This document shows, one piece after another, positions 1 to 52,603 of a stretch of 52,603 bases of DNA. Within the stretch, counting starts at the first letter, position 1. Each line of letters starts with the position of its first letter. Where the stretch lies: positions 1 through 52,603 of IMG/VR virus record IMGVR_UViG_3300048121_000820; one strand, given 5' to 3'. Source of the DNA: a virus. Position numbers and translations under genes: made by a program. A model generated the notes under the pieces. The model was not told where the DNA came from. It did no database searches and saw only the letters and a list, made by a program, of their open reading frames with translations.

Positions 1-195
1 GCCGACCAAATCGCCGCTAAACTAGCGCAAATCGATCGCTTTGAAAGAACCTACAAACCTAATGCAACAAGTAAATCTTGGCGTAAATGGTGTACCGATT
101 ATGAATACCGGAAACGCGAGTGGCAATTACGTCAGTCCGTAGCGAACAGTATAAAACCAAATACTAACTATTATAAAGAAAACACAATATTATGA
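1..195 (+). CDS. Partial hypothetical protein (C-terminal end)
   Basis: The frame is open from the first base to a TGA at 193-195, leaving 64 residues of a protein whose start lies outside the window. The visible part is polar and basic, with several Trp, Arg and Lys residues, and looks like a soluble helical tail. I do not recognise a family. Its stop overlaps the next start as ATGA, which argues that it is a real gene translated in series with the following one. It belongs to the rightward early arm. Confidence 0.6.
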   Translation, partial: ADQIAAKLAQIDRFERTYKPNATSKSWRKWCTDYEYRKREWQLRQSVANSIKPNTNYYKENTIL

Positions 196-467
196 GATTA
201 ATTAAAGTAACCAAAGATGGGGCTCTACATTTTAAATTGAGTGATGGACGAATTGGCGCTACATACCCTAGCGGTTATGTAAGAGTATCTACCAAACAAG
301 ATAACTATTACCACAAAAAACCGTTAATGTACCAAATAAATAGACAAAAGAAAGATTGGTACGATCCGGGAAGTGAGTGGGGTTATAATACTTTAAGAGT
401 TTTAATACCTAATCATGCCGATCGAGTAAGAAGATTAATAGATTTTAACGAAGAAAACTGTAAATAA
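192..467 (+). CDS. Small hypothetical phage protein (91 aa)
   Basis: A 91-residue soluble protein. The N-terminal half reads like a small beta-rich fold (alternating hydrophobic residues, Gly-Tyr-Val-Arg), and the C-terminal helix is charged. No catalytic motif or membrane segment is visible, and I do not recognise the family. The start is fixed by the ATGA overlap with the upstream reading frame. The next gene follows after only one base, so it sits in a tightly coupled early operon. Codon use matches its neighbours. Confidence 0.65.
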   Translation: MRLIKVTKDGALHFKLSDGRIGATYPSGYVRVSTKQDNYYHKKPLMYQINRQKKDWYDPGSEWGYNTLRVLIPNHADRVRRLIDFNEENCK

Positions 468-468
468 T

Positions 469-663
469 ATGAAATTAGATTTAAATAAAGTAGACAATCT
501 GGAATTCGATGGGATCGATTTCGCAGACTATCCGGACTTTGTAGATGCGTTCTTAGTAACCGCAGATTACGACGGAAAAGAAATGACTGAAGAACAAATT
601 GATTACCTTAACGATGAATACAGCGATTGGGTTTATGAGGAAGTGTATAACTCTATATTCTAA
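469..663 (+). CDS. Small acidic hypothetical protein (64 aa)
   Basis: A 64-residue, strongly acidic protein rich in Asp, Glu and aromatic residues, with no basic patch, membrane segment or cysteine. Small acidic early phage proteins often bind host nucleic-acid-binding proteins or mimic DNA, but that is only inference here. The ATG follows the preceding stop by one base. No family recognised. Confidence 0.65.
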   Translation: MKLDLNKVDNLEFDGIDFADYPDFVDAFLVTADYDGKEMTEEQIDYLNDEYSDWVYEEVYNSIF

Positions 664-668
664 ACACT

Positions 669-836
669 ATGTATATAACAATATTAGATTTTAGCAGTGG
701 CCTCGTATCTCGCATAGAGGTGCTAGAGGGCATGAGTACCGAAGGATATGAAGAAGTAATTATTGACCGTGGGTTTAGGTTAAGTAACATCGAGTGGATG
801 TCACACACCGACCCGGAAATTTATGAATATGAGTAA
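669..836 (+). CDS. Small hypothetical phage protein (55 aa)
   Basis: A 55-codon frame from ATG 669 to TAA 834-836 that fills the gap between two accepted genes. It begins with a hydrophobic beta-strand-like segment (MYITILDF), has an acidic middle, and ends with a Ser-Asn-Ile-Glu-Trp-Met stretch and an acidic tail. From memory this pattern (short strand start, glycine-poor middle, late Trp-Met) is common in small unannotated phage proteins. Its last 14 bases overlap the start of the next gene. No function can be assigned. Confidence 0.6.
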   Translation: MYITILDFSSGLVSRIEVLEGMSTEGYEEVIIDRGFRLSNIEWMSHTDPEIYEYE

Positions 837-1029
837 AATGAAACAACTAGACGAAATCGCAGAAGGTGTTGCGGACGTCACAATGGAATTAATGTATGAC
901 AGTGTAGATTGGCAACTGTCGGATTTTGAACAAGACGGCGATGACTACAATGCTATACACAGCGAAGTAATGTTCCGCGCTATCGAAAAAATGTGGTTCG
1001 AAATAAAAAAAGGATATCACGAAAAATGA
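823..1029 (+). CDS. Small acidic hypothetical protein (68 aa)
   Basis: A 68-residue helical, acidic protein with several Met, Asp and Trp residues. ATGs at 823 and 829 are both possible starts. The first overlaps the preceding gene by 14 bases; the second would give 66 residues. No domain is recognised. It contains one in-frame copy of the repeated 9-mer GCTATACAC (952-960), read here as Ala-Ile-His. The stop overlaps the next start as ATGA. Confidence 0.6.
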   Translation: MNMSKMKQLDEIAEGVADVTMELMYDSVDWQLSDFEQDGDDYNAIHSEVMFRAIEKMWFEIKKGYHEK

Positions 1030-1124
1030 AAGAATTTTATGACAACTTATGGTATACTTTTTATACCGGTATATTAGCTTTAGGTATATATATACTTATA
1101 TTGTGGAAAAACAAGAAGTTATAA
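1026..1124 (+). CDS. Tiny single-span membrane protein (32 aa)
   Basis: ATG 1026 overlaps the previous stop (ATGA). The frame encodes 32 residues: a short polar/aromatic N-terminus, one hydrophobic span of about 17 residues rich in Ile, Leu, Gly and Tyr, and a Lys-rich C-terminus (WKNKK). The positive tail predicts N-out/C-in insertion. Proteins like this can act as host-membrane or superinfection-exclusion factors, but nothing in the sequence proves a role. It ends just before a promoter-like motif. Confidence 0.5.
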   Translation: MKEFYDNLWYTFYTGILALGIYILILWKNKKL

Positions 1125-1130
1125 GCGCAA

Positions 1131-1160
1131 AATAAAAACGCACACCTGTAGATAATATAT
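1131..1160 (+). promoter_or_regulatory. Phage promoter-like motif, copy 1
   Basis: AATAAAAACG (1131-1140), 8 bases, then TAGATAATATAT (1149-1160). The same two blocks with the same 8-base spacing occur at three other gene starts (1815, 3749, 5688). It lies between the tiny membrane protein gene and the zinc-ribbon gene. The second block resembles a -10 element, but the arrangement is unlike the Bacteroidetes TTTG/TAnnTTTG promoter. A phage-specific promoter is the simplest reading. Confidence 0.6.
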
Positions 1161-1182
1161 ATGAACAAAAAAATAAATAACT

Positions 1183-1371
1183 ATGTATTGTAGATGTGGA
1201 AATAAAGTACACCCAATCCGTTTAGATTTGGGATATAAAACGTGTGTGAAGTGTTCAACAACTAAAACATACTCGTATGTCCCGATCATTGAGCATAAAA
1301 CGGGTAATACAATACAAATTGTCAGCCAAGAGGTGAGCGCTTCAGTTCACCGAGCTTGGCGGCGTAAATAG
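1183..1371 (+). CDS. Zinc-ribbon protein (62 aa)
   Basis: A 62-residue protein starting MYCRCGN and carrying a second CVKC pair at about residues 21-24. The CxC...CxxC arrangement is expected to bind one zinc ion. The C-terminal part has a Lys-Thr-Gly-Asn-Thr-Ile-Gln stretch and a basic tail. From memory, very similar small zinc-ribbon proteins recur in marine phages without an assigned function; a nucleic-acid or transcription-factor-binding role is inference. It is the first gene after promoter-like copy 1. A strong RNA hairpin overlaps its 3' end (1325-1360). Confidence 0.7.
   Translation: MYCRCGNKVHPIRLDLGYKTCVKCSTTKTYSYVPIIEHKTGNTIQIVSQEVSASVHRAWRRK
1325..1360 (+). other. Strong hairpin within the 3' end of the zinc-ribbon gene
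   Basis: GCCAAG (1325-1330) pairs with CTTGGC (1355-1360), and GGTGA (1332-1336) pairs with TCACC (1347-1351), around a short loop. There is no T tract, so it is not a classical terminator. It sits directly in front of the structured intergenic region and may be its 5' boundary or an mRNA 3'-end stabiliser. Confidence 0.5.
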
Positions 1372-1596
1372 CTAGACGAGTAGCTTAATTAGGTTAAAGT
1401 AGGCGAGAACAGACACCTTGTAACTTTAACACATAAGTGAATTGCTAGCATAAGCAGTAGTAAGTATAAGTCAGGGTACACACCGGTAAATGACGTGCAT
1501 CTTATTACTGCTTTATGGGCGTGAAATGGTTAGGTTGAGGTAGGCGTGCACACCTCGTAACTCTCAACAACGCAGGTTCGATTCCTGCCACGTCCA
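1372..1596 (+). ncRNA. Candidate structured RNA region
   Basis: A non-coding stretch between two short genes packed with helices. A perfect 8-bp stem GTTAAAGT/ACTTTAAC (1393-1400 with 1423-1430) encloses 22 bases. A 13-bp stem with one G-U pair (1452-1464 with 1501-1513) encloses a 36-base loop that can itself pair (GTCA/TGAC). A third hairpin, GTTGAG/CTCAAC (1534-1539 with 1563-1568), repeats the first almost word for word: both enclose AGGCG..G, then ACACCT.GTA. The first copy is preceded by a tRNA D-arm-like stretch (1381-1400); the second is followed by a perfect tRNA T arm. It looks tRNA-derived but does not fold as an ordinary tRNA. Expression is unproven. Confidence 0.4.
1517..1596 (+). 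tRNA. tRNA-like element, non-canonical centre
   Basis: The acceptor-like GGGCGTG (1517-1523) pairs with CACGTCC (1589-1595) over seven positions including one G-U pair, followed by an A discriminator. The T arm is textbook: stem GCAGG/CCTGC with loop TTCGATT (1572-1588). The 48 bases between them are too long and do not form a normal D arm plus 7-base anticodon loop, so no anticodon is called. It may be a degenerate tRNA, a tRNA mimic, or the 3' end of a larger RNA. Confidence 0.35.
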
Positions 1597-1617
1597 CTAA
1601 TTTTAAAACTAAATAAT

Positions 1618-1821
1618 ATGAGTAAAACTAAATTTAACGGATTTGAAAAATGGCTTATCGAACAAGCGGTAACCGAATGGACTAGGCTTGCTGAAAACGA
1701 AGCAATTGAAGCGCAAAATAAAGGTATTAACCTAATATTTGCACCGGGTTATTTTGAAATGGTAAGCAAAGAATTGTTACATAAAGTAAATGGTATGACC
1801 TTAAAAAGATATGCCGATTAA
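1618..1821 (+). CDS. Small hypothetical protein (67 aa)
   Basis: A 67-residue, mostly helical soluble protein with a mixed-charge N-terminus (FEKWLIEQAVTEW) and no cysteines or membrane segment. No family recognised. It follows the structured RNA region, and its ATG is preceded by AT-rich sequence with no Shine-Dalgarno site. Promoter-like copy 2 overlaps its stop codon, so the next gene probably starts a new transcript. Confidence 0.6.
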   Translation: MSKTKFNGFEKWLIEQAVTEWTRLAENEAIEAQNKGINLIFAPGYFEMVSKELLHKVNGMTLKRYAD

Positions 1822-1846
1822 AAACGACAGAGTAAAGATAATATAA
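1815..1846 (+). promoter_or_regulatory. Phage promoter-like motif, copy 2
   Basis: AAAAACG (1820-1826), 8 bases, then AAGATAATATA (1835-1845). It differs from the other copies only in the first base of the second block. It overlaps the end of the 67-residue gene and lies about 20 bases upstream of the next ATG (1867), a normal promoter position. Confidence 0.55.
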
Positions 1847-1866
1847 TAAACTAAAAATAAATAATT

Positions 1867-2118
1867 ATGAGTAGACTAACAATTTATGAAAGGCTAAAGC
1901 CTGAAATCAAAGAAGCATTACATTCACCTTCTAACGACAAATACAAAGCAAGTGTTGATTCTATAGTTGAAGCGCTTTCAAGCACTACATTTTATAGTGA
2001 ATTAAAAATTAGCGACGTTAGCTCGCTATACACGTTCACCCATCTAGAATTCTATAAAATTTCTGCTTGGGATTTCAAATACGGCGAAAACATTTTAATA
2101 ACTAAATGTAATGAGTAG
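1867..2118 (+). CDS. Small hypothetical protein (83 aa)
   Basis: An 83-residue soluble protein, helical at the N-terminus (YERLKPEIKEAL), with a Ser/Thr-rich centre and an aromatic C-terminal part. No motif recognised. It is the first gene after promoter-like copy 2, and its last 8 bases overlap the next start. It carries one copy of the 9-mer GCTATACAC (2025-2033) in a reading frame that gives Leu-Tyr-Thr, unlike the Ala-Ile-His seen in other genes. Confidence 0.6.
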   Translation: MSRLTIYERLKPEIKEALHSPSNDKYKASVDSIVEALSSTTFYSELKISDVSSLYTFTHLEFYKISAWDFKYGENILITKCNE

Positions 2119-2323
2119 TCAAGAACTACAAGAACGCGCAAGCAATAAAGCTTTCGCTAAGATCACTATGCTTGATTTCGATATCGACAAATTAAAAAGC
2201 GATATAAAGAATGAACTGTATGGTGGTCTTGATCGCGAGCAAATGAGTTTGCTATACACTGCAACTCTGCGTGAGCGTGAAGTATGGAATCATATCGCTA
2301 CAATAATAGAAACTAATAATTAA
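2111..2323 (+). CDS. Small helical hypothetical protein (70 aa)
   Basis: A 70-residue protein predicted to be almost all helix, with heptad-like spacing of Leu and Ile (DFDIDKLKSDI, LYTATLRER). It overlaps the upstream gene by 8 bases, which suggests translational coupling. No catalytic residues or known domain. It contains another GCTATACAC copy (2251-2259). Confidence 0.6.
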   Translation: MSSQELQERASNKAFAKITMLDFDIDKLKSDIKNELYGGLDREQMSLLYTATLREREVWNHIATIIETNN

Positions 2324-2334
2324 TATATATACCA

Positions 2335-2691
2335 ATGACTAAAGAACAATTAGAATTAAAAGTAAAAGAGTTAACAGCGGCGTTAGCTCAATTTGAAACC
2401 GATCAACAAGAGCTAAATAAGCAACTTAATCAGGCAAAAGAAGACCTTGAAGACATTAACAAGCCTGTAATAACTAAAGAAATTCGTGAAGCTATGCGCC
2501 AACAGGTTTATGAAGCTGTAAGTAATTATAGCTTTGGCAATGTAGATAACTACGAGTATGACTTTGAAATTAACTATGATAACCGCATAGAGCTAAGCAA
2601 TCTAGAATTTAACTACACTGATGATCTCGAAGAAACTATATGCGACTATGTTGAATCAATATTTAAAGTACAAGATAATGACGAAGACTAA
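2335..2691 (+). CDS. Coiled-coil hypothetical protein (118 aa)
   Basis: Residues 1-45 form a clear coiled coil rich in Leu, Glu, Gln and Lys. The rest is acidic with many Tyr and Asn residues and probably forms a small alpha/beta domain. No enzyme motif is visible. The coiled coil suggests a dimer. The following gene starts inside its last 14 bases. Function unknown; an adaptor or inhibitor of a host protein is possible but unsupported. Confidence 0.6.
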   Translation: MTKEQLELKVKELTAALAQFETDQQELNKQLNQAKEDLEDINKPVITKEIREAMRQQVYEAVSNYSFGNVDNYEYDFEINYDNRIELSNLEFNYTDDLEETICDYVESIFKVQDNDED

Positions 2692-2944
2692 AGAACAAAA
2701 AATACCTAAATGGTTTAAAGGTGTAATATACGACAAAGGTAGTGAAGTACTAAACGTTTTTAGCGGCGAACGCTATACACTTAACAACGTTGAGTTATCT
2801 ATGTACGATTTTATAATGGGTACTCAGTATGTAATGGAGGTTGCACCTAAAACAGTAACAGAAAAACAAATCAGTGAATTTCATAAAGCGCTTAATTGGT
2901 TTAGATCAAACAACACGGAAGCTTATATGATATTATTAGACTAA
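2678..2944 (+). CDS. Conserved phage hypothetical protein (88 aa)
   Basis: An 88-residue protein beginning at ATG 2678. An upstream ATG at 2621 would extend it by 19 residues but would lie deep inside the preceding gene, so I prefer 2678. The pattern (Lys-rich N-terminus, WFKG, FSGE.Y.LN, ELSMYDFIMG, a final Ala-Leu-Asn-Trp-Phe then AYM.LLD) is one I associate with an unannotated family in marine phages. No active-site signature is seen. It carries a GCTATACAC copy (2772-2780) in a third reading frame, read as Arg-Tyr-Thr. Confidence 0.65.
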   Translation: MTKTKEQKIPKWFKGVIYDKGSEVLNVFSGERYTLNNVELSMYDFIMGTQYVMEVAPKTVTEKQISEFHKALNWFRSNNTEAYMILLD

Positions 2945-2948
2945 CATT

Positions 2949-3158
2949 ATGGCAAATATGAGTTATTGTCGCTTCGAAAATACGGCAAAAGATATGAGAG
3001 ACTGCATCTATGCTATCGAAGAGCGTGATGTATATGAGTTCAGTAGTTACGAGCTATCTGGATTTAAAGACGTGCTAGAATGTGCACGAGACATTGTAAA
3101 AATGGAAGATGACATTGAACGAATAATTGAATATTATGAATCTACTGACACAAAATAG
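2949..3158 (+). CDS. Conserved small phage protein (69 aa)
   Basis: A 69-residue acidic protein starting MANMSYCRFENT, an opening I recognise from unannotated flavobacterial and other marine phage proteins. The remainder is helical, with two cysteines and alternating acidic and hydrophobic residues. No function is known to me. Its 3' end overlaps the start of the Gp88-like gene by 23 bases. Confidence 0.65.
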   Translation: MANMSYCRFENTAKDMRDCIYAIEERDVYEFSSYELSGFKDVLECARDIVKMEDDIERIIEYYESTDTK

Positions 3159-3741
3159 TAAATTAAAAAAAACAAGTAAAGAACTCGGGCTCCGTGTGTT
3201 TAACTTCGGTATACCTGCATATAAATCTGCAAGCGGTAAGTTAACATGCCCTATGGCTGACGCATGCGTTAAATTCTGCTACGCCAAGAAAGGAGCCTAC
3301 ATCTGGTCTAACGTAAAACCCGCGTTTGAAAAGCGTTATGAGCTAACAAAGACAGACAACTTTGTTGAGGCTATGAACGCTGAAATACGTAAGAAGAAAC
3401 CTGACTACGTCAGAGTCCATGATAGCGGGGATTACTACTCACCTAAATATCTAAAAAAGTGGATCGAGATTGCTATACACAATCCGAACGTGAGGTTTTA
3501 CAGTTATACCAATATGATCGATATGTTGTTAAAAGCTTCATTACCAAGCAATTACGACATTATATTTAGCGATTCGGGTAAACAAAAACATTTAATAGAT
3601 GAAAGAAAACACAGACACACCAAAATATTTTCTAGTCATAGCGATCTTATACGCAACGGTTATATGGATGCTTCTAGTATTGACTTAATGGCTACAAAAT
3701 GGTTTAATAATACTAACAAAGTAGGATTAGTATTTCATTAG
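3136..3741 (+). CDS. Gp88-like three-cysteine protein
   Basis: A 201-residue protein, with ATG 3136 chosen over an in-frame TTG three codons upstream. The N-terminal third has CPMADACVKFCYAKKG, a CX5CX3C cluster at about residues 38-48, followed by an aromatic/basic helix. The middle has a R-V-H-D-S-G-D signature, then a YSYTN motif. This combination matches what I recall of the phage Gp88 family, whose biochemical role is unknown. Three closely spaced cysteines suggest an Fe-S or zinc site. It ends just before promoter-like copy 3 and contains GCTATACAC (3472-3480). Confidence 0.65.
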   Translation: MNLLTQNSKLKKTSKELGLRVFNFGIPAYKSASGKLTCPMADACVKFCYAKKGAYIWSNVKPAFEKRYELTKTDNFVEAMNAEIRKKKPDYVRVHDSGDYYSPKYLKKWIEIAIHNPNVRFYSYTNMIDMLLKASLPSNYDIIFSDSGKQKHLIDERKHRHTKIFSSHSDLIRNGYMDASSIDLMATKWFNNTNKVGLVFH

Positions 3742-3748
3742 CATGCAA

Positions 3749-3776
3749 AATAAAAACGAACAATAATAGATAATAC
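3749..3776 (+). promoter_or_regulatory. Phage promoter-like motif, copy 3
   Basis: AATAAAAACG (3749-3758), 8 bases, then TAGATAATAC (3767-3776). A GCATGC palindrome lies two bases upstream (3741-3746), exactly as in copy 4. The next gene (KTSC protein) starts 17 bases downstream. Confidence 0.6.
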
Positions 3777-3792
3777 TATAAACAATGAAAAT

Positions 3793-4020
3793 ATGAAAAA
3801 CAATCTTGAATCAATAATGGTTGATTCCAGCGCTATATATAGTGCAGAATACAACAACAACGAAAATACTATGCTAGTATACTTTAATAACGATAGTATA
3901 TACAAATACCACGATATACCTCTTTTTTATTGGCGTGGGTTATTCGAATCAGAATCTAAAGGCAAATTTCTCAATAAGTTTATATTTAAAAACTTTAAAA
4001 CTGAGAGAATAGATCTATAA
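3793..4020 (+). CDS. KTSC-domain protein (75 aa)
   Basis: The 75 residues match the KTSC pattern as I remember it: a Val-Asp-Ser-Ser-Ala-Ile start, an N-terminal beta hairpin, then L.VYF..DSIY.Y..IP and a Ser-Lys-Gly-Lys-Phe-Leu-Asn segment near the end. KTSC domains are small, named after a Lys-tRNA synthetase C-terminal extension, and are suspected to bind nucleic acid or protein. This one is stand-alone. It is the first gene after promoter-like copy 3 and overlaps the next start by one base. Confidence 0.65.
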   Translation: MKNNLESIMVDSSAIYSAEYNNNENTMLVYFNNDSIYKYHDIPLFYWRGLFESESKGKFLNKFIFKNFKTERIDL

Positions 4021-4310
4021 TGACGGATAAACAATTAGAAAAGTTAGCTACTCGTGTTGCTGAATTAGTTTTGACCGGTCTTATTGAAAAGCAAAAAGAA
4101 TGGGATCAACAATTCACTACAGACCTGAACGAATTAACACAAGATGGATTCGGTAATGCGAGATTAGTTAATGAGGAAGAGTTAATACTCGCTGAGATAG
4201 CTAGGCTTATGACCCTATTGTCATCTTATGAAGAAAATGAACAATACGAAAAAGCCGCTATAATACACAATAAACTAAAAATACTAGAAGACAAACTTAA
4301 TAAACTTTAA
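4020..4310 (+). CDS. Small protein with UVR-like helical motif (96 aa)
   Basis: A 96-residue all-helical protein. Residues about 58-96 contain a pattern like the UvrB/UvrC (UVR) motif: hydrophobic helix, YEENEQYEKAA, then I..KL..LEDKL. In UvrB/UvrC that hairpin mediates the contact between the two repair proteins. A stand-alone copy could interfere with or borrow host excision repair, but this is inference from a short helical pattern. The ATG overlaps the previous stop. Confidence 0.55.
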   Translation: MTDKQLEKLATRVAELVLTGLIEKQKEWDQQFTTDLNELTQDGFGNARLVNEEELILAEIARLMTLLSSYEENEQYEKAAIIHNKLKILEDKLNKL

Positions 4311-4311
4311 T

Positions 4312-4803
4312 ATGAATATCTTTTATTTACACCCGGATCCAGCTAAAGCTGCTGGTTTTTTTTATGAAAAACACAAGGTTAAAATGATCTTAGAGTCAGC
4401 TCAAATGTTATGTACCGCACATCACGTATATAATAATGGCGATAATGTGCCATACAAAAAAGCGCACCTTAATCATCCAAGCACTATATGGGTAAGAGAC
4501 AGTATACACCATTACAATTGGTTGTACGATCACATGCTTGCATTAGGCAAAGAGTATACAGCTAGATACAATAAGCATCACCTTAGTATTGCTAAGTGTC
4601 GTGAAGCTTTAATGTACCCACCATCAGGTATGCCCGATAATGGATTTATCCAACCACCTCAATGTATGCCTGACGAATACAAAGAGCCTAGTAGCTTAAT
4701 AGCTTACTGGAATTATTACGAACAAGAAAAACATAAAGTAAGAAATAAAAATGAGAAGAAAATTATACGTCCATCTAACATCAACGAATTATGCGAATAT
4801 TAA
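4312..4803 (+). CDS. Conserved phage protein (163 aa), NIFYL family
   Basis: A 163-residue protein starting MNIFYLHPDPAKAA, followed by a Lys-Met-Ile-Leu-Glu-Ser-Ala-Gln helix, TAHHVY, NHPSTIWVR and W.Y.YY near the end. I recognise the layout from many marine and T4-like phages, where it is usually unannotated or loosely linked to pyrimidine-dimer glycosylase-like proteins. The conserved His, Asp, Glu and Trp residues suggest an enzyme, but I cannot name the reaction. The two small Cys- and Pro-rich stretches near residues 100-125 have no known role. Confidence 0.65.
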   Translation: MNIFYLHPDPAKAAGFFYEKHKVKMILESAQMLCTAHHVYNNGDNVPYKKAHLNHPSTIWVRDSIHHYNWLYDHMLALGKEYTARYNKHHLSIAKCREALMYPPSGMPDNGFIQPPQCMPDEYKEPSSLIAYWNYYEQEKHKVRNKNEKKIIRPSNINELCEY

Positions 4804-5012
4804 TACGAAGATACAAAAAGAACAGAAGAAAAGCAAAGCACGTAAGGTTTCTAGAAAATAGAATATCAATCTTGCATAACGAGATAGTAAAAGCGGCTTT
4901 CAAAAGCGAATATAGTTTTAATAAAAACATAACTATTTTTGGCGGCAACATAGAAAATAAAGCAAAGCTTTTAAAAAAGTACAACAGAAGATTAAAGATT
5001 TTAATCTACTAA
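4791..5012 (+). CDS. Small highly basic protein (73 aa)
   Basis: A 73-residue protein with about a third Lys/Arg, starting MRILIRRYKKNRRKAK, and predicted helical. The high charge suggests RNA or DNA binding. It overlaps the previous gene by 13 bases. An antisense frame covers the same stretch, but the orientation and overlap pattern favour this strand. No homologue recognised, and its status as a real gene is only moderately supported. Confidence 0.45.
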   Translation: MRILIRRYKKNRRKAKHVRFLENRISILHNEIVKAAFKSEYSFNKNITIFGGNIENKAKLLKKYNRRLKILIY

Positions 5013-5051
5013 TACGACGATAGCTAATATATAATTAATAGTAAGAACCTA

Positions 5052-5678
5052 ATGTCACAATACGACCGAAATACCAAATACCTAGATAAGCATCGTATAA
5101 TATATAGGCAAAATCCTACAACCGACACACCAACAGAAACATTTGATTGGGGTTGGTTTTATAGAGAGGGTACGCATCAATGCTATACATTGTTTAATTC
5201 TCGCGCTAAAATAACCACATATAGAAGCCTCAAATGGCATTTGTATGTATTATGGTATCTTAATCCTCAATTGGATCAAGAGGGCTTTAATTCCATTGCT
5301 GAGCATGTATGCAATAAGCAAGCAGGATTTGTGACATTCAAGGTATCAAATCAATTGCTGCAAAGCATGGTATATGATGTTTCACTTATGGATCTTGAAA
5401 GACCACCACCTAATAAATTACGTAAAGTTATATTCAAAGACTTCACAGGTTTAGATATGCGACAAAAGCTATCTATAGTAGGCAAGCTAGTCGGTAGATC
5501 TAAAATATCTGAAAGCGAAATATACGATGCGATGCTACTTATAAATGATAGCCAAATTAAAATAACGGTTGCAAGGCTTGCTGAGGCACTTAAATGTTCA
5601 ACAAGAACTATATATCGTAATATGAGTAACGAACTTAAAAAAGAAAAAGAATTACTTAATAATCAAATAAAAGATTAG
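5052..5678 (+). CDS. Helix-turn-helix DNA-binding protein (208 aa)
   Basis: A 208-residue protein. Residues 1-120 form an aromatic-rich domain with repeated Trp (FDWGWFYREG, LKWHLYVLWYLNP). Residues about 165-200 have a clear helix-turn-helix: ITVARLAEALKCSTRTIYRNM. This suggests a sequence-specific DNA-binding regulator whose N-terminal domain senses or binds a partner. It is the gene immediately before promoter-like copy 4 and the sigma factor, so it may be a regulator of the early-to-middle switch. That role is inferred from context. Confidence 0.6.
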   Translation: MSQYDRNTKYLDKHRIIYRQNPTTDTPTETFDWGWFYREGTHQCYTLFNSRAKITTYRSLKWHLYVLWYLNPQLDQEGFNSIAEHVCNKQAGFVTFKVSNQLLQSMVYDVSLMDLERPPPNKLRKVIFKDFTGLDMRQKLSIVGKLVGRSKISESEIYDAMLLINDSQIKITVARLAEALKCSTRTIYRNMSNELKKEKELLNNQIKD

Positions 5679-5687
5679 AGCATGCGT

Positions 5688-5716
5688 AATAAAAACGACA
5701 CTATTTAGATAATATA
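5688..5716 (+). promoter_or_regulatory. Phage promoter-like motif, copy 4, at the sigma factor start
   Basis: AATAAAAACG (5688-5697), 8 bases, then TAGATAATATA (5706-5716), with GCATGC two bases upstream (5680-5685). The sigma-factor ATG begins at 5720, only four bases after the second block. If that block is a -10 element, the mRNA would start at or very near the start codon, giving a leaderless or nearly leaderless transcript. Confidence 0.6.
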
Positions 5717-5719
5717 AAT

Positions 5720-6478
5720 ATGAAAAAATACAATATACAAAACTACATAAGATACAAAGAGGATTTAAAAGTTTCTATATGTAATCTTGAGGGTAAGTTT
5801 TACGATGAATATACCAGGGATGAGTTGATTGTAAGGTTCATGCCGCTTGTGGAAAACTTGGCGCGTAAATTTTCAACTACACAGCAAGCCTCAGGTGTCC
5901 TTAGTATTAATGATCTTATACAAGAAGGTAATAAAGGATTGATTTTAGCCGTAGACAAATTAGATTGGGCAATGATAGATGAGTCGCCAGATGTTGAAAA
6001 AACATTAAAAAGTTTTTTTAGCAAAAGAATTAAGGGAGCTATAAGACGCGCAATAGATATTAACAGAGGGGATATACGTATACCAGAACATAAACTAAAT
6101 GAAATACGTAAAAACCCTAAAGATCAAAAAATTGTTGCGATGTTTTTTAATTCTGTGTTTTCTAGTATAGATGAAAACTTTAATAATGAAGAAGAAGACC
6201 CTATATATCAAATAGCGGATAAATCAGAACCATATAATATACAAATACTTAATATTTATTTGAAAGGTTTAATGAAAAAATATTTAACACCAATTGAATA
6301 TGAAGTGTTGAGGCTATCATATGGTTTAGACTGCGAAAAACATTCTGCAAACTATATAGCAAACAAGTTAAATATAAATGTTAGCACCGCAAACGTGCGT
6401 GTTTCACAAATAAAAAGAGAAGCTATTGATAGACTTATCGCTAATACTGACGCAAATCAAGTGATTGATTATCTTTAA
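5720..6478 (+). CDS. Phage RNA polymerase sigma factor (sigma-70 family)
   Basis: A 252-residue sigma-70-type protein. Region 2 is clear: DLIQEGNKGLILAVDKLD at residues 65-82, where the family has DLIQEGN.GL..AV.KFD, followed by an Arg-rich helix (RIKGAIRRAID, 103-113). A region-3-like IRIPEHKLNEIRK follows at 119-131. Region 4 at about 190-240 has LTPIEYEVLRLSYGL and a helix-turn-helix ending SQIKREAIDRL. Region 1.1 is absent. It should direct host RNA polymerase to phage promoters, most simply the AAAAACG-N8-TAGATAATA sites, one of which lies directly in front of it and would make it autoregulated. Confidence 0.8.
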   Translation: MKKYNIQNYIRYKEDLKVSICNLEGKFYDEYTRDELIVRFMPLVENLARKFSTTQQASGVLSINDLIQEGNKGLILAVDKLDWAMIDESPDVEKTLKSFFSKRIKGAIRRAIDINRGDIRIPEHKLNEIRKNPKDQKIVAMFFNSVFSSIDENFNNEEEDPIYQIADKSEPYNIQILNIYLKGLMKKYLTPIEYEVLRLSYGLDCEKHSANYIANKLNINVSTANVRVSQIKREAIDRLIANTDANQVIDYL

Positions 6479-6528
6479 TTTATAAACAAAATGTGTAATT
6501 ATATTAATATACCAAAACCACAAACCAT

Positions 6529-7077
6529 ATGACTTTAAATGAAAAACTGGCAACTATCCAGACAAAGTTTAAATCGAAAAAAAGTAGATTTAATTCATTC
6601 GGCAAATATAACTTCAGATCAGCCGAAGACATCCTAGAAGCAACAAAACCCTATCTATTAGAATTAGGAGTAACAGTAACGATTATCGAACAGCTAATCC
6701 AAAGCGAGCCGTTTCCTATATTGGAATCAAAAGCTATTATTGCTGACGGCGATGGTGCTATACACGCAACATCTATAGTTGGTGTTGACTTAACTCAAAA
6801 AGGTATGCAAATGCCTCAAAAGTTTGGTAGTGCCTCTAGTTATGGCAAAAAGTATGCTCTCGGTAATTTATTTTTAATTGACGATACAGCAGATAGCGAT
6901 GCTACAAATTCACACGGAAAAGCTTCCGCGGCTAAAAACAAAGAAACCTTAACCTCTAAAAAAGATCCAGCTTACAGTAAAGCGATCGACTATGTAAAAG
7001 CAGGTGGTAAAATTGAAGCTATAAAAGCTAAATATTCTTTATCTAAAGAGATAGAGGCAGAATTAAAAACACTATAA
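6529..7077 (+). CDS. erf: ERF-family single-strand annealing recombinase
   Basis: A 182-residue ERF-superfamily protein (like P22 Erf). Diagnostic features are the N-terminal KKSRFNSFGKYNFRSAEDI segment, a central beta-sheet region, and the FGSASSYGKKYALGNLFLID hallmark with a following Asp-rich DDTADSDA. The C-terminal 40 residues form a small helical DNA-binding tail. ERF proteins anneal complementary single strands during recombination and genome repair. The exonuclease gene starts at the next base after its stop, so the two form a two-part recombination system. It contains GCTATACAC (6757-6765). Confidence 0.85.
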   Translation: MTLNEKLATIQTKFKSKKSRFNSFGKYNFRSAEDILEATKPYLLELGVTVTIIEQLIQSEPFPILESKAIIADGDGAIHATSIVGVDLTQKGMQMPQKFGSASSYGKKYALGNLFLIDDTADSDATNSHGKASAAKNKETLTSKKDPAYSKAIDYVKAGGKIEAIKAKYSLSKEIEAELKTL

Positions 7078-7809
7078 ATGGACGATAAAGTAGCTATTGA
7101 AAAATTAAGAAAAGATGAAAACTATTATGGTAAGTTTGGAAAAAAATACTTATCTAACAGTGACATATCTACCTTAATGACAAACCCTTTAGCGCTAGGT
7201 ACACCTATGAAACCATCAGCTGCATTTTTAGTTGGTGGTTACTTTCACACTGCTATTCTTGAACCAAACAAGTTAAAAAAGTATAAGATAGTAGAAAGTT
7301 CAACTAGGAACACTAAAGCGTATAAAGAGATTTCAGGCGGAGAGCTATGTCTTCTACAAAAAGAGGTTGATCAAATTGATTTGATGACAGATAAGTTAAT
7401 GGAAAACGACATCTGCAGAGGATTAATAAGAGGATCTAAAGTAGATTATGAACAGCCTGCTATTACAGAATTAGAAGGATTGAAATGGAAAGGAAAAGCA
7501 GATATTGTAAATCACGAAGAAGGTTTAATAATTGATTTAAAAACCACAGGAGATATTACAAGATTCAGAAGCTCAGCTTACCGTTACAATTACGATTCTC
7601 AAGCTTATATTTATAGTAAACTATTTGGTTATGAAATGTTATTCATAGTGATGGATAAAACTACACATCAAATAGGAATATTTGATTGCTCACCTGATTT
7701 TTATCAACGTGGGGCAGACAAAGTTCAACAAGCGGCAGAGCAATACAAGTTGTTCTACCAAAACCCGGATTTCGATCCAAACAATTATTTTATTAACAAA
7801 ACCCTTTAA
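7078..7809 (+). CDS. PD-(D/E)XK exonuclease, RecE-like
   Basis: A 243-residue nuclease of the PD-(D/E)XK superfamily. The order of motifs fits the RecE/exonuclease VIII group: His-57 in GGYFHTAI, Asp-142 in GKADIV, the D153-L-K155 core in IIDLKTTGD, and Gln-175 with Tyr-177 in YDSQAYIY. The expected reaction is degradation of one DNA strand from an end, leaving single strands for the ERF protein encoded just upstream. It precedes a small basic gene and SSB. No motif is missing, so activity is likely. Confidence 0.8.
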   Translation: MDDKVAIEKLRKDENYYGKFGKKYLSNSDISTLMTNPLALGTPMKPSAAFLVGGYFHTAILEPNKLKKYKIVESSTRNTKAYKEISGGELCLLQKEVDQIDLMTDKLMENDICRGLIRGSKVDYEQPAITELEGLKWKGKADIVNHEEGLIIDLKTTGDITRFRSSAYRYNYDSQAYIYSKLFGYEMLFIVMDKTTHQIGIFDCSPDFYQRGADKVQQAAEQYKLFYQNPDFDPNNYFINKTL

Positions 7810-7811
7810 AA

Positions 7812-7991
7812 ATGGCAAGAACCAGAAAAAACCAAACAAAAGTATGCAGTGTAACCGGACTAGAAACTAGTGTTAATAATTTTTACACTAATCAAAACCA
7901 TGTAAAAGCCGTAGACAACTTAAGGCGGAATAGCGGCGCATCAAAAGAACAGATGCAAAGAATGTTTAATCAGATAAATCAATATGTATAA
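7812..7991 (+). CDS. Small basic phage protein (59 aa)
   Basis: A 59-residue frame from ATG 7812 to TAA 7989-7991, filling the gap between the exonuclease and SSB. It begins MARTRKNQTKVCSVTGLE, continues with a NNFYTNQNHVKAVDN segment, and ends in a Gln/Asn-rich helix. From memory, short proteins with a V-C-S-V-T-G opening recur beside recombination genes in marine phages. The stop and the SSB start share an A (TAATG), a strong sign of a real, coupled gene. The role may be nucleic-acid binding. Confidence 0.6.
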   Translation: MARTRKNQTKVCSVTGLETSVNNFYTNQNHVKAVDNLRRNSGASKEQMQRMFNQINQYV

Positions 7992-8299
7992 TGGCAAGTA
8001 TTATTAAAGCGAGTATCAATCTGAACGAGATACCAAAAGACAAAATCATTATTGGCAAGAAAGGTAAGTATTTACCTGTGACTATAACTATCAATGATGA
8101 AGTAGATCAATTTGGAAATCAAGGTCCGATTGTAGTAGCTCAAACAAAGGAAGAGCGAGAAGCTAAGCAAGGTAAAACTTATTTAGGAAACGTTCAAGTA
8201 GTATGGACTAACGGCGAGAATGTTGCCGCTGCTCCAAGACAAGACCAACCAGCTCAGGCAGCTCCGGCTCCTGCGCCTGCAGATGATCTACCGTTTTAA
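7991..8299 (+). CDS. ssb: Single-stranded DNA-binding protein
   Basis: A 102-residue protein. The first ~75 residues form a beta-rich OB-like domain with a Tyr/Thr/Trp segment (KTYLGNVQVVW). A Pro/Ala/Gln-rich linker follows, ending in the acidic tip ADDLPF, the classical SSB C-terminal tail that recruits partner proteins. It is shorter than bacterial SSB (about 170 residues), as in many phages. It lies between the recombination pair and the primase-helicase, consistent with coating single strands at the replication fork. The OB assignment is by pattern and context; the tail is the firm evidence. Confidence 0.7.
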   Translation: MASIIKASINLNEIPKDKIIIGKKGKYLPVTITINDEVDQFGNQGPIVVAQTKEEREAKQGKTYLGNVQVVWTNGENVAAAPRQDQPAQAAPAPAPADDLPF

Positions 8300-8350
8300 T
8301 GCACTACAAAAACAACGCATAAACGAGGATTAACAATTAAATTAAATTAA

Positions 8351-10060
8351 ATGCAGACATTAGAGATCAATGGATTTGTTATTGACGAGTTCAATATACA
8401 TAAACTTGAAGAGGGGAAAAAGCAGGGTATATGCCCTATGTGTTCTCAAGATAGAAAACCCAAGAATCAAAAGGCTAAGTGTGCGTCTTACGATTGGGAA
8501 CGGGGTCTCGGTACTTGTCATAATTGTAATACATCATTTCAACTACATACGTATCAGCGCAAAGGTAAAGCTGAGAAGGTTTATATTAAACCAGAGCCCG
8601 TTGCTATACACAGGCCAGGTACAAAAGTAGAAGAGTGGTTTAAAACTCGTGGTATATCTCAGGAAACCCTTGCTGATCTAAAAATCAGTGAGGGCCCTGA
8701 ATATATGCCTCAGACCGGTAAAACCGAGAATGTAATAAAGTTCAATTATTTTATGGGCGGTGAATTAACTAATGTTAAATACCGAGATGGAAGAAAGAAC
8801 TTTAAATTATATAAGGGTGCTGAAAAAGTATTCTATAATATAGACAGCATAGTAGGCTATGAGTATTGCGTTATAGTTGAAGGCGAAATGGACGTGTTAG
8901 CTTTACACGAAGCTGGTATTGCAAATGCAATATCCGTTCCCAATGGAGCAACACTTAATACTAACAATTTAGATTATTTAGACAATTGCATAGATTATTT
9001 CGAAGACAAAGAAAAAGTTATTTTAGCAGTAGATTCAGACGAAGCTGGTCAAGCATTACAAGCTGAATTAATACGTAGATTAGGTTCAGAAGTATGCTAT
9101 ATAGCTACATTTGACGATTGTAAAGATGCTAACGAATATTTATTAAAGTATGGAAAAGAAAAACTATCAGAGCGTATTTCAAGATCAAAGCCAGTACCAC
9201 TGGAGAATGTTACAACGTTCAGGGATATCGAAGATGAAGTCACGGACTTTGTTCGTAATGGTTTCAAGCCTGGCTTTCAAATTGGTTTGGAAAACTTTGA
9301 TAATATATTTTCGACGTACACTGGTCAGTTTATTACTGTCACTGGCATACCCTCTTCGGGCAAGTCGGATTTTGTGGATCAAATGGTTGTCGGATATAAT
9401 GCGAACTATGGTTGGAAAACAGCTTTCGCTTCTCCAGAAAACGTACCAACATATTTACATGCTCATAAGTTAATGCGTAAGACTTGGCAAGGCATGCCCA
9501 CAAGAGAAGATATTGGAGGGGATCGTTGGAATCAAATAGCGGACCATTGCAATACTAACTACTTTCACATTGACATGGAACGTTACACTTTAGAATCAGT
9601 GCTTAAGAAAGGAGCTGAGCTAGTTAAACGTAAAGGTATTAAATGTTTAGTTATAGATCCATTTAATAAAGTAAGGGATGTTGACTGTAAGACTGAAGAT
9701 GTTAATAGGTATACTATGGAGTACTTAAGCAAAATAGAAATGTTTGCTAAAAAGTATGATGTATTAGTATTTATAGTAGCTCATCCAACTAAAATGTATA
9801 AAGGCAGCGATGGCAAAATTGATGAACCCACAATGTATAACATTAAAGGTGGTGGTGAATGGTATGATGCTAGTTATCACGGTATATTAGTTCATAGAGA
9901 TTATGATGCTAAAACCGTTAAGGCTAAGGTGTTGAAAATAAAGTTTCAAAACCTCGGCGAGAACGGCGCTGAAGCTCATTTCAAATGGGAACCAAAGTCA
10001 GGTTGTTTTATTCCGCACGAACAAGTTAATCTTGCTGGTGAGAAAATGCCATGGGAGTAA
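8351..10060 (+). CDS. Bifunctional primase-helicase (T7 gp4-like)
   Basis: A 569-residue fusion. Cys-28/31 and Cys-56/59 form the primase zinc finger. The TOPRIM domain has VEGEMD (Glu-178) and the D228-S-D230 pair. A linker leads to a DnaB-type helicase with Walker A GIPSSGKSD (332-340), Walker B VIDPF (Asp-436) and VAHPTK (477-481, the SHL-like motif 3). One polypeptide should unwind DNA 5' to 3' and lay primers, as in T7. Length matches the family (about 550-570). The 51-base gap upstream holds only AT-rich sequence. Confidence 0.9.
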   Translation: MQTLEINGFVIDEFNIHKLEEGKKQGICPMCSQDRKPKNQKAKCASYDWERGLGTCHNCNTSFQLHTYQRKGKAEKVYIKPEPVAIHRPGTKVEEWFKTRGISQETLADLKISEGPEYMPQTGKTENVIKFNYFMGGELTNVKYRDGRKNFKLYKGAEKVFYNIDSIVGYEYCVIVEGEMDVLALHEAGIANAISVPNGATLNTNNLDYLDNCIDYFEDKEKVILAVDSDEAGQALQAELIRRLGSEVCYIATFDDCKDANEYLLKYGKEKLSERISRSKPVPLENVTTFRDIEDEVTDFVRNGFKPGFQIGLENFDNIFSTYTGQFITVTGIPSSGKSDFVDQMVVGYNANYGWKTAFASPENVPTYLHAHKLMRKTWQGMPTREDIGGDRWNQIADHCNTNYFHIDMERYTLESVLKKGAELVKRKGIKCLVIDPFNKVRDVDCKTEDVNRYTMEYLSKIEMFAKKYDVLVFIVAHPTKMYKGSDGKIDEPTMYNIKGGGEWYDASYHGILVHRDYDAKTVKAKVLKIKFQNLGENGAEAHFKWEPKSGCFIPHEQVNLAGEKMPWE

Positions 10061-10336
10061 ATGCCTAGTATATATGGTAAACGATCCAAGCCAATGCCAA
10101 AATATGTTGCGAGCGAGGAGGAAACAAAATGGGTTTTATATTGTATTAAAAATAATATAAGAATATCCCCGTGGGGCATACAAGGTAACTCAGATAATTG
10201 GCACATAGCCATTAGCTTGGGACCTTATCAAAAATGGGAAAAACCAAATATATCACCAAGCAAATATTGTAGAAATACAATTTGGCCTGAATATTATAAA
10301 ATGTGTAAATACTATTATGACAAATATAGAAAATGA
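10061..10336 (+). CDS. Conserved hypothetical protein (91 aa)
   Basis: A 91-residue protein rich in Trp, Tyr and Lys, with paired motifs NNIRISPWGIQGNSDNWHI, then PYQKW and YYKMCKYYYDKYRK. No catalytic signature or membrane segment is visible. It starts immediately after the primase-helicase stop and overlaps the thymidylate synthase gene by 20 bases, so it is probably co-translated with both. From memory, similar unnamed proteins occur next to replication genes in marine phages. Confidence 0.6.
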   Translation: MPSIYGKRSKPMPKYVASEEETKWVLYCIKNNIRISPWGIQGNSDNWHIAISLGPYQKWEKPNISPSKYCRNTIWPEYYKMCKYYYDKYRK

Positions 10337-11141
10337 ATACAAAGAACTTATATCAGAAATACTCGACAGCGGATTGGATAAGTCGGATAGAACAGGGACT
10401 GGGACGAAGTCTGTCTTCGGGAGAACGATTAGACACGATATGTCACTTGGCTTCCCTATACTTACAGGAAAGAAAATAAGCTTCAATGCAGCAAGAACAG
10501 AATTGCTTTGGATATTACAGGGTAGAACTGATCTTAGGTATTTAGAAGATAATGGTGTTAAGTATTGGAGACCAGATTATAAACGGTCAGGCAGAACAGA
10601 TGAAACATTAGGCCCTGTGTATGGAAAACAGTGGCGTAATTTTAACGGCGTAGATCAGCTTTATAATCTTGCAGAGGATATTAACACTAATCCAGACTCT
10701 AGACGTCTTATAGTTAGCGCATGGGCCCCGCACGAGATGAATGATATGGTTTTGCCTCCGTGCCATTATGCTTTTCAAGTATATATTAATAATGGTGTAA
10801 TGGATTTGATGTGGCAACAAAGATCCGCTGATGTGTTTTTAGGTTTACCTTACGATATTACTATGTATGGTTTACTATTAGAATTGTTAGCTAAAGGTGC
10901 TGATTTAAAACCAGGCAAGCTTATTGGTCAACTTGGTGATTGTCATTTATATAATAATCACTTAGACCAAGCAAAAATATATTTAGATAGATCAAAGAGG
11001 GTGTTGCCTAAGATACAATTAGAAAGAGGAATTAGCGCCAACTTATTAGGAGGTGTAAATATACCTGAAGCTTTTGAAATTAAATTATTAAAATACAATC
11101 CTTATCCCGCTATTAAAGCGGAGCTGAGCGTTGGTAAATAA
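10317..11141 (+). CDS. thyA: Thymidylate synthase family; Asp variant, possible dCMP hydroxymethylase
   Basis: A 274-residue ThyA-family enzyme. Nearly all hallmarks are present: the DRTGTGT phosphate loop (24-30), ELLWILQG with catalytic Glu-62, Trp-84, Arg-129/130, nucleophile Cys-149 in LPPCHYAFQ, and RSADVFLGLP. At residue 180 the sequence is LPYDI instead of the canonical LPFNI. The family's Asn there reads the dUMP base; T4 dCMP hydroxymethylase has Asp, and Asn-to-Asp mutants of thymidylate synthase gain dCMP activity (established). The natural substrate may therefore be dCMP, with a hydroxymethyl or methyl product. Neighbouring MazG-like pyrophosphohydrolases could supply dCMP. It could still act on dUMP. 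Confidence 0.85.
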   Translation: MTNIENEYKELISEILDSGLDKSDRTGTGTKSVFGRTIRHDMSLGFPILTGKKISFNAARTELLWILQGRTDLRYLEDNGVKYWRPDYKRSGRTDETLGPVYGKQWRNFNGVDQLYNLAEDINTNPDSRRLIVSAWAPHEMNDMVLPPCHYAFQVYINNGVMDLMWQQRSADVFLGLPYDITMYGLLLELLAKGADLKPGKLIGQLGDCHLYNNHLDQAKIYLDRSKRVLPKIQLERGISANLLGGVNIPEAFEIKLLKYNPYPAIKAELSVGK

Positions 11142-11149
11142 ATAAAAAT

Positions 11150-11950
11150 ATGTACAACATTTATCACATTCCTGGTAAAAAAATTGGAGTTACACGTAAT
11201 CTTAATAAGAGAGTTACGGAGCAACAAGGTTATGCGCCAGGAGAATACGAAGTTTTATTTACAAGTGATGATATTGATTTAATATCTAACAAAGAAATAG
11301 AACTTCAACAGTCTTATGGCTATAAAAAAGACCGGACATTATATAAAAATTTATTCAAATCAAATATGAAAATAAATCCAACAGAACAAACAAGTACGTT
11401 TCCCGTACCGTTAAATAAACTAAGAGGCAACCTTTACGATAACTTAGGAATAGAATGGGAAACCCCAGAGTTTAAGTTTAAATTACAAAAAGAACATATA
11501 CCCTGGATAATGCAAAATGCTAAAACTTCGATGTATAATAACGATCGAAGCTATATATATAACAAGGCTTTCTATGAGGCCTTTTTTAACCCTGTACACG
11601 ATCCTAACTCAATACCAGATAGATTTGATCTTATAAGATTATGGGCTAAAGATAAAGGTATATACGATAAAGGTAATTCTCATACGCAATATGTTAAGCT
11701 TATGGAAGAAGCTGGAGAGCTAGCGGCTGCTTTACTAAATAAAGACGCGTACGAAATTAAAGACGCTATTGGGGATATGGTTGTAGTGCTTACAAATTTA
11801 GCAGCTTTAGAAGGTATGCAAATTGAAAATTGTATTGATTCAGCATACAATGAAATAGCTAATAGAATTGGTGTAATGCACAACGGAACATTTGTAAAAA
11901 CCGGAATAACTGCTGACCAAGCTACTGATTTATTAAAAGAAATGTTATGA
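11150..11950 (+). CDS. GIY-YIG-like / MazG-like fusion protein
   Basis: A 266-residue two-domain protein. Residues 1-70 look like a GIY-YIG-type fold (YNIYHIP...KIGVT...LNKR, then a Glu-rich helix), with imperfect catalytic residues. Residues 71-175 are a linker with an aromatic segment. Residues 180-250 are a MazG-like all-alpha NTP pyrophosphohydrolase: EEAGE (Glu-186, 187, 190), then E202..D205 and D209, the EExxE...ExxD metal site. The likely reaction is NTP or dNTP to NMP plus PPi. Next to the Asp-variant ThyA, dCTP or dUTP is a plausible substrate (inference). Both family calls are by pattern. Confidence 0.65.
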   Translation: MYNIYHIPGKKIGVTRNLNKRVTEQQGYAPGEYEVLFTSDDIDLISNKEIELQQSYGYKKDRTLYKNLFKSNMKINPTEQTSTFPVPLNKLRGNLYDNLGIEWETPEFKFKLQKEHIPWIMQNAKTSMYNNDRSYIYNKAFYEAFFNPVHDPNSIPDRFDLIRLWAKDKGIYDKGNSHTQYVKLMEEAGELAAALLNKDAYEIKDAIGDMVVVLTNLAALEGMQIENCIDSAYNEIANRIGVMHNGTFVKTGITADQATDLLKEML

Positions 11951-12210
11951 ATAAAAAAGAAATAGAATTTAGAGATCCAGTTGTTGAACGTGTTGTTACT
12001 AAGTTCGTATCAAGATCTGATATAGGCTTTGCAAAATATGGTGTTACTCTTGAAGATGACAAGTCAAATGTATTTACATGGATCAATCATTTGCAAGAAG
12101 AACTAATGGATGCTGTATTGTATCTTCAAAAGTTGAAAGAATCAACAACAGAAGAACTCCAAGAAGCATTATTAAAAAACTACGAAGTTCATGAAGAGGA
12201 GACCTTATAA
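11947..12210 (+). CDS. Small MazG-like protein (87 aa)
   Basis: An 87-residue helical protein. NHLQEELMDAVLYL (47-60) contains an EE..D array (Glu-51, Glu-52, Asp-55) resembling half of an all-alpha NTP pyrophosphohydrolase metal site. RSDIGFAKYGVTL (23-35) is a pattern I associate with small phage relatives of MazG. It overlaps the fusion protein gene by 4 bases and the endonuclease gene by 20. It may act alone as a dimer or with the upstream MazG-like domain. It is shorter than a full MazG, so activity is uncertain. Confidence 0.55.
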   Translation: MNKKEIEFRDPVVERVVTKFVSRSDIGFAKYGVTLEDDKSNVFTWINHLQEELMDAVLYLQKLKESTTEELQEALLKNYEVHEEETL

Positions 12211-12652
12211 AAGAAAAAGCAAGAAGCGTGGTCCTGTTGTAAGTAAAAAAGTTACTTATGACGGGATTAACTTTGCTTCAGGCTTAGAACGTTATATGTA
12301 TATGGCTTTGAAAAAAGCTAAGATCAAAGCTAAATACGAAGGAGAGACTTTTGTTTTATTGGCTGGCTTTCATTTTGATAATGAAGTATATGAAAGACAA
12401 GCCAACGGTAAAGGTGATTACAAAAATAGAGGATGCAAACGCATACTGCCTATTAAGTATACGCCAGATTTTATTGGCGAAGACTTTATAATTGAAACAA
12501 AAGGCAGGGCTAACGAATCATTCCCAATGCGTTGGAAGTTGTTCAAAAGATTAGTTATGAATCAATTTCCTAACGTAACATTGTATAAACCACAAAATCA
12601 AAAAGAATGCGACGAGACAATAAGCATAATCCTTTCGAAGCGAAAAGGATAG
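12191..12652 (+). CDS. PD-(D/E)XK endonuclease (endonuclease I / DUF1064-like)
   Basis: A 153-residue basic nuclease. A Lys/Arg-rich N-terminus precedes VTYDGINFASGLERYMY, where Glu-33 is the first acidic ligand. IKYTPDF holds Asp-93, and FIIETKG holds the E102-x-K104 core. This E...D...ExK order matches phage endonuclease I-type and DUF1064 enzymes, which resolve branched DNA or degrade host DNA. A short inverted repeat (CCTTTCG / CGAAAAGG) lies at its 3' end. The next gene starts 46 bases before its stop. Confidence 0.7.
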   Translation: MKRRPYKRKSKKRGPVVSKKVTYDGINFASGLERYMYMALKKAKIKAKYEGETFVLLAGFHFDNEVYERQANGKGDYKNRGCKRILPIKYTPDFIGEDFIIETKGRANESFPMRWKLFKRLVMNQFPNVTLYKPQNQKECDETISIILSKRKG

Positions 12653-12783
12653 CTAGACAGAAGTATGCCGAGCGTCAGATCGATAAGTTTATTAAATGGA
12701 GTTGGGATATACGGGGTAAAATAAAATATAAAGAATTAATAGAAATTATGAATAAATATGATATAAAAGTTTATGGAAAATAA
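12607..12783 (+). CDS. Small basic hypothetical protein (58 aa)
   Basis: A 58-codon frame from ATG 12607 to TAA 12781-12783 overlapping the endonuclease end by 46 bases in a different frame. The product is basic and helical (NPFEAKRIARQKYAER, then WSWDIRGKIKYKELIE), so nucleic-acid binding is plausible. It joins the endonuclease to the next small gene by overlaps at both ends, which is why I accept it. No family recognised. Confidence 0.5.
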   Translation: MRRDNKHNPFEAKRIARQKYAERQIDKFIKWSWDIRGKIKYKELIEIMNKYDIKVYGK

Positions 12784-12922
12784 AATAGAAAAAAGCTGGT
12801 CAGTAAGTATAGGATTATACCCAGGTATATTATTTGGTGTTAGGTCTTATAAAGAAAAAACCTTTACCACTCACGTGTTTTATTTACCATTTGTAGATTT
12901 AGCAATTGAAATAGATAATTAA
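12773..12922 (+). CDS. Conserved small phage protein upstream of nrdB (49 aa)
   Basis: A 49-codon frame from ATG 12773 to TAA 12920-12922. The product has a strand-rich SVSIGLYPGILFGVRSYKE, then THVFYLPFVDLAIEI. I recall a closely similar short protein beside ribonucleotide reductase genes in other marine phages. It is moderately hydrophobic but not clearly membrane-spanning. Its stop shares a base with the nrdB start (TAATG), suggesting coupling. The function is unknown; a small reductase accessory factor is possible. Confidence 0.6.
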   Translation: MENKIEKSWSVSIGLYPGILFGVRSYKEKTFTTHVFYLPFVDLAIEIDN

Positions 12923-13890
12923 TGGGATTATTTGATGAGCGCATTGCGTACAAACCGTTTGAATACCCAGAGTATTACACTGAAGGTTGGTTAAAACAAG
13001 CACAAGCATTTTGGTTGCATACTGAAATCTCAATGCAGAGCGATATTAAAGATTGGAAAGAAAAACTAAATGACAAAGAAAAGAATCTCGTCGGGAACAT
13101 ACTTCTTGGGTTCGCGCAAACCGAATGCGCCGTTTCAGATTACTGGACCCAGAACGTCGTATCGTGGTTTCCTAAACACGAAATACAACAGATGGCAATG
13201 ATGTTTGGCTCGCAAGAGACTGTACATGCTGTGGCTTACAGCTATTTAAATGAAACATTAGGATTAGAAGATTATGAAGCATTTTTACACGAACCAGCAA
13301 CGTCTGAAAGATTTGATAATTTGGTTGCTTATAACGGTAGTGATCCTGTGGGGATTGCGAAAAGCCTGGCTGTATTTTCAGCCTTCGCCGAAGGAGTTAG
13401 TCTGTATAGTGCTTTCGCAGTGCTTTATAGTTTTCAGCTTCGAAATTTACTTAAGGGTATCGGGCAACAAATGAAGTGGTCAGTCAGAGACGAATCATTA
13501 CACAGTAAAATGGGATGTAAACTGTTTCAAGATATGTGCAGTGAAAACAATCAATTACTGAATTTATGTCGAGAAGATATTATAAAAGCTGCTGAAACAA
13601 TGGTTAAGCTAGAATGGCAATATATAGAAAAGATGTTTGAAATGGGAGACATTGAAGGCATAAAGTCTAATGACCTAAAGCACTTCATAAAAAAGAGAGC
13701 AAATGAAAAACTTGTTGAGCTGGGCTACGTTGACTTGGGGAACTATTTCCCGTATGACAAAAACGCAGCGTCTAATCTTGATTGGTTCTATCATCTTACC
13801 GGGGGCGTCACTCATACTGATTTTTTCGCTATTAGACCGACAGATTATAGTAAAGCTAATGAAGGAGAAGATTTTGAAGATATATGGTAA
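12922..13890 (+). CDS. nrdB: Class I ribonucleotide reductase, beta subunit
   Basis: A 322-residue R2 subunit. Metal ligands are in place: Glu-68 (TECAVSDYW), Glu-99 and His-102 (SQETVHAVAYS), Glu-157 (FAEGVSLY), Glu-191 and His-194 (RDESLHS). Tyr-106 sits in the EXXHXXXY position used for the stable radical. The enzyme, with NrdA, reduces ribonucleotides to deoxyribonucleotides for phage DNA synthesis. It precedes a small membrane protein and nrdA on the same strand, the reverse of the common nrdA-nrdB order. Confidence 0.92.
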   Translation: MGLFDERIAYKPFEYPEYYTEGWLKQAQAFWLHTEISMQSDIKDWKEKLNDKEKNLVGNILLGFAQTECAVSDYWTQNVVSWFPKHEIQQMAMMFGSQETVHAVAYSYLNETLGLEDYEAFLHEPATSERFDNLVAYNGSDPVGIAKSLAVFSAFAEGVSLYSAFAVLYSFQLRNLLKGIGQQMKWSVRDESLHSKMGCKLFQDMCSENNQLLNLCREDIIKAAETMVKLEWQYIEKMFEMGDIEGIKSNDLKHFIKKRANEKLVELGYVDLGNYFPYDKNAASNLDWFYHLTGGVTHTDFFAIRPTDYSKANEGEDFEDIW

Positions 13891-14135
13891 CAAAAATAAA
13901 ACTACTTAAGCTTCTTGCTTATACAAACAAATTAACATCATATCAAAAGTTCGCGTCTCGTATAGGTTATATGGGATCCGGTCTTTTGATTGCGGCTCAA
14001 TGGACAATAGACCCGATGCTATACATATTTGGTTTTATATGCGTTGTTATACAAACCTCATCGCGTAAACAATGGAATTTAGTAGCACTTAATATTAATG
14101 GGCTTATAGCCTGGATAACACACTTTATAAGATAA
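13884..14135 (+). CDS. Two-span membrane protein between nrdB and nrdA (83 aa)
   Basis: An 83-residue protein with a basic N-terminus, a long hydrophobic stretch (about residues 28-58, broken by a Pro/Asp turn) and a second hydrophobic helix (about 66-82). It overlaps the end of nrdB by 7 bases and the start of nrdA by 1, so all three should be co-translated. No family recognised. Its place inside a reductase operon is odd for a membrane protein, and nothing in the sequence ties it to the reductase. Confidence 0.6.
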   Translation: MVTKIKLLKLLAYTNKLTSYQKFASRIGYMGSGLLIAAQWTIDPMLYIFGFICVVIQTSSRKQWNLVALNINGLIAWITHFIR

Positions 14136-15853
14136 TGTGGAATGAAAACTGGAAAAAAGGTGAAGATTACCCTGCATGGGGTAATAACGACGTATACAAG
14201 AAAACTATATCCGGGGGATATTTATTTGACGGAGAAACACCTAGAGAAGCATACATGCGCGTCAGTAAAACAGTTGCTCGTAGATTATTCAAACCAGAAA
14301 TGGCAGAAACATTCTTCGAGTATATCTGGAACGGTTGGCTTTGTCTTGCTAGTCCTGTATTATCTAACACCGGTACTGATCGCGGCTTGCCTATTAGCTG
14401 TTTTGGTATCGACGTAGCTGATAGTATACAAGACATAGGACAAAAGAATTTAGAAATGATGCTACTCGCCAAGCACGGCGGTGGAGTTGGTATCGGAGTT
14501 AATCAAATAAGACCCGCTGGCGCTAAAATAACAGGAAATGGAACATCAGACGGAGTTGTCCCTTTTTGTAAAATATATGATTCAACAATACTCGCGACTA
14601 ATCAAGGATCAGTCAGAAGAGGAGCAGCATCGGTTAACATCAATATTGAACACGACGATTTCGAAGAATGGCTTGAAATTAGAGAGCCTAAAGGAGATGT
14701 CAACAGACAATCGCTTAATTTACATCAGTGTGCAGTTGTGGGTGATAAGTTTATGCGACGCCTTGAACAAGGAGATGCGGACGCTAGATCTCGATGGAGT
14801 AAATTACTTAGAAAGCGAAAAGCAACTGGAGAACCGTATATATTATTTAAAGGAAACACTAATAAAGCAAATCCAAAAGCATATAAAGAAAACGGTTTAA
14901 AAGTTCATATGACAAATATATGTTCTGAAATCACATTGCATACTGATGAAAATCATAGTTTTGTTTGTTGTTTATCATCATTAAATTTAGCTAAATATGA
15001 AGAATGGAAAGGTACTAACCTTATATACGACGCTATATGGTTTCTCGATGGCGTTATGGAGGAATTTATTCAAAGAGCAAAAGGACTTAGAGGTTTTGAA
15101 AACGCCGTTCGTTCTGCTACTAAAGGACGAGCACTTGGGTTGGGTGTACTCGGATGGCACACGTATCTCCAAGATAATGGCCTTCCTTTTGAAGGTCTCT
15201 TGGCTCAGTTTGAAACTAGGAAAATATTTTCGCAAATTAAAATTGAAAGTGAAAGAGCTTCCAGAGATCTTGCTGAAATTTATGGCGAACCTTTGTGGTG
15301 TGTTGGTACTGGTATGCGTAATACTCACCTGCGTGCTATTGCTCCCACTGTTAGTAATTCAAAGCTTAGCGGAAACATTTCGCCAGGAATAGAACCCTGG
15401 GCTGCTAATGTATTTACAGAGCAATCCGCTAAAGGCACGTTTATACGTAAAAATCCTACACTTTTAAAATTATTAAGAAAACACAAATTAAATACGAATG
15501 AAATATGGAATAAGATCCTTGCTGATGGAGGTTCGGTTCAGGATATTAACGAGCTTAGTAATATTACTATGGGGCATGATATACCAGCTAAAGAAGTTTT
15601 TAAAACTTTTAAAGAAATAAACCAACTGGAGCTAGTAAATCAAGCTGGCATACGCCAACAATACATAGATCAGTCGGTTAGTTTGAATCTCGCTTTTCCT
15701 AGCGAGGCTACACCTAAGTGGCTTAATAAAGTACATTTTGATGCTTGGAAAAAAGGAGTAAAGACTTTATATTATACGAGAACAGAGAGTGTTCTACGTG
15801 GAGATATTGCACAGCAAGCGATGAGTGAAGATTGTCTTGCGTGTGATGGTTAG
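14135..15853 (+). CDS. nrdA: Class I ribonucleotide reductase, alpha subunit (short)
   Basis: A 572-residue R1 subunit, shorter than the usual 700-760 because the N-terminal ATP-cone is missing, so dATP inhibition should be absent. Core motifs are clear: SPVLSNTG, the first redox Cys in GLPISCFG, AKHGGGVG, SVRRGAASV, the active-site NICSEI, and the C-terminal CLACDG pair that delivers electrons. Together with NrdB it makes dNTP precursors. It ends the rightward arm 16 bases before a strong terminator. Confidence 0.92.
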   Translation: MWNENWKKGEDYPAWGNNDVYKKTISGGYLFDGETPREAYMRVSKTVARRLFKPEMAETFFEYIWNGWLCLASPVLSNTGTDRGLPISCFGIDVADSIQDIGQKNLEMMLLAKHGGGVGIGVNQIRPAGAKITGNGTSDGVVPFCKIYDSTILATNQGSVRRGAASVNINIEHDDFEEWLEIREPKGDVNRQSLNLHQCAVVGDKFMRRLEQGDADARSRWSKLLRKRKATGEPYILFKGNTNKANPKAYKENGLKVHMTNICSEITLHTDENHSFVCCLSSLNLAKYEEWKGTNLIYDAIWFLDGVMEEFIQRAKGLRGFENAVRSATKGRALGLGVLGWHTYLQDNGLPFEGLLAQFETRKIFSQIKIESERASRDLAEIYGEPLWCVGTGMRNTHLRAIAPTVSNSKLSGNISPGIEPWAANVFTEQSAKGTFIRKNPTLLKLLRKHKLNTNEIWNKILADGGSVQDINELSNITMGHDIPAKEVFKTFKEINQLELVNQAGIRQQYIDQSVSLNLAFPSEATPKWLNKVHFDAWKKGVKTLYYTRTESVLRGDIAQQAMSEDCLACDG

Positions 15854-15868
15854 TTGTTTAGTTAGTTG

Positions 15869-15900
15869 GAAAGAGGGCGCTGGAAACGGTGCCCTTTTTT
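15869..15900. terminator. Hairpin terminator between the two convergent arms
   Basis: An 8-bp stem (15875-15882 with 15887-15894, two G-U pairs) closes a GAAA tetraloop (15883-15886) and is followed by six T (15895-15900), with A-rich sequence upstream that extends the stem. It is a strong intrinsic terminator for the rightward transcript ending in nrdA. In the leftward direction the T tract is weaker. The last two Ts overlap the stop codon of the endolysin gene on the other strand. Confidence 0.85.
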
Positions 15901-16252
15901 AATATGTCCACATTACATTTTGAGACTTATCTTTGTCGTTGTCAATGTGTATAAATGTACCTGCAACACCTATTCTTTTAAAGCCAGCTTTTAAAAACGC
16001 TTGAATCATATTAAATCTATCATTAAGGCTCTTACAGCTTATGTCAGCAGCTAAGCCTTTTAAATGAGAAGAAGAACTAACCCCACCAACTTTTTTATTA
16101 TGAGCTTCGGTTCTATAGCCTGAGTTAACCCGCATTGGTTTACCGTATATTTTACGCGCAGCATCAAGCATATGTAAAAATTCTTCATTCATATGTTTAC
16201 CACTTTCCGGTGCGTCAGGAGAATCAAATTCCTTTAGCTTAAAGTATTTCAT
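15899..16252 (-). CDS. Endolysin, peptidase M15-like
   Basis: A 117-residue peptidase of the M15 (D-Ala-D-Ala carboxypeptidase-like) group. The zinc site reads His-63 in SSSHLKGLAADI, Asp-70, and His-102 in FIHIDND, with the conserved VNSGYRTEAHN at 42-52. It should cut peptide cross-links of host peptidoglycan at lysis. No signal peptide is present, so a holin is needed. It is the last gene of the leftward arm and overlaps a small membrane-protein gene as ATGA. Confidence 0.85.
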   Translation of the reverse strand: MKYFKLKEFDSPDAPESGKHMNEEFLHMLDAARKIYGKPMRVNSGYRTEAHNKKVGGVSSSSHLKGLAADISCKSLNDRFNMIQAFLKAGFKRIGVAGTFIHIDNDKDKSQNVMWTY

Positions 16253-16404
16253 TCGTCCTCATTTACTTTTGACCATTTAGCAATAGTATACCCTATGGTT
16301 ACTACTAATAATATTATTTTCAACCAATCTTCTATTTGAGTAAATGTTGTTACGCCTAATGTGCTGCCGTTAATTAAATAAAGTTTTAGCTCTTGAATGT
16401 TCAT
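16249..16404 (-). CDS. Small single-span membrane protein, candidate holin (51 aa)
   Basis: A 51-codon frame from ATG 16404-16402 to TGA 16251-16249. A polar N-terminal 25 residues precede one hydrophobic span (about 28-44, LKIILLVVTIGYTIAKW) and a charged C-terminus. Its start overlaps the upstream stop and its stop overlaps the endolysin start, both as ATGA. A small membrane protein directly before an endolysin is the classic holin position, but a spanin-like or other lysis accessory role is equally possible. A second, better-matched holin is at 52152. Confidence 0.55.
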   Translation of the reverse strand: MNIQELKLYLINGSTLGVTTFTQIEDWLKIILLVVTIGYTIAKWSKVNEDE

Positions 16405-16700
16405 TTTCTTCGTTTAACAGGTTTAACTCGGCGTGGTTTACCTTTAGGTTGCCCGAGCCTTTTCTTTTCATTTTCTTTTTTTCTTTTTTCTGCAGAGGTC
16501 ATCTCACCAGAAGTTTTTGGTGTTTCACTTGATATTCTTTTACTTGGTCTACAGTATGGCGTTCCTCGATTTTCACCTTCAGATCTACCGCAAGGTTTAC
16601 CTGTTCTGGTATCAATCCATTTTTCTTTAAACCAGCGTTTTAAATTTGCGCCTTTTTTTGTTTTACGTACCTTAAAAGGTGAATCTAATTTAAAAGCCAT
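16401..16700 (-). CDS. Basic cysteine-containing virion-associated protein (99 aa)
   Basis: A 99-residue protein with about a third Lys/Arg. The N-terminus has WFKEKWID, then KPCGRSEGENRG, YCRPSKR, and a Lys-rich tail (KRRK). The WF.EKW / PCGR / CRPS pattern resembles the DUF5872-type domain I recall from viral proteins. The two cysteine-centred knots and high charge suggest DNA binding or packing in the virion. It forms a tight tail-to-head chain with its neighbours. Confidence 0.6.
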   Translation of the reverse strand: MAFKLDSPFKVRKTKKGANLKRWFKEKWIDTRTGKPCGRSEGENRGTPYCRPSKRISSETPKTSGEMTSAEKRKKENEKKRLGQPKGKPRRVKPVKRRK

Positions 16701-17179
16701 TAGTAATTATATTTCTTTCTTTTTTTCTTTTCTCTTTTTTCTACCCGAGTAAGTTTTTTACCTAGTCTTTTTAATTTTCTTTGAGCTTTTTTCTCTCCTT
16801 TGCTTTCTTCATAATTTTCAGAAGAATAATTAGATCTAATAAATGCCTCTTTTTCAAGATTTTTCATTTTATCTTTTATTACTTCACCTTTTTCATAAAG
16901 CTTATCAGTGAACCCAGGAGGAGGAGTAGTGGTTTGTTTAGATGGAGAACTATTACCCCAATTAGCAGCGCCTTTTTTTCTACAGGCTGCAATAGCACCA
17001 CTTGCATAAGCCGAAGGAAAAACATCATATCTGGCTTTTACTTTACGGTAGCATGCGTCTTTTTTCTTAGCAATACTAATAGGCCCGCCTGTTCCATCTG
17101 CATTTTTTGTAACTTCTTGATTTATTGGGAAATTTTTACTTTTGCGCTTCATAACGCGCGATGTGATTGGTTCGTTCAT
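16700..17179 (-). CDS. Basic cysteine-containing protein, DUF5872-like (159 aa)
   Basis: A 159-residue basic protein. Residues about 40-75 contain CYRKVKARYDVFPSAYASG, then IAACRKKGAANWG, which I recognise as a conserved motif of small viral and phage proteins (DUF5872-like). A Pro/Thr linker and a Lys/Arg-rich coiled tail follow. It lies directly downstream of the giant polyvalent gene (stop and start share a base). DNA binding or co-packaging with the giant protein is a reasonable but unproven idea. Confidence 0.6.
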   Translation of the reverse strand: MNEPITSRVMKRKSKNFPINQEVTKNADGTGGPISIAKKKDACYRKVKARYDVFPSAYASGAIAACRKKGAANWGNSSPSKQTTTPPPGFTDKLYEKGEVIKDKMKNLEKEAFIRSNYSSENYEESKGEKKAQRKLKRLGKKLTRVEKREKKKRKKYNY

Positions 17180-20100
17180 TATTTTTTATTTAGTTCGTTT
17201 CTTAGATCTTCTATTACTTGTTCAGTAGTCATTTTTGATCTAACATTAATTAGACTGTCTTGCTTTCTTTTTTTATTTCTTTCTCTTGTTACTTTAGCTT
17301 TTTTTCTACCCTCGGCTCTGTTCTTTTTTGTTTGAGCTTTTTTCTCTTCTGCGGGAACAAAAACATCATCATAAAATCCTAAGCTCCACTTGTCCCACCC
17401 GGCAGCTAATGCTAACCTTTTAGTTGGCTCAATAGTTCCGTCAGTCAATGCTAACTTTAAATTATCTATCTTGCTTAATATTCTATCCGTAGGCACATTA
17501 GTTATAGAAGAAAATATTTTTGCTCTGGCCATTAACATGGGGTTGTCTAAAGCATACTTGCCATATTGTTCTAGTTCTTCTTTACCTTTTTTTGTTGAAT
17601 AATATCTAAATGTTTTAAAAGCAGAGGACTGTTTTTTAACTTTACTTGACAGCGGAGGTGAAATACCTAATTCTTCATTAATTACATCCGCATATTCTGC
17701 TCTATATCCTTTAGGTTTTTCTCTATAGTATTCAGCTAAAGCGTTCTTACCTGTAGTAAGAATCTTACCAGGTAAACCTGCGCCGTTCAAAAATCCATCT
17801 AAAGTTGAATTAAGTAATCTTGCGTTTCGCTTATCTCTATTTTTTTGGTTAAATTCTTTTTCTTCTTGTGATACTTCTTCATCATCGCCCCCAAACATGT
17901 CCAAGAATCTTGCTTGTTGCATTGCGTAGAATATAATACTTTGCACAAGGCCATAATATACCATGCCCGATATATTTGTTTTAGCATCCCCTCTCCTGTT
18001 TATTAAATCTAAAGATCGTTTTTTAAACAAACGAGTCATTTGCATAGGTGTGTTATTAAACGCAAATAGCAATCTACCTAAAACGCCTGTCTGCAAATTT
18101 GAAACCCTGTCTTGTCTTGAAGACTGCTGGTTTTCTTCTGACAAAGATCTAAAGTCCTCAAAGGCTTTTTTCTTTGCGGCTTCAGGCGAAAGACCTGCTT
18201 TTGAATATGTTTTAGTTCTATTTATTAAAAAAGGAGTTCCACCTGCGGCAATAGCAAAACTATCTGCTAATTGTGTTGGTGTAAAACCTATTTTTATTAG
18301 GGCATCGTATAAATATCTAGCTTTACCTTTGCTCCTTTCAACAGCCTTCGCTATTTCAGCTTCTTCTACATTTATTTCTAAACCTGATCTACGTTGCTTT
18401 AAAAAGTCTGAATTAAATATTTCAACAAAAGTCTTAGCAAATTGTTTTGGGTTTTTTAATGTTGATGCTACTGCGATAGGATTGTTATCACTCCAGTTTA
18501 AATAATTTACTGCTGATATTGTTTGTAGTATTGCTGATCTAGAATTTAAAAACATAATAACCCCTACGGACCCGTTTATATAGTCAAGCCCTGCTCTAGC
18601 TTCTTTGCTTAAATTTTCAGGTCTACTTTTACCTGATTTCATTCTAGCAATAATTTGCTGTAGGTTATCAACGTATCCTTTTCCGTAGGCTGCTTCTATT
18701 TTATTTAGGTTGTCTTGGGTAAACATAGCGTCCACATTTTCAACCCATTCTTTTAAAAATTCGGCTCTAGCCCCTTCGTTTGAATGTTTAAAAAGATCAT
18801 ATCTTATATTGCTTGAAAACCAACTTTCACTAGGCTTAGGATAAGATTCTTTTGTTTTAGTAATACCTAATATGCCTTTTGCATAAGCGCTAAGTCTAGG
18901 GTCATTTTTAACTATCTTATTTAAAAGATTAATTTCAGATTTTTTAATACCGGGTATATCGTATTTTAAAGATTTCCATATTGAAACGCGTACTGCTTGA
19001 TCTGCATTAAACCCTGCTTCTTTAAGATTTAATTTTGCTTCTTTGCCCATCTTAGCGTCAATGTTGCCAATCTGTTTTTCTAATGCTTTAAAATCATTAC
19101 CTAAATTTTGTCTGTAGGAGCTTATAGCATTTTCGGCCCTGTTAAAAGGCTCAAGTAATACCTTCTTCATTAAAGCCATGTCTTTATTACCTTGCTCACC
19201 TTTGCCATAAAATTTGTAAAGCATTCCAGCAAAGTCCTCTGCATTAGGAGGTAAAAACAAATCAAATTTGCCTTTCTTTCTGCCTAAATTTGTTGCCTGC
19301 GCTGCAGACACTTTTTTACGAGCTGGTATACCTTTTTTGCGCTCAATCATTTTGTTAAGTTCGCCACTTAGGTTTATTTGCTTAGAAGACATTATAGCTT
19401 GCTGGACATCGGATTTAACGTCAAATAAATCTAAAGCTGTTTTAACCGCTTTAACATTTTTTATAGCATCATCTGCAAAATAGAAATCATTGTAGCCCTC
19501 GGCAACTTTGCCAACCATCCACTCTGATTTCGCTTTAGGCGCACCATCTCCAAGTCCAACTATATTTTCTAATGGTATATCTAACCCTTCGGACTTTAAA
19601 AATTCTCTAATAGCTTTGGCTGAATTAGCAGGACGCGCAGTTAAAACAAAAACATCTTTAGTTGTAAACTTTCCAGCCTTCTTTTGTGCTTCACTAAACA
19701 GAGGACCTAGCTTGCCTTGAACAACTTTACTAAACTCACTAAAATCAAACTTAGCTCCAGCAGCTTCTAAGGCTTCCGATTTTTTTGCAAACTCTGTTGC
19801 ATTTAATTTGCCAGTTTTGCCGTTAGGCATTGTGTATAGCACGTTAGACTTCGTTCTAGCTAATGTATCGTCAAAATCAAAAACAGATATACCTTTTCGT
19901 TTTTTATTAGGGTCTTTTGCATTTTCAAAAGCTTTTCCAAATGTTATAGTTTTGCTAGCGAAAGATTCTGTTGTTGTATTTTCTGTGACATTAAGAAGTT
20001 CAGATTCTAATGCAACTTTATTATTTTCTTTAATTGTACCTTTTTCAGCTTTAATTATTGAGTTTTTAGCTTTTTCCGCATACTCTTTAACCATTTCAGA

Positions 20101-23100
20101 ATAAGCAGTTTCGCCTGTTGTCCAATTATAAAAATCTTTTAAAGCAGATATTTCAGCATTAGATATTTTTCCGTTCACTATTTTTGAGGCTATCATTTTT
20201 AGCCTTGCTGCATTTTCAATAGTTGTACCTAGCATCCCGTCTGCTATTTCTTGCCCTTTTTTGCTACCTATAACACTATTGTATTGAGATGTTATTTCCT
20301 TAATTTTTTCAATATTAAGTTCACCTTTTAATAAAGCATCAATAACCTCAGCTCCAAATTCTGCCTTGGACATTAAATGTTCATTTTTAGATTTATCAAA
20401 CGAATTTAACTCTATATATTTTTCAGAAGAAAATTTTCTAATGCCTGTACCGTCGTTGTTTAGTAACATTTTGCCAACAGACTGGGAAAAACTTTTGAGT
20501 TCAGCCCCCTCAAGCTTTGATCCTATTTCCCCTATTGTTGCTAAAAGAGCATCTAATATTTTTTCTTTAACCTTAATATCAGTTATGGCTTCTTGTTTGC
20601 CCTCAAGGTTACTAATCTTTTCTTTTTGCTGTAGCTCATTTAGGGTCTTGTCCGCGGATATTTCAGAAGCTTCTTCGTAAAATTTTCTAGACTTATTTGT
20701 TATTGTTATACCTTTGCCCTTAAGATTGTTATTTTCTGCTAACTCAATAGCTTCGTTCCAAAGTTTTTTAACATTCTCAGGTAATTGATTTTTACCAAAA
20801 TCTTTACTAAATAGATCAACAAAACTTTCTCTATTTAATTTTTCCCCGGTAGCCTTTACTTCTCTGCTAGTCCAAGACATAATTGCGGCTATAATACCTC
20901 CGTCGGTTCTTGAAGATTTTGCGCTAGTTAAATCTAATGCTTCTTTTGGTAAATAGGATACAATATCTTTAATGTGAGATTTAAATTTTTCTATTGATTC
21001 CGGCGAAGAGCTTCTTATGTTTTTATAAAGTTCCGCACCATCAACGTTTCTTGCTTTTAGTTTTGCTATTAAGTCTTCGTTAACTCTGCCCTCTTGTTTT
21101 ATATACTCTGTGGACGCGCGTGAATCGGCCATAGCTTGTTCTTCTATAAGCCTTAAACCTTCCGGACCGCCTTTTAATTTTTCTATCTCATCAATTGGTC
21201 TAAAATTACCGTTTTTATCAAAAAATACATTTTCAAATCTACCGCCTCCTTTTTTAACAGCCTCTATAACCTTTGAATTCAACTCTGTATTTATTCCTCT
21301 ATCGATGCTCTTTGAAACTAAAGCTACATAGTTTTCTACCAGATCTACCCCTAGATCTTCTTGACGGGATTCTATTTGCTTACGCATAGATTCGTTGGTT
21401 AACTTTAACATTACCTTGTCAAAGCCAATCTCAGTAGAAAGCGCTTCAAATAAAGATCTTCGTTTTCCATCTATACGCATTTTACCATCGCCTATAAAAT
21501 ATTCTTTCCACTCCTCTGGGGTAATATTCTTTTTTGCAAATATAGGATTACCAGCTGCTGTTTTTTCTCTAGCCTGCTTGCCTGTTGCTTTATCAATAAC
21601 TGCTTCTTTAAAAGGTGCAAATCTTTTGTTTATAGCCGATTGGCTTATGTAATTTTTAAACAAAGGAAAACTCCTTTCTATAAAGTTCTCATATTCAGGA
21701 GTTGGAGTATAATTATCTTTTAATTTAAACTGTCTTTCAAATTCAGGTACCAATTTATTTTTTGCAATTTCGGTAATTTCGTTTATTGCTGTTGGAAATT
21801 TCTTATATTTTTCCGCTACACCAAGGTTTTTCTGGACATCTTTAGGCGATCTTGCTCTAATTACCTCAGTTTTTCCGCCTGTAGTAACCCTAGCTTTATT
21901 ACTTTCTAGCATAGCCACCTTAGCATCACCTATAGTACCTCTAGATTTAGCATCAAGGTCAGATAGCTTTGTACCCATTAAGCCAAGATCTCCTATTTTT
22001 TCAGCGGCATCTTTAAACTGTTGATCAACTCCCATTCTAGTCTCAGCTTGTTGATCCGCTAGCCTAGTATTTTTAACTGGAGACGAGATATCTACGAATC
22101 CAGAGGGCGCGCCACCTAGCCCCTCTGACTCGGCTATATTGGCTGCTTTAGCTGGGTCTTTGTCTATGGACACTGTATTGAATATATCTTTATATTGAGG
22201 CAACTTTAATACACCTAGTATTTTATTATTTAGCTGACCAAACACATAGGAGGTTAAGCTAGCTTCGCCACTTTCTTTATAAGACTTAACAAGTCCAGGT
22301 ATATTTTGTGATCCCTTTCCTGTTCCTAAAGATACATCAGAAACGATGTCATTTATAGTTTCTTCAGGTATATTATTTAGACCGTTGCGATCCATATAAG
22401 ATTTAATCTTTGCTTTCACTAACGGCTGAAATTCATATCCAACCATAACGCCCGCTTGCTCTACGCTGCCCCCTGAATTAATAATTTCTTCGTATGCCTT
22501 TGTTGCTTTTGAAAATATATCTTTTTTCTCAGCAGGGTTTATTTCTTTTGAAGATAAATCTTTTTCAACCTCTTTATCTGTTTTTAACTCTTGACCTGTT
22601 TGCTTATTTAAAAGCTTATTGCCATCAATAACAATATTTTTAAAAGCATCAAATTTTTTCTTTATTGCAGAGGAATTACCGCCTTCTGCAACTTTACCAA
22701 GACTAAATAAAAACTCTAAAACTTGATCGCCTGTTGTAAAGTCTTTTTTATTGCCATATTGTAATCCTATATTTTGCCCAGCTGTTATAATATTTCTTTT
22801 TAACGACTGTAAAACACCAGACTGTAATAATATTTCTCTATTACGAGGAGCTTGTAGGAACTCAACCACGTTCATTACATATTCTTCCGTCGGTCTGTTT
22901 TTGCCATAAGCTTCATTTATAGCCTCTTCAAATGTAAATTTTTCACCCGGTTTATTTGGCAAAGTAAATTCTTGGCCAATACTATTAAAACGGCCTTCTA
23001 CATCGGATTTAATTTTTTCTTTAAATTGTTTAGCTATTAAAGGGTCATTTTTAAAAGCCATGTCCATAAAAAAGTGTCCCGCTTCTTGTGCAAATACACC

Positions 23101-25839
23101 GGGTTTATATGAATTTATATCAAATTTAAAAGTATTTGTGGTTGAATTATAGCCAGCCTTGTCTCCGTTTAATAATGGCTTATCTGTTATTTCTAATTTT
23201 AACTTCTTACCGTTAGCAACACCACTTTTAACTAAATTTTCAAATTGTCTATTTATATTTCTTTGCGCTGCTGCAATATTACCTTGAACCTTAGCTATAG
23301 TATTTTCGGCTTCTCTAATATCAGACCTTGTTGCTTCTTTAAATCCTACAAGTTTTCCTTCTGCATTAAAATCTGGAACTTTATTTTCAGCTATTATTTT
23401 TCTAGCCTGATCCATTTGCGCTTTTTGAGATGCAATATCCTGCTTGTTAAATTCTCTTTCTGCTACAGCTATTTGGTTATCTAAAAAAGCTATTTTTCTT
23501 TTATTACCCTCTAGCTCTGCTCCTTTGAACTCACCGTTATCAATTTTTTCTTGTAAGTTATCGATGTATCTTCTTTTAGCGGCTCTAGATTTAAGATCTA
23601 AAAAATTATTTTTAAAAAAACCATAGCTACCAATAATACCAAATACTGCAGAGTTTGTAAGCCATCTTTCAAAAACCTCATCAGTTGAGCCAAACTCTTC
23701 TTCCATAGAAGTTTCAAAAGCTTTTGTGTTAGCTACTTCTTTGTACATTGCTTCTGTTAATAAAGCAACTTCACTAGCTGTGGCTCCACCTACTCCACTT
23801 AATACAACTTTTTCTAATATAGCATTCGCCCTTGTGGAGGCAAACCTAAATGGAATTAAAAATCTAGCTGCTGCACCTCCAATATAAAACCCTGCTCCAC
23901 CGCCTGTTTGTGATTTACCGCCAGTAACAGCCTTAAACTTAGCTTCTTCAAGTAGTGCCCCTAAAACAAAGCCAGTAGCCTTTTTCGTAGATGAGGACGA
24001 TCTTAAAAGATTTTGTATAACAGCATTCATACCCGAAAGACCGGCAACTTTATTGGCAACAGCAAATTGTAATAAAGCAGGCGTAAATTCAGCAACCCCC
24101 TCTGTGACTGCCATAGCGCGACTTCTTTTAAAAGCTTCCAGTTCGTCTTTTTGCTCTTTATTATTAGGATCGTAAACACCTGAATCTATTAAAACGCTTT
24201 CCAGTTCATCAAGTTCTTTTCTTCTTGATGTACCAAAAGAAGCAACCGTTTTGTCTTCGCCTATAAAAGCAGACGATGTAGCTTCCAAAAATCTAGTAAC
24301 ACCACTGCCAAAGTTCATTCCTTCAGCAACACTAACAGGGTCAACATTGAGTAAATAAGCGGTCTCTAAGGCCTCTTCTTTTTTAGTTAATGCTGTTTTA
24401 TCCTTTGTCAAATAAAAGCGATCTCGCTTCATTTTTTGAATTGTATCCGCATCAAACACACCATTCATTCTAGATTGCTCACGACCCCCAGCCGTTATAT
24501 AGTCTTTTAGCGGTATATTATAACTGCCATCTTCGTTCTTTGTGTATTTTTTCCAAAAATCATTAGAATCATTATTCATAAACCAATCTTTAACAGGTTT
24601 GGTCTTGTATATTTTGTTTCTTTGTTTTTGGTAGTTTTGCTTTTTAATGTGGTGTTGAAAATATTCTTGCTCCAGTTTTTCTGTAGGAAGTGAACTGTAA
24701 TATTTTGCTAAACGAGTATCTTCCTCTGATAAGTCCACAACCTCATCAGATGGTAGCTCTGCTGCTGTTTTTGCATCAACGCGCCGACCAGTGGAAAGGT
24801 TCATGTATGATTTGTAATCTGAGTCAATGTTTTTTAATAAATCATTGTAGTTTTCTTGCAAGCTGTTATACTCGGTCAATAAGACTTCTTTTGCTTTCGG
24901 ATTTAAGTCTGGAGCCTTAAGAAGGTTTTGTAATTGAGCTTGTCTCTGCCTGCTTTTTGCGGCTATTTTTTTAACATCGCTCATTTCATTTATATCAGCA
25001 TTTATGCTGTTATTTAAAAATGTGCTATACTCGCCTTGTTCAATTAAAAAATCTTTTTCTTTTAGAGCCTCAAAACGCTCGTCTTCTTTCAAGTCTGCAA
25101 CCTGGTCATTAATCGCATTTTTAACAAATAAATCCATTTGCCTGTTAGAAGGCAGAGGTAGATTAGGATTTGCTTCTTCGTATAAGTCTTTAACGTTTTT
25201 TCTTACTGAGGCTTGAAATTCAGGATTTTCAGATAACTCTGATATATTTCTACCTCTTATAACGTCTTTGAATATAAGCCCTTCAGTTATCCCTGTGTCT
25301 GGGTTATTGTATACATCTTTAAATTCGGGTTTAACAAACCTTTGATTAAATTCCCCAAATTCTGTAAGATCTTGATTTAAAAAGTTTTCTAATGTTTGTT
25401 TAAAAGCTTTATTTGATTGTACCCGAACTTCTGTTCCTTTTTCCTTTGCCTTCTTCTCTGCTTTTATATCAGTTTGCGAAAAAGGTGTTTCAAGCGGAAC
25501 GTTATCTCCGGGTCTTACTTTAGGCTTATTTCTTTCTATATTTTTAATATCTATAGGATCTATAGGCTTTTTCTGGCGCTCTGGTTTAAAGTCAATGCCA
25601 AATTCGCTAAAGAATTTTTTATCCTCGTCAGAAATTTCTGGTAATTCCGAAGAACCATTTTCCAAGCTGGAGACCGTATCGTTTTCCGGCACTACATTTG
25701 TCTCCGCATTTGCAGGGCCTATTGCTTTTTTTTCTTCAATAAATTCAGCGCCTTTGGCATCTTCAGAAGCTAAAAACAGCTCCATATCCTTAGAGCCTAC
25801 CACAACGTATTTACCGTTTTTTAGTTTGTACTTTGGCAT
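17179..25839 (-). CDS. Giant polyvalent virion protein with HAD-like domain (2886 aa)
   Basis: A single uninterrupted frame of 2886 residues, one sixth of the window. The N-terminal 550 residues are charged. At about 560-740 hydrophobic Gly/Ala-rich helices suggest membrane insertion. A decayed zincin-like site reads Q918-E-A-G-H922. A HAD phosphatase-like domain spans about 1980-2150: D1988-F-D1990-D-T1992, VLTARP and FYFADDAIKN (Asp-2123/2124). Residues 2425-2655 hold a hydrophobic/amphipathic domain like those ending large polyvalent phage proteins. It is probably packaged and ejected with DNA, like T7 gp16. Domain calls are by motif. Confidence 0.75.
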   Translation of the reverse strand: MPKYKLKNGKYVVVGSKDMELFLASEDAKGAEFIEEKKAIGPANAETNVVPENDTVSSLENGSSELPEISDEDKKFFSEFGIDFKPERQKKPIDPIDIKNIERNKPKVRPGDNVPLETPFSQTDIKAEKKAKEKGTEVRVQSNKAFKQTLENFLNQDLTEFGEFNQRFVKPEFKDVYNNPDTGITEGLIFKDVIRGRNISELSENPEFQASVRKNVKDLYEEANPNLPLPSNRQMDLFVKNAINDQVADLKEDERFEALKEKDFLIEQGEYSTFLNNSINADINEMSDVKKIAAKSRQRQAQLQNLLKAPDLNPKAKEVLLTEYNSLQENYNDLLKNIDSDYKSYMNLSTGRRVDAKTAAELPSDEVVDLSEEDTRLAKYYSSLPTEKLEQEYFQHHIKKQNYQKQRNKIYKTKPVKDWFMNNDSNDFWKKYTKNEDGSYNIPLKDYITAGGREQSRMNGVFDADTIQKMKRDRFYLTKDKTALTKKEEALETAYLLNVDPVSVAEGMNFGSGVTRFLEATSSAFIGEDKTVASFGTSRRKELDELESVLIDSGVYDPNNKEQKDELEAFKRSRAMAVTEGVAEFTPALLQFAVANKVAGLSGMNAVIQNLLRSSSSTKKATGFVLGALLEEAKFKAVTGGKSQTGGGAGFYIGGAAARFLIPFRFASTRANAILEKVVLSGVGGATASEVALLTEAMYKEVANTKAFETSMEEEFGSTDEVFERWLTNSAVFGIIGSYGFFKNNFLDLKSRAAKRRYIDNLQEKIDNGEFKGAELEGNKRKIAFLDNQIAVAEREFNKQDIASQKAQMDQARKIIAENKVPDFNAEGKLVGFKEATRSDIREAENTIAKVQGNIAAAQRNINRQFENLVKSGVANGKKLKLEITDKPLLNGDKAGYNSTTNTFKFDINSYKPGVFAQEAGHFFMDMAFKNDPLIAKQFKEKIKSDVEGRFNSIGQEFTLPNKPGEKFTFEEAINEAYGKNRPTEEYVMNVVEFLQAPRNREILLQSGVLQSLKRNIITAGQNIGLQYGNKKDFTTGDQVLEFLFSLGKVAEGGNSSAIKKKFDAFKNIVIDGNKLLNKQTGQELKTDKEVEKDLSSKEINPAEKKDIFSKATKAYEEIINSGGSVEQAGVMVGYEFQPLVKAKIKSYMDRNGLNNIPEETINDIVSDVSLGTGKGSQNIPGLVKSYKESGEASLTSYVFGQLNNKILGVLKLPQYKDIFNTVSIDKDPAKAANIAESEGLGGAPSGFVDISSPVKNTRLADQQAETRMGVDQQFKDAAEKIGDLGLMGTKLSDLDAKSRGTIGDAKVAMLESNKARVTTGGKTEVIRARSPKDVQKNLGVAEKYKKFPTAINEITEIAKNKLVPEFERQFKLKDNYTPTPEYENFIERSFPLFKNYISQSAINKRFAPFKEAVIDKATGKQAREKTAAGNPIFAKKNITPEEWKEYFIGDGKMRIDGKRRSLFEALSTEIGFDKVMLKLTNESMRKQIESRQEDLGVDLVENYVALVSKSIDRGINTELNSKVIEAVKKGGGRFENVFFDKNGNFRPIDEIEKLKGGPEGLRLIEEQAMADSRASTEYIKQEGRVNEDLIAKLKARNVDGAELYKNIRSSSPESIEKFKSHIKDIVSYLPKEALDLTSAKSSRTDGGIIAAIMSWTSREVKATGEKLNRESFVDLFSKDFGKNQLPENVKKLWNEAIELAENNNLKGKGITITNKSRKFYEEASEISADKTLNELQQKEKISNLEGKQEAITDIKVKEKILDALLATIGEIGSKLEGAELKSFSQSVGKMLLNNDGTGIRKFSSEKYIELNSFDKSKNEHLMSKAEFGAEVIDALLKGELNIEKIKEITSQYNSVIGSKKGQEIADGMLGTTIENAARLKMIASKIVNGKISNAEISALKDFYNWTTGETAYSEMVKEYAEKAKNSIIKAEKGTIKENNKVALESELLNVTENTTTESFASKTITFGKAFENAKDPNKKRKGISVFDFDDTLARTKSNVLYTMPNGKTGKLNATEFAKKSEALEAAGAKFDFSEFSKVVQGKLGPLFSEAQKKAGKFTTKDVFVLTARPANSAKAIREFLKSEGLDIPLENIVGLGDGAPKAKSEWMVGKVAEGYNDFYFADDAIKNVKAVKTALDLFDVKSDVQQAIMSSKQINLSGELNKMIERKKGIPARKKVSAAQATNLGRKKGKFDLFLPPNAEDFAGMLYKFYGKGEQGNKDMALMKKVLLEPFNRAENAISSYRQNLGNDFKALEKQIGNIDAKMGKEAKLNLKEAGFNADQAVRVSIWKSLKYDIPGIKKSEINLLNKIVKNDPRLSAYAKGILGITKTKESYPKPSESWFSSNIRYDLFKHSNEGARAEFLKEWVENVDAMFTQDNLNKIEAAYGKGYVDNLQQIIARMKSGKSRPENLSKEARAGLDYINGSVGVIMFLNSRSAILQTISAVNYLNWSDNNPIAVASTLKNPKQFAKTFVEIFNSDFLKQRRSGLEINVEEAEIAKAVERSKGKARYLYDALIKIGFTPTQLADSFAIAAGGTPFLINRTKTYSKAGLSPEAAKKKAFEDFRSLSEENQQSSRQDRVSNLQTGVLGRLLFAFNNTPMQMTRLFKKRSLDLINRRGDAKTNISGMVYYGLVQSIIFYAMQQARFLDMFGGDDEEVSQEEKEFNQKNRDKRNARLLNSTLDGFLNGAGLPGKILTTGKNALAEYYREKPKGYRAEYADVINEELGISPPLSSKVKKQSSAFKTFRYYSTKKGKEELEQYGKYALDNPMLMARAKIFSSITNVPTDRILSKIDNLKLALTDGTIEPTKRLALAAGWDKWSLGFYDDVFVPAEEKKAQTKKNRAEGRKKAKVTRERNKKRKQDSLINVRSKMTTEQVIEDLRNELNKK

Positions 25840-25853
25840 ATTATTTTATTTTA

Positions 25854-27503
25854 TTAATAATTTTTTGGTAAAAAATCTTTATTTCCTCTTACAGAAGCTA
25901 AAACCTCAGCGGCAAATCTTGGATCGCTTTCTACTGCTCTAATGAAATTATCAAAATCTCTTTTATCTTTAGGTGATTGACCAAGTTTTTTGTAGTCTTT
26001 ACCCGGAACAAACTTAAAGTCATTGCCGCTCTGCTTAAATCTACCAAGATCTCCAGTTTGGCTCATTCCAAGAAATTTAGCATCAACTACAACATCATTT
26101 CCCTCTGCTCTTACTCCAGTTACTGTAATACCGCTTTTTTTAGAAGATATAGGTTTGCCGTCTCTCAATATATTTGCCTTGTTGCCGCCAGAAGACCCTT
26201 GTATTGTCATTCTATTAAGACTACTGCGGTCTACATTTTTAAAAGTAGGCGTTTTTGCGGTATTTTTATTGGCCGCTATAGTTGGCTGAGCACCACCAGG
26301 AGACCAAGTAGCGGGATTTTCTGCGCTGGACCCAGCTTCTCCAGCAGGAACAATCTCTGCTCCTTCTAAAATATCTCCAGAACCTTCGCCTAGGATCTCT
26401 AATCTTAGCTCCTCTTCACTAATAGGACCGCGGGTAACCTCCTTTTTTGTTTTAGAGTCTACACCATAATATGTATATGTACCATCTTTCATAGCTTGTA
26501 TTGTGTAATCAACTTTTCCTCGGCCGCCTTTTCTAGTCGGCTTAGGGTCATTAGACCCACTAAATCCTTCTATGGTGATCCTTTCACCATCTTCCAAAGC
26601 GGTTATTTGATCAAAATAAGATTGTCTTTGATCTAACGGTATACCAGTATTGGATCCCATTACATATCCATCTTTTGTTTTTTTGTTAGGGTCTGAACCT
26701 GAATCTGAACCTGAGCCGCTAGGCGTAAAAAATGAATCATTTATTTCTGTTCCTGCGTTACCTATAGTTTGTATTATAAATGACTTTAGCTGCCCTATGT
26801 TCTCTGGATTTGTTAAATCTTCTGGTATTTCTAAATTATCAAGACCAGGCAGTAAGTCGTCACTTATCATCGATAATATATCACTTCTGCTTGCCTCATT
26901 TATAGTAGTGGCTATTTTATTTTTAAATAGACCCATCTGAGCATCTGAGAGGCCTTTTTTGGAATCTGCTATTTTTCCTATATCGGAAAGCAGCGAATTA
27001 GCAGTATCGTAAGATTTTAAAGAATAATCCGCTAATTGAGTATAAGGTTTAAATTCACCTAAACCATCTTCAAACATTAAATTACCGTAGTCGTCTATTT
27101 CCATGTTAGACTTACCGGAATAAATATTAACTAGGGGCATAGTAGACCCATCCGCATAATTCGCTTTTGAAATTCTGCCCTCATTAAAATCGTCCAAAAA
27201 TTGCTTTTGGTTTTTTTCAATAGCCTTTTGCTGGGTTGCTAAATTTTCCAAATTATTTCTAACACCATTCATTTCTCTTACATTGTCTAAATATGCAGGA
27301 TCTGTAGGCTTAAGACCTTTATTAGTTGCTCTAAAAGCAGCGTTAGAATAAATATCTGCTTGACGCTGTACATACTCTCTTTGCTTTCTTTGTTGCTCAG
27401 GCGTTAGACCTGCTTTAACAGCTCCACTTTCCGCAACAGCCAAAAACTCGCCCACTTTATCGCGATCGGTTTGTACTAGTTTATTTATATAGTCTTTATT
27501 CAT
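25854..27503 (-). CDS. Internal virion protein candidate (549 aa)
   Basis: A 549-residue soluble protein. The first 130 residues are Gln/Lys/Arg-rich helices. The middle is acidic and helical, with a Gly/Ser/Asp-rich linker (about residues 268-280). The C-terminal third has beta segments and more Gly/Ser linkers. No catalytic motif is visible. It sits between the Gln-rich protein and the giant polyvalent protein, the same position as the T7 internal core protein gp15, so an ejected core role is inferred from context. Confidence 0.55.
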   Translation of the reverse strand: MNKDYINKLVQTDRDKVGEFLAVAESGAVKAGLTPEQQRKQREYVQRQADIYSNAAFRATNKGLKPTDPAYLDNVREMNGVRNNLENLATQQKAIEKNQKQFLDDFNEGRISKANYADGSTMPLVNIYSGKSNMEIDDYGNLMFEDGLGEFKPYTQLADYSLKSYDTANSLLSDIGKIADSKKGLSDAQMGLFKNKIATTINEASRSDILSMISDDLLPGLDNLEIPEDLTNPENIGQLKSFIIQTIGNAGTEINDSFFTPSGSGSDSGSDPNKKTKDGYVMGSNTGIPLDQRQSYFDQITALEDGERITIEGFSGSNDPKPTRKGGRGKVDYTIQAMKDGTYTYYGVDSKTKKEVTRGPISEEELRLEILGEGSGDILEGAEIVPAGEAGSSAENPATWSPGGAQPTIAANKNTAKTPTFKNVDRSSLNRMTIQGSSGGNKANILRDGKPISSKKSGITVTGVRAEGNDVVVDAKFLGMSQTGDLGRFKQSGNDFKFVPGKDYKKLGQSPKDKRDFDNFIRAVESDPRFAAEVLASVRGNKDFLPKNY

Positions 27504-27518
27504 TTTAAAAATATTGTA

Positions 27519-28121
27519 TTATCCCATAATGCCCGAAGTAGCAAACCCACCGGCTAAGTTGCCAACGCCTCCTAGTATTCCTTGAGTTGCGGCGTTTCTT
27601 GCTTCATTAGCGGCTTGAACTCTTTGCCCTGACATACCCATTAAAGTAGAAACTTTATTAAGCTCTGCTTCTCTTGATTTTAATTCGCCAGCGGCCTCCA
27701 TTCTTTGTAGATTAGATTCTTGCTGCATTTGAGCCATTTGGTTTTGTCTTTCTTGTTGACCAATACTTACGCTAGCTCTTTCTGCGTTCATCGAAGATTG
27801 GTTTGCCATAGCCTGTGCTAAGGCAGCAATACCTGATCCACCTGCGGCACCTTGCATTCCAGACATAGTGTTAGCCAATGATTGTTGTTGTGCTCTATTA
27901 GCAAATTCAGCTTGTTGCTGATTCACTGTTAAGTCTTCGTAAACGTTTTCGAGTCCTGCATATACATTAGATGTGTCTAAATTTTCAAACTGCGCTTTTC
28001 TTCTTTGAAATTCTTGCTGAGCTCTTCTTTGCTCTCTTTTCCTTTTGCCACTGCCTATAATCCCTCCGGCTATTCCCATTAAGCCTTGGACTCCAGACAT
28101 AACTGCTCCCATTGGTATCAT
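27519..28121 (-). CDS. Internal virion protein candidate, gp14-like (200 aa)
   Basis: A 200-residue protein with a short hydrophobic Gly/Met-rich N-terminus (MGAVMSGVQGLMGIAGGIIG), a long Gln/Ala/Arg-rich helical body and a Gly/Ala-rich hydrophobic C-terminus. This shape (membrane-seeking ends and a Gln-rich coiled centre) resembles T7 gp14-type ejection proteins, with which it also shares gene order. Two further Met codons (residues 4 and 8) could serve as starts. Confidence 0.6.
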   Translation of the reverse strand: MIPMGAVMSGVQGLMGIAGGIIGSGKRKREQRRAQQEFQRRKAQFENLDTSNVYAGLENVYEDLTVNQQQAEFANRAQQQSLANTMSGMQGAAGGSGIAALAQAMANQSSMNAERASVSIGQQERQNQMAQMQQESNLQRMEAAGELKSREAELNKVSTLMGMSGQRVQAANEARNAATQGILGGVGNLAGGFATSGIMG

Positions 28122-28154
28122 ATCTTTATTATTTTATTATTATATTATTACACA

Positions 28155-28478
28155 TTATTTACTGCTTTCAAATATTTCAGTACCCACAGAAAACAGCTCT
28201 GCATATTTTGTTGTATTATTTCTAAATTGAATTTCCGCGTAATAGCCCTTTAGTTGGCCCACGTGCCCAATGGGATCTTTCACATAAAACACAAAGTCTT
28301 GTGCCACAGGAGGTGCTACCCCAGCAGCCGCGTCTATAATTATTGTTGTTCCATTAATTGATGTTATAGGGCCCATCTGTATTTCTGTTCCTTCAGAAAT
28401 ATCGACGTACCAAGCTATATCTCCTGTTTGAATATTGACAGGAAGCGGATTTGAAAATGTTAGTGTTATATCTGGCAT
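28155..28478 (-). CDS. Conserved phage tail/virion protein (107 aa)
   Basis: A 107-residue beta-rich protein. The C-terminus GYYAEIQFRNN, then KAELFSVGTEIFESSK matches, from memory, a family of small proteins in marine phage tail modules. There are no membrane segments or catalytic residues. It starts at the last base of the upstream 516-residue gene. It is probably a minor tail or virion component. Confidence 0.65.
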   Translation of the reverse strand: MPDITLTFSNPLPVNIQTGDIAWYVDISEGTEIQMGPITSINGTTIIIDAAAGVAPPVAQDFVFYVKDPIGHVGQLKGYYAEIQFRNNTTKYAELFSVGTEIFESSK

Positions 28479-30028
28479 TATGGCGTATATGAAATTATGT
28501 TACTTAAATCTAAATCAAATGTTATACCTGCATCCCCTACATTTACAATTGCAATATCACATTTTAAATTAACAGTGGAGCTATTTACTAAAGTTACATT
28601 ACTATTAAAAACTTCTATTTTGTTACCATTATCTCTATAAAAATTTATTTGTTGATTATCTAAAACAGTTATAGCTGGTGAAATTGTTAATGCTGTAGAC
28701 GTATTAACACCAGAAACTGTAGATTCATACGGTGCCAATTCATCCAATAATGCAATCTTGTCACCCACAACTATCCCCGCTGTACTATCTAAAGTAAGTG
28801 AGGTTACATTTGTTTGGTTCCCATTAGCGGCAGTTATAATTTCATCTGTGTTTGTAAAATCCGAAGTTTCTATTTGTTTTATAACGGTGAACGTGCCTGT
28901 GCCGGTATAAGGTGAAAGATTATAATCTAATTTTATTAACCATATGCCAGAAGACTGCGTTAAATTTGTAAAAGGATTTTGAGTCAAAGCCGCTATTTCT
29001 GTGCGCGGATCGGTCGACGGCCAACCAGAAACAGGGGTAGGAACATTATTTACTTTACCTACTATAATTTGAACTTCATTTAATTGACTAACGGTAAAAG
29101 GGTTAGGCAATGGTATATTAGCAACATTTGACCCTGTTAGCTCTATAGTATACAGTCTATTGGGTTGCCCTTTTGTTAACGCCGGGAATGATACATCTTG
29201 CTCAAATCTTCCGTTTGCATCAAGAGGCTGATTGTTTATAATTGTTGTTGTTGTTGTACCGTCATTTAATGTAGCGCTGAAAGTTGTTGAGGGAGTTCCT
29301 AAAACCACTAAAGATCTAATTTCAGCATCATTGCCCAATACGGAAGTATTAAAGGTATATCCTGTTATTTTTGGCAAAGGATTATAAATTAAATTTGTTT
29401 TAGGTACTACTATATCAATATGATCTCCTGAAATATCAGCGGAGGGATATATGTAATTAACATCGTAAGTTATATTTGTTAATCTATTTTGCGAATCAAA
29501 AATTGGAGTTTGGATTATATTATAGTTGGATTGATTTCCTTGCGTTACATTTATTGAAGGTAGCCCATTATTAGCCCACGCAAAACCTGTTGCGGCGTTA
29601 TATGTTCTTGTAAAAAGCAATTCATTATTCCCTACATTACCACTGTTAGAATAAGTAGTATCTGTCTCGCTACTATCTCCTGTAACATCAGCCCCTACAA
29701 CTGCTGTAACTGTTCCCCCTATTGTTATTTCGTTAACAACACCTTGGCCCACAATACACAAAGGTATTGTAACGTTAGCGGATGGCATAGTTACAGTAGG
29801 TAAAAAAGTAGTTGTACATATAACATTAGTTCCGCTTTGCGTAAACGTTACACTTTGTACATATGCATTAGAAAACGAAGGGTCTAAACTAAAGTCAGAT
29901 GCTGTAACAGTATGCCCAGACAATGGGGATATTGTTATTATAGCGCTTGTAACTTGATCGTTTATTACAGTACCCTCTTGTATATTAAACACAGCGTTTG
30001 AAAAACTATAGTTATTTATTTCCGGCAT
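28478..30028 (-). CDS. Beta-rich tail/virion protein (516 aa)
   Basis: A 516-residue Ser/Thr/Asn-rich protein with almost continuous predicted beta structure and repeated short Ig-like or beta-sandwich patterns, and no cysteine-rich or enzyme motif. The N-terminus starts MPEINNYSF. It lies between the large nozzle/stabilisation protein and the small tail protein, so it is likely a tail or adhesin-type structural component. I do not recognise a named family. Confidence 0.6.
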   Translation of the reverse strand: MPEINNYSFSNAVFNIQEGTVINDQVTSAIITISPLSGHTVTASDFSLDPSFSNAYVQSVTFTQSGTNVICTTTFLPTVTMPSANVTIPLCIVGQGVVNEITIGGTVTAVVGADVTGDSSETDTTYSNSGNVGNNELLFTRTYNAATGFAWANNGLPSINVTQGNQSNYNIIQTPIFDSQNRLTNITYDVNYIYPSADISGDHIDIVVPKTNLIYNPLPKITGYTFNTSVLGNDAEIRSLVVLGTPSTTFSATLNDGTTTTTIINNQPLDANGRFEQDVSFPALTKGQPNRLYTIELTGSNVANIPLPNPFTVSQLNEVQIIVGKVNNVPTPVSGWPSTDPRTEIAALTQNPFTNLTQSSGIWLIKLDYNLSPYTGTGTFTVIKQIETSDFTNTDEIITAANGNQTNVTSLTLDSTAGIVVGDKIALLDELAPYESTVSGVNTSTALTISPAITVLDNQQINFYRDNGNKIEVFNSNVTLVNSSTVNLKCDIAIVNVGDAGITFDLDLSNIISYTP

Positions 30029-30037
30029 ATTATTATA

Positions 30038-33000
30038 TTAAGGTGCTACTGGAGTTATTGCGTTATATCTCATCCAGGAGGTTATTATTCCATTTGTTAT
30101 TTTTATTAATCGGTATTCATTTGGTATTGGAGTAGGGTCATTTGGATCTAGGGCAAGGTTAGGATCAACAGTAGAAGATCCTACCCACAAATACATTGCA
30201 TCAAAAGGCACAAATTCACATGGGTTACTTACGTGCTGCCCGTAGTTCCATATTTTAGTACCAACGTCAACCCCGTCAGATAAATTATATCTCCATTCTA
30301 CATTAACATTGCCTACAGGGCCTCCATTTGGATAATCAGTAAAGTTCTCTTCAATAACATATCTAGTGTTACCAAAGTTAGTATATCCTGACCAGTTTAC
30401 GCCACTATATATATCACTAGAATCAGGAGATCTAAACCAATAAAAATTAATTTCAGTATCAGGCATACAGTCGTCTTCACAGGCCGCTAATGTATTATAT
30501 TGTGTCCACGATGCTATTTGGCCGCTACTATCTAATATCATTACGTAATAAGTAGAAGGTGCAACTGTTGCATTATTAGCGTCTAGCCCAGCGTGATTCA
30601 CTGTTAAATCAGACATTTGTTGCCCAGCACCAACGAATAAATATGCGCCAGGCGTGGTGATAGGTTCGTTAGTTAAGCTATTATACATTTGCGTGCCAAC
30701 TTGCAGCCCCTGACTAGATAAATAAGAAAATGCAGTTGCATTATTTGAAACCAAAGTATAATTTTGAAAAAGAGGATCGTAGAACTCTTCGATTAAACAC
30801 TTAATATCTTGAGCAATAGTTTCATTTTCAATGTTTAACTCTATAGTCGGTTTAACACAATTCCATATATTTACAAAAGATTGTATTACATCAGGCACAG
30901 CTCCTCCGCTTCCGCTACAGCCTTCATCAATTGTAACAGTTAATATGTAATCCTGTGGGTCGCTATCTATGATATCAGGGTTACCAATTCCATCAGGTGT
31001 GTCGTCGCAGTCATTAAATATCTCCAACCCTTTTATGTAATTAAAATATTTACCCTCTTTCTTTTCAAATTCTTTAACTTCTCCTCCTTCGAGGTCAGTT
31101 TTAACAAAGTTTACATACCAACCTGGTTGCTTTTGTTGTATTGAAGTAGGTATTGCAGGTATAGCGTTTATTTCAGCTATTGAATACCATTCGGAATCAT
31201 GCAGATACTCAAATCTTCTTGATCTTGTTCCTGTGTAATTTACAGTGCTAAACCCTTTTACAGATTGAGGCCCATCGTTCATTAGAACATTGAAGGAGCT
31301 GTCATATTGTTGCCTATAAAAGTTGTTATATAGTATGTTTAGCCCGTGCTCATATATTCGGCCATCTTTAAAAGTGTAATAGATATTGTTTAAACTTATA
31401 CCACTTTCCGGTATAAATGACTTTCTCGAAGTCCAGCCGTCAACCATTTCTTTAAAAGAAACTGTAGTTTCGTTGCATTTAGTAAAAGCATTTATGTCAC
31501 ATTCCGGTGTTAATTGATATTGTTGACTAGGGCTAAGAATATTATTCCAATCCTGAGACAACCGGTCGAAAGTTATGTTATATAAGTCTTTTTCTTTATC
31601 AAAGCTGCCTATAAGCTTATTTGATACTTTTAAATTATCAGCGAAAAAGTCAGACATACCCTTTCCAGCTATATCCGTTACTCCGTCCATTGATAATCGT
31701 AAAACAGCTCCACGGTTTTTGTCTGTGAAATATATTCTATAATTATCCGCCGCAAAGCTTTCAGGGTTTTTGCTTATTCCAAACTCACCAAAAGTAGCAG
31801 GAACCATAGCTTGGCCTAAAACAGCATTATTACCGGTTAAATTAACATTGCCATCTGCATTAAATAAAGCATCTTTATTCGCTAATATTTTTACTATTTT
31901 GTCCTCACATAAAGCTAATAAATCTGTTTGTCTGGTATGTAGTTTTTGAATTGTACCATATGTTGGATTTAAATCTTTTGTTATAGGTTCTGCTTGTATA
32001 AATTGGTTGAGCCTATTTATACCGCTTGTAGAGTTAAATATTTGAGAAAATATTAAACCATTCCCCCTTCTTTCTTGAGCGTATGGCTCGTCAAGTGGAG
32101 CAGAAACCTTAGGGCCCTTATCTATTGTAAAAGCATTATAATCGTCTCTTATTCTATTAGATTCCACGCCCTGCCCATAAGAATAACAATTATAATAGCT
32201 ATTTAGCTCATGTGTGCTGTTATAATTCGCTATAGGTATTGCATCAGAAGCTTCGTAATATAAATCTAAATCAATAGCCTCTTTTGGTTCAGTTTCAAAA
32301 ATAGCTGGATTGTTTGATGTTAAAAGCTTATTATCGTCTTCTATTATTTCCTCTACAACTTGAATACCTGTAGGTAAAAAAGTTTCATTGTAGTTTTGAT
32401 CCATTGTATAATATGAGGTTTTACGCATATTAGTATGGACTTGTCTGGGGTCACCAACAATATCTGTATAACCCCTGTAGCTTTTCTTTCTTTCGTATGC
32501 AATAATTTTGTAAACATTATCACTTACCTCTCCGGTGCTAGAGATAAATCTTAATAAAACTCCGGTACCCCTAATATGATTATACTCAAAAGGACCAATC
32601 GTTGCTGAGTGTATATAATGATCGATGTCAAAATCATGTAAAGATACATTAGTACCACCACCATAAGGCCAGCCTGCGAAATTTAATGTAAACTTATTGG
32701 ACCCATTTGAAGGTCTTTTAGGCAAAAAAGGCGTTGTATGCCCATAGCCTCTACTATCTAGCCAGCCCATTTTTATACCACCGTTACCTGGGCTAATACC
32801 TGTAATTGAATTTACAACATTATGCTCAGCTCTAATCGCATATCGTGGTTGCAATGCCTCAAAAGACGCAACAATATTTGTATCAAAAGCAAAGTCTCTA
32901 TTTATTTTAGCAAAAAATCTACCCTCAAATTCTTGTTTATTTTCTACAACATTTTCTAGTATAGAAATGTCGATATTATCTCCAGGATTGTATGAAGACA

Positions 33001-35389
33001 ACCAAGCTGCATCAAACCCTAAAGGCCTTTCTAGTGTAATGGTATATTGGTCACCTACTCCTGTTGGTCCTCCTGATTTTATATCGTATTTATCAGTGAC
33101 ATTAGCCCCTGCTACTATTTGTAATTTTCTAGTAGATTTAAATCCTTCTTTAAATAAAGTATTTGTTGTTCCGCAATTAAATATTAGTGTAATAAAATCT
33201 TGCTCAAATCCGCTTGTAATTTCAACTGTTGCTCTAGCTATGGTTGACTCAAAAGTTTTTATAAAATCTGGCGCCTCGTTTTCTATAGCTAATACCTTAT
33301 ATCTATTTAAATTATCTACCGCAACGTTGTTATCATGCTGCTTTTTAAGAATTAGATAGGTCTCCTCATCAAGTTTATTTCTTTCTGACGAAGGAAATGA
33401 TAGCCATACATTGCCATCTTCTGCGAAATAAAACCTATCTAAGGCTAAATTATAATACTGATTAGAGGTTTCTTTTATAAAAAATTTAAAATGAGTTGCC
33501 CAGCTTGGAGAGGGTCCAGACGGGGTTATTTGAAGAACGTTTGTGCTAACAGAATTTAATATAGGTATATTTATAGAAGCTGTTTTTGTTGTTTGCACCG
33601 GGGTTTCTCTCCCATATTTGTCTTTAAATACTATTCCCGCTTGATAAGTTCTTATTGATTTTAAACTTGAGAAAGGTTGTCTTTCAAAAGGATTTGGAAC
33701 GGTTTCTTGATTGATCGTTAAATTTGCGGGGTGAACTTTCGGCAAATAACTTACTGTTAAATCAATAGGATATTCTATATTATAATTTTGTAAATAATTA
33801 CCATATATTATTCTATTTCCAACAATCTCTTGTGATTTAGCTTTACGTGGAACATTATCCCAAGGTCTTAATATTTGATTAGACTGTACAACCGCTCCAA
33901 TTATCTCGGACTTTATTTCAAAAGATGTAGGCACACTTCCAGCGCCAGCGTTATAGGGTAAAAAATCTTTTTTCTTAATAGAATCAACAGAATAAACCGT
34001 TGTATTATGAGATTCCTTATATAATATTTCTATCTCATCTACTTCCTCTGTTCCTAATTCTAAAGAATTTATAATAAGTTTTCTAATATTGTTAGTCATC
34101 CCGACATTATACCCGTCTGAAGACAAGTATTTAAAATCATTGCCAACAAAAGCTACTTCTGAAAATGGAGAAAAACAAGAATATTCATTATCAATATATT
34201 TCCAACGATATGCAAATCTTGGGAAAATATATTCAAACATAGGCTCCTTTTCTTCAAGCAATACCTCCCATTGTATTAATATTACATCGCCATTTTCATC
34301 TGTAGGTTTATATAAATCAGATGAAATACCTAATATTTTAGCCGTTACTATACTATTATTTAAAGAATCAATTTGTACTCTAAGTTGATATTCAAATGTT
34401 TCATTAAATTGTGAGGTAAATTTACCGTTTAATAATAATATATCGTCATTTTGCCAAACAGGTCCTCCGTTGTTTGCAAATTGGTCGTATATAGGCGCAA
34501 CATCAAAAGTAATTAAACCGTTCCAATTGGGTATATTACTATTTGCATAATATGTAGGGCTTTCTTCTATATTAGCTAAATATGCTCCGTATGTGTCTAA
34601 AGGAAGGGTTACAGCAGGTTCTAAGGTATTAGGTATAAATGTAAAATTTCCAGTACCTGTGCCTGCTGGGCTTTCGGCTGTAGTGTATACTGGAGTAATA
34701 CCTGTGCCGTTAATATTATTACCGAAGGGAGATGCAGAAACATCTAATAATGGCGCTTTTAAAGGGGATTTTTTAATTACAGTAATATCGTCTTCTGTAA
34801 AGTTTGGTTCCGCGCTTCCGCCAAAGCCACAATTAACCTCTGTATAATTATCTTGTCCTGGGTTCCATTCAGGAATTTTCGTATGTGTATTAAAATTACA
34901 AGATCCAGCTTTAAACTTGTTAATATTAATTCTTTTTGGTTCTGTCTGATCGTCTGTCCAAAATAAAAACTTATCAATTATGTTAACTCCTGTAATTAAA
35001 TAATCTGTAGAAAAATTTAATATGTTATTTGTGTCGACTAATATGGGATGTATATACCCTGTTGTGGTGTCTAATTCAGCGATAGCGCTAACATTGTCAG
35101 ACGCAATAAACCAATATATTTTTTCGTTTATATCGTTTTTTATAGACGCGATACAAACAGGATTATCTAAATCTTCTATATAGTTAGCCTGCCATCCGTT
35201 TTCAGTGTCTGATATTTTGCCGCGCAATTCAACATTGCCTTTTACATTTTGTAAAGTACCTACGTTAGACCCCTCTGAGTTTGCTAAATCTAAGTTTAAA
35301 GCATCGCGATATTGGCCCTGAGGCACTAGTCGCTCGTCGAGATCTTTATTCATTTTCCCAGTCTGGAAAGAACGGATAAATTCTGGCAT
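30038..35389 (-). CDS. Large stabilisation / tail nozzle protein (1783 aa)
   Basis: A 1783-residue virion protein. The start MPEFIRSFQTGKMNKDLDERL, then RDALNLDLANSEGSNVGT, is a signature I recall from stabilisation proteins of crAss-like and other Bacteroidetes podoviruses, structurally related to tail nozzle proteins. Most of it is beta-rich with Trp/Tyr-rich loops. The last ~200 residues contain two similar segments, each running from (Q/D)VGT(Q/K).(Y/W)N through a YLFVG/YLWVG strand to an SW..YN end. It follows the connector genes, consistent with building the short tail. Confidence 0.7.
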   Translation of the reverse strand: MPEFIRSFQTGKMNKDLDERLVPQGQYRDALNLDLANSEGSNVGTLQNVKGNVELRGKISDTENGWQANYIEDLDNPVCIASIKNDINEKIYWFIASDNVSAIAELDTTTGYIHPILVDTNNILNFSTDYLITGVNIIDKFLFWTDDQTEPKRININKFKAGSCNFNTHTKIPEWNPGQDNYTEVNCGFGGSAEPNFTEDDITVIKKSPLKAPLLDVSASPFGNNINGTGITPVYTTAESPAGTGTGNFTFIPNTLEPAVTLPLDTYGAYLANIEESPTYYANSNIPNWNGLITFDVAPIYDQFANNGGPVWQNDDILLLNGKFTSQFNETFEYQLRVQIDSLNNSIVTAKILGISSDLYKPTDENGDVILIQWEVLLEEKEPMFEYIFPRFAYRWKYIDNEYSCFSPFSEVAFVGNDFKYLSSDGYNVGMTNNIRKLIINSLELGTEEVDEIEILYKESHNTTVYSVDSIKKKDFLPYNAGAGSVPTSFEIKSEIIGAVVQSNQILRPWDNVPRKAKSQEIVGNRIIYGNYLQNYNIEYPIDLTVSYLPKVHPANLTINQETVPNPFERQPFSSLKSIRTYQAGIVFKDKYGRETPVQTTKTASINIPILNSVSTNVLQITPSGPSPSWATHFKFFIKETSNQYYNLALDRFYFAEDGNVWLSFPSSERNKLDEETYLILKKQHDNNVAVDNLNRYKVLAIENEAPDFIKTFESTIARATVEITSGFEQDFITLIFNCGTTNTLFKEGFKSTRKLQIVAGANVTDKYDIKSGGPTGVGDQYTITLERPLGFDAAWLSSYNPGDNIDISILENVVENKQEFEGRFFAKINRDFAFDTNIVASFEALQPRYAIRAEHNVVNSITGISPGNGGIKMGWLDSRGYGHTTPFLPKRPSNGSNKFTLNFAGWPYGGGTNVSLHDFDIDHYIHSATIGPFEYNHIRGTGVLLRFISSTGEVSDNVYKIIAYERKKSYRGYTDIVGDPRQVHTNMRKTSYYTMDQNYNETFLPTGIQVVEEIIEDDNKLLTSNNPAIFETEPKEAIDLDLYYEASDAIPIANYNSTHELNSYYNCYSYGQGVESNRIRDDYNAFTIDKGPKVSAPLDEPYAQERRGNGLIFSQIFNSTSGINRLNQFIQAEPITKDLNPTYGTIQKLHTRQTDLLALCEDKIVKILANKDALFNADGNVNLTGNNAVLGQAMVPATFGEFGISKNPESFAADNYRIYFTDKNRGAVLRLSMDGVTDIAGKGMSDFFADNLKVSNKLIGSFDKEKDLYNITFDRLSQDWNNILSPSQQYQLTPECDINAFTKCNETTVSFKEMVDGWTSRKSFIPESGISLNNIYYTFKDGRIYEHGLNILYNNFYRQQYDSSFNVLMNDGPQSVKGFSTVNYTGTRSRRFEYLHDSEWYSIAEINAIPAIPTSIQQKQPGWYVNFVKTDLEGGEVKEFEKKEGKYFNYIKGLEIFNDCDDTPDGIGNPDIIDSDPQDYILTVTIDEGCSGSGGAVPDVIQSFVNIWNCVKPTIELNIENETIAQDIKCLIEEFYDPLFQNYTLVSNNATAFSYLSSQGLQVGTQMYNSLTNEPITTPGAYLFVGAGQQMSDLTVNHAGLDANNATVAPSTYYVMILDSSGQIASWTQYNTLAACEDDCMPDTEINFYWFRSPDSSDIYSGVNWSGYTNFGNTRYVIEENFTDYPNGGPVGNVNVEWRYNLSDGVDVGTKIWNYGQHVSNPCEFVPFDAMYLWVGSSTVDPNLALDPNDPTPIPNEYRLIKITNGIITSWMRYNAITPVAP

Positions 35390-35392
35390 ATA

Positions 35393-36301
35393 TTAGTGTT
35401 TTATTTGTTTAGACTTACCTCGCATGGTTTGCGAAATTTCCTCTAATTTTATATTTGATAATCTTAATTTAGCATTTCGCTTAGCGGCTCTTGCTTCTTT
35501 TTTAAACCTCATTACAAGGTATTCTTGAGTATTTGCTCTAGTCGCTAAAATAGCATGCGCAATATGTTTATATATAGCCTCTTCAGCAAACTTATGCACA
35601 ACCATATCATCTTCGCACCCTAAACCATCACTTATGTATTTTAAAGTTACAATACGATTTGTCATATCAGAACTGAAGTGTATTAGCCCTTTTATTTGGT
35701 CAATATAAAATACTCCATTTGATTGAGTATACTGCGGATCTAAACCATATCTCCCCCCAGCGAAATCAGAGCGAGTAAGTTCTCTTGCGTCTCTACTGTT
35801 AGAGTCTACCAATATGTCATCATTAGAGCTTTGGAATCTTTCCCAAGTTTCGGACTCCTGTGCATAAAGAATTTCCCCGTTATTGTCAAATGTGTATTCG
35901 TAGTTGCTATCCTGTATAATAGGTAAAGGGTTGCTGGTTTTAGAAGTTGGATAAATTATTCTTTCAACTCCGCTTTCGTCAAGCCAAGTTAGCTTTACAT
36001 AGTTAACATAGTCTTGTGGTAAAATCATATACAAAGTAGGTGGAACTTCTATCTCCTGTGATTTAATAGATTGCAGGGTATCAAAATTTAACTCCTGAAT
36101 ACCGCGCTGTGCATGGAATGCAATGTCGGATCTTTTTACTTTAGATATTATTTTATCTTCTCCAACATAAGCTACAACAAAGTTATTTACTATGTCCTTC
36201 AGTGTTATATATTGGTAGTCCCCATAATTTTCGTCTAAGCTATTCCATACGCCGTCTGGCCCCTCGTAATATTGTTCGTTACTTATATTTATTAATGGCA
36301 T
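35393..36301 (-). CDS. Head-tail connector / ring protein (302 aa)
   Basis: A 302-residue protein of mixed alpha/beta structure. The centre has LKDIVNNFVVAYVGEDKI, KVKRSDIAFHAQRGIQELNFD and a PQDYVNYVKL strand. The C-terminus is Lys/Arg-rich. The alpha-helical N-terminal half resembles the adaptor or gp4/gp11-type connector proteins that sit under the portal. It lies between the 242-residue protein and the nozzle protein, fitting a connector role. The family call is by pattern and place. Confidence 0.6.
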   Translation of the reverse strand: MPLINISNEQYYEGPDGVWNSLDENYGDYQYITLKDIVNNFVVAYVGEDKIISKVKRSDIAFHAQRGIQELNFDTLQSIKSQEIEVPPTLYMILPQDYVNYVKLTWLDESGVERIIYPTSKTSNPLPIIQDSNYEYTFDNNGEILYAQESETWERFQSSNDDILVDSNSRDARELTRSDFAGGRYGLDPQYTQSNGVFYIDQIKGLIHFSSDMTNRIVTLKYISDGLGCEDDMVVHKFAEEAIYKHIAHAILATRANTQEYLVMRFKKEARAAKRNAKLRLSNIKLEEISQTMRGKSKQIKH

Positions 36302-36304
36302 ATG

Positions 36305-37033
36305 TTATGATTTTTCTTGTTGGATAGTTTCTACTTCCTCCTGGTTGATGGCGTTGTACATGTTAAAGTCTTTAATCAATAGCCCTGACAACTCTAGTAT
36401 TTTTATAACTAATTCTGTTTCTTCAGAAGGCTCAAGCTCAAAGTTTACTGAATTTGAGGCATCATACAAGGGTTCATCAAAAACAATTTGATATGCCCAT
36501 TGTACAGTGGCCGGTGTTCTAATATAATTACAGCTAACGCTTGACGTAAGCTCTGCGTCGCCGTATACCTTAACGCCCTGCGTGTTTTGAGCGTATATAG
36601 GACGTCTATTAACGGGCCTTGTTAATGGAGATAAGTTTATGTATAATAATTCGTTTTGATTAATTCTTTCAGCCTCTACAAGCTCCGTTGTAGCTGTGAA
36701 TCCATCTGTGATAGCATTTGTATATACAATACTTCCTAGCCTATAAAGATCAGCCGGAAGATCAAAGTGAAGAGTTGTTTGGTTATATGCTAATGACGCG
36801 GATGTTTTAAAAGGGCTTATTTTTTGATCAAGTATGGTTAGCATATCTGAATACTCGGTGTCATTACCGTGTAATCTTCCAAATTGATTTATATCATAAA
36901 AGTATTGCTCAAATAAATCTTGCTGTGCTTGATTAGCAAACAAGTTAAATTCCTGAGCGGTTACATACCCTCGCTGTTCTTTATTTAATATACCTAAAAC
37001 TCTTTGATATACTGTGTTTACATTTATTGGCAT
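36305..37033 (-). CDS. Virion structural protein, connector-like (242 aa)
   Basis: A 242-residue protein. The N-terminal helices (GYVTAQEFNLFANQAQQDLFEQYFYDINQF) contain a pattern I associate with a conserved structural protein in crAss-like and marine Bacteroidetes phages, followed by a beta domain (HFDLPADLYRLGSIVYTN). It is probably a head-completion or tail-adaptor protein. A hairpin (37056-37090) lies immediately upstream, separating it from the capsid-proximal gene. Confidence 0.6.
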   Translation of the reverse strand: MPINVNTVYQRVLGILNKEQRGYVTAQEFNLFANQAQQDLFEQYFYDINQFGRLHGNDTEYSDMLTILDQKISPFKTSASLAYNQTTLHFDLPADLYRLGSIVYTNAITDGFTATTELVEAERINQNELLYINLSPLTRPVNRRPIYAQNTQGVKVYGDAELTSSVSCNYIRTPATVQWAYQIVFDEPLYDASNSVNFELEPSEETELVIKILELSGLLIKDFNMYNAINQEEVETIQQEKS

Positions 37034-37055
37034 ATTGTTGTTTATTATTAGTTAT

Positions 37056-37090
37056 AGTAATTAGGCCACTATTACAGCGGCCTAGCTACT
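37056..37090. terminator. Inverted repeat downstream of the capsid-proximal gene
   Basis: TAGGCC (37062-37067) pairs with GGCCTA (37079-37084), and an outer AGTA (37056-37059) pairs with TACT (37087-37090) across a two-base internal loop. It lies just past the stop of the 275-residue gene on the minus strand. The following sequence is AT-rich but has no long T run, so attenuation or RNA processing is as likely as full termination. Confidence 0.5.
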
Positions 37091-37102
37091 ATAATTAGTG
37101 AC

Positions 37103-37930
37103 TTATAATTTTTTAATTATATGTTTGTAAACGTCCATACCTTCATCTGTTTTGAAGAATACTGCTAACGCGGAATATGGATGCTCGTCAAATGGCACTG
37201 TCATTAATTTTCGGCCGGTTTCGCCATAAGAAAATGTTCTTTGATCTTGTGATAAAGATATAATTCCTTGCTGTACCGCCTTTACACCTATATTTCTTAA
37301 CTCTACATTTTCATCATTTGCAAGTTGTAAAAACAATATAGGGTTTCTTTTAGCAAAAACTAATCCATCTCTTTTTAATTCGCTAGAAGATAATAAATCT
37401 ACTCTTTCACCGAACTCCACTCTTAATATTGCTTCTAATCCTTCGATGTCCATTTCTTTAGCAGCCAGCAAAGCTTGAATTTCGTAGTTAATGTATTCTA
37501 CCTCATTCATTGCTTGCTCTCTTGGCTTGTCTTCAGAAAAATATTTGTTTCTTAAAGGGTGGTATAAAGATAATAATTTTTGTAAATTTTGTTGTTCTTT
37601 TGGAACATACAACCTTCCGTCTCTAAAAACTATTCTACCTAAAGTTGATTGCCCTTTTTGCTCGTCTACAAATACAGACTTTTGATTAGTGGCATATCTT
37701 AACTCTCTTTGATATCCGAGTTTTTCGTCAAAATACAGTAAAGGAAACTTAGCACTATGTTTAGAGGCTAAAGAATAAACTATAGGTTTTCCTAATCTGT
37801 CTACCAGATTATAAAGCCTATCTTTTATTTCCCACACTGGTTCTACTGGTTGTTGTATTTTTTCTTTTTTTGTAATTTTTGGTTGAGGTGCAACCTCGGG
37901 TTTTTCTACTGCTTCAGCTTTTTTCGCCAT
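37103..37930 (-). CDS. Virion structural protein next to capsid (275 aa)
   Basis: A 275-residue protein. The N-terminal 35 residues are a Lys/Glu/Pro-rich tail. The central ELRYATNQKSVFVDEQ and IVFRDGRLYVPKEQQNLQKLLSLYHP resemble a conserved capsid-adjacent protein of marine phages as I remember it. No enzyme motif is visible. It lies between two hairpins and directly after the major capsid gene. A head decoration or head-completion role is inferred. Confidence 0.6.
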   Translation of the reverse strand: MAKKAEAVEKPEVAPQPKITKKEKIQQPVEPVWEIKDRLYNLVDRLGKPIVYSLASKHSAKFPLLYFDEKLGYQRELRYATNQKSVFVDEQKGQSTLGRIVFRDGRLYVPKEQQNLQKLLSLYHPLRNKYFSEDKPREQAMNEVEYINYEIQALLAAKEMDIEGLEAILRVEFGERVDLLSSSELKRDGLVFAKRNPILFLQLANDENVELRNIGVKAVQQGIISLSQDQRTFSYGETGRKLMTVPFDEHPYSALAVFFKTDEGMDVYKHIIKKL

Positions 37931-37959
37931 GATATAATAAAATTAAATAATTAATAAGA

Positions 37960-38000
37960 GTAATAATTACCCCCGTCGATATAACGAGGGTAATAATTAC
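37960..38000. terminator. Long hairpin just downstream of the major capsid gene
   Basis: The 13-base arm 37960-37972 pairs with 37988-38000 apart from one A-A mismatch. Inside it CGT (37974-37976) pairs with ACG (37984-37986) around a 7-base loop. It is the strongest inverted repeat in the late arm and starts 18 bases past the capsid stop on the minus strand. The downstream minus-strand sequence is T-rich but not a clean T run. It probably acts as a partial terminator or mRNA 3'-end stabiliser that raises capsid mRNA. Confidence 0.65.
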
Positions 38001-38017
38001 ATTAATTTGCCTTCTTA

Positions 38018-39496
38018 TTAGAAATTTTGTGTTTTCTTAAGAATAACAAAGTTATTAGCTCCTTGAACACATAATGCTCTTTCTGATAAGAAATTAACAT
38101 TCATAGCGTCCTCTTCGCTCGTGTAGTTGCCACCAACAGAACCTGTAATCCAAGATTTCAATCTACGATCGTCAGCTTCAGAAGCTCTGTAGCGTACGTG
38201 TAAAAATGGTCGTTGAATATTTTGTCCTAAAATTTGGTCGTAAACCGTAGAGACACCTGCAGGTACAATAACTCCAAGAACGTCATTAACCATTCCTCTT
38301 GTAGTTGAATCATTTAGGTATTTCCAGTCTGTCTTATAGAAATCGTAAGATCCTCTTCGGAATCCGCTAAATCCTAAGTTAAGTGCCATATCTTCAGAAT
38401 TTTCAAATACACCATAAGATGTACCTCCACTTCCGTAAGAATTTTGCGCAGCCAACATGATGTCGATATCCAAAGAAGTGCTACGATCTAAGAACAACAT
38501 GTTCTCTTCAATAGCCCCTTGCTTATCTAGCTCTCCTAAAATTAAATCAAACTCTCCAATACCAGTAGCTGGTACAGCGTTTGCAAAATCAGGATCATTA
38601 AAAGTTAAGCCTCTACTTTCGATAGCAGCAAAAAGACCCTCAGATCCAGTAAAGCCATTATCACCAGCAGAATCTCCACCGCCTCCACCGTTGTCTTGTA
38701 CGGCTTCAATCATAGACATTTCTAAATAATCTTCAAAACGTAACCTAGCTTCATGCTCAGACTTTAGGTACCATAGGTATCCTCCAGTTCCAGCTTCAGT
38801 AGTTACTTCAACCCACCCAATTTGAGCAACGTCTGAACCGTTTACTGCATACTTTTCTCTAAGTATGATAGGTTTGTTGCTGAATTGTGTGAATTTAGCA
38901 TTTGGTTGTGCCGCAACAACAGAAGAGCCTTTTTTGTACTCAGAACCATAAACAAATACGGCAACATCAGTAATGTCCCCAGCAGGTGTTGGTAGAAGTG
39001 CATTCAAGTCTTGAGCGTTGTATGGAGCCACTGCTATAGTTGTAGCTGTGCCATCGCCTCCGGTTGTTACTCTTGCCTTAACAACAACGCCGTCTTTTGC
39101 AATAATAACTGTCTGGCCTGCGTTAATCAATTCCGCTTTTTCAGCTGCACTCTGTAACCCAGCAGTTCCCGCTGGATCAGCTGTAAATTGAATAGTGTTA
39201 TTTCCAGCTTGCGCTACTGTAATTGAACAGTCATCCATTGCGATGTGTAGTCGCCCTTGTTCAGACCATACAATTTGGTCAGAAGCCATTGGCATTTCTG
39301 CTCCTACCATGCGTAAGAATCCAGAAACAGTACGGTTACCGTATCTTTCTACTTCTTTTTCGTACACTTCTGGTAAAAACTGTTGTGTAAAATCCATGTC
39401 AGCTAATGAAAGGTAGTTGTCCGCAAACAACCCTTTAGTAGGACGTGGAGTTTGGTGATTTAATTGGGCACCAATACCCGGTGTTGGAAAACTCAT
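38018..39496 (-). CDS. Major capsid protein (HK97-fold, podovirus type)
   Basis: A 492-residue protein. The N-terminus (SFPTPGIGAQLNHQTPRPTKG, then YLSLADMDFTQQFLPEVYEKE) and the central Gly-rich loops match capsid proteins of Bacteroidetes podoviruses as I recall them. It follows the scaffold gene and precedes strong hairpins, the expected place for the most highly expressed gene. No internal protease domain is visible. HK97 fold is inferred from family. Confidence 0.8.
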   Translation of the reverse strand: MSFPTPGIGAQLNHQTPRPTKGLFADNYLSLADMDFTQQFLPEVYEKEVERYGNRTVSGFLRMVGAEMPMASDQIVWSEQGRLHIAMDDCSITVAQAGNNTIQFTADPAGTAGLQSAAEKAELINAGQTVIIAKDGVVVKARVTTGGDGTATTIAVAPYNAQDLNALLPTPAGDITDVAVFVYGSEYKKGSSVVAAQPNAKFTQFSNKPIILREKYAVNGSDVAQIGWVEVTTEAGTGGYLWYLKSEHEARLRFEDYLEMSMIEAVQDNGGGGGDSAGDNGFTGSEGLFAAIESRGLTFNDPDFANAVPATGIGEFDLILGELDKQGAIEENMLFLDRSTSLDIDIMLAAQNSYGSGGTSYGVFENSEDMALNLGFSGFRRGSYDFYKTDWKYLNDSTTRGMVNDVLGVIVPAGVSTVYDQILGQNIQRPFLHVRYRASEADDRRLKSWITGSVGGNYTSEEDAMNVNFLSERALCVQGANNFVILKKTQNF

Positions 39497-39517
39497 AGTT
39501 TTTTAATTTTAAATTGT

Positions 39518-40687
39518 TTATTTTTTTATTTTTATCTTTAATCTGGAAGAATCTACACCATTAACAGATCGCACTTTCCAGCCGTTCTGAAGAGTCGTGT
39601 TTTCATGAACCCCTCTCGGATCCATATTGACATTCTTCGTTCTGGCCATACTGTCTTTCATAGCGTCGGCTTTGCCTTGCTCATAAAAGTGTTTTGCGAC
39701 TGCATCAGGGTTCATTGCAGTAAATAGAGATTTATGATAACCCCTAGCATCTGACATTTCATTTTTATCGTTTAAGAACTTCTTAACAAAATTATTAATG
39801 TCGCTTTGAGTAGTCTTTACCTCGCTTGCATTTTTAACATTAAACCTATACTTTTTGTCTCCAACTTGATATTCAAAACCTTTGAAATCTTTATTAAAAA
39901 CCTGATTGGTCTGATTTAAAAACGTAGTTTTTTGCTGCGTTGCTTTCTCTTCCTGTTTGTTATAGCGGTTGAAAAATTCAACTGCTTTTTGCTGTTCTGG
40001 ATTTAATTTTGATCCAGCTTTAATTTCTTCGTAATATTTAGACTTTAATCCATTTAAGTGATTCTTAGCCTTTGCTAGCTCTTCTTTATAAGCTATTTTC
40101 TTTTTACGGACATCTCTTTCCTCGTCTAACTCTTCGTCATAAGAAAAATTGTCTTCCATTAAAAAGTCAATTTCTTCTTTATCAAGATGAGGTTTTGTGT
40201 TTTCGTAATATTCTTTTAACAATTGTGCTTCATTTAATGACGAATAATCGGTATTTAGCTTTACATAATCCTGTAAGCTGCCGCCGGTTTCGTTCATAAA
40301 GTCAACAACTTTTTGAATATTTTCAGGTAATTCAATACCTGTTTCTTTTTGTTCCGCAATTGCTTCTGCAACATCCTCGGTTAGTTGCTCTGTTTGCTCT
40401 TGAACTTCTTCTTCTATTATTTCTTCAAGTGCTGATTCCTCGACTTGCTCGGGCTCCCGTACTTCTTGAACCACTTCTTCGCTACTTGTCTCGTTTTCGG
40501 GTTGCTCGACAACATCATTGCTGTCATCTGGGCTTTCGTTTTGAATGGCATTTTCTTCCGTGTTATTTAATTCTGATAAATTAACTTTAATCGTGCCATC
40601 TTCGTCCTTTGTTACGGGGCCTGATTCTTGCACTACTTCCTGTTTAATTTCTTCAGGATTAGTTGCTTCGTTTTCTTTGTTTTCCAT
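39518..40687 (-). CDS. Scaffolding protein candidate (389 aa)
   Basis: A 389-residue protein. The first 140 residues are strikingly acidic and Gln-rich with Glu/Val heptads. The middle is a mixed-charge coiled coil, and the C-terminal 40 residues are basic. Acidic coiled-coil proteins between portal and capsid genes are the usual scaffold, removed during head assembly. It follows the portal gene after a short AT-rich gap. There is no protease motif, so scaffold removal may need another enzyme or exit intact. Confidence 0.65.
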   Translation of the reverse strand: MENKENEATNPEEIKQEVVQESGPVTKDEDGTIKVNLSELNNTEENAIQNESPDDSNDVVEQPENETSSEEVVQEVREPEQVEESALEEIIEEEVQEQTEQLTEDVAEAIAEQKETGIELPENIQKVVDFMNETGGSLQDYVKLNTDYSSLNEAQLLKEYYENTKPHLDKEEIDFLMEDNFSYDEELDEERDVRKKKIAYKEELAKAKNHLNGLKSKYYEEIKAGSKLNPEQQKAVEFFNRYNKQEEKATQQKTTFLNQTNQVFNKDFKGFEYQVGDKKYRFNVKNASEVKTTQSDINNFVKKFLNDKNEMSDARGYHKSLFTAMNPDAVAKHFYEQGKADAMKDSMARTKNVNMDPRGVHENTTLQNGWKVRSVNGVDSSRLKIKIKK

Positions 40688-40722
40688 GATAAAATATTAT
40701 AAAATTACTACTATTACTATTA

Positions 40723-43155
40723 TTACTTGGGCTCGAAAGAACCTAAGTCAAATCCACCTCCTAATATATCGTTTCCGCTAGATTCGAAGTTTTTTGGTGG
40801 CGTATTATTTTTTCTTTGATCAATTAGCTCGCTTTGCTGAGAGCCTTGCATTTTAATTCTTTTGTCTTTTCGGTCTTCTTTGGAATTCTCAATAGTGTCT
40901 TTTTGCTGAGTGTCCATGTTCCTAAGCTGAATATTGTATTGAAATTCTAAATTCATTAGTTGCATTTTGGACTGAACCTCTAATTGCATTTTTCTTTCAG
41001 CAAGCTGTGCTTCGATTTGTTTTAGCTCTATTTCTTGTTGTTTTAAAGCTTGATTTTTTTGCACTTCAGCTTGAGCTGCTACCTGCTGTGCTTGAGCATT
41101 AGCTTGGGCTTGGGCTTGAATATTTTGCTGTTGCATTAGCTGATCACGCTCTTGCTTTTTCTTTCTTCTTAGCTTTAATACTTGGTTAGCTAATTTAATA
41201 TTTTTTATTTCCCTGATGTCTATAGCGTCAGAAAGTTCTATTAAACCTGCAGACAACGCTGTTTGAATATTATTTTCTAGCTGCTGTTTTTCTTCCTCAT
41301 CTGGTGTTAGCTCTAAGAATATACCAAAATCGTACAAATGTAACCCACCCATTTCTTCAAGAGTAGCTGCATTGTGGCCGCCTATCTTCTGTATAAAAGC
41401 ATCTCTTGTAGGTGAAAATTCTAATATGTCAGATATTCTAAGAGATAAGCACTCCGCTAATGTAGCCGTTAAATATAAACCTCCATTAAGAATGTGCCTT
41501 GTAGCAGTGTTACTATTTGCCGCTGCTATTTTTTGTATACCCACCAAAGCTCTTGAATCAGGCGTACTACCGTCTCTAGCTTCGTTTAGACCCGTTGTGT
41601 CTCGAATCATTTGTAGATAATAATTATACGTATTAATTAAGGCCGCCATTTTATTACCCCCAGAACCGCTTGTTATTTCTTGAATAGGCACTTTGCCCGG
41701 GTTCATATCACCTTCTTGAGTAAACGACCTACCAATTACAGAACCTGTTTGGAAAAACATATTTAATGCTTCTTGAGGATTGTAATTTGTTCCGTTACCT
41801 AGGTCGACTTCGGCTAAGCCGTCAGCGTCAAGATAAACACCATCTGGTACCATACGAGATAATACCTGCTGCAACTTTAAATGCGTAAGTTGTATCATAT
41901 CAGCAAAGCCTGTTATACGACTCACTAAAGACTCAATTTTGCCTTTGTACATTCTCGGGGCAACAATACTGTAGTTCATTAATACTTTGGTATAGTCGCT
42001 TTTTGGCCTCATCATATTTTTAGCCATTTCCCACTTTAACAAATAGTCTGTACCTAGTATTAATACTCCTTCGTATAAAACCTCTAAAGACCTTGAAAGC
42101 TTACCAAATTGTTCTTCTAACATCTCTACAGGTGGATCAAATTGATCATCCCTTAAAACTATTTTACTAGCCCCTGTAGCGGTTTCCTTAATCTTGTAAA
42201 CCTCGTTCATGTAGGTTTTAAAATTAAAATACAGTACCTGCACTGTATTAACGTCTGGAGACGCAGAGTTGTTTAATGGTCTGTTATAAAAACTATTGCT
42301 TTGGTAAGACGTTTTAGATATTTTTTCTAAATCATCATTTGTTAAACTTGGGAATTGCTTTTTAAGATCATTTATTGTAATGTCTTTTACTTCACCAACA
42401 TAGTATATATCTTCAAAATATGGCGATTCAGTATATGAGTAAACTAAATTAGCCGGGTCTACATAATCAACCACCACACCTTCTGATAATGTAAATCTGT
42501 TTTTTACAGCTCCAATACCTATCGTAGTTAAATCATAATAAGTTCTTCTTTGCGTAAGATCATAAGAATTACCCTCTAGCAAAGTGTTTATTGCCTGCTC
42601 TTCAGCTATTTCTACAGCTTGCTTGTAGGTCAGCTGCATGTGTATTTCTAATTCTTCTTTTGTTTCAGGTAAATCCTCTACATTTGTTTTAAATATAGAT
42701 ATACCAAATTCATTTTGCACAAAATCTGATAGGTCCTTAGCGTGCATATCTCTAAGAACATCTTCCATATATTGTGTTCTTTTGCTCACCCCATACGGAT
42801 CTTGAGAATATGCTTTTATATCAAAGTTCCTTTCCGCCATACCGTTTACTACGATATCTACAAACTTAGGAATAATAGGCACAGGCTTCCAATCTAAATT
42901 CAAATAAGATAAATCACCGTTTATTGACAACTCATCTTTGTATTTTTGTATAGGCTGTTCGCCCCTTGCGTATAATCGTAATTTATGAAAAGTGTGTTGG
43001 TTACTAACAAATCTATTTGAATTAGCTCCAGAATCTGTTTTGAACCACTCGTCTTGAATTGCTCGTCCAACTTTTAAGCCGTATTCCGAAGAAATTTTTT
43101 CAGCGTCACTAGCAACTTGACTAGGGAAAGAACTTTTTACAACTGATTCAGCCAT
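40723..43155 (-). CDS. Portal protein (810 aa)
   Basis: An 810-residue protein. The first 550 residues are the portal body, with IPKFVDIVVNGMAERNFDIKAY and a YVDPANLVYS segment typical of portal stem/clip regions in this phage group. Residues about 650-750 are a long Gln/Ala-rich coiled coil, and the tail is basic with a FDLGSFEPK end. It is larger than T7 gp8 (about 535) mainly because of the coiled-coil extension. Gene order terminase-portal-scaffold-capsid supports the call. The product should form the dodecameric DNA channel. Confidence 0.8.
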   Translation of the reverse strand: MAESVVKSSFPSQVASDAEKISSEYGLKVGRAIQDEWFKTDSGANSNRFVSNQHTFHKLRLYARGEQPIQKYKDELSINGDLSYLNLDWKPVPIIPKFVDIVVNGMAERNFDIKAYSQDPYGVSKRTQYMEDVLRDMHAKDLSDFVQNEFGISIFKTNVEDLPETKEELEIHMQLTYKQAVEIAEEQAINTLLEGNSYDLTQRRTYYDLTTIGIGAVKNRFTLSEGVVVDYVDPANLVYSYTESPYFEDIYYVGEVKDITINDLKKQFPSLTNDDLEKISKTSYQSNSFYNRPLNNSASPDVNTVQVLYFNFKTYMNEVYKIKETATGASKIVLRDDQFDPPVEMLEEQFGKLSRSLEVLYEGVLILGTDYLLKWEMAKNMMRPKSDYTKVLMNYSIVAPRMYKGKIESLVSRITGFADMIQLTHLKLQQVLSRMVPDGVYLDADGLAEVDLGNGTNYNPQEALNMFFQTGSVIGRSFTQEGDMNPGKVPIQEITSGSGGNKMAALINTYNYYLQMIRDTTGLNEARDGSTPDSRALVGIQKIAAANSNTATRHILNGGLYLTATLAECLSLRISDILEFSPTRDAFIQKIGGHNAATLEEMGGLHLYDFGIFLELTPDEEEKQQLENNIQTALSAGLIELSDAIDIREIKNIKLANQVLKLRRKKKQERDQLMQQQNIQAQAQANAQAQQVAAQAEVQKNQALKQQEIELKQIEAQLAERKMQLEVQSKMQLMNLEFQYNIQLRNMDTQQKDTIENSKEDRKDKRIKMQGSQQSELIDQRKNNTPPKNFESSGNDILGGGFDLGSFEPK

Positions 43156-43157
43156 AC

Positions 43158-45368
43158 TTATTTTATTATTTTTGAAATATTACTGCCATTATTATATTTA
43201 GCAATATTTAAATTTAGTTTTTGTTTTTGTGTTGAAGGTATTGGTCTATAAAGGTTTTTATTACATGCCATTATAGCCAGCCCGCTACTTATTGCGGCAT
43301 CAAATTTTGTTCTTTTGTTTATATCAAACTTAGACCAATCATTTAATGTTGAACTAAAATACAAGGTGCCGTAACTATTATCATCCAGCAAACCTACGTG
43401 TTTATCTATATAGCTTTCGATAGCTGCTGCGTGTGCTTGCTTTATATCCTCGCTTGAGTTCGGTATCCCGCCTATTTCCTTTTCTGCTACGGAAAGTTTA
43501 TTCCATAGCTTATCTGGTCTGTTCATTGAATAGCCCCTGTATCCTCTTCTTTTTAAATAATACAGCAATCTAGGTTTATTATTTTCAGCCAATAACGGCA
43601 TTCCATAAAATACTAAAGCCATAAGTACATCTTCAAAAAACATTTCAGCTGTTTGTGGCCGTGCTATATATTCTAAAAAAAAATGATTAGGAGGTGCATT
43701 TTCCATTGAAAATTTAGTTAATCCGTGCAAAGCACCTTTCGACCCACTGCCTCCTACTGTTCCTGATATGTCATAGCTATCACAGCCAAATGCCCCTATG
43801 TGATCATTACCCGGATATTTAACACCGTTTTTTATTACCTGCCTATTTTGCAGGCCACGGTCTGGAACCCAGCTAACTTTAAACCTTCCCTGGGGATTAG
43901 GCGTAAATCTTACTTTAGTATCTTTAATACCGTTTTCCCAAGAAAAACTCCCAGTGGTAACAACGCTACTATTCTTTAAGTCTTCGTTATAGTCTATTTG
44001 TTCGTATATTTTTACTAAATTAAATATACTGTTTTTAGTCTCATCCCGGAACGCATGCTCCTCTGTTCGTGGAAATTGCCTATAGAACTCATTTAGAGCA
44101 TCCTGATCGCCTTTTAATCCCTCAACCTCATTATCCCAATGTTCTATAACCCCGACGTCTATAACGTCTCCATATGGTCCCTCACAATGCTTAAGTGGGG
44201 TTTCGAATACAGGCATCCCAAAAGAATCAATGAATCCTTCGTAATTCCATTCCATAGGTATGAACAAAGAATATAATCCTGACTTAGTTTGTCCGTTTCT
44301 ATTTCGTTTGGTAACATCAGAATCATTATATAATTTTTTAAAGTTCTCTCCTCCCTTGTCTAATGCGTTCGACGTTGAGCCCATCATACATTTGCCAATA
44401 ATCCTGGCTCCTAATCTTAGTGTCGTTTTTGTAACCCTCCAGTTATTAAGGATGTTGTCTGGCCTTTCCCACTTCCCCGATTCATCGTGGACGAGAAGTT
44501 TAAGTTTTTCCCCATCGTAGGAGTTGTCGCCTGTGTTCTTCCAGTCGATCGTGGTATCAAGCCCCTCGAGTAATTCTTTATCTTTCTTATTTTGTATAGA
44601 CTTCCTAGTGAGTCTACTGGCTGGAATCCTATAGGCAAGCTCGGTCTTTGGCCTGTCCATACCGTCCTGGATGGGTTTGAAAAAGAACGGGTAGTTGACG
44701 GATATTGGTACAACCTTGTCTGTGAACATTTTCTTAGCATCCGCTCCAGACTTAGACAAGATACCGTACCGTGCATCTGACGTAATTGTCGCCAAATTAA
44801 CGGTCTCTGCTGAAGACATAAATGAAAATCCTGAACGGCGGTTTTTAAGGTAACACATTCCGTAAGATCGTGCGTCGGCTTTACAAGCCTCCCAGAATAT
44901 GAAGAATAGTCTGTTTGCTTCCCTAAAGTCTGGCTTCCCAACGTCAATCTTGCTCCACTGCAAGTACATAAAGTGAGCGCCAGTAATGTAAGTAGCCATG
45001 CTCTTATTATTGAACCAATGGCCTTCGTCTCTTTTTTTAAATTGTTCATCTATATATGGTTCCCATTTTTCTTTAAAATCGTCTGGATAATCGCGCCAAT
45101 CAAATACACTAGATATATTTTTTAGCTCTCTAGGGTATTCCTCTGGCGTCCATTTATCGTAAGTTTTATCTAATTTAGCCGGAGCTTTTGGTAAAGCTAT
45201 TTTTAACCCTTGTATTTCGTAAACTTCTCCTATTTGGCCGGTTTTACTAATAACGACGACATCATGCTCTTTGCTATACCCATACTGCCATTTTTTACTT
45301 TTATTTAGCCTAGATATAGTGTTTAATTTAATAGGAGTTATAATCTTTAATAAAGCCTGTTCGTACAT
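43158..45368 (-). CDS. terL: Terminase large subunit
   Basis: A 736-residue packaging motor. The ATPase has an unusual P-loop, KNRRSGFSF (175-183), instead of GxxxxGK(S/T). Walker B is LLVHDE (Asp-295, Glu-296). The nuclease domain has GAFGCDSYD (Asp-530, Asp-533) with downstream acidic residues. The RRxGFSF form is one I associate with terminases of Bacteroidetes podoviruses. It should cut concatemers and drive DNA into the prohead through the portal encoded downstream. Confidence 0.85.
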   Translation of the reverse strand: MYEQALLKIITPIKLNTISRLNKSKKWQYGYSKEHDVVVISKTGQIGEVYEIQGLKIALPKAPAKLDKTYDKWTPEEYPRELKNISSVFDWRDYPDDFKEKWEPYIDEQFKKRDEGHWFNNKSMATYITGAHFMYLQWSKIDVGKPDFREANRLFFIFWEACKADARSYGMCYLKNRRSGFSFMSSAETVNLATITSDARYGILSKSGADAKKMFTDKVVPISVNYPFFFKPIQDGMDRPKTELAYRIPASRLTRKSIQNKKDKELLEGLDTTIDWKNTGDNSYDGEKLKLLVHDESGKWERPDNILNNWRVTKTTLRLGARIIGKCMMGSTSNALDKGGENFKKLYNDSDVTKRNRNGQTKSGLYSLFIPMEWNYEGFIDSFGMPVFETPLKHCEGPYGDVIDVGVIEHWDNEVEGLKGDQDALNEFYRQFPRTEEHAFRDETKNSIFNLVKIYEQIDYNEDLKNSSVVTTGSFSWENGIKDTKVRFTPNPQGRFKVSWVPDRGLQNRQVIKNGVKYPGNDHIGAFGCDSYDISGTVGGSGSKGALHGLTKFSMENAPPNHFFLEYIARPQTAEMFFEDVLMALVFYGMPLLAENNKPRLLYYLKRRGYRGYSMNRPDKLWNKLSVAEKEIGGIPNSSEDIKQAHAAAIESYIDKHVGLLDDNSYGTLYFSSTLNDWSKFDINKRTKFDAAISSGLAIMACNKNLYRPIPSTQKQKLNLNIAKYNNGSNISKIIK

Positions 45369-45643
45369 TACTTAGATCTTTTTTCAGCAAACCCCTTAAA
45401 CGACTTAGGCTTATCATCTTCTTTAGGTTTGTTATCAATTATTCGCTCCTCCTCGTCAATACGATTTAATATTTCAAACGCATCGAATATTGCTAATTTT
45501 TTAGTGGCTGCCGCATTTTTTAATCTATCAGCGGAAATATCATCATCAGAATCCACAATAGCCTCCTTGGCTACTTTAATTAATTCCTCAACTGCTTTAT
45601 GCCCAGCTTGGATTATATTCCTCTTCGTTTCCTTGATATTCAT
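45368..45643 (-). CDS. Terminase small subunit candidate (91 aa)
   Basis: A 91-residue helical protein. NIKETKRNIIQAGHKAVEEL precedes an acidic DDDISADRLKNAAATKKLAIFDAFEIL core and a basic tail. The core pattern matches small DNA-binding terminase subunits in this phage group. It sits directly before terL, sharing one base with its start, and its own start overlaps the GroES-like gene by 47 bases. The function is inferred from place and pattern. Confidence 0.6.
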   Translation of the reverse strand: MNIKETKRNIIQAGHKAVEELIKVAKEAIVDSDDDISADRLKNAAATKKLAIFDAFEILNRIDEEERIIDNKPKEDDKPKSFKGFAEKRSK

Positions 45644-46175
45644 ATTTAATTGTAATTTGATTTGCAGGAACTCTATATAATTTTTCTTTGTTTATATAAA
45701 AATCGTATTCAAAACCCAGCTTATAACCTATCAAAGCGCCTTGTTCGATGGACCCATCAGTGTACTTTACAATACCAATTCCGGGTTTTTCAAAATCTAT
45801 AGAAAACATTTTGTCTTCTTTTAAAGGCTTTATAAAACAAAAACCTTTTAAGCACTCCCATTCTTTTTTTTTGACTGCAAAAATTTGATTCTCGTTAACA
45901 AGATATTTATTTTCCTCAAGGTAGCTCCTGCTGTTTTTTTCTTTACCCCTAATGTCGTAGAATCTTCTAAAAACATTGTGATGCAGTATTACTTCGTCGC
46001 CTTTTTTAATGTTGGTATTATTTATAAGCGGTTCAGAAATTACAATACCTATTCTATTGACGTAATTGTGATTTTGAAGCTCGGTATTTAAAATAATATT
46101 TTTATTACCTACGTTCTTTATTGAAGTAGTGCTTTTACCTTTAGGAGTTACTATAAAATCTAATAATGAATTCAT
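45597..46175 (-). CDS. GroES-like co-chaperonin candidate (192 aa)
   Basis: A 192-residue protein. Residues about 40-115 have the order seen in co-chaperonin 10 proteins: NRIGIVISEP, IKKGDEVILHHNVFRRF, and later a YLVNENQIFAV strand. The last third has extra beta strands not found in GroES. Phage GroES analogues (T4 gp31) help host GroEL fold large capsid proteins. Its position just before terminase and capsid genes fits. It is longer than bacterial GroES (about 95-100), and no mobile-loop signature can be confirmed. Confidence 0.55.
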   Translation of the reverse strand: MNSLLDFIVTPKGKSTTSIKNVGNKNIILNTELQNHNYVNRIGIVISEPLINNTNIKKGDEVILHHNVFRRFYDIRGKEKNSRSYLEENKYLVNENQIFAVKKKEWECLKGFCFIKPLKEDKMFSIDFEKPGIGIVKYTDGSIEQGALIGYKLGFEYDFYINKEKLYRVPANQITIKYEYQGNEEEYNPSWA

Positions 46176-46390
46176 TAATAGTCTAAATTATATTCTACAG
46201 ATATCGCCATATTCTTATTAAAATCTTTCCACGGCAGCACTTCGTCTTTCTTTTTAATATATATAGAGTACTTTTCGTCTTCTTCTATTATATTATATAT
46301 AGTATGACCACCATACACCTCCTGACCGACAGAATAATGCATGGCGTCATTCTTATAATTTGATCCAATGCTAATCTTCCTTATTAACAT
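46175..46390 (-). CDS. Small conserved phage protein (71 aa)
   Basis: A 71-residue protein beginning MLIRKISIGSNYKNDAMHYSVGQEV, with a WKDFN segment near residues 54-58. From memory, this opening recurs in small unannotated marine phage proteins. It is beta-rich with no cysteines or membrane segment. It shares a base with the GroES-like start and overlaps the coiled-coil gene by 20 bases, so it belongs to the same late operon. Function unknown. Confidence 0.55.
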   Translation of the reverse strand: MLIRKISIGSNYKNDAMHYSVGQEVYGGHTIYNIIEEDEKYSIYIKKKDEVLPWKDFNKNMAISVEYNLDY

Positions 46391-46616
46391 TTTCTTTTAT
46401 TTCTCCAGTATTTATATCAACACTAACATCTCCATAAGCTTCTTTCAGTTCGTCTTGGAATTTTTGTAAGCCCACTTGAGATTCTGAAACCCTATGCAAT
46501 ATTTGGTGCTTTTCAATATCTAGTCTTCCTAATTCTAATTGTAATTTATTAAAATTATTAATTAATGTTTTTAATTCTTCTAATTCTTCTTTTTTAATTT
46601 TTTTTGTTTTTGCCAT
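46371..46616 (-). CDS. Small coiled-coil protein (81 aa)
   Basis: An 81-residue protein with a Lys-rich N-terminus, a continuous amphipathic coiled coil (about residues 10-60) and a short acidic C-terminus. It probably dimerises. Its place upstream of the chaperonin-like and terminase genes suggests an assembly or packaging role, but no motif supports one. The 56-base gap upstream contains an imperfect inverted repeat (TTAAC/GTTAA) and no gene. Confidence 0.5.
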   Translation of the reverse strand: MAKTKKIKKEELEELKTLINNFNKLQLELGRLDIEKHQILHRVSESQVGLQKFQDELKEAYGDVSVDINTGEIKENVNKED

Positions 46617-46672
46617 TTTATTTAATTTAAGTGTTTAACATATAGTTAAGTATTACGTATTTACGCGTTACT

Positions 46673-46993
46673 TTAATCCTCTATCGTCATAGTTACTGAA
46701 GCCGGGTTTTCTAGTTCATCAATTTGTGAAGCAATACTGCCTTCAATAGCTTCAACTTGCTCTTCACTCATAGCTTCTTTTGTCCAGCCCGCAACAACTT
46801 CGTTTGTTAATTCGTCAAAAGGTATAAACTCAGTTTCAGGATTTAAAGTTACTATTTGAGTTCCAATATTAGTTGCTGAATAATCTTCTTTGACCCCTGT
46901 TACTCTCCAGTGTACATTATACACTACATTTGTCTCACCCTCTTCCTGAGGGTATACATCTACCGTTTTGCAATTCCAATCGTATGTTATCAT
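46673..46993 (-). CDS. Conserved hypothetical virion-region protein (106 aa)
   Basis: A 106-residue acidic protein starting MITYDWNCKTVDVYPQEEG, with NVVYNVHWRVTG at 22-33 and an acidic helical C-terminus. I associate this pattern with an unnamed family found near fibre genes in marine phages. No enzyme motif, signal or membrane segment. It lies between the coiled-coil protein and the collagen-like fibre protein. Confidence 0.55.
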   Translation of the reverse strand: MITYDWNCKTVDVYPQEEGETNVVYNVHWRVTGVKEDYSATNIGTQIVTLNPETEFIPFDELTNEVVAGWTKEAMSEEQVEAIEGSIASQIDELENPASVTMTIED

Positions 46994-47006
46994 TATTTTT
47001 ATTTGT

Positions 47007-47546
47007 TTATTTTAAAATTCTAGGTATTCTTAAAGTATCTATTTGTTTTCCGGATTCTATATCTAAAATTTCATATGTTACGGTTTCATCACACACCATC
47101 ATTCTGCCTAATAGCCCTATTGGCCTACCCTTACATCCAAACACAACCGTTGATCCGCTTGATCCATCTTTACCATCTTTACCATCTGCTCCAGTAGGTC
47201 CAGTAGGTCCAGTCGCGCCCTGAGGTCCCTGAGGCCCAGTGCTTCCTGTATCCCCTTTTTCCCCTTTAGAGGTAGCTGTTGTTGAATCTTTACCAAAGGC
47301 GGCTTTAACAAAAGCGTGCACCTCTTCTAGGTCTTGTCTTATATTTTCTATTTCTTTTAAAAGATATATTGATTTTGTATAGTTATCATGGTCATTTAAA
47401 AGCTCAGTTATATCTGATACTGCTGCTATTTCTGAAGCCACTTTAGATGGTACGACTATCTCTCCATTAGAATCTTTATAGGCTCTTGTTGTGTCCCCGC
47501 TTTTATAAAGCTTTTTTGTTCTTATGTTATCGTTTATATTAGCCAT
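47007..47546 (-). CDS. Collagen-like fibre-associated protein (179 aa)
   Basis: A 179-residue protein with start ATG 47546-47544. An upstream in-frame TTG would overlap the fibre gene and is less likely. Residues 1-85 are a helical domain (MANINDNIRTKKLYKSGDT). Residues 95-131 are an unbroken run of Gly-X-Y triplets (GEKGDTGSTGPQGPQGATG and on), which should form a collagen-like triple helix. The C-terminal 50 residues form a small beta cap. Such triple-helix rods are common in phage fibres and adhesins. Confidence 0.65.
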   Translation of the reverse strand: MANINDNIRTKKLYKSGDTTRAYKDSNGEIVVPSKVASEIAAVSDITELLNDHDNYTKSIYLLKEIENIRQDLEEVHAFVKAAFGKDSTTATSKGEKGDTGSTGPQGPQGATGPTGPTGADGKDGKDGSSGSTVVFGCKGRPIGLLGRMMVCDETVTYEILDIESGKQIDTLRIPRILK

Positions 47547-47547
47547 A

Positions 47548-49578
47548 TCAAGTAATGTTATATTCAAGTGTTATAGTAATAGCTACGCCTCCCATGGTTT
47601 TAGATGTTCCAAAAGCCTCTGTAGTTTGATACAAAAGACCTATTAAATCTCCAGCATTAAAAGTAAAATCACTGTCTGCAAATTCATAATAAGCGGTCAT
47701 GTTTGTACTAGCAGTATTAGCCACAGTTGCAGCGTATGTTGTTGCAGATGTAACATTGTTTACGTGTTTTTTAAAATTAACTGCAGTTGCAGTAGGTGTT
47801 GAACCCCCTCCGTGTCTTACATATACTTTTTTAACCCTGCCATCATAAGCAGCAACCATTCTATTGTATGCTTGAGCGCTAGTTACCGTGGCTGTAGTAT
47901 TGTAAGAGGTAAAATAATAGTTAGAGTTTTCTACTTTTTCAGCCCCATAACTAATTACGTTTTGTTTAATATAACCTTTATAAGCGTCTGTAGTTGCTGT
48001 TGCTTTTACAGCCCCATTAACTTCAAGTTTTTCACTTGGGTTAGTTACCCCTATACCAGCATTGCCTGTTGAGGTTTTGATTGTAAAAACATCTGAATTA
48101 TTAAGATTTACAAACATTCCGCCGCTACTAGCATCACCAATCAGCCTTATTCTAGCCAACGTATAAGGTGATGTTCGCTTATAATGCGTCCATTCAGACC
48201 CAATAAACCCTGGATTTTGGTGCCAGGAAATTCCCCCCATGTTTGGAGAACTATTGTTCGCATAAGCATAGAGGCCCTGAGTAGGATAAGTAGAGGTGGA
48301 GTTTAATCTTATGTTTCCATCTTGCACAGTAAGTTTATCGGTAGGGCTAGTAGTCCCAATGCCTACTTTGCCAGCCATATCACAAGTTAAAGCTGTACTA
48401 AAATTAGATTTTAAAGTAAGAGTAGTAGCTCCTAATATTACACCTGACTGATCTAAATTACTTGTTCCAACAGAAAATGCAGCTGAATAACTATCAAGAT
48501 TTAACCTACTATTGCCCGATACATTATTAAGTCTAAAAGTATTGCTTCCTGTGTTATGAATTAAAGATCCTTCTTGAGTTCCTGATGAATTATCGAAAGA
48601 AATAGTGCAGGGCGCAACTGATAAGTCTGCTTGTAGTTTTAAAGTAGGCGCAACATCATAAATGTGTAATTTAGAGCTTGGACTAGTCGTCCCAATACCT
48701 ACTCTTGATGTTCTACCGTCTACGACTAGTATCTCTGACCCTGCACCCCAGCTATTACCTATTTGTACATATCCTTTCGTAGTACCGTCTGCTATGTGCG
48801 TAACAGCCATTTTACTTGTAGTTCCTTGAGTAAACCTTAAACCGTTATATGTTTGACTTGCGTTAGAATTAACTAAGTCTAATAAAGAACCTTGACTAGT
48901 TCCCTCAAGTTTTGTAGTAACTATAGCAGTGTCTCTAACGTGCAGTCTTCTATCAGGACTAGTAGTTCCAATACCAACGTTGCCTGAAGAAGATACAATT
49001 CTCATAAACTCACTTGAGCCTGATCCAAATACTAAAGGTTTTGATGTATCACTTGATCTCATATATGCTGAGCTGATACTACCATCATATCCAAAAATAG
49101 CTCTACTTCCTACCATTGATATATAATTACTATCAGAAGAAGAACCTCCACTTTGTATTTTTATATTTCCAGCTACTTCTAATTTTTCACCTGGACTAGT
49201 AGTTCCAATACCAACGTTGCCGTCTCCTTTTACATTAAGTATAGGGCTGCCAGCATTTTTTCTAATAACAAAGTCAGGCTCTGTTACTCCACCGTCCATT
49301 CTAAAATCAAAACCACCGTAATTATCTGCTGCTTCGTCTTGAATGCTTTCAAACCTAACGTTGTCATCCATTACTTTTATAGATAGCGCTTGGCTAGTGC
49401 CTCCCAGTCTTGTTATGTAAAATGGAGTTGTTCCAGTATTAGTGTTGAATTGAGCGCCCCCGTCTACGTCTAACTTATGATCTGGACTAGCCGTTCCAAT
49501 CCCTACCCTATTATTAGCAGTGTCTGTGTACAACACGCCGTTGTCCACGTCAATTCCATTAAGAATTTTAATTGACAT
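47548..49578 (-). CDS. Tail fibre protein with VGIGTTSP repeats (676 aa)
   Basis: A 676-residue fibre with six copies of a VGIGT(T/A)SP..KL.V motif at about residues 25, 120, 200, 295, 405 and 510, separated by beta-rich segments. These repeats are typical of trimeric phage fibre shafts. The last ~130 residues form a distinct tip. No chaperone-type autocleavage (S74) motif is visible. Repeats at the DNA level include a 29-base exact direct repeat (48956-48984 and 49193-49221). Confidence 0.7.
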   Translation of the reverse strand: MSIKILNGIDVDNGVLYTDTANNRVGIGTASPDHKLDVDGGAQFNTNTGTTPFYITRLGGTSQALSIKVMDDNVRFESIQDEAADNYGGFDFRMDGGVTEPDFVIRKNAGSPILNVKGDGNVGIGTTSPGEKLEVAGNIKIQSGGSSSDSNYISMVGSRAIFGYDGSISSAYMRSSDTSKPLVFGSGSSEFMRIVSSSGNVGIGTTSPDRRLHVRDTAIVTTKLEGTSQGSLLDLVNSNASQTYNGLRFTQGTTSKMAVTHIADGTTKGYVQIGNSWGAGSEILVVDGRTSRVGIGTTSPSSKLHIYDVAPTLKLQADLSVAPCTISFDNSSGTQEGSLIHNTGSNTFRLNNVSGNSRLNLDSYSAAFSVGTSNLDQSGVILGATTLTLKSNFSTALTCDMAGKVGIGTTSPTDKLTVQDGNIRLNSTSTYPTQGLYAYANNSSPNMGGISWHQNPGFIGSEWTHYKRTSPYTLARIRLIGDASSGGMFVNLNNSDVFTIKTSTGNAGIGVTNPSEKLEVNGAVKATATTDAYKGYIKQNVISYGAEKVENSNYYFTSYNTTATVTSAQAYNRMVAAYDGRVKKVYVRHGGGSTPTATAVNFKKHVNNVTSATTYAATVANTASTNMTAYYEFADSDFTFNAGDLIGLLYQTTEAFGTSKTMGGVAITITLEYNIT

Positions 49579-49600
49579 AAATTAAATTATTATTTTAATA

Positions 49601-51457
49601 TTAGCTATAAGCTACTGTACCCGTTGTTGCCCCTTTTAATGATGTAATAAGAACTTCTATGTTATTTGTTGGAACCGCTGAAAAGTAAATTGTAACCTTG
49701 CTTGTAGAGTTTGTACCTGCTTTGGTTTTTCTTTCTACTAAGGCAAATACCGTTTCCTTTGTTGTGGCGTCAAACAATTCAACCATTACGTCTTCAGTAC
49801 CTAAGCCGTGATTGATCTCAGCGTATAAGTTTGCACCTGAAACTGAAGCCGCTGAAATTGTTGCTGTAACTGATTTACAAGCCAATGTGTCTGGTGTCAA
49901 AACTCTAGAGCCGTCCACACCAGCTAAAACTTCCGCACAAGTTGCTAATTCTACAACACCTTTATTTGTTGTACTAGCGTTTTCAGCGCTAAATGTTATT
50001 GTTTCGTTACTTGACTGGTTCAAAGTAAATGCTCCTCCTCCGTCTAATCCATCGCCAGCGTTTAGAGTTATAGTAGCGTCGTTTGGAGCAGCTCCAGCAG
50101 CAACCCAACTAAATGAACCATCGCCGTCAGAAGCTAATAAATAACCTGAAGTTCCATTACCAGAAACATTAAGCTCAGTAGCTCCTACAACATTAGCGTC
50201 TATATTAGCGTTTAAAACAACATTTGCAGCACCATTAAAACTAACCGCACTGGCTGTAATATCGCCAGTTATAGAAAAGTTTCTTGAAGTTTCTAGTCTT
50301 GTAGCTGTAACAGCATTACCTTCTAAGTCGGCAATTAATGTACCTGTAGTAGCAATTGTACCCGTGCCAGCTGGTTCTGTTGTGGCAATACCTAAAGAGA
50401 ATTTAGGTGTTGAAACGCCAGTACTAGCATCATACCACATACCTGGGTATTTTGTCCCAGAAGAAACAATCTTACCGTACCAACCGATATCTGAAGCGTT
50501 AGCTGTATTATCTTTAGCGTACTTCATCATATTGTCGCCAATAGCAACAGTTGTTGAGTCTATAGTTGTTGTTGTTCCTTGAACATCTAAGTTACCACCT
50601 ATTGTTACGGTTGTTCCGTCATCTGAAATAGAAGAGTCTTCTATGCCTGTTCCTCCTGTTGACCATTTTGGCACTGTGTTTGCTGTGCCAGTGCCTGTTA
50701 CTGTACCCTGATTAGCAGCGTCTATAGTAATCTCATTACTTCCGTCATCCGTTAGCGTTATATTTGTTCCGGCAACAAATTTCACAACGTCCTGCGACGC
50801 ATCACTACCGTTTAAAAGCAAAACAACATCGTTCCCGGACTGGTCAGATTCTAAATCATAAGTTGTGTCGTCAGAATCTGGTAATTGAAACCTAGCTAAG
50901 TTTATAGCCGTAACGTGGCCTGTTGCATTCGTGGTAACGCTTGATACAACATCAAAAGCATCACCGAAGTCTAATTGCGCGGGAAATGTATTCGTATCTG
51001 TCCTAGACGTGTTATCGTGAGATATATTTATTGTAACATTATCCGCGTCATTTGCTGTAAATGTTCCAGTGCCTCCTAAAACGCCTGTTCCTTGAACTGT
51101 TAATGTTCCATCGTTTACAGTTGGTATACTTGGAAAAGTTACTAAATTTCCTTGACCATTTACGTATTCAGAAGATGCACCATCAAAAGACAATGTTAGC
51201 GTACCATTTTGTATTATTGTATTACCAGAAGTTGCATTACCATCTGAATCCAATGTAACGCTAGTAATACCAGTATCAGTTCCATCTAAGCTAATCCAAG
51301 CGCTGCCGTTGTAATACTGCAGGGTATTCGTTCCTGTGTCGTAAATAAATTTACCCTCAACATTAGATGCGGTTGTTGTTGTTGTTTTGTGAAGTATCGC
51401 ATTTTGTAATTCAGATACGCTTCGTAAGTCTAAGTGATTTAAAAATGGAATTGCCAT
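49601..51457 (-). CDS. Tail fibre protein with fiber_2-like C-terminus (618 aa)
   Basis: A 618-residue beta-rich fibre. Residues about 1-55 are a conserved attachment region (AIPFLNHLDLRSVSELQNAILHK). The shaft has repeated Gly/Asn/Thr strands. The last ~110 residues contain GVVELATCAEVLAGVDGSRV, close to the repeat found at the ends of phage tail fibres (Phage_fiber_2-like), followed by a beta tip with an Ala-Glu-Ile-Asn-His-Gly-Leu segment. It is likely part of the receptor-binding apparatus. Confidence 0.65.
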   Translation of the reverse strand: MAIPFLNHLDLRSVSELQNAILHKTTTTTASNVEGKFIYDTGTNTLQYYNGSAWISLDGTDTGITSVTLDSDGNATSGNTIIQNGTLTLSFDGASSEYVNGQGNLVTFPSIPTVNDGTLTVQGTGVLGGTGTFTANDADNVTINISHDNTSRTDTNTFPAQLDFGDAFDVVSSVTTNATGHVTAINLARFQLPDSDDTTYDLESDQSGNDVVLLLNGSDASQDVVKFVAGTNITLTDDGSNEITIDAANQGTVTGTGTANTVPKWSTGGTGIEDSSISDDGTTVTIGGNLDVQGTTTTIDSTTVAIGDNMMKYAKDNTANASDIGWYGKIVSSGTKYPGMWYDASTGVSTPKFSLGIATTEPAGTGTIATTGTLIADLEGNAVTATRLETSRNFSITGDITASAVSFNGAANVVLNANIDANVVGATELNVSGNGTSGYLLASDGDGSFSWVAAGAAPNDATITLNAGDGLDGGGAFTLNQSSNETITFSAENASTTNKGVVELATCAEVLAGVDGSRVLTPDTLACKSVTATISAASVSGANLYAEINHGLGTEDVMVELFDATTKETVFALVERKTKAGTNSTSKVTIYFSAVPTNNIEVLITSLKGATTGTVAYS

Positions 51458-51461
51458 ATTT

Positions 51462-52151
51462 TTAGTTTAAATAAGCGTAACCACTTTCTGCGGCCGCTAG
51501 GTTAATTGTTAAGTTGTTTTGATCTATATATTGTACTCCAGCAAACGCTCCCACGTTTTCATATACCTGGTTACTGCTGGAGAATTTTATGCTAACGCTT
51601 GGAAATTTATTTAAGTTGTGATTTATAGTCCAAGTTGTCGAAGCGTTTATTTGCCTATGCGCATATGTTGCGTCCTGAGCATACATTGATATCGCATATA
51701 TTTTTTCTAAAGCAAGGGAGCCGTTGCTAGATATGTGATCCAGCTCTACGTCATAATTATTTAAATTATTTACGTCTTCGGCTATGTTTGTAACATCAAA
51801 TAATCCATAGACATTTGGGTCCACTATATCAACGAGTAATATTCTTTTGCCTCTATATTCTAGCAAAAAGTTTTGTATATTTTTATCACCCTTAGTAACT
51901 TCATTTAACTTTATAGTTGTTAAGCCACTTATTGAAGCACCATCTAATGGGCCATATAACCCTCCTGCTTCTATTGTGTCTACAAATTCCCAAGAATGTT
52001 GGCCATTTACGTTTACAAATCCTTTAGATAAAAACTCACCTAGATCCTCTAGTTTAAAGTTCTTAGTAAGTGACCCTGAAGAATCAGTACCTATAACCTT
52101 ATCCTCTTTGGTTACGTTACTATCTATTGCATACGTACTAATCCTAGCCAT
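51462..52151 (-). CDS. Fibre-module virion protein (229 aa)
   Basis: A 229-residue protein, mainly beta, with an N-terminal ARISTYAIDSNVTKEDKVIGTDSSG segment resembling fibre attachment domains, a central alpha/beta part and a beta C-terminus with TWTINHNLNKFPSVSIKF, like tail-fibre tip strands. It begins one base before the holin stop (TAGCCAT region on the plus strand), so it is coupled with it. It is probably a short fibre or fibre base protein. Confidence 0.55.
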   Translation of the reverse strand: MARISTYAIDSNVTKEDKVIGTDSSGSLTKNFKLEDLGEFLSKGFVNVNGQHSWEFVDTIEAGGLYGPLDGASISGLTTIKLNEVTKGDKNIQNFLLEYRGKRILLVDIVDPNVYGLFDVTNIAEDVNNLNNYDVELDHISSNGSLALEKIYAISMYAQDATYAHRQINASTTWTINHNLNKFPSVSIKFSSSNQVYENVGAFAGVQYIDQNNLTINLAAAESGYAYLN

Positions 52152-52550
52152 TTAGTCTTTTTTTGTTATAGCTTTTGCTTTTTCCCAAGTTCTACCCACA
52201 AAGTAGGCTCCATACGCCGTTACAAGTAATGTTTGAAATATTGGTATATATTCTTCGGCTATACTAAATTCACCTATGTTACCATCAAAAAAAGCACAAA
52301 CAGTAAATATAACAGTTAAGTATATAAGGACCATAGGTCTTATATTTTTAGATAAGAAGCTGTCGGACTCCATGTCCGCTTTCCACCTTGCTGTTACTTG
52401 CTCTTGTGCCTCTTTGTCAGCTTTCTCAAGAATTTCAGTTATTAGCCTATGAGCCTCCAACTTCTCTTCTTTGGTAGTAGTTAGTTTGTCAATAACATTA
52501 CCAACTTCTTTGATAACGTTACCGGTTAACCATTGCCAAATTTTTTTCAT
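52152..52550 (-). CDS. Holin, GTA-type three-membrane-span candidate (132 aa)
   Basis: A 132-residue protein. A charged helical N-terminus leads to RWKADMESDSFLSKNIRPMVL, which matches the 3-TM holin family described for gene transfer agents, followed by a hydrophobic span (residues 75-90), a polar loop and a second hydrophobic region (107-118). It would make pores so that the M15 endolysin at the far end of the arm reaches the peptidoglycan. It overlaps the following upstream frame as ATGA. Confidence 0.65.
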   Translation of the reverse strand: MKKIWQWLTGNVIKEVGNVIDKLTTTKEEKLEAHRLITEILEKADKEAQEQVTARWKADMESDSFLSKNIRPMVLIYLTVIFTVCAFFDGNIGEFSIAEEYIPIFQTLLVTAYGAYFVGRTWEKAKAITKKD

Positions 52551-52603
52551 TTTTTATAAGGGAATGCTTTATTTAATTTTTCTTTTCTTTTAGAACACCC
52601 GCA
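52547..52603 (-). CDS. Partial small protein (C-terminal end)
   Basis: On the minus strand the frame is open from the window edge to TGA 52549-52547, giving the last 18 residues, CGCSKRKEKLNKAFPYKK. The Cys-Gly-Cys followed by a basic tail suggests a small cysteine-containing protein, but too little is visible to name it. Its stop overlaps the holin start, supporting a real gene. Confidence 0.4.
   Translation of the reverse strand, partial: CGCSKRKEKLNKAFPYKK

Follow-up and report, generated by a model that had tools for sequence, protein, structure and literature searches.

An aspartate-type thymidylate synthase homologue and its neighbours

The window, by which I mean the whole stretch of DNA analysed here, is a virus record of 52,603 bases, and on its plus strand at 10317..11141 lies a ThyA-family gene encoding a protein of 274 amino acids, a predicted dCMP C5-methylase. 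The protein matches PF00303 across residues 7-272 (Pfam, E=2e-83), the same ORF (10317-11141) is also matched by the PHROG thymidylate synthase family, and the predicted structure (pLDDT 92) finds its best structural matches among thymidylate synthases (TS). The domain is full length and possesses the nucleophile Cys149, the folate-activating Glu62 and the phosphate-binding Arg129/130 expected of the PF00303 superfamily, together with the further catalytic residues Arg25, Ser170, Asp172, His210 and Tyr212. Where TS proper has Asn (E. coli Asn177), this protein and its whole clade have Asp, the residue that marks the cytosine-nucleotide branch of the TS family. The codon responsible is an in-frame GAT on the plus strand (10854..10856), within FLGLPYDITMYG, and translation and alignment place the encoded Asp180, the pyrimidine-specificity residue, opposite the Asn of ordinary TS proteins and the Asp of T4 gp42. 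The original prediction had read GAT at 10854-10856 as giving LPYD, had listed Cys149, Glu62 and Arg129/Arg130 as retained and had placed Asp at the corresponding site of T4 gp42, and on each of these points it holds. The codons for Leu146-Pro-Pro-Cys149-His150 (10752..10766, plus strand) supply both the nucleophile and a Leu three residues before it (Cys-3), which is a TS-type mark according to the alignment and the published signature, the T4 hydroxymethylase having Asp there (PMC6400193).

The gene sits in a conserved block, as could be seen from a first scan that matched 225 candidate viral stretches, the best 80 of which were examined. The genes given next with coordinates all lie on the plus strand. 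Directly upstream, and overlapping the TS start, is a 91-aa ORF without a family match (10061..10336) that is present in 78/80 relatives. Directly 3' of the TS is a gene whose C-terminal half resembles MazG/PRA-PH pyrophosphatases (11150..11950; PF01503 2e-5, PF03819 4e-5), making it a candidate dCTPase, and it occupies this position in 79/80 relatives (best 80 of 225). It is followed by an 87-aa ORF (11947..12210) found in 73/80 relatives and matching PHROG families of unknown function, and by the small (12922..13890; PF00268 3e-57) and large (14135..15853; PF02867 1e-92) subunits of ribonucleotide reductase, which serve deoxynucleotide supply. The order conserved in the clade is primase/helicase, 91-aa ORF, TS, MazG fusion, 87-aa ORF, DUF1064 gene, nrdB and nrdA, and the portion from primase to nrdB is kept as far as a contig, L084, whose identity is 57%. 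Both this contig and the near-identical L083, which has the same gene block, are assigned to a single Rickettsiales MAG (MED657), most likely through a binning error.

In the MazG-like protein, the EExxE and ExxD metal-binding motif is represented by E186, E187, E190, D205 and D209, all invariant, and by the nearly invariant E202; for the predicted fold, the matches to MazG structures are weak. In the fusion's N-terminal part (~140 residues, 11150-11600) the sequence is conserved without a family match, and the very start (YxIYHIPGKKIGVTRNL) recalls, by eye, a GIY-YIG-like domain.

Fixation and ancestry of the aspartate

Asp is found at the specificity site in 81/81 viral loci, that is, in the window and the best 80 of its 225 relatives (64-89% identity), and the LPYD motif runs throughout these 80. 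The codon is GAT in 72 relatives and GAC in 8, and since both Asp codons are present in the clade, the residue is retained while the codon drifts. When genome contigs of bacteria and archaea were scanned, 80 loci came back, three of which have LPYD (57-81% identity); these are phage contigs binned in MAGs, and they also carry the neighbouring genes of the window phage. The other 77/77 cellular homologues, at no more than 46% identity, have Asn. A sequencing error or pseudogene is ruled out, because the ORF is intact and Asp recurs in all 80 nearest relatives and in the three MAG-binned contigs.

Asp-type enzymes are also not rare beyond this clade, since a codon-pattern scan for LP[F/Y]D set in a TS context added 34 viral loci. 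These (L175-L208, at least 34 contigs) have an LP[F/Y]DIASY-like motif in an otherwise canonical TS, several of them with no MazG gene nearby, and the annotated TS of the cultured Microbacterium phage Rollins (L168 1474-2388) combines a VPFD Asp with Leu at Cys-3.

When a TS tree was built with the two motif columns excluded, the Asp-bearing clade was recovered with support of 100/97, nested among ordinary TS proteins, and at least six Asn/Asp changes were required on the tree. The original prediction had looked for a grouping with the dCMP enzymes, and this is not what the best tree gives: there the clade stands apart from the Xp12 group and from T4 gp42, although the very long gp42 branch makes the placement of gp42 itself unsure. 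However, a common Asp clade is still compatible with the AU tests, whether the clade is joined with the Xp12 group (p-AU 0.36) or all Asp rows are forced into one clade (p-AU 0.14), so that an independent origin of the Asp is not secured either. The window group is a new clade within a known kind of enzyme.

Substrate and product

What does such an Asp do? Residue 177 sets the pyrimidine specificity of TS proteins, and the mutants Asn177Asp (E. coli) and Asn229Asp (L. casei) favour dCMP and methylate it to 5-methyl-dCMP (PMC8670742), which bears out the earlier statement that engineered Asn-to-Asp enzymes gain dCMP activity. These mutants have the identical specificity change within a TS-type active site, making the window enzyme, whose activity is predicted, a natural counterpart to the classic one-residue engineering experiment, except that its Asp is natural and clade-fixed and that Phe176 is also changed, to Tyr. 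In T4 the corresponding Asp179 is required for cytosine recognition (PMC6400193), and an Asp is common to MilA, BcmA and T4 gp42 (PMC5175136). When contigs were selected for modified cytosine, most of the viral TS proteins encoded on them had Asp177 (PMC8670742); this MetaGPA set, which includes a coastal sample, resembles the window in combining viral PF00303, Asp177 and a TS accompanied by PF01503, and differs from it in that position 147 is also changed there, whereas the window clade retains His. A further parallel comes from the Xp12-group homologues (DoCa10, Mallos), which share GLPYD and an adjacent MazG-like gene with the window, yet are only ~30% identical, have Asn at Cys-3 and Pro at 147, and lie alongside a dCMP deaminase gene. 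The annotation of the DoCa10 genes rests on their similarity to those of phage Bosa; Bosa and Xp12 belong to one genus (PMC9206674), Xp12 DNA carries 5-methylcytosine (PMC7653180), and the Xp12 relative AXL1 is resistant to most restriction enzymes tested (PMC9206674). Taken together, the mutagenesis, the clade-wide Asp, the Xp12-group motif and the link reported in the literature between Asp177 and viral contigs with modified cytosine make cytosine specificity well supported. Since laboratory work has shown that the Asp change redirects TS from uracil to cytosine nucleotides, this marine virus is probably making 5-methylcytosine building blocks for its own DNA.

The cytosine half of the predicted product, 5-hydroxymethyl- or 5-methyl-dCMP, is supported by the mutagenesis, the clade-wide Asp and the Xp12-group motif; the hydroxymethyl option fares worse. 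It would have water trap the methylene intermediate to give 5-hydroxymethyl-dCMP, as in T4 gp42, with which the window protein indeed shares the PF00303 fold and the specificity-site Asp. The marks of dCMP hydroxymethylases are Asp (or Glu) at Cys-3 and a Ser(Thr)-x-Tyr motif, and the T4 enzyme lacks the C-terminal tail (PMC6400193). None of these T4 features (there Asp at Cys-3, Ser94-x-Tyr96, no tail) is found in the window protein, which has Leu146 at Cys-3 and Pro-Val-Tyr in place of Ser-x-Tyr, and retains Trp84 (= Trp80), Asp172 (= Asp169) and a complete C-terminal tail. At the site of E. coli Trp83, a residue that restricts the entry of solvent, the window protein has Tyr, an apparently clade-wide change that might be taken to favour the water-trapping route, but the same Tyr occurs in the Asn-type T5 TS and the change was dropped as a hydroxymethylase sign. 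A search for TET/JBP homologues, run with no positive control, gave no match and is a further point against this product. Hydroxymethylation is accordingly a rather improbable outcome, while Leu at Cys-3, Pro-Val-Tyr, Trp80 and the full tail point to TS-type hydride transfer, so that methylation is the better reading of the sequence and 5-methyl-dCMP the most likely product. A simple rule would follow for telling a likely methylase (Asp177, Leu143 and a MazG neighbour) from a likely hydroxymethylase (Asp177 and Asp143).

The other reading to be weighed, to which I would give an equally low chance, is that of an ordinary TS tolerating Asp177 and converting dUMP to dTMP for an AT-rich phage. Its overall sequence and fold are indeed TS-like, and His147 (E. 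coli numbering), which is Thr in T4 gp42 and Pro in the Xp12 group, is retained. It is also the sole TS of these phages: 37/37 related records, some of which may be fragments, have a single ThyA and neither a second TS nor ThyX. By contrast, the related circular phage genome MW202828, with a large terminase 63% identical, has a FAD-dependent ThyX in its early region (L310 8958-9632), and neither the window's TS nor its MazG gene turned up a homologue there, which suggests that the ThyX and TS/MazG modules have been exchanged. With ThyX there and none in the clade, the enzyme may stand in for thymidylate synthesis, and the room that this leaves for a thymidylate role is the main limit on confidence in the dCMP methylase reading. 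Against an ordinary TS, however, Asp177 moves the enzyme to dCMP in mutagenesis (PMC8670742), the natural Asp-type members characterized in the literature considered act on cytosine nucleotides, and the Asp is strictly fixed, with no tolerated variation. Least probable of all is a route in which dCMP is methylated for thymidylate supply and the host deaminates 5-methyl-dCMP to dTMP, bypassing dUMP, which would reconcile Asp177 with the MW202828 ThyX and with a clade having no other TS, but of which there is no direct sign, no phage dCMP deaminase being found in 38 records including the window (some may be fragments) and the Xp12-group deaminase gene adjoining the enzyme although Xp12 DNA holds 5-methylcytosine.

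The MazG-like partner and the phage lineage

How closely is the MazG-like gene tied to the Asp? With a homology profile grown from the window's own neighbour, and so clade-seeded and biased, a homologue was found within 3 kb of the TS in 79/80 loci of the clade, 8/8 of the Xp12 group and 18/34 of the other Asp-type viral loci, compared with 1/76 viral and 3/77 cellular loci of the Asn type. After dereplication, the other Asp lineages have it in 11/21 cases versus 0/18 for Asn-type (Fisher p=2e-4, relatedness ignored), and a phylogenetically independent test had one well-supported independent pair and hence no power. The independent Pfam MazG model, PF03819, finds only 6/31 of the records with MazG-like genes beside an Asp-type TS, and it matches in 13/40 Asn-type phage records, far from the TS by contig coordinates, the nearest, at ~3 kb, being below the cut-off. 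PF01503 does co-occur with TS on modified contigs (PMC8670742). The related Elemovirus has the pyrophosphatase with no annotated TS within the 50 kb read, and in INPHARED there are 524 phage records with a match to the MazG-like protein; since members of this family turn up in related phages that have no TS, the neighbourhood is support and not proof, and a dCTPase role is plausible.

The mechanism that I favour, with somewhat better than even confidence, is that the Asp-type TS is a dCMP C5-methylase, that its MazG-like partner is a dCTPase and that 5-methylcytosine enters the phage DNA. With Asp in place of Asn177, the TS scaffold would accept and protonate cytosine rather than uracil, the one-carbon unit of methylene-tetrahydrofolate would be transferred to C5 of dCMP, and hydride transfer would reduce it as in an ordinary TS, yielding 5-methyl-dCMP and dihydrofolate. 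T4 removes dCTP via a phage dCTPase, and in a similar manner the MazG-like enzyme would probably convert dCTP to dCMP, both feeding the methylase and excluding unmodified dCTP from DNA. Host kinases and the host DNA polymerase would complete the incorporation of 5-methylcytosine into phage DNA, where it may protect against restriction. The host is invoked because no family-A DNA polymerase (some records may be fragments) and no cytidylate kinase (PF02224, the only kinase family searched) were found in 38 records including the window; likewise, no DNA polymerase was recognized in the window or its relatives G001, G004 and G023. Genes for primase/helicase, ribonucleotide reductase and recombination are nevertheless present in the phages without a recognized polymerase.

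A flavobacterial host is likely, since the nearest counterparts of the large terminase belong to phages infecting Flavobacterium, Cellulophaga, Tenacibaculum and Maribacter. More tentatively, and as a possibility that I would hold at rather less than even, this could be a widespread aquatic, probably flavobacterial phage lineage that replaces cytosine with 5-methylcytosine by means of an altered, near-canonical TS and a dCTPase, having evolved this separately from T4 and Xp12, with kinases and polymerase supplied by the host. If so, whole-genome 5-methylcytosine would be common in the sea beyond a few phages such as Xp12. If the dCMP methylase reading is right, 5-methylcytosine base replacement would be a common viral strategy, and the annotation "thymidylate synthase" would be wrong in substrate for a whole aquatic viral clade (225 candidate stretches, best 80 examined).

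For the 47-51 kb region, no relatives at the DNA level were found among cultured phages. Several kb are probably missing from the window record. A GroEL-like ORF of ~520 aa is present in relatives L298, L299 (G001) and L301 (G023) and absent from the window; MW202828 and Elemovirus carry ORFs of this type under the annotation GroEL. The early region of the window also contains a pyrimidine-dimer DNA glycosylase-like gene at 4312-4803 (PF03013, E=1e-6).
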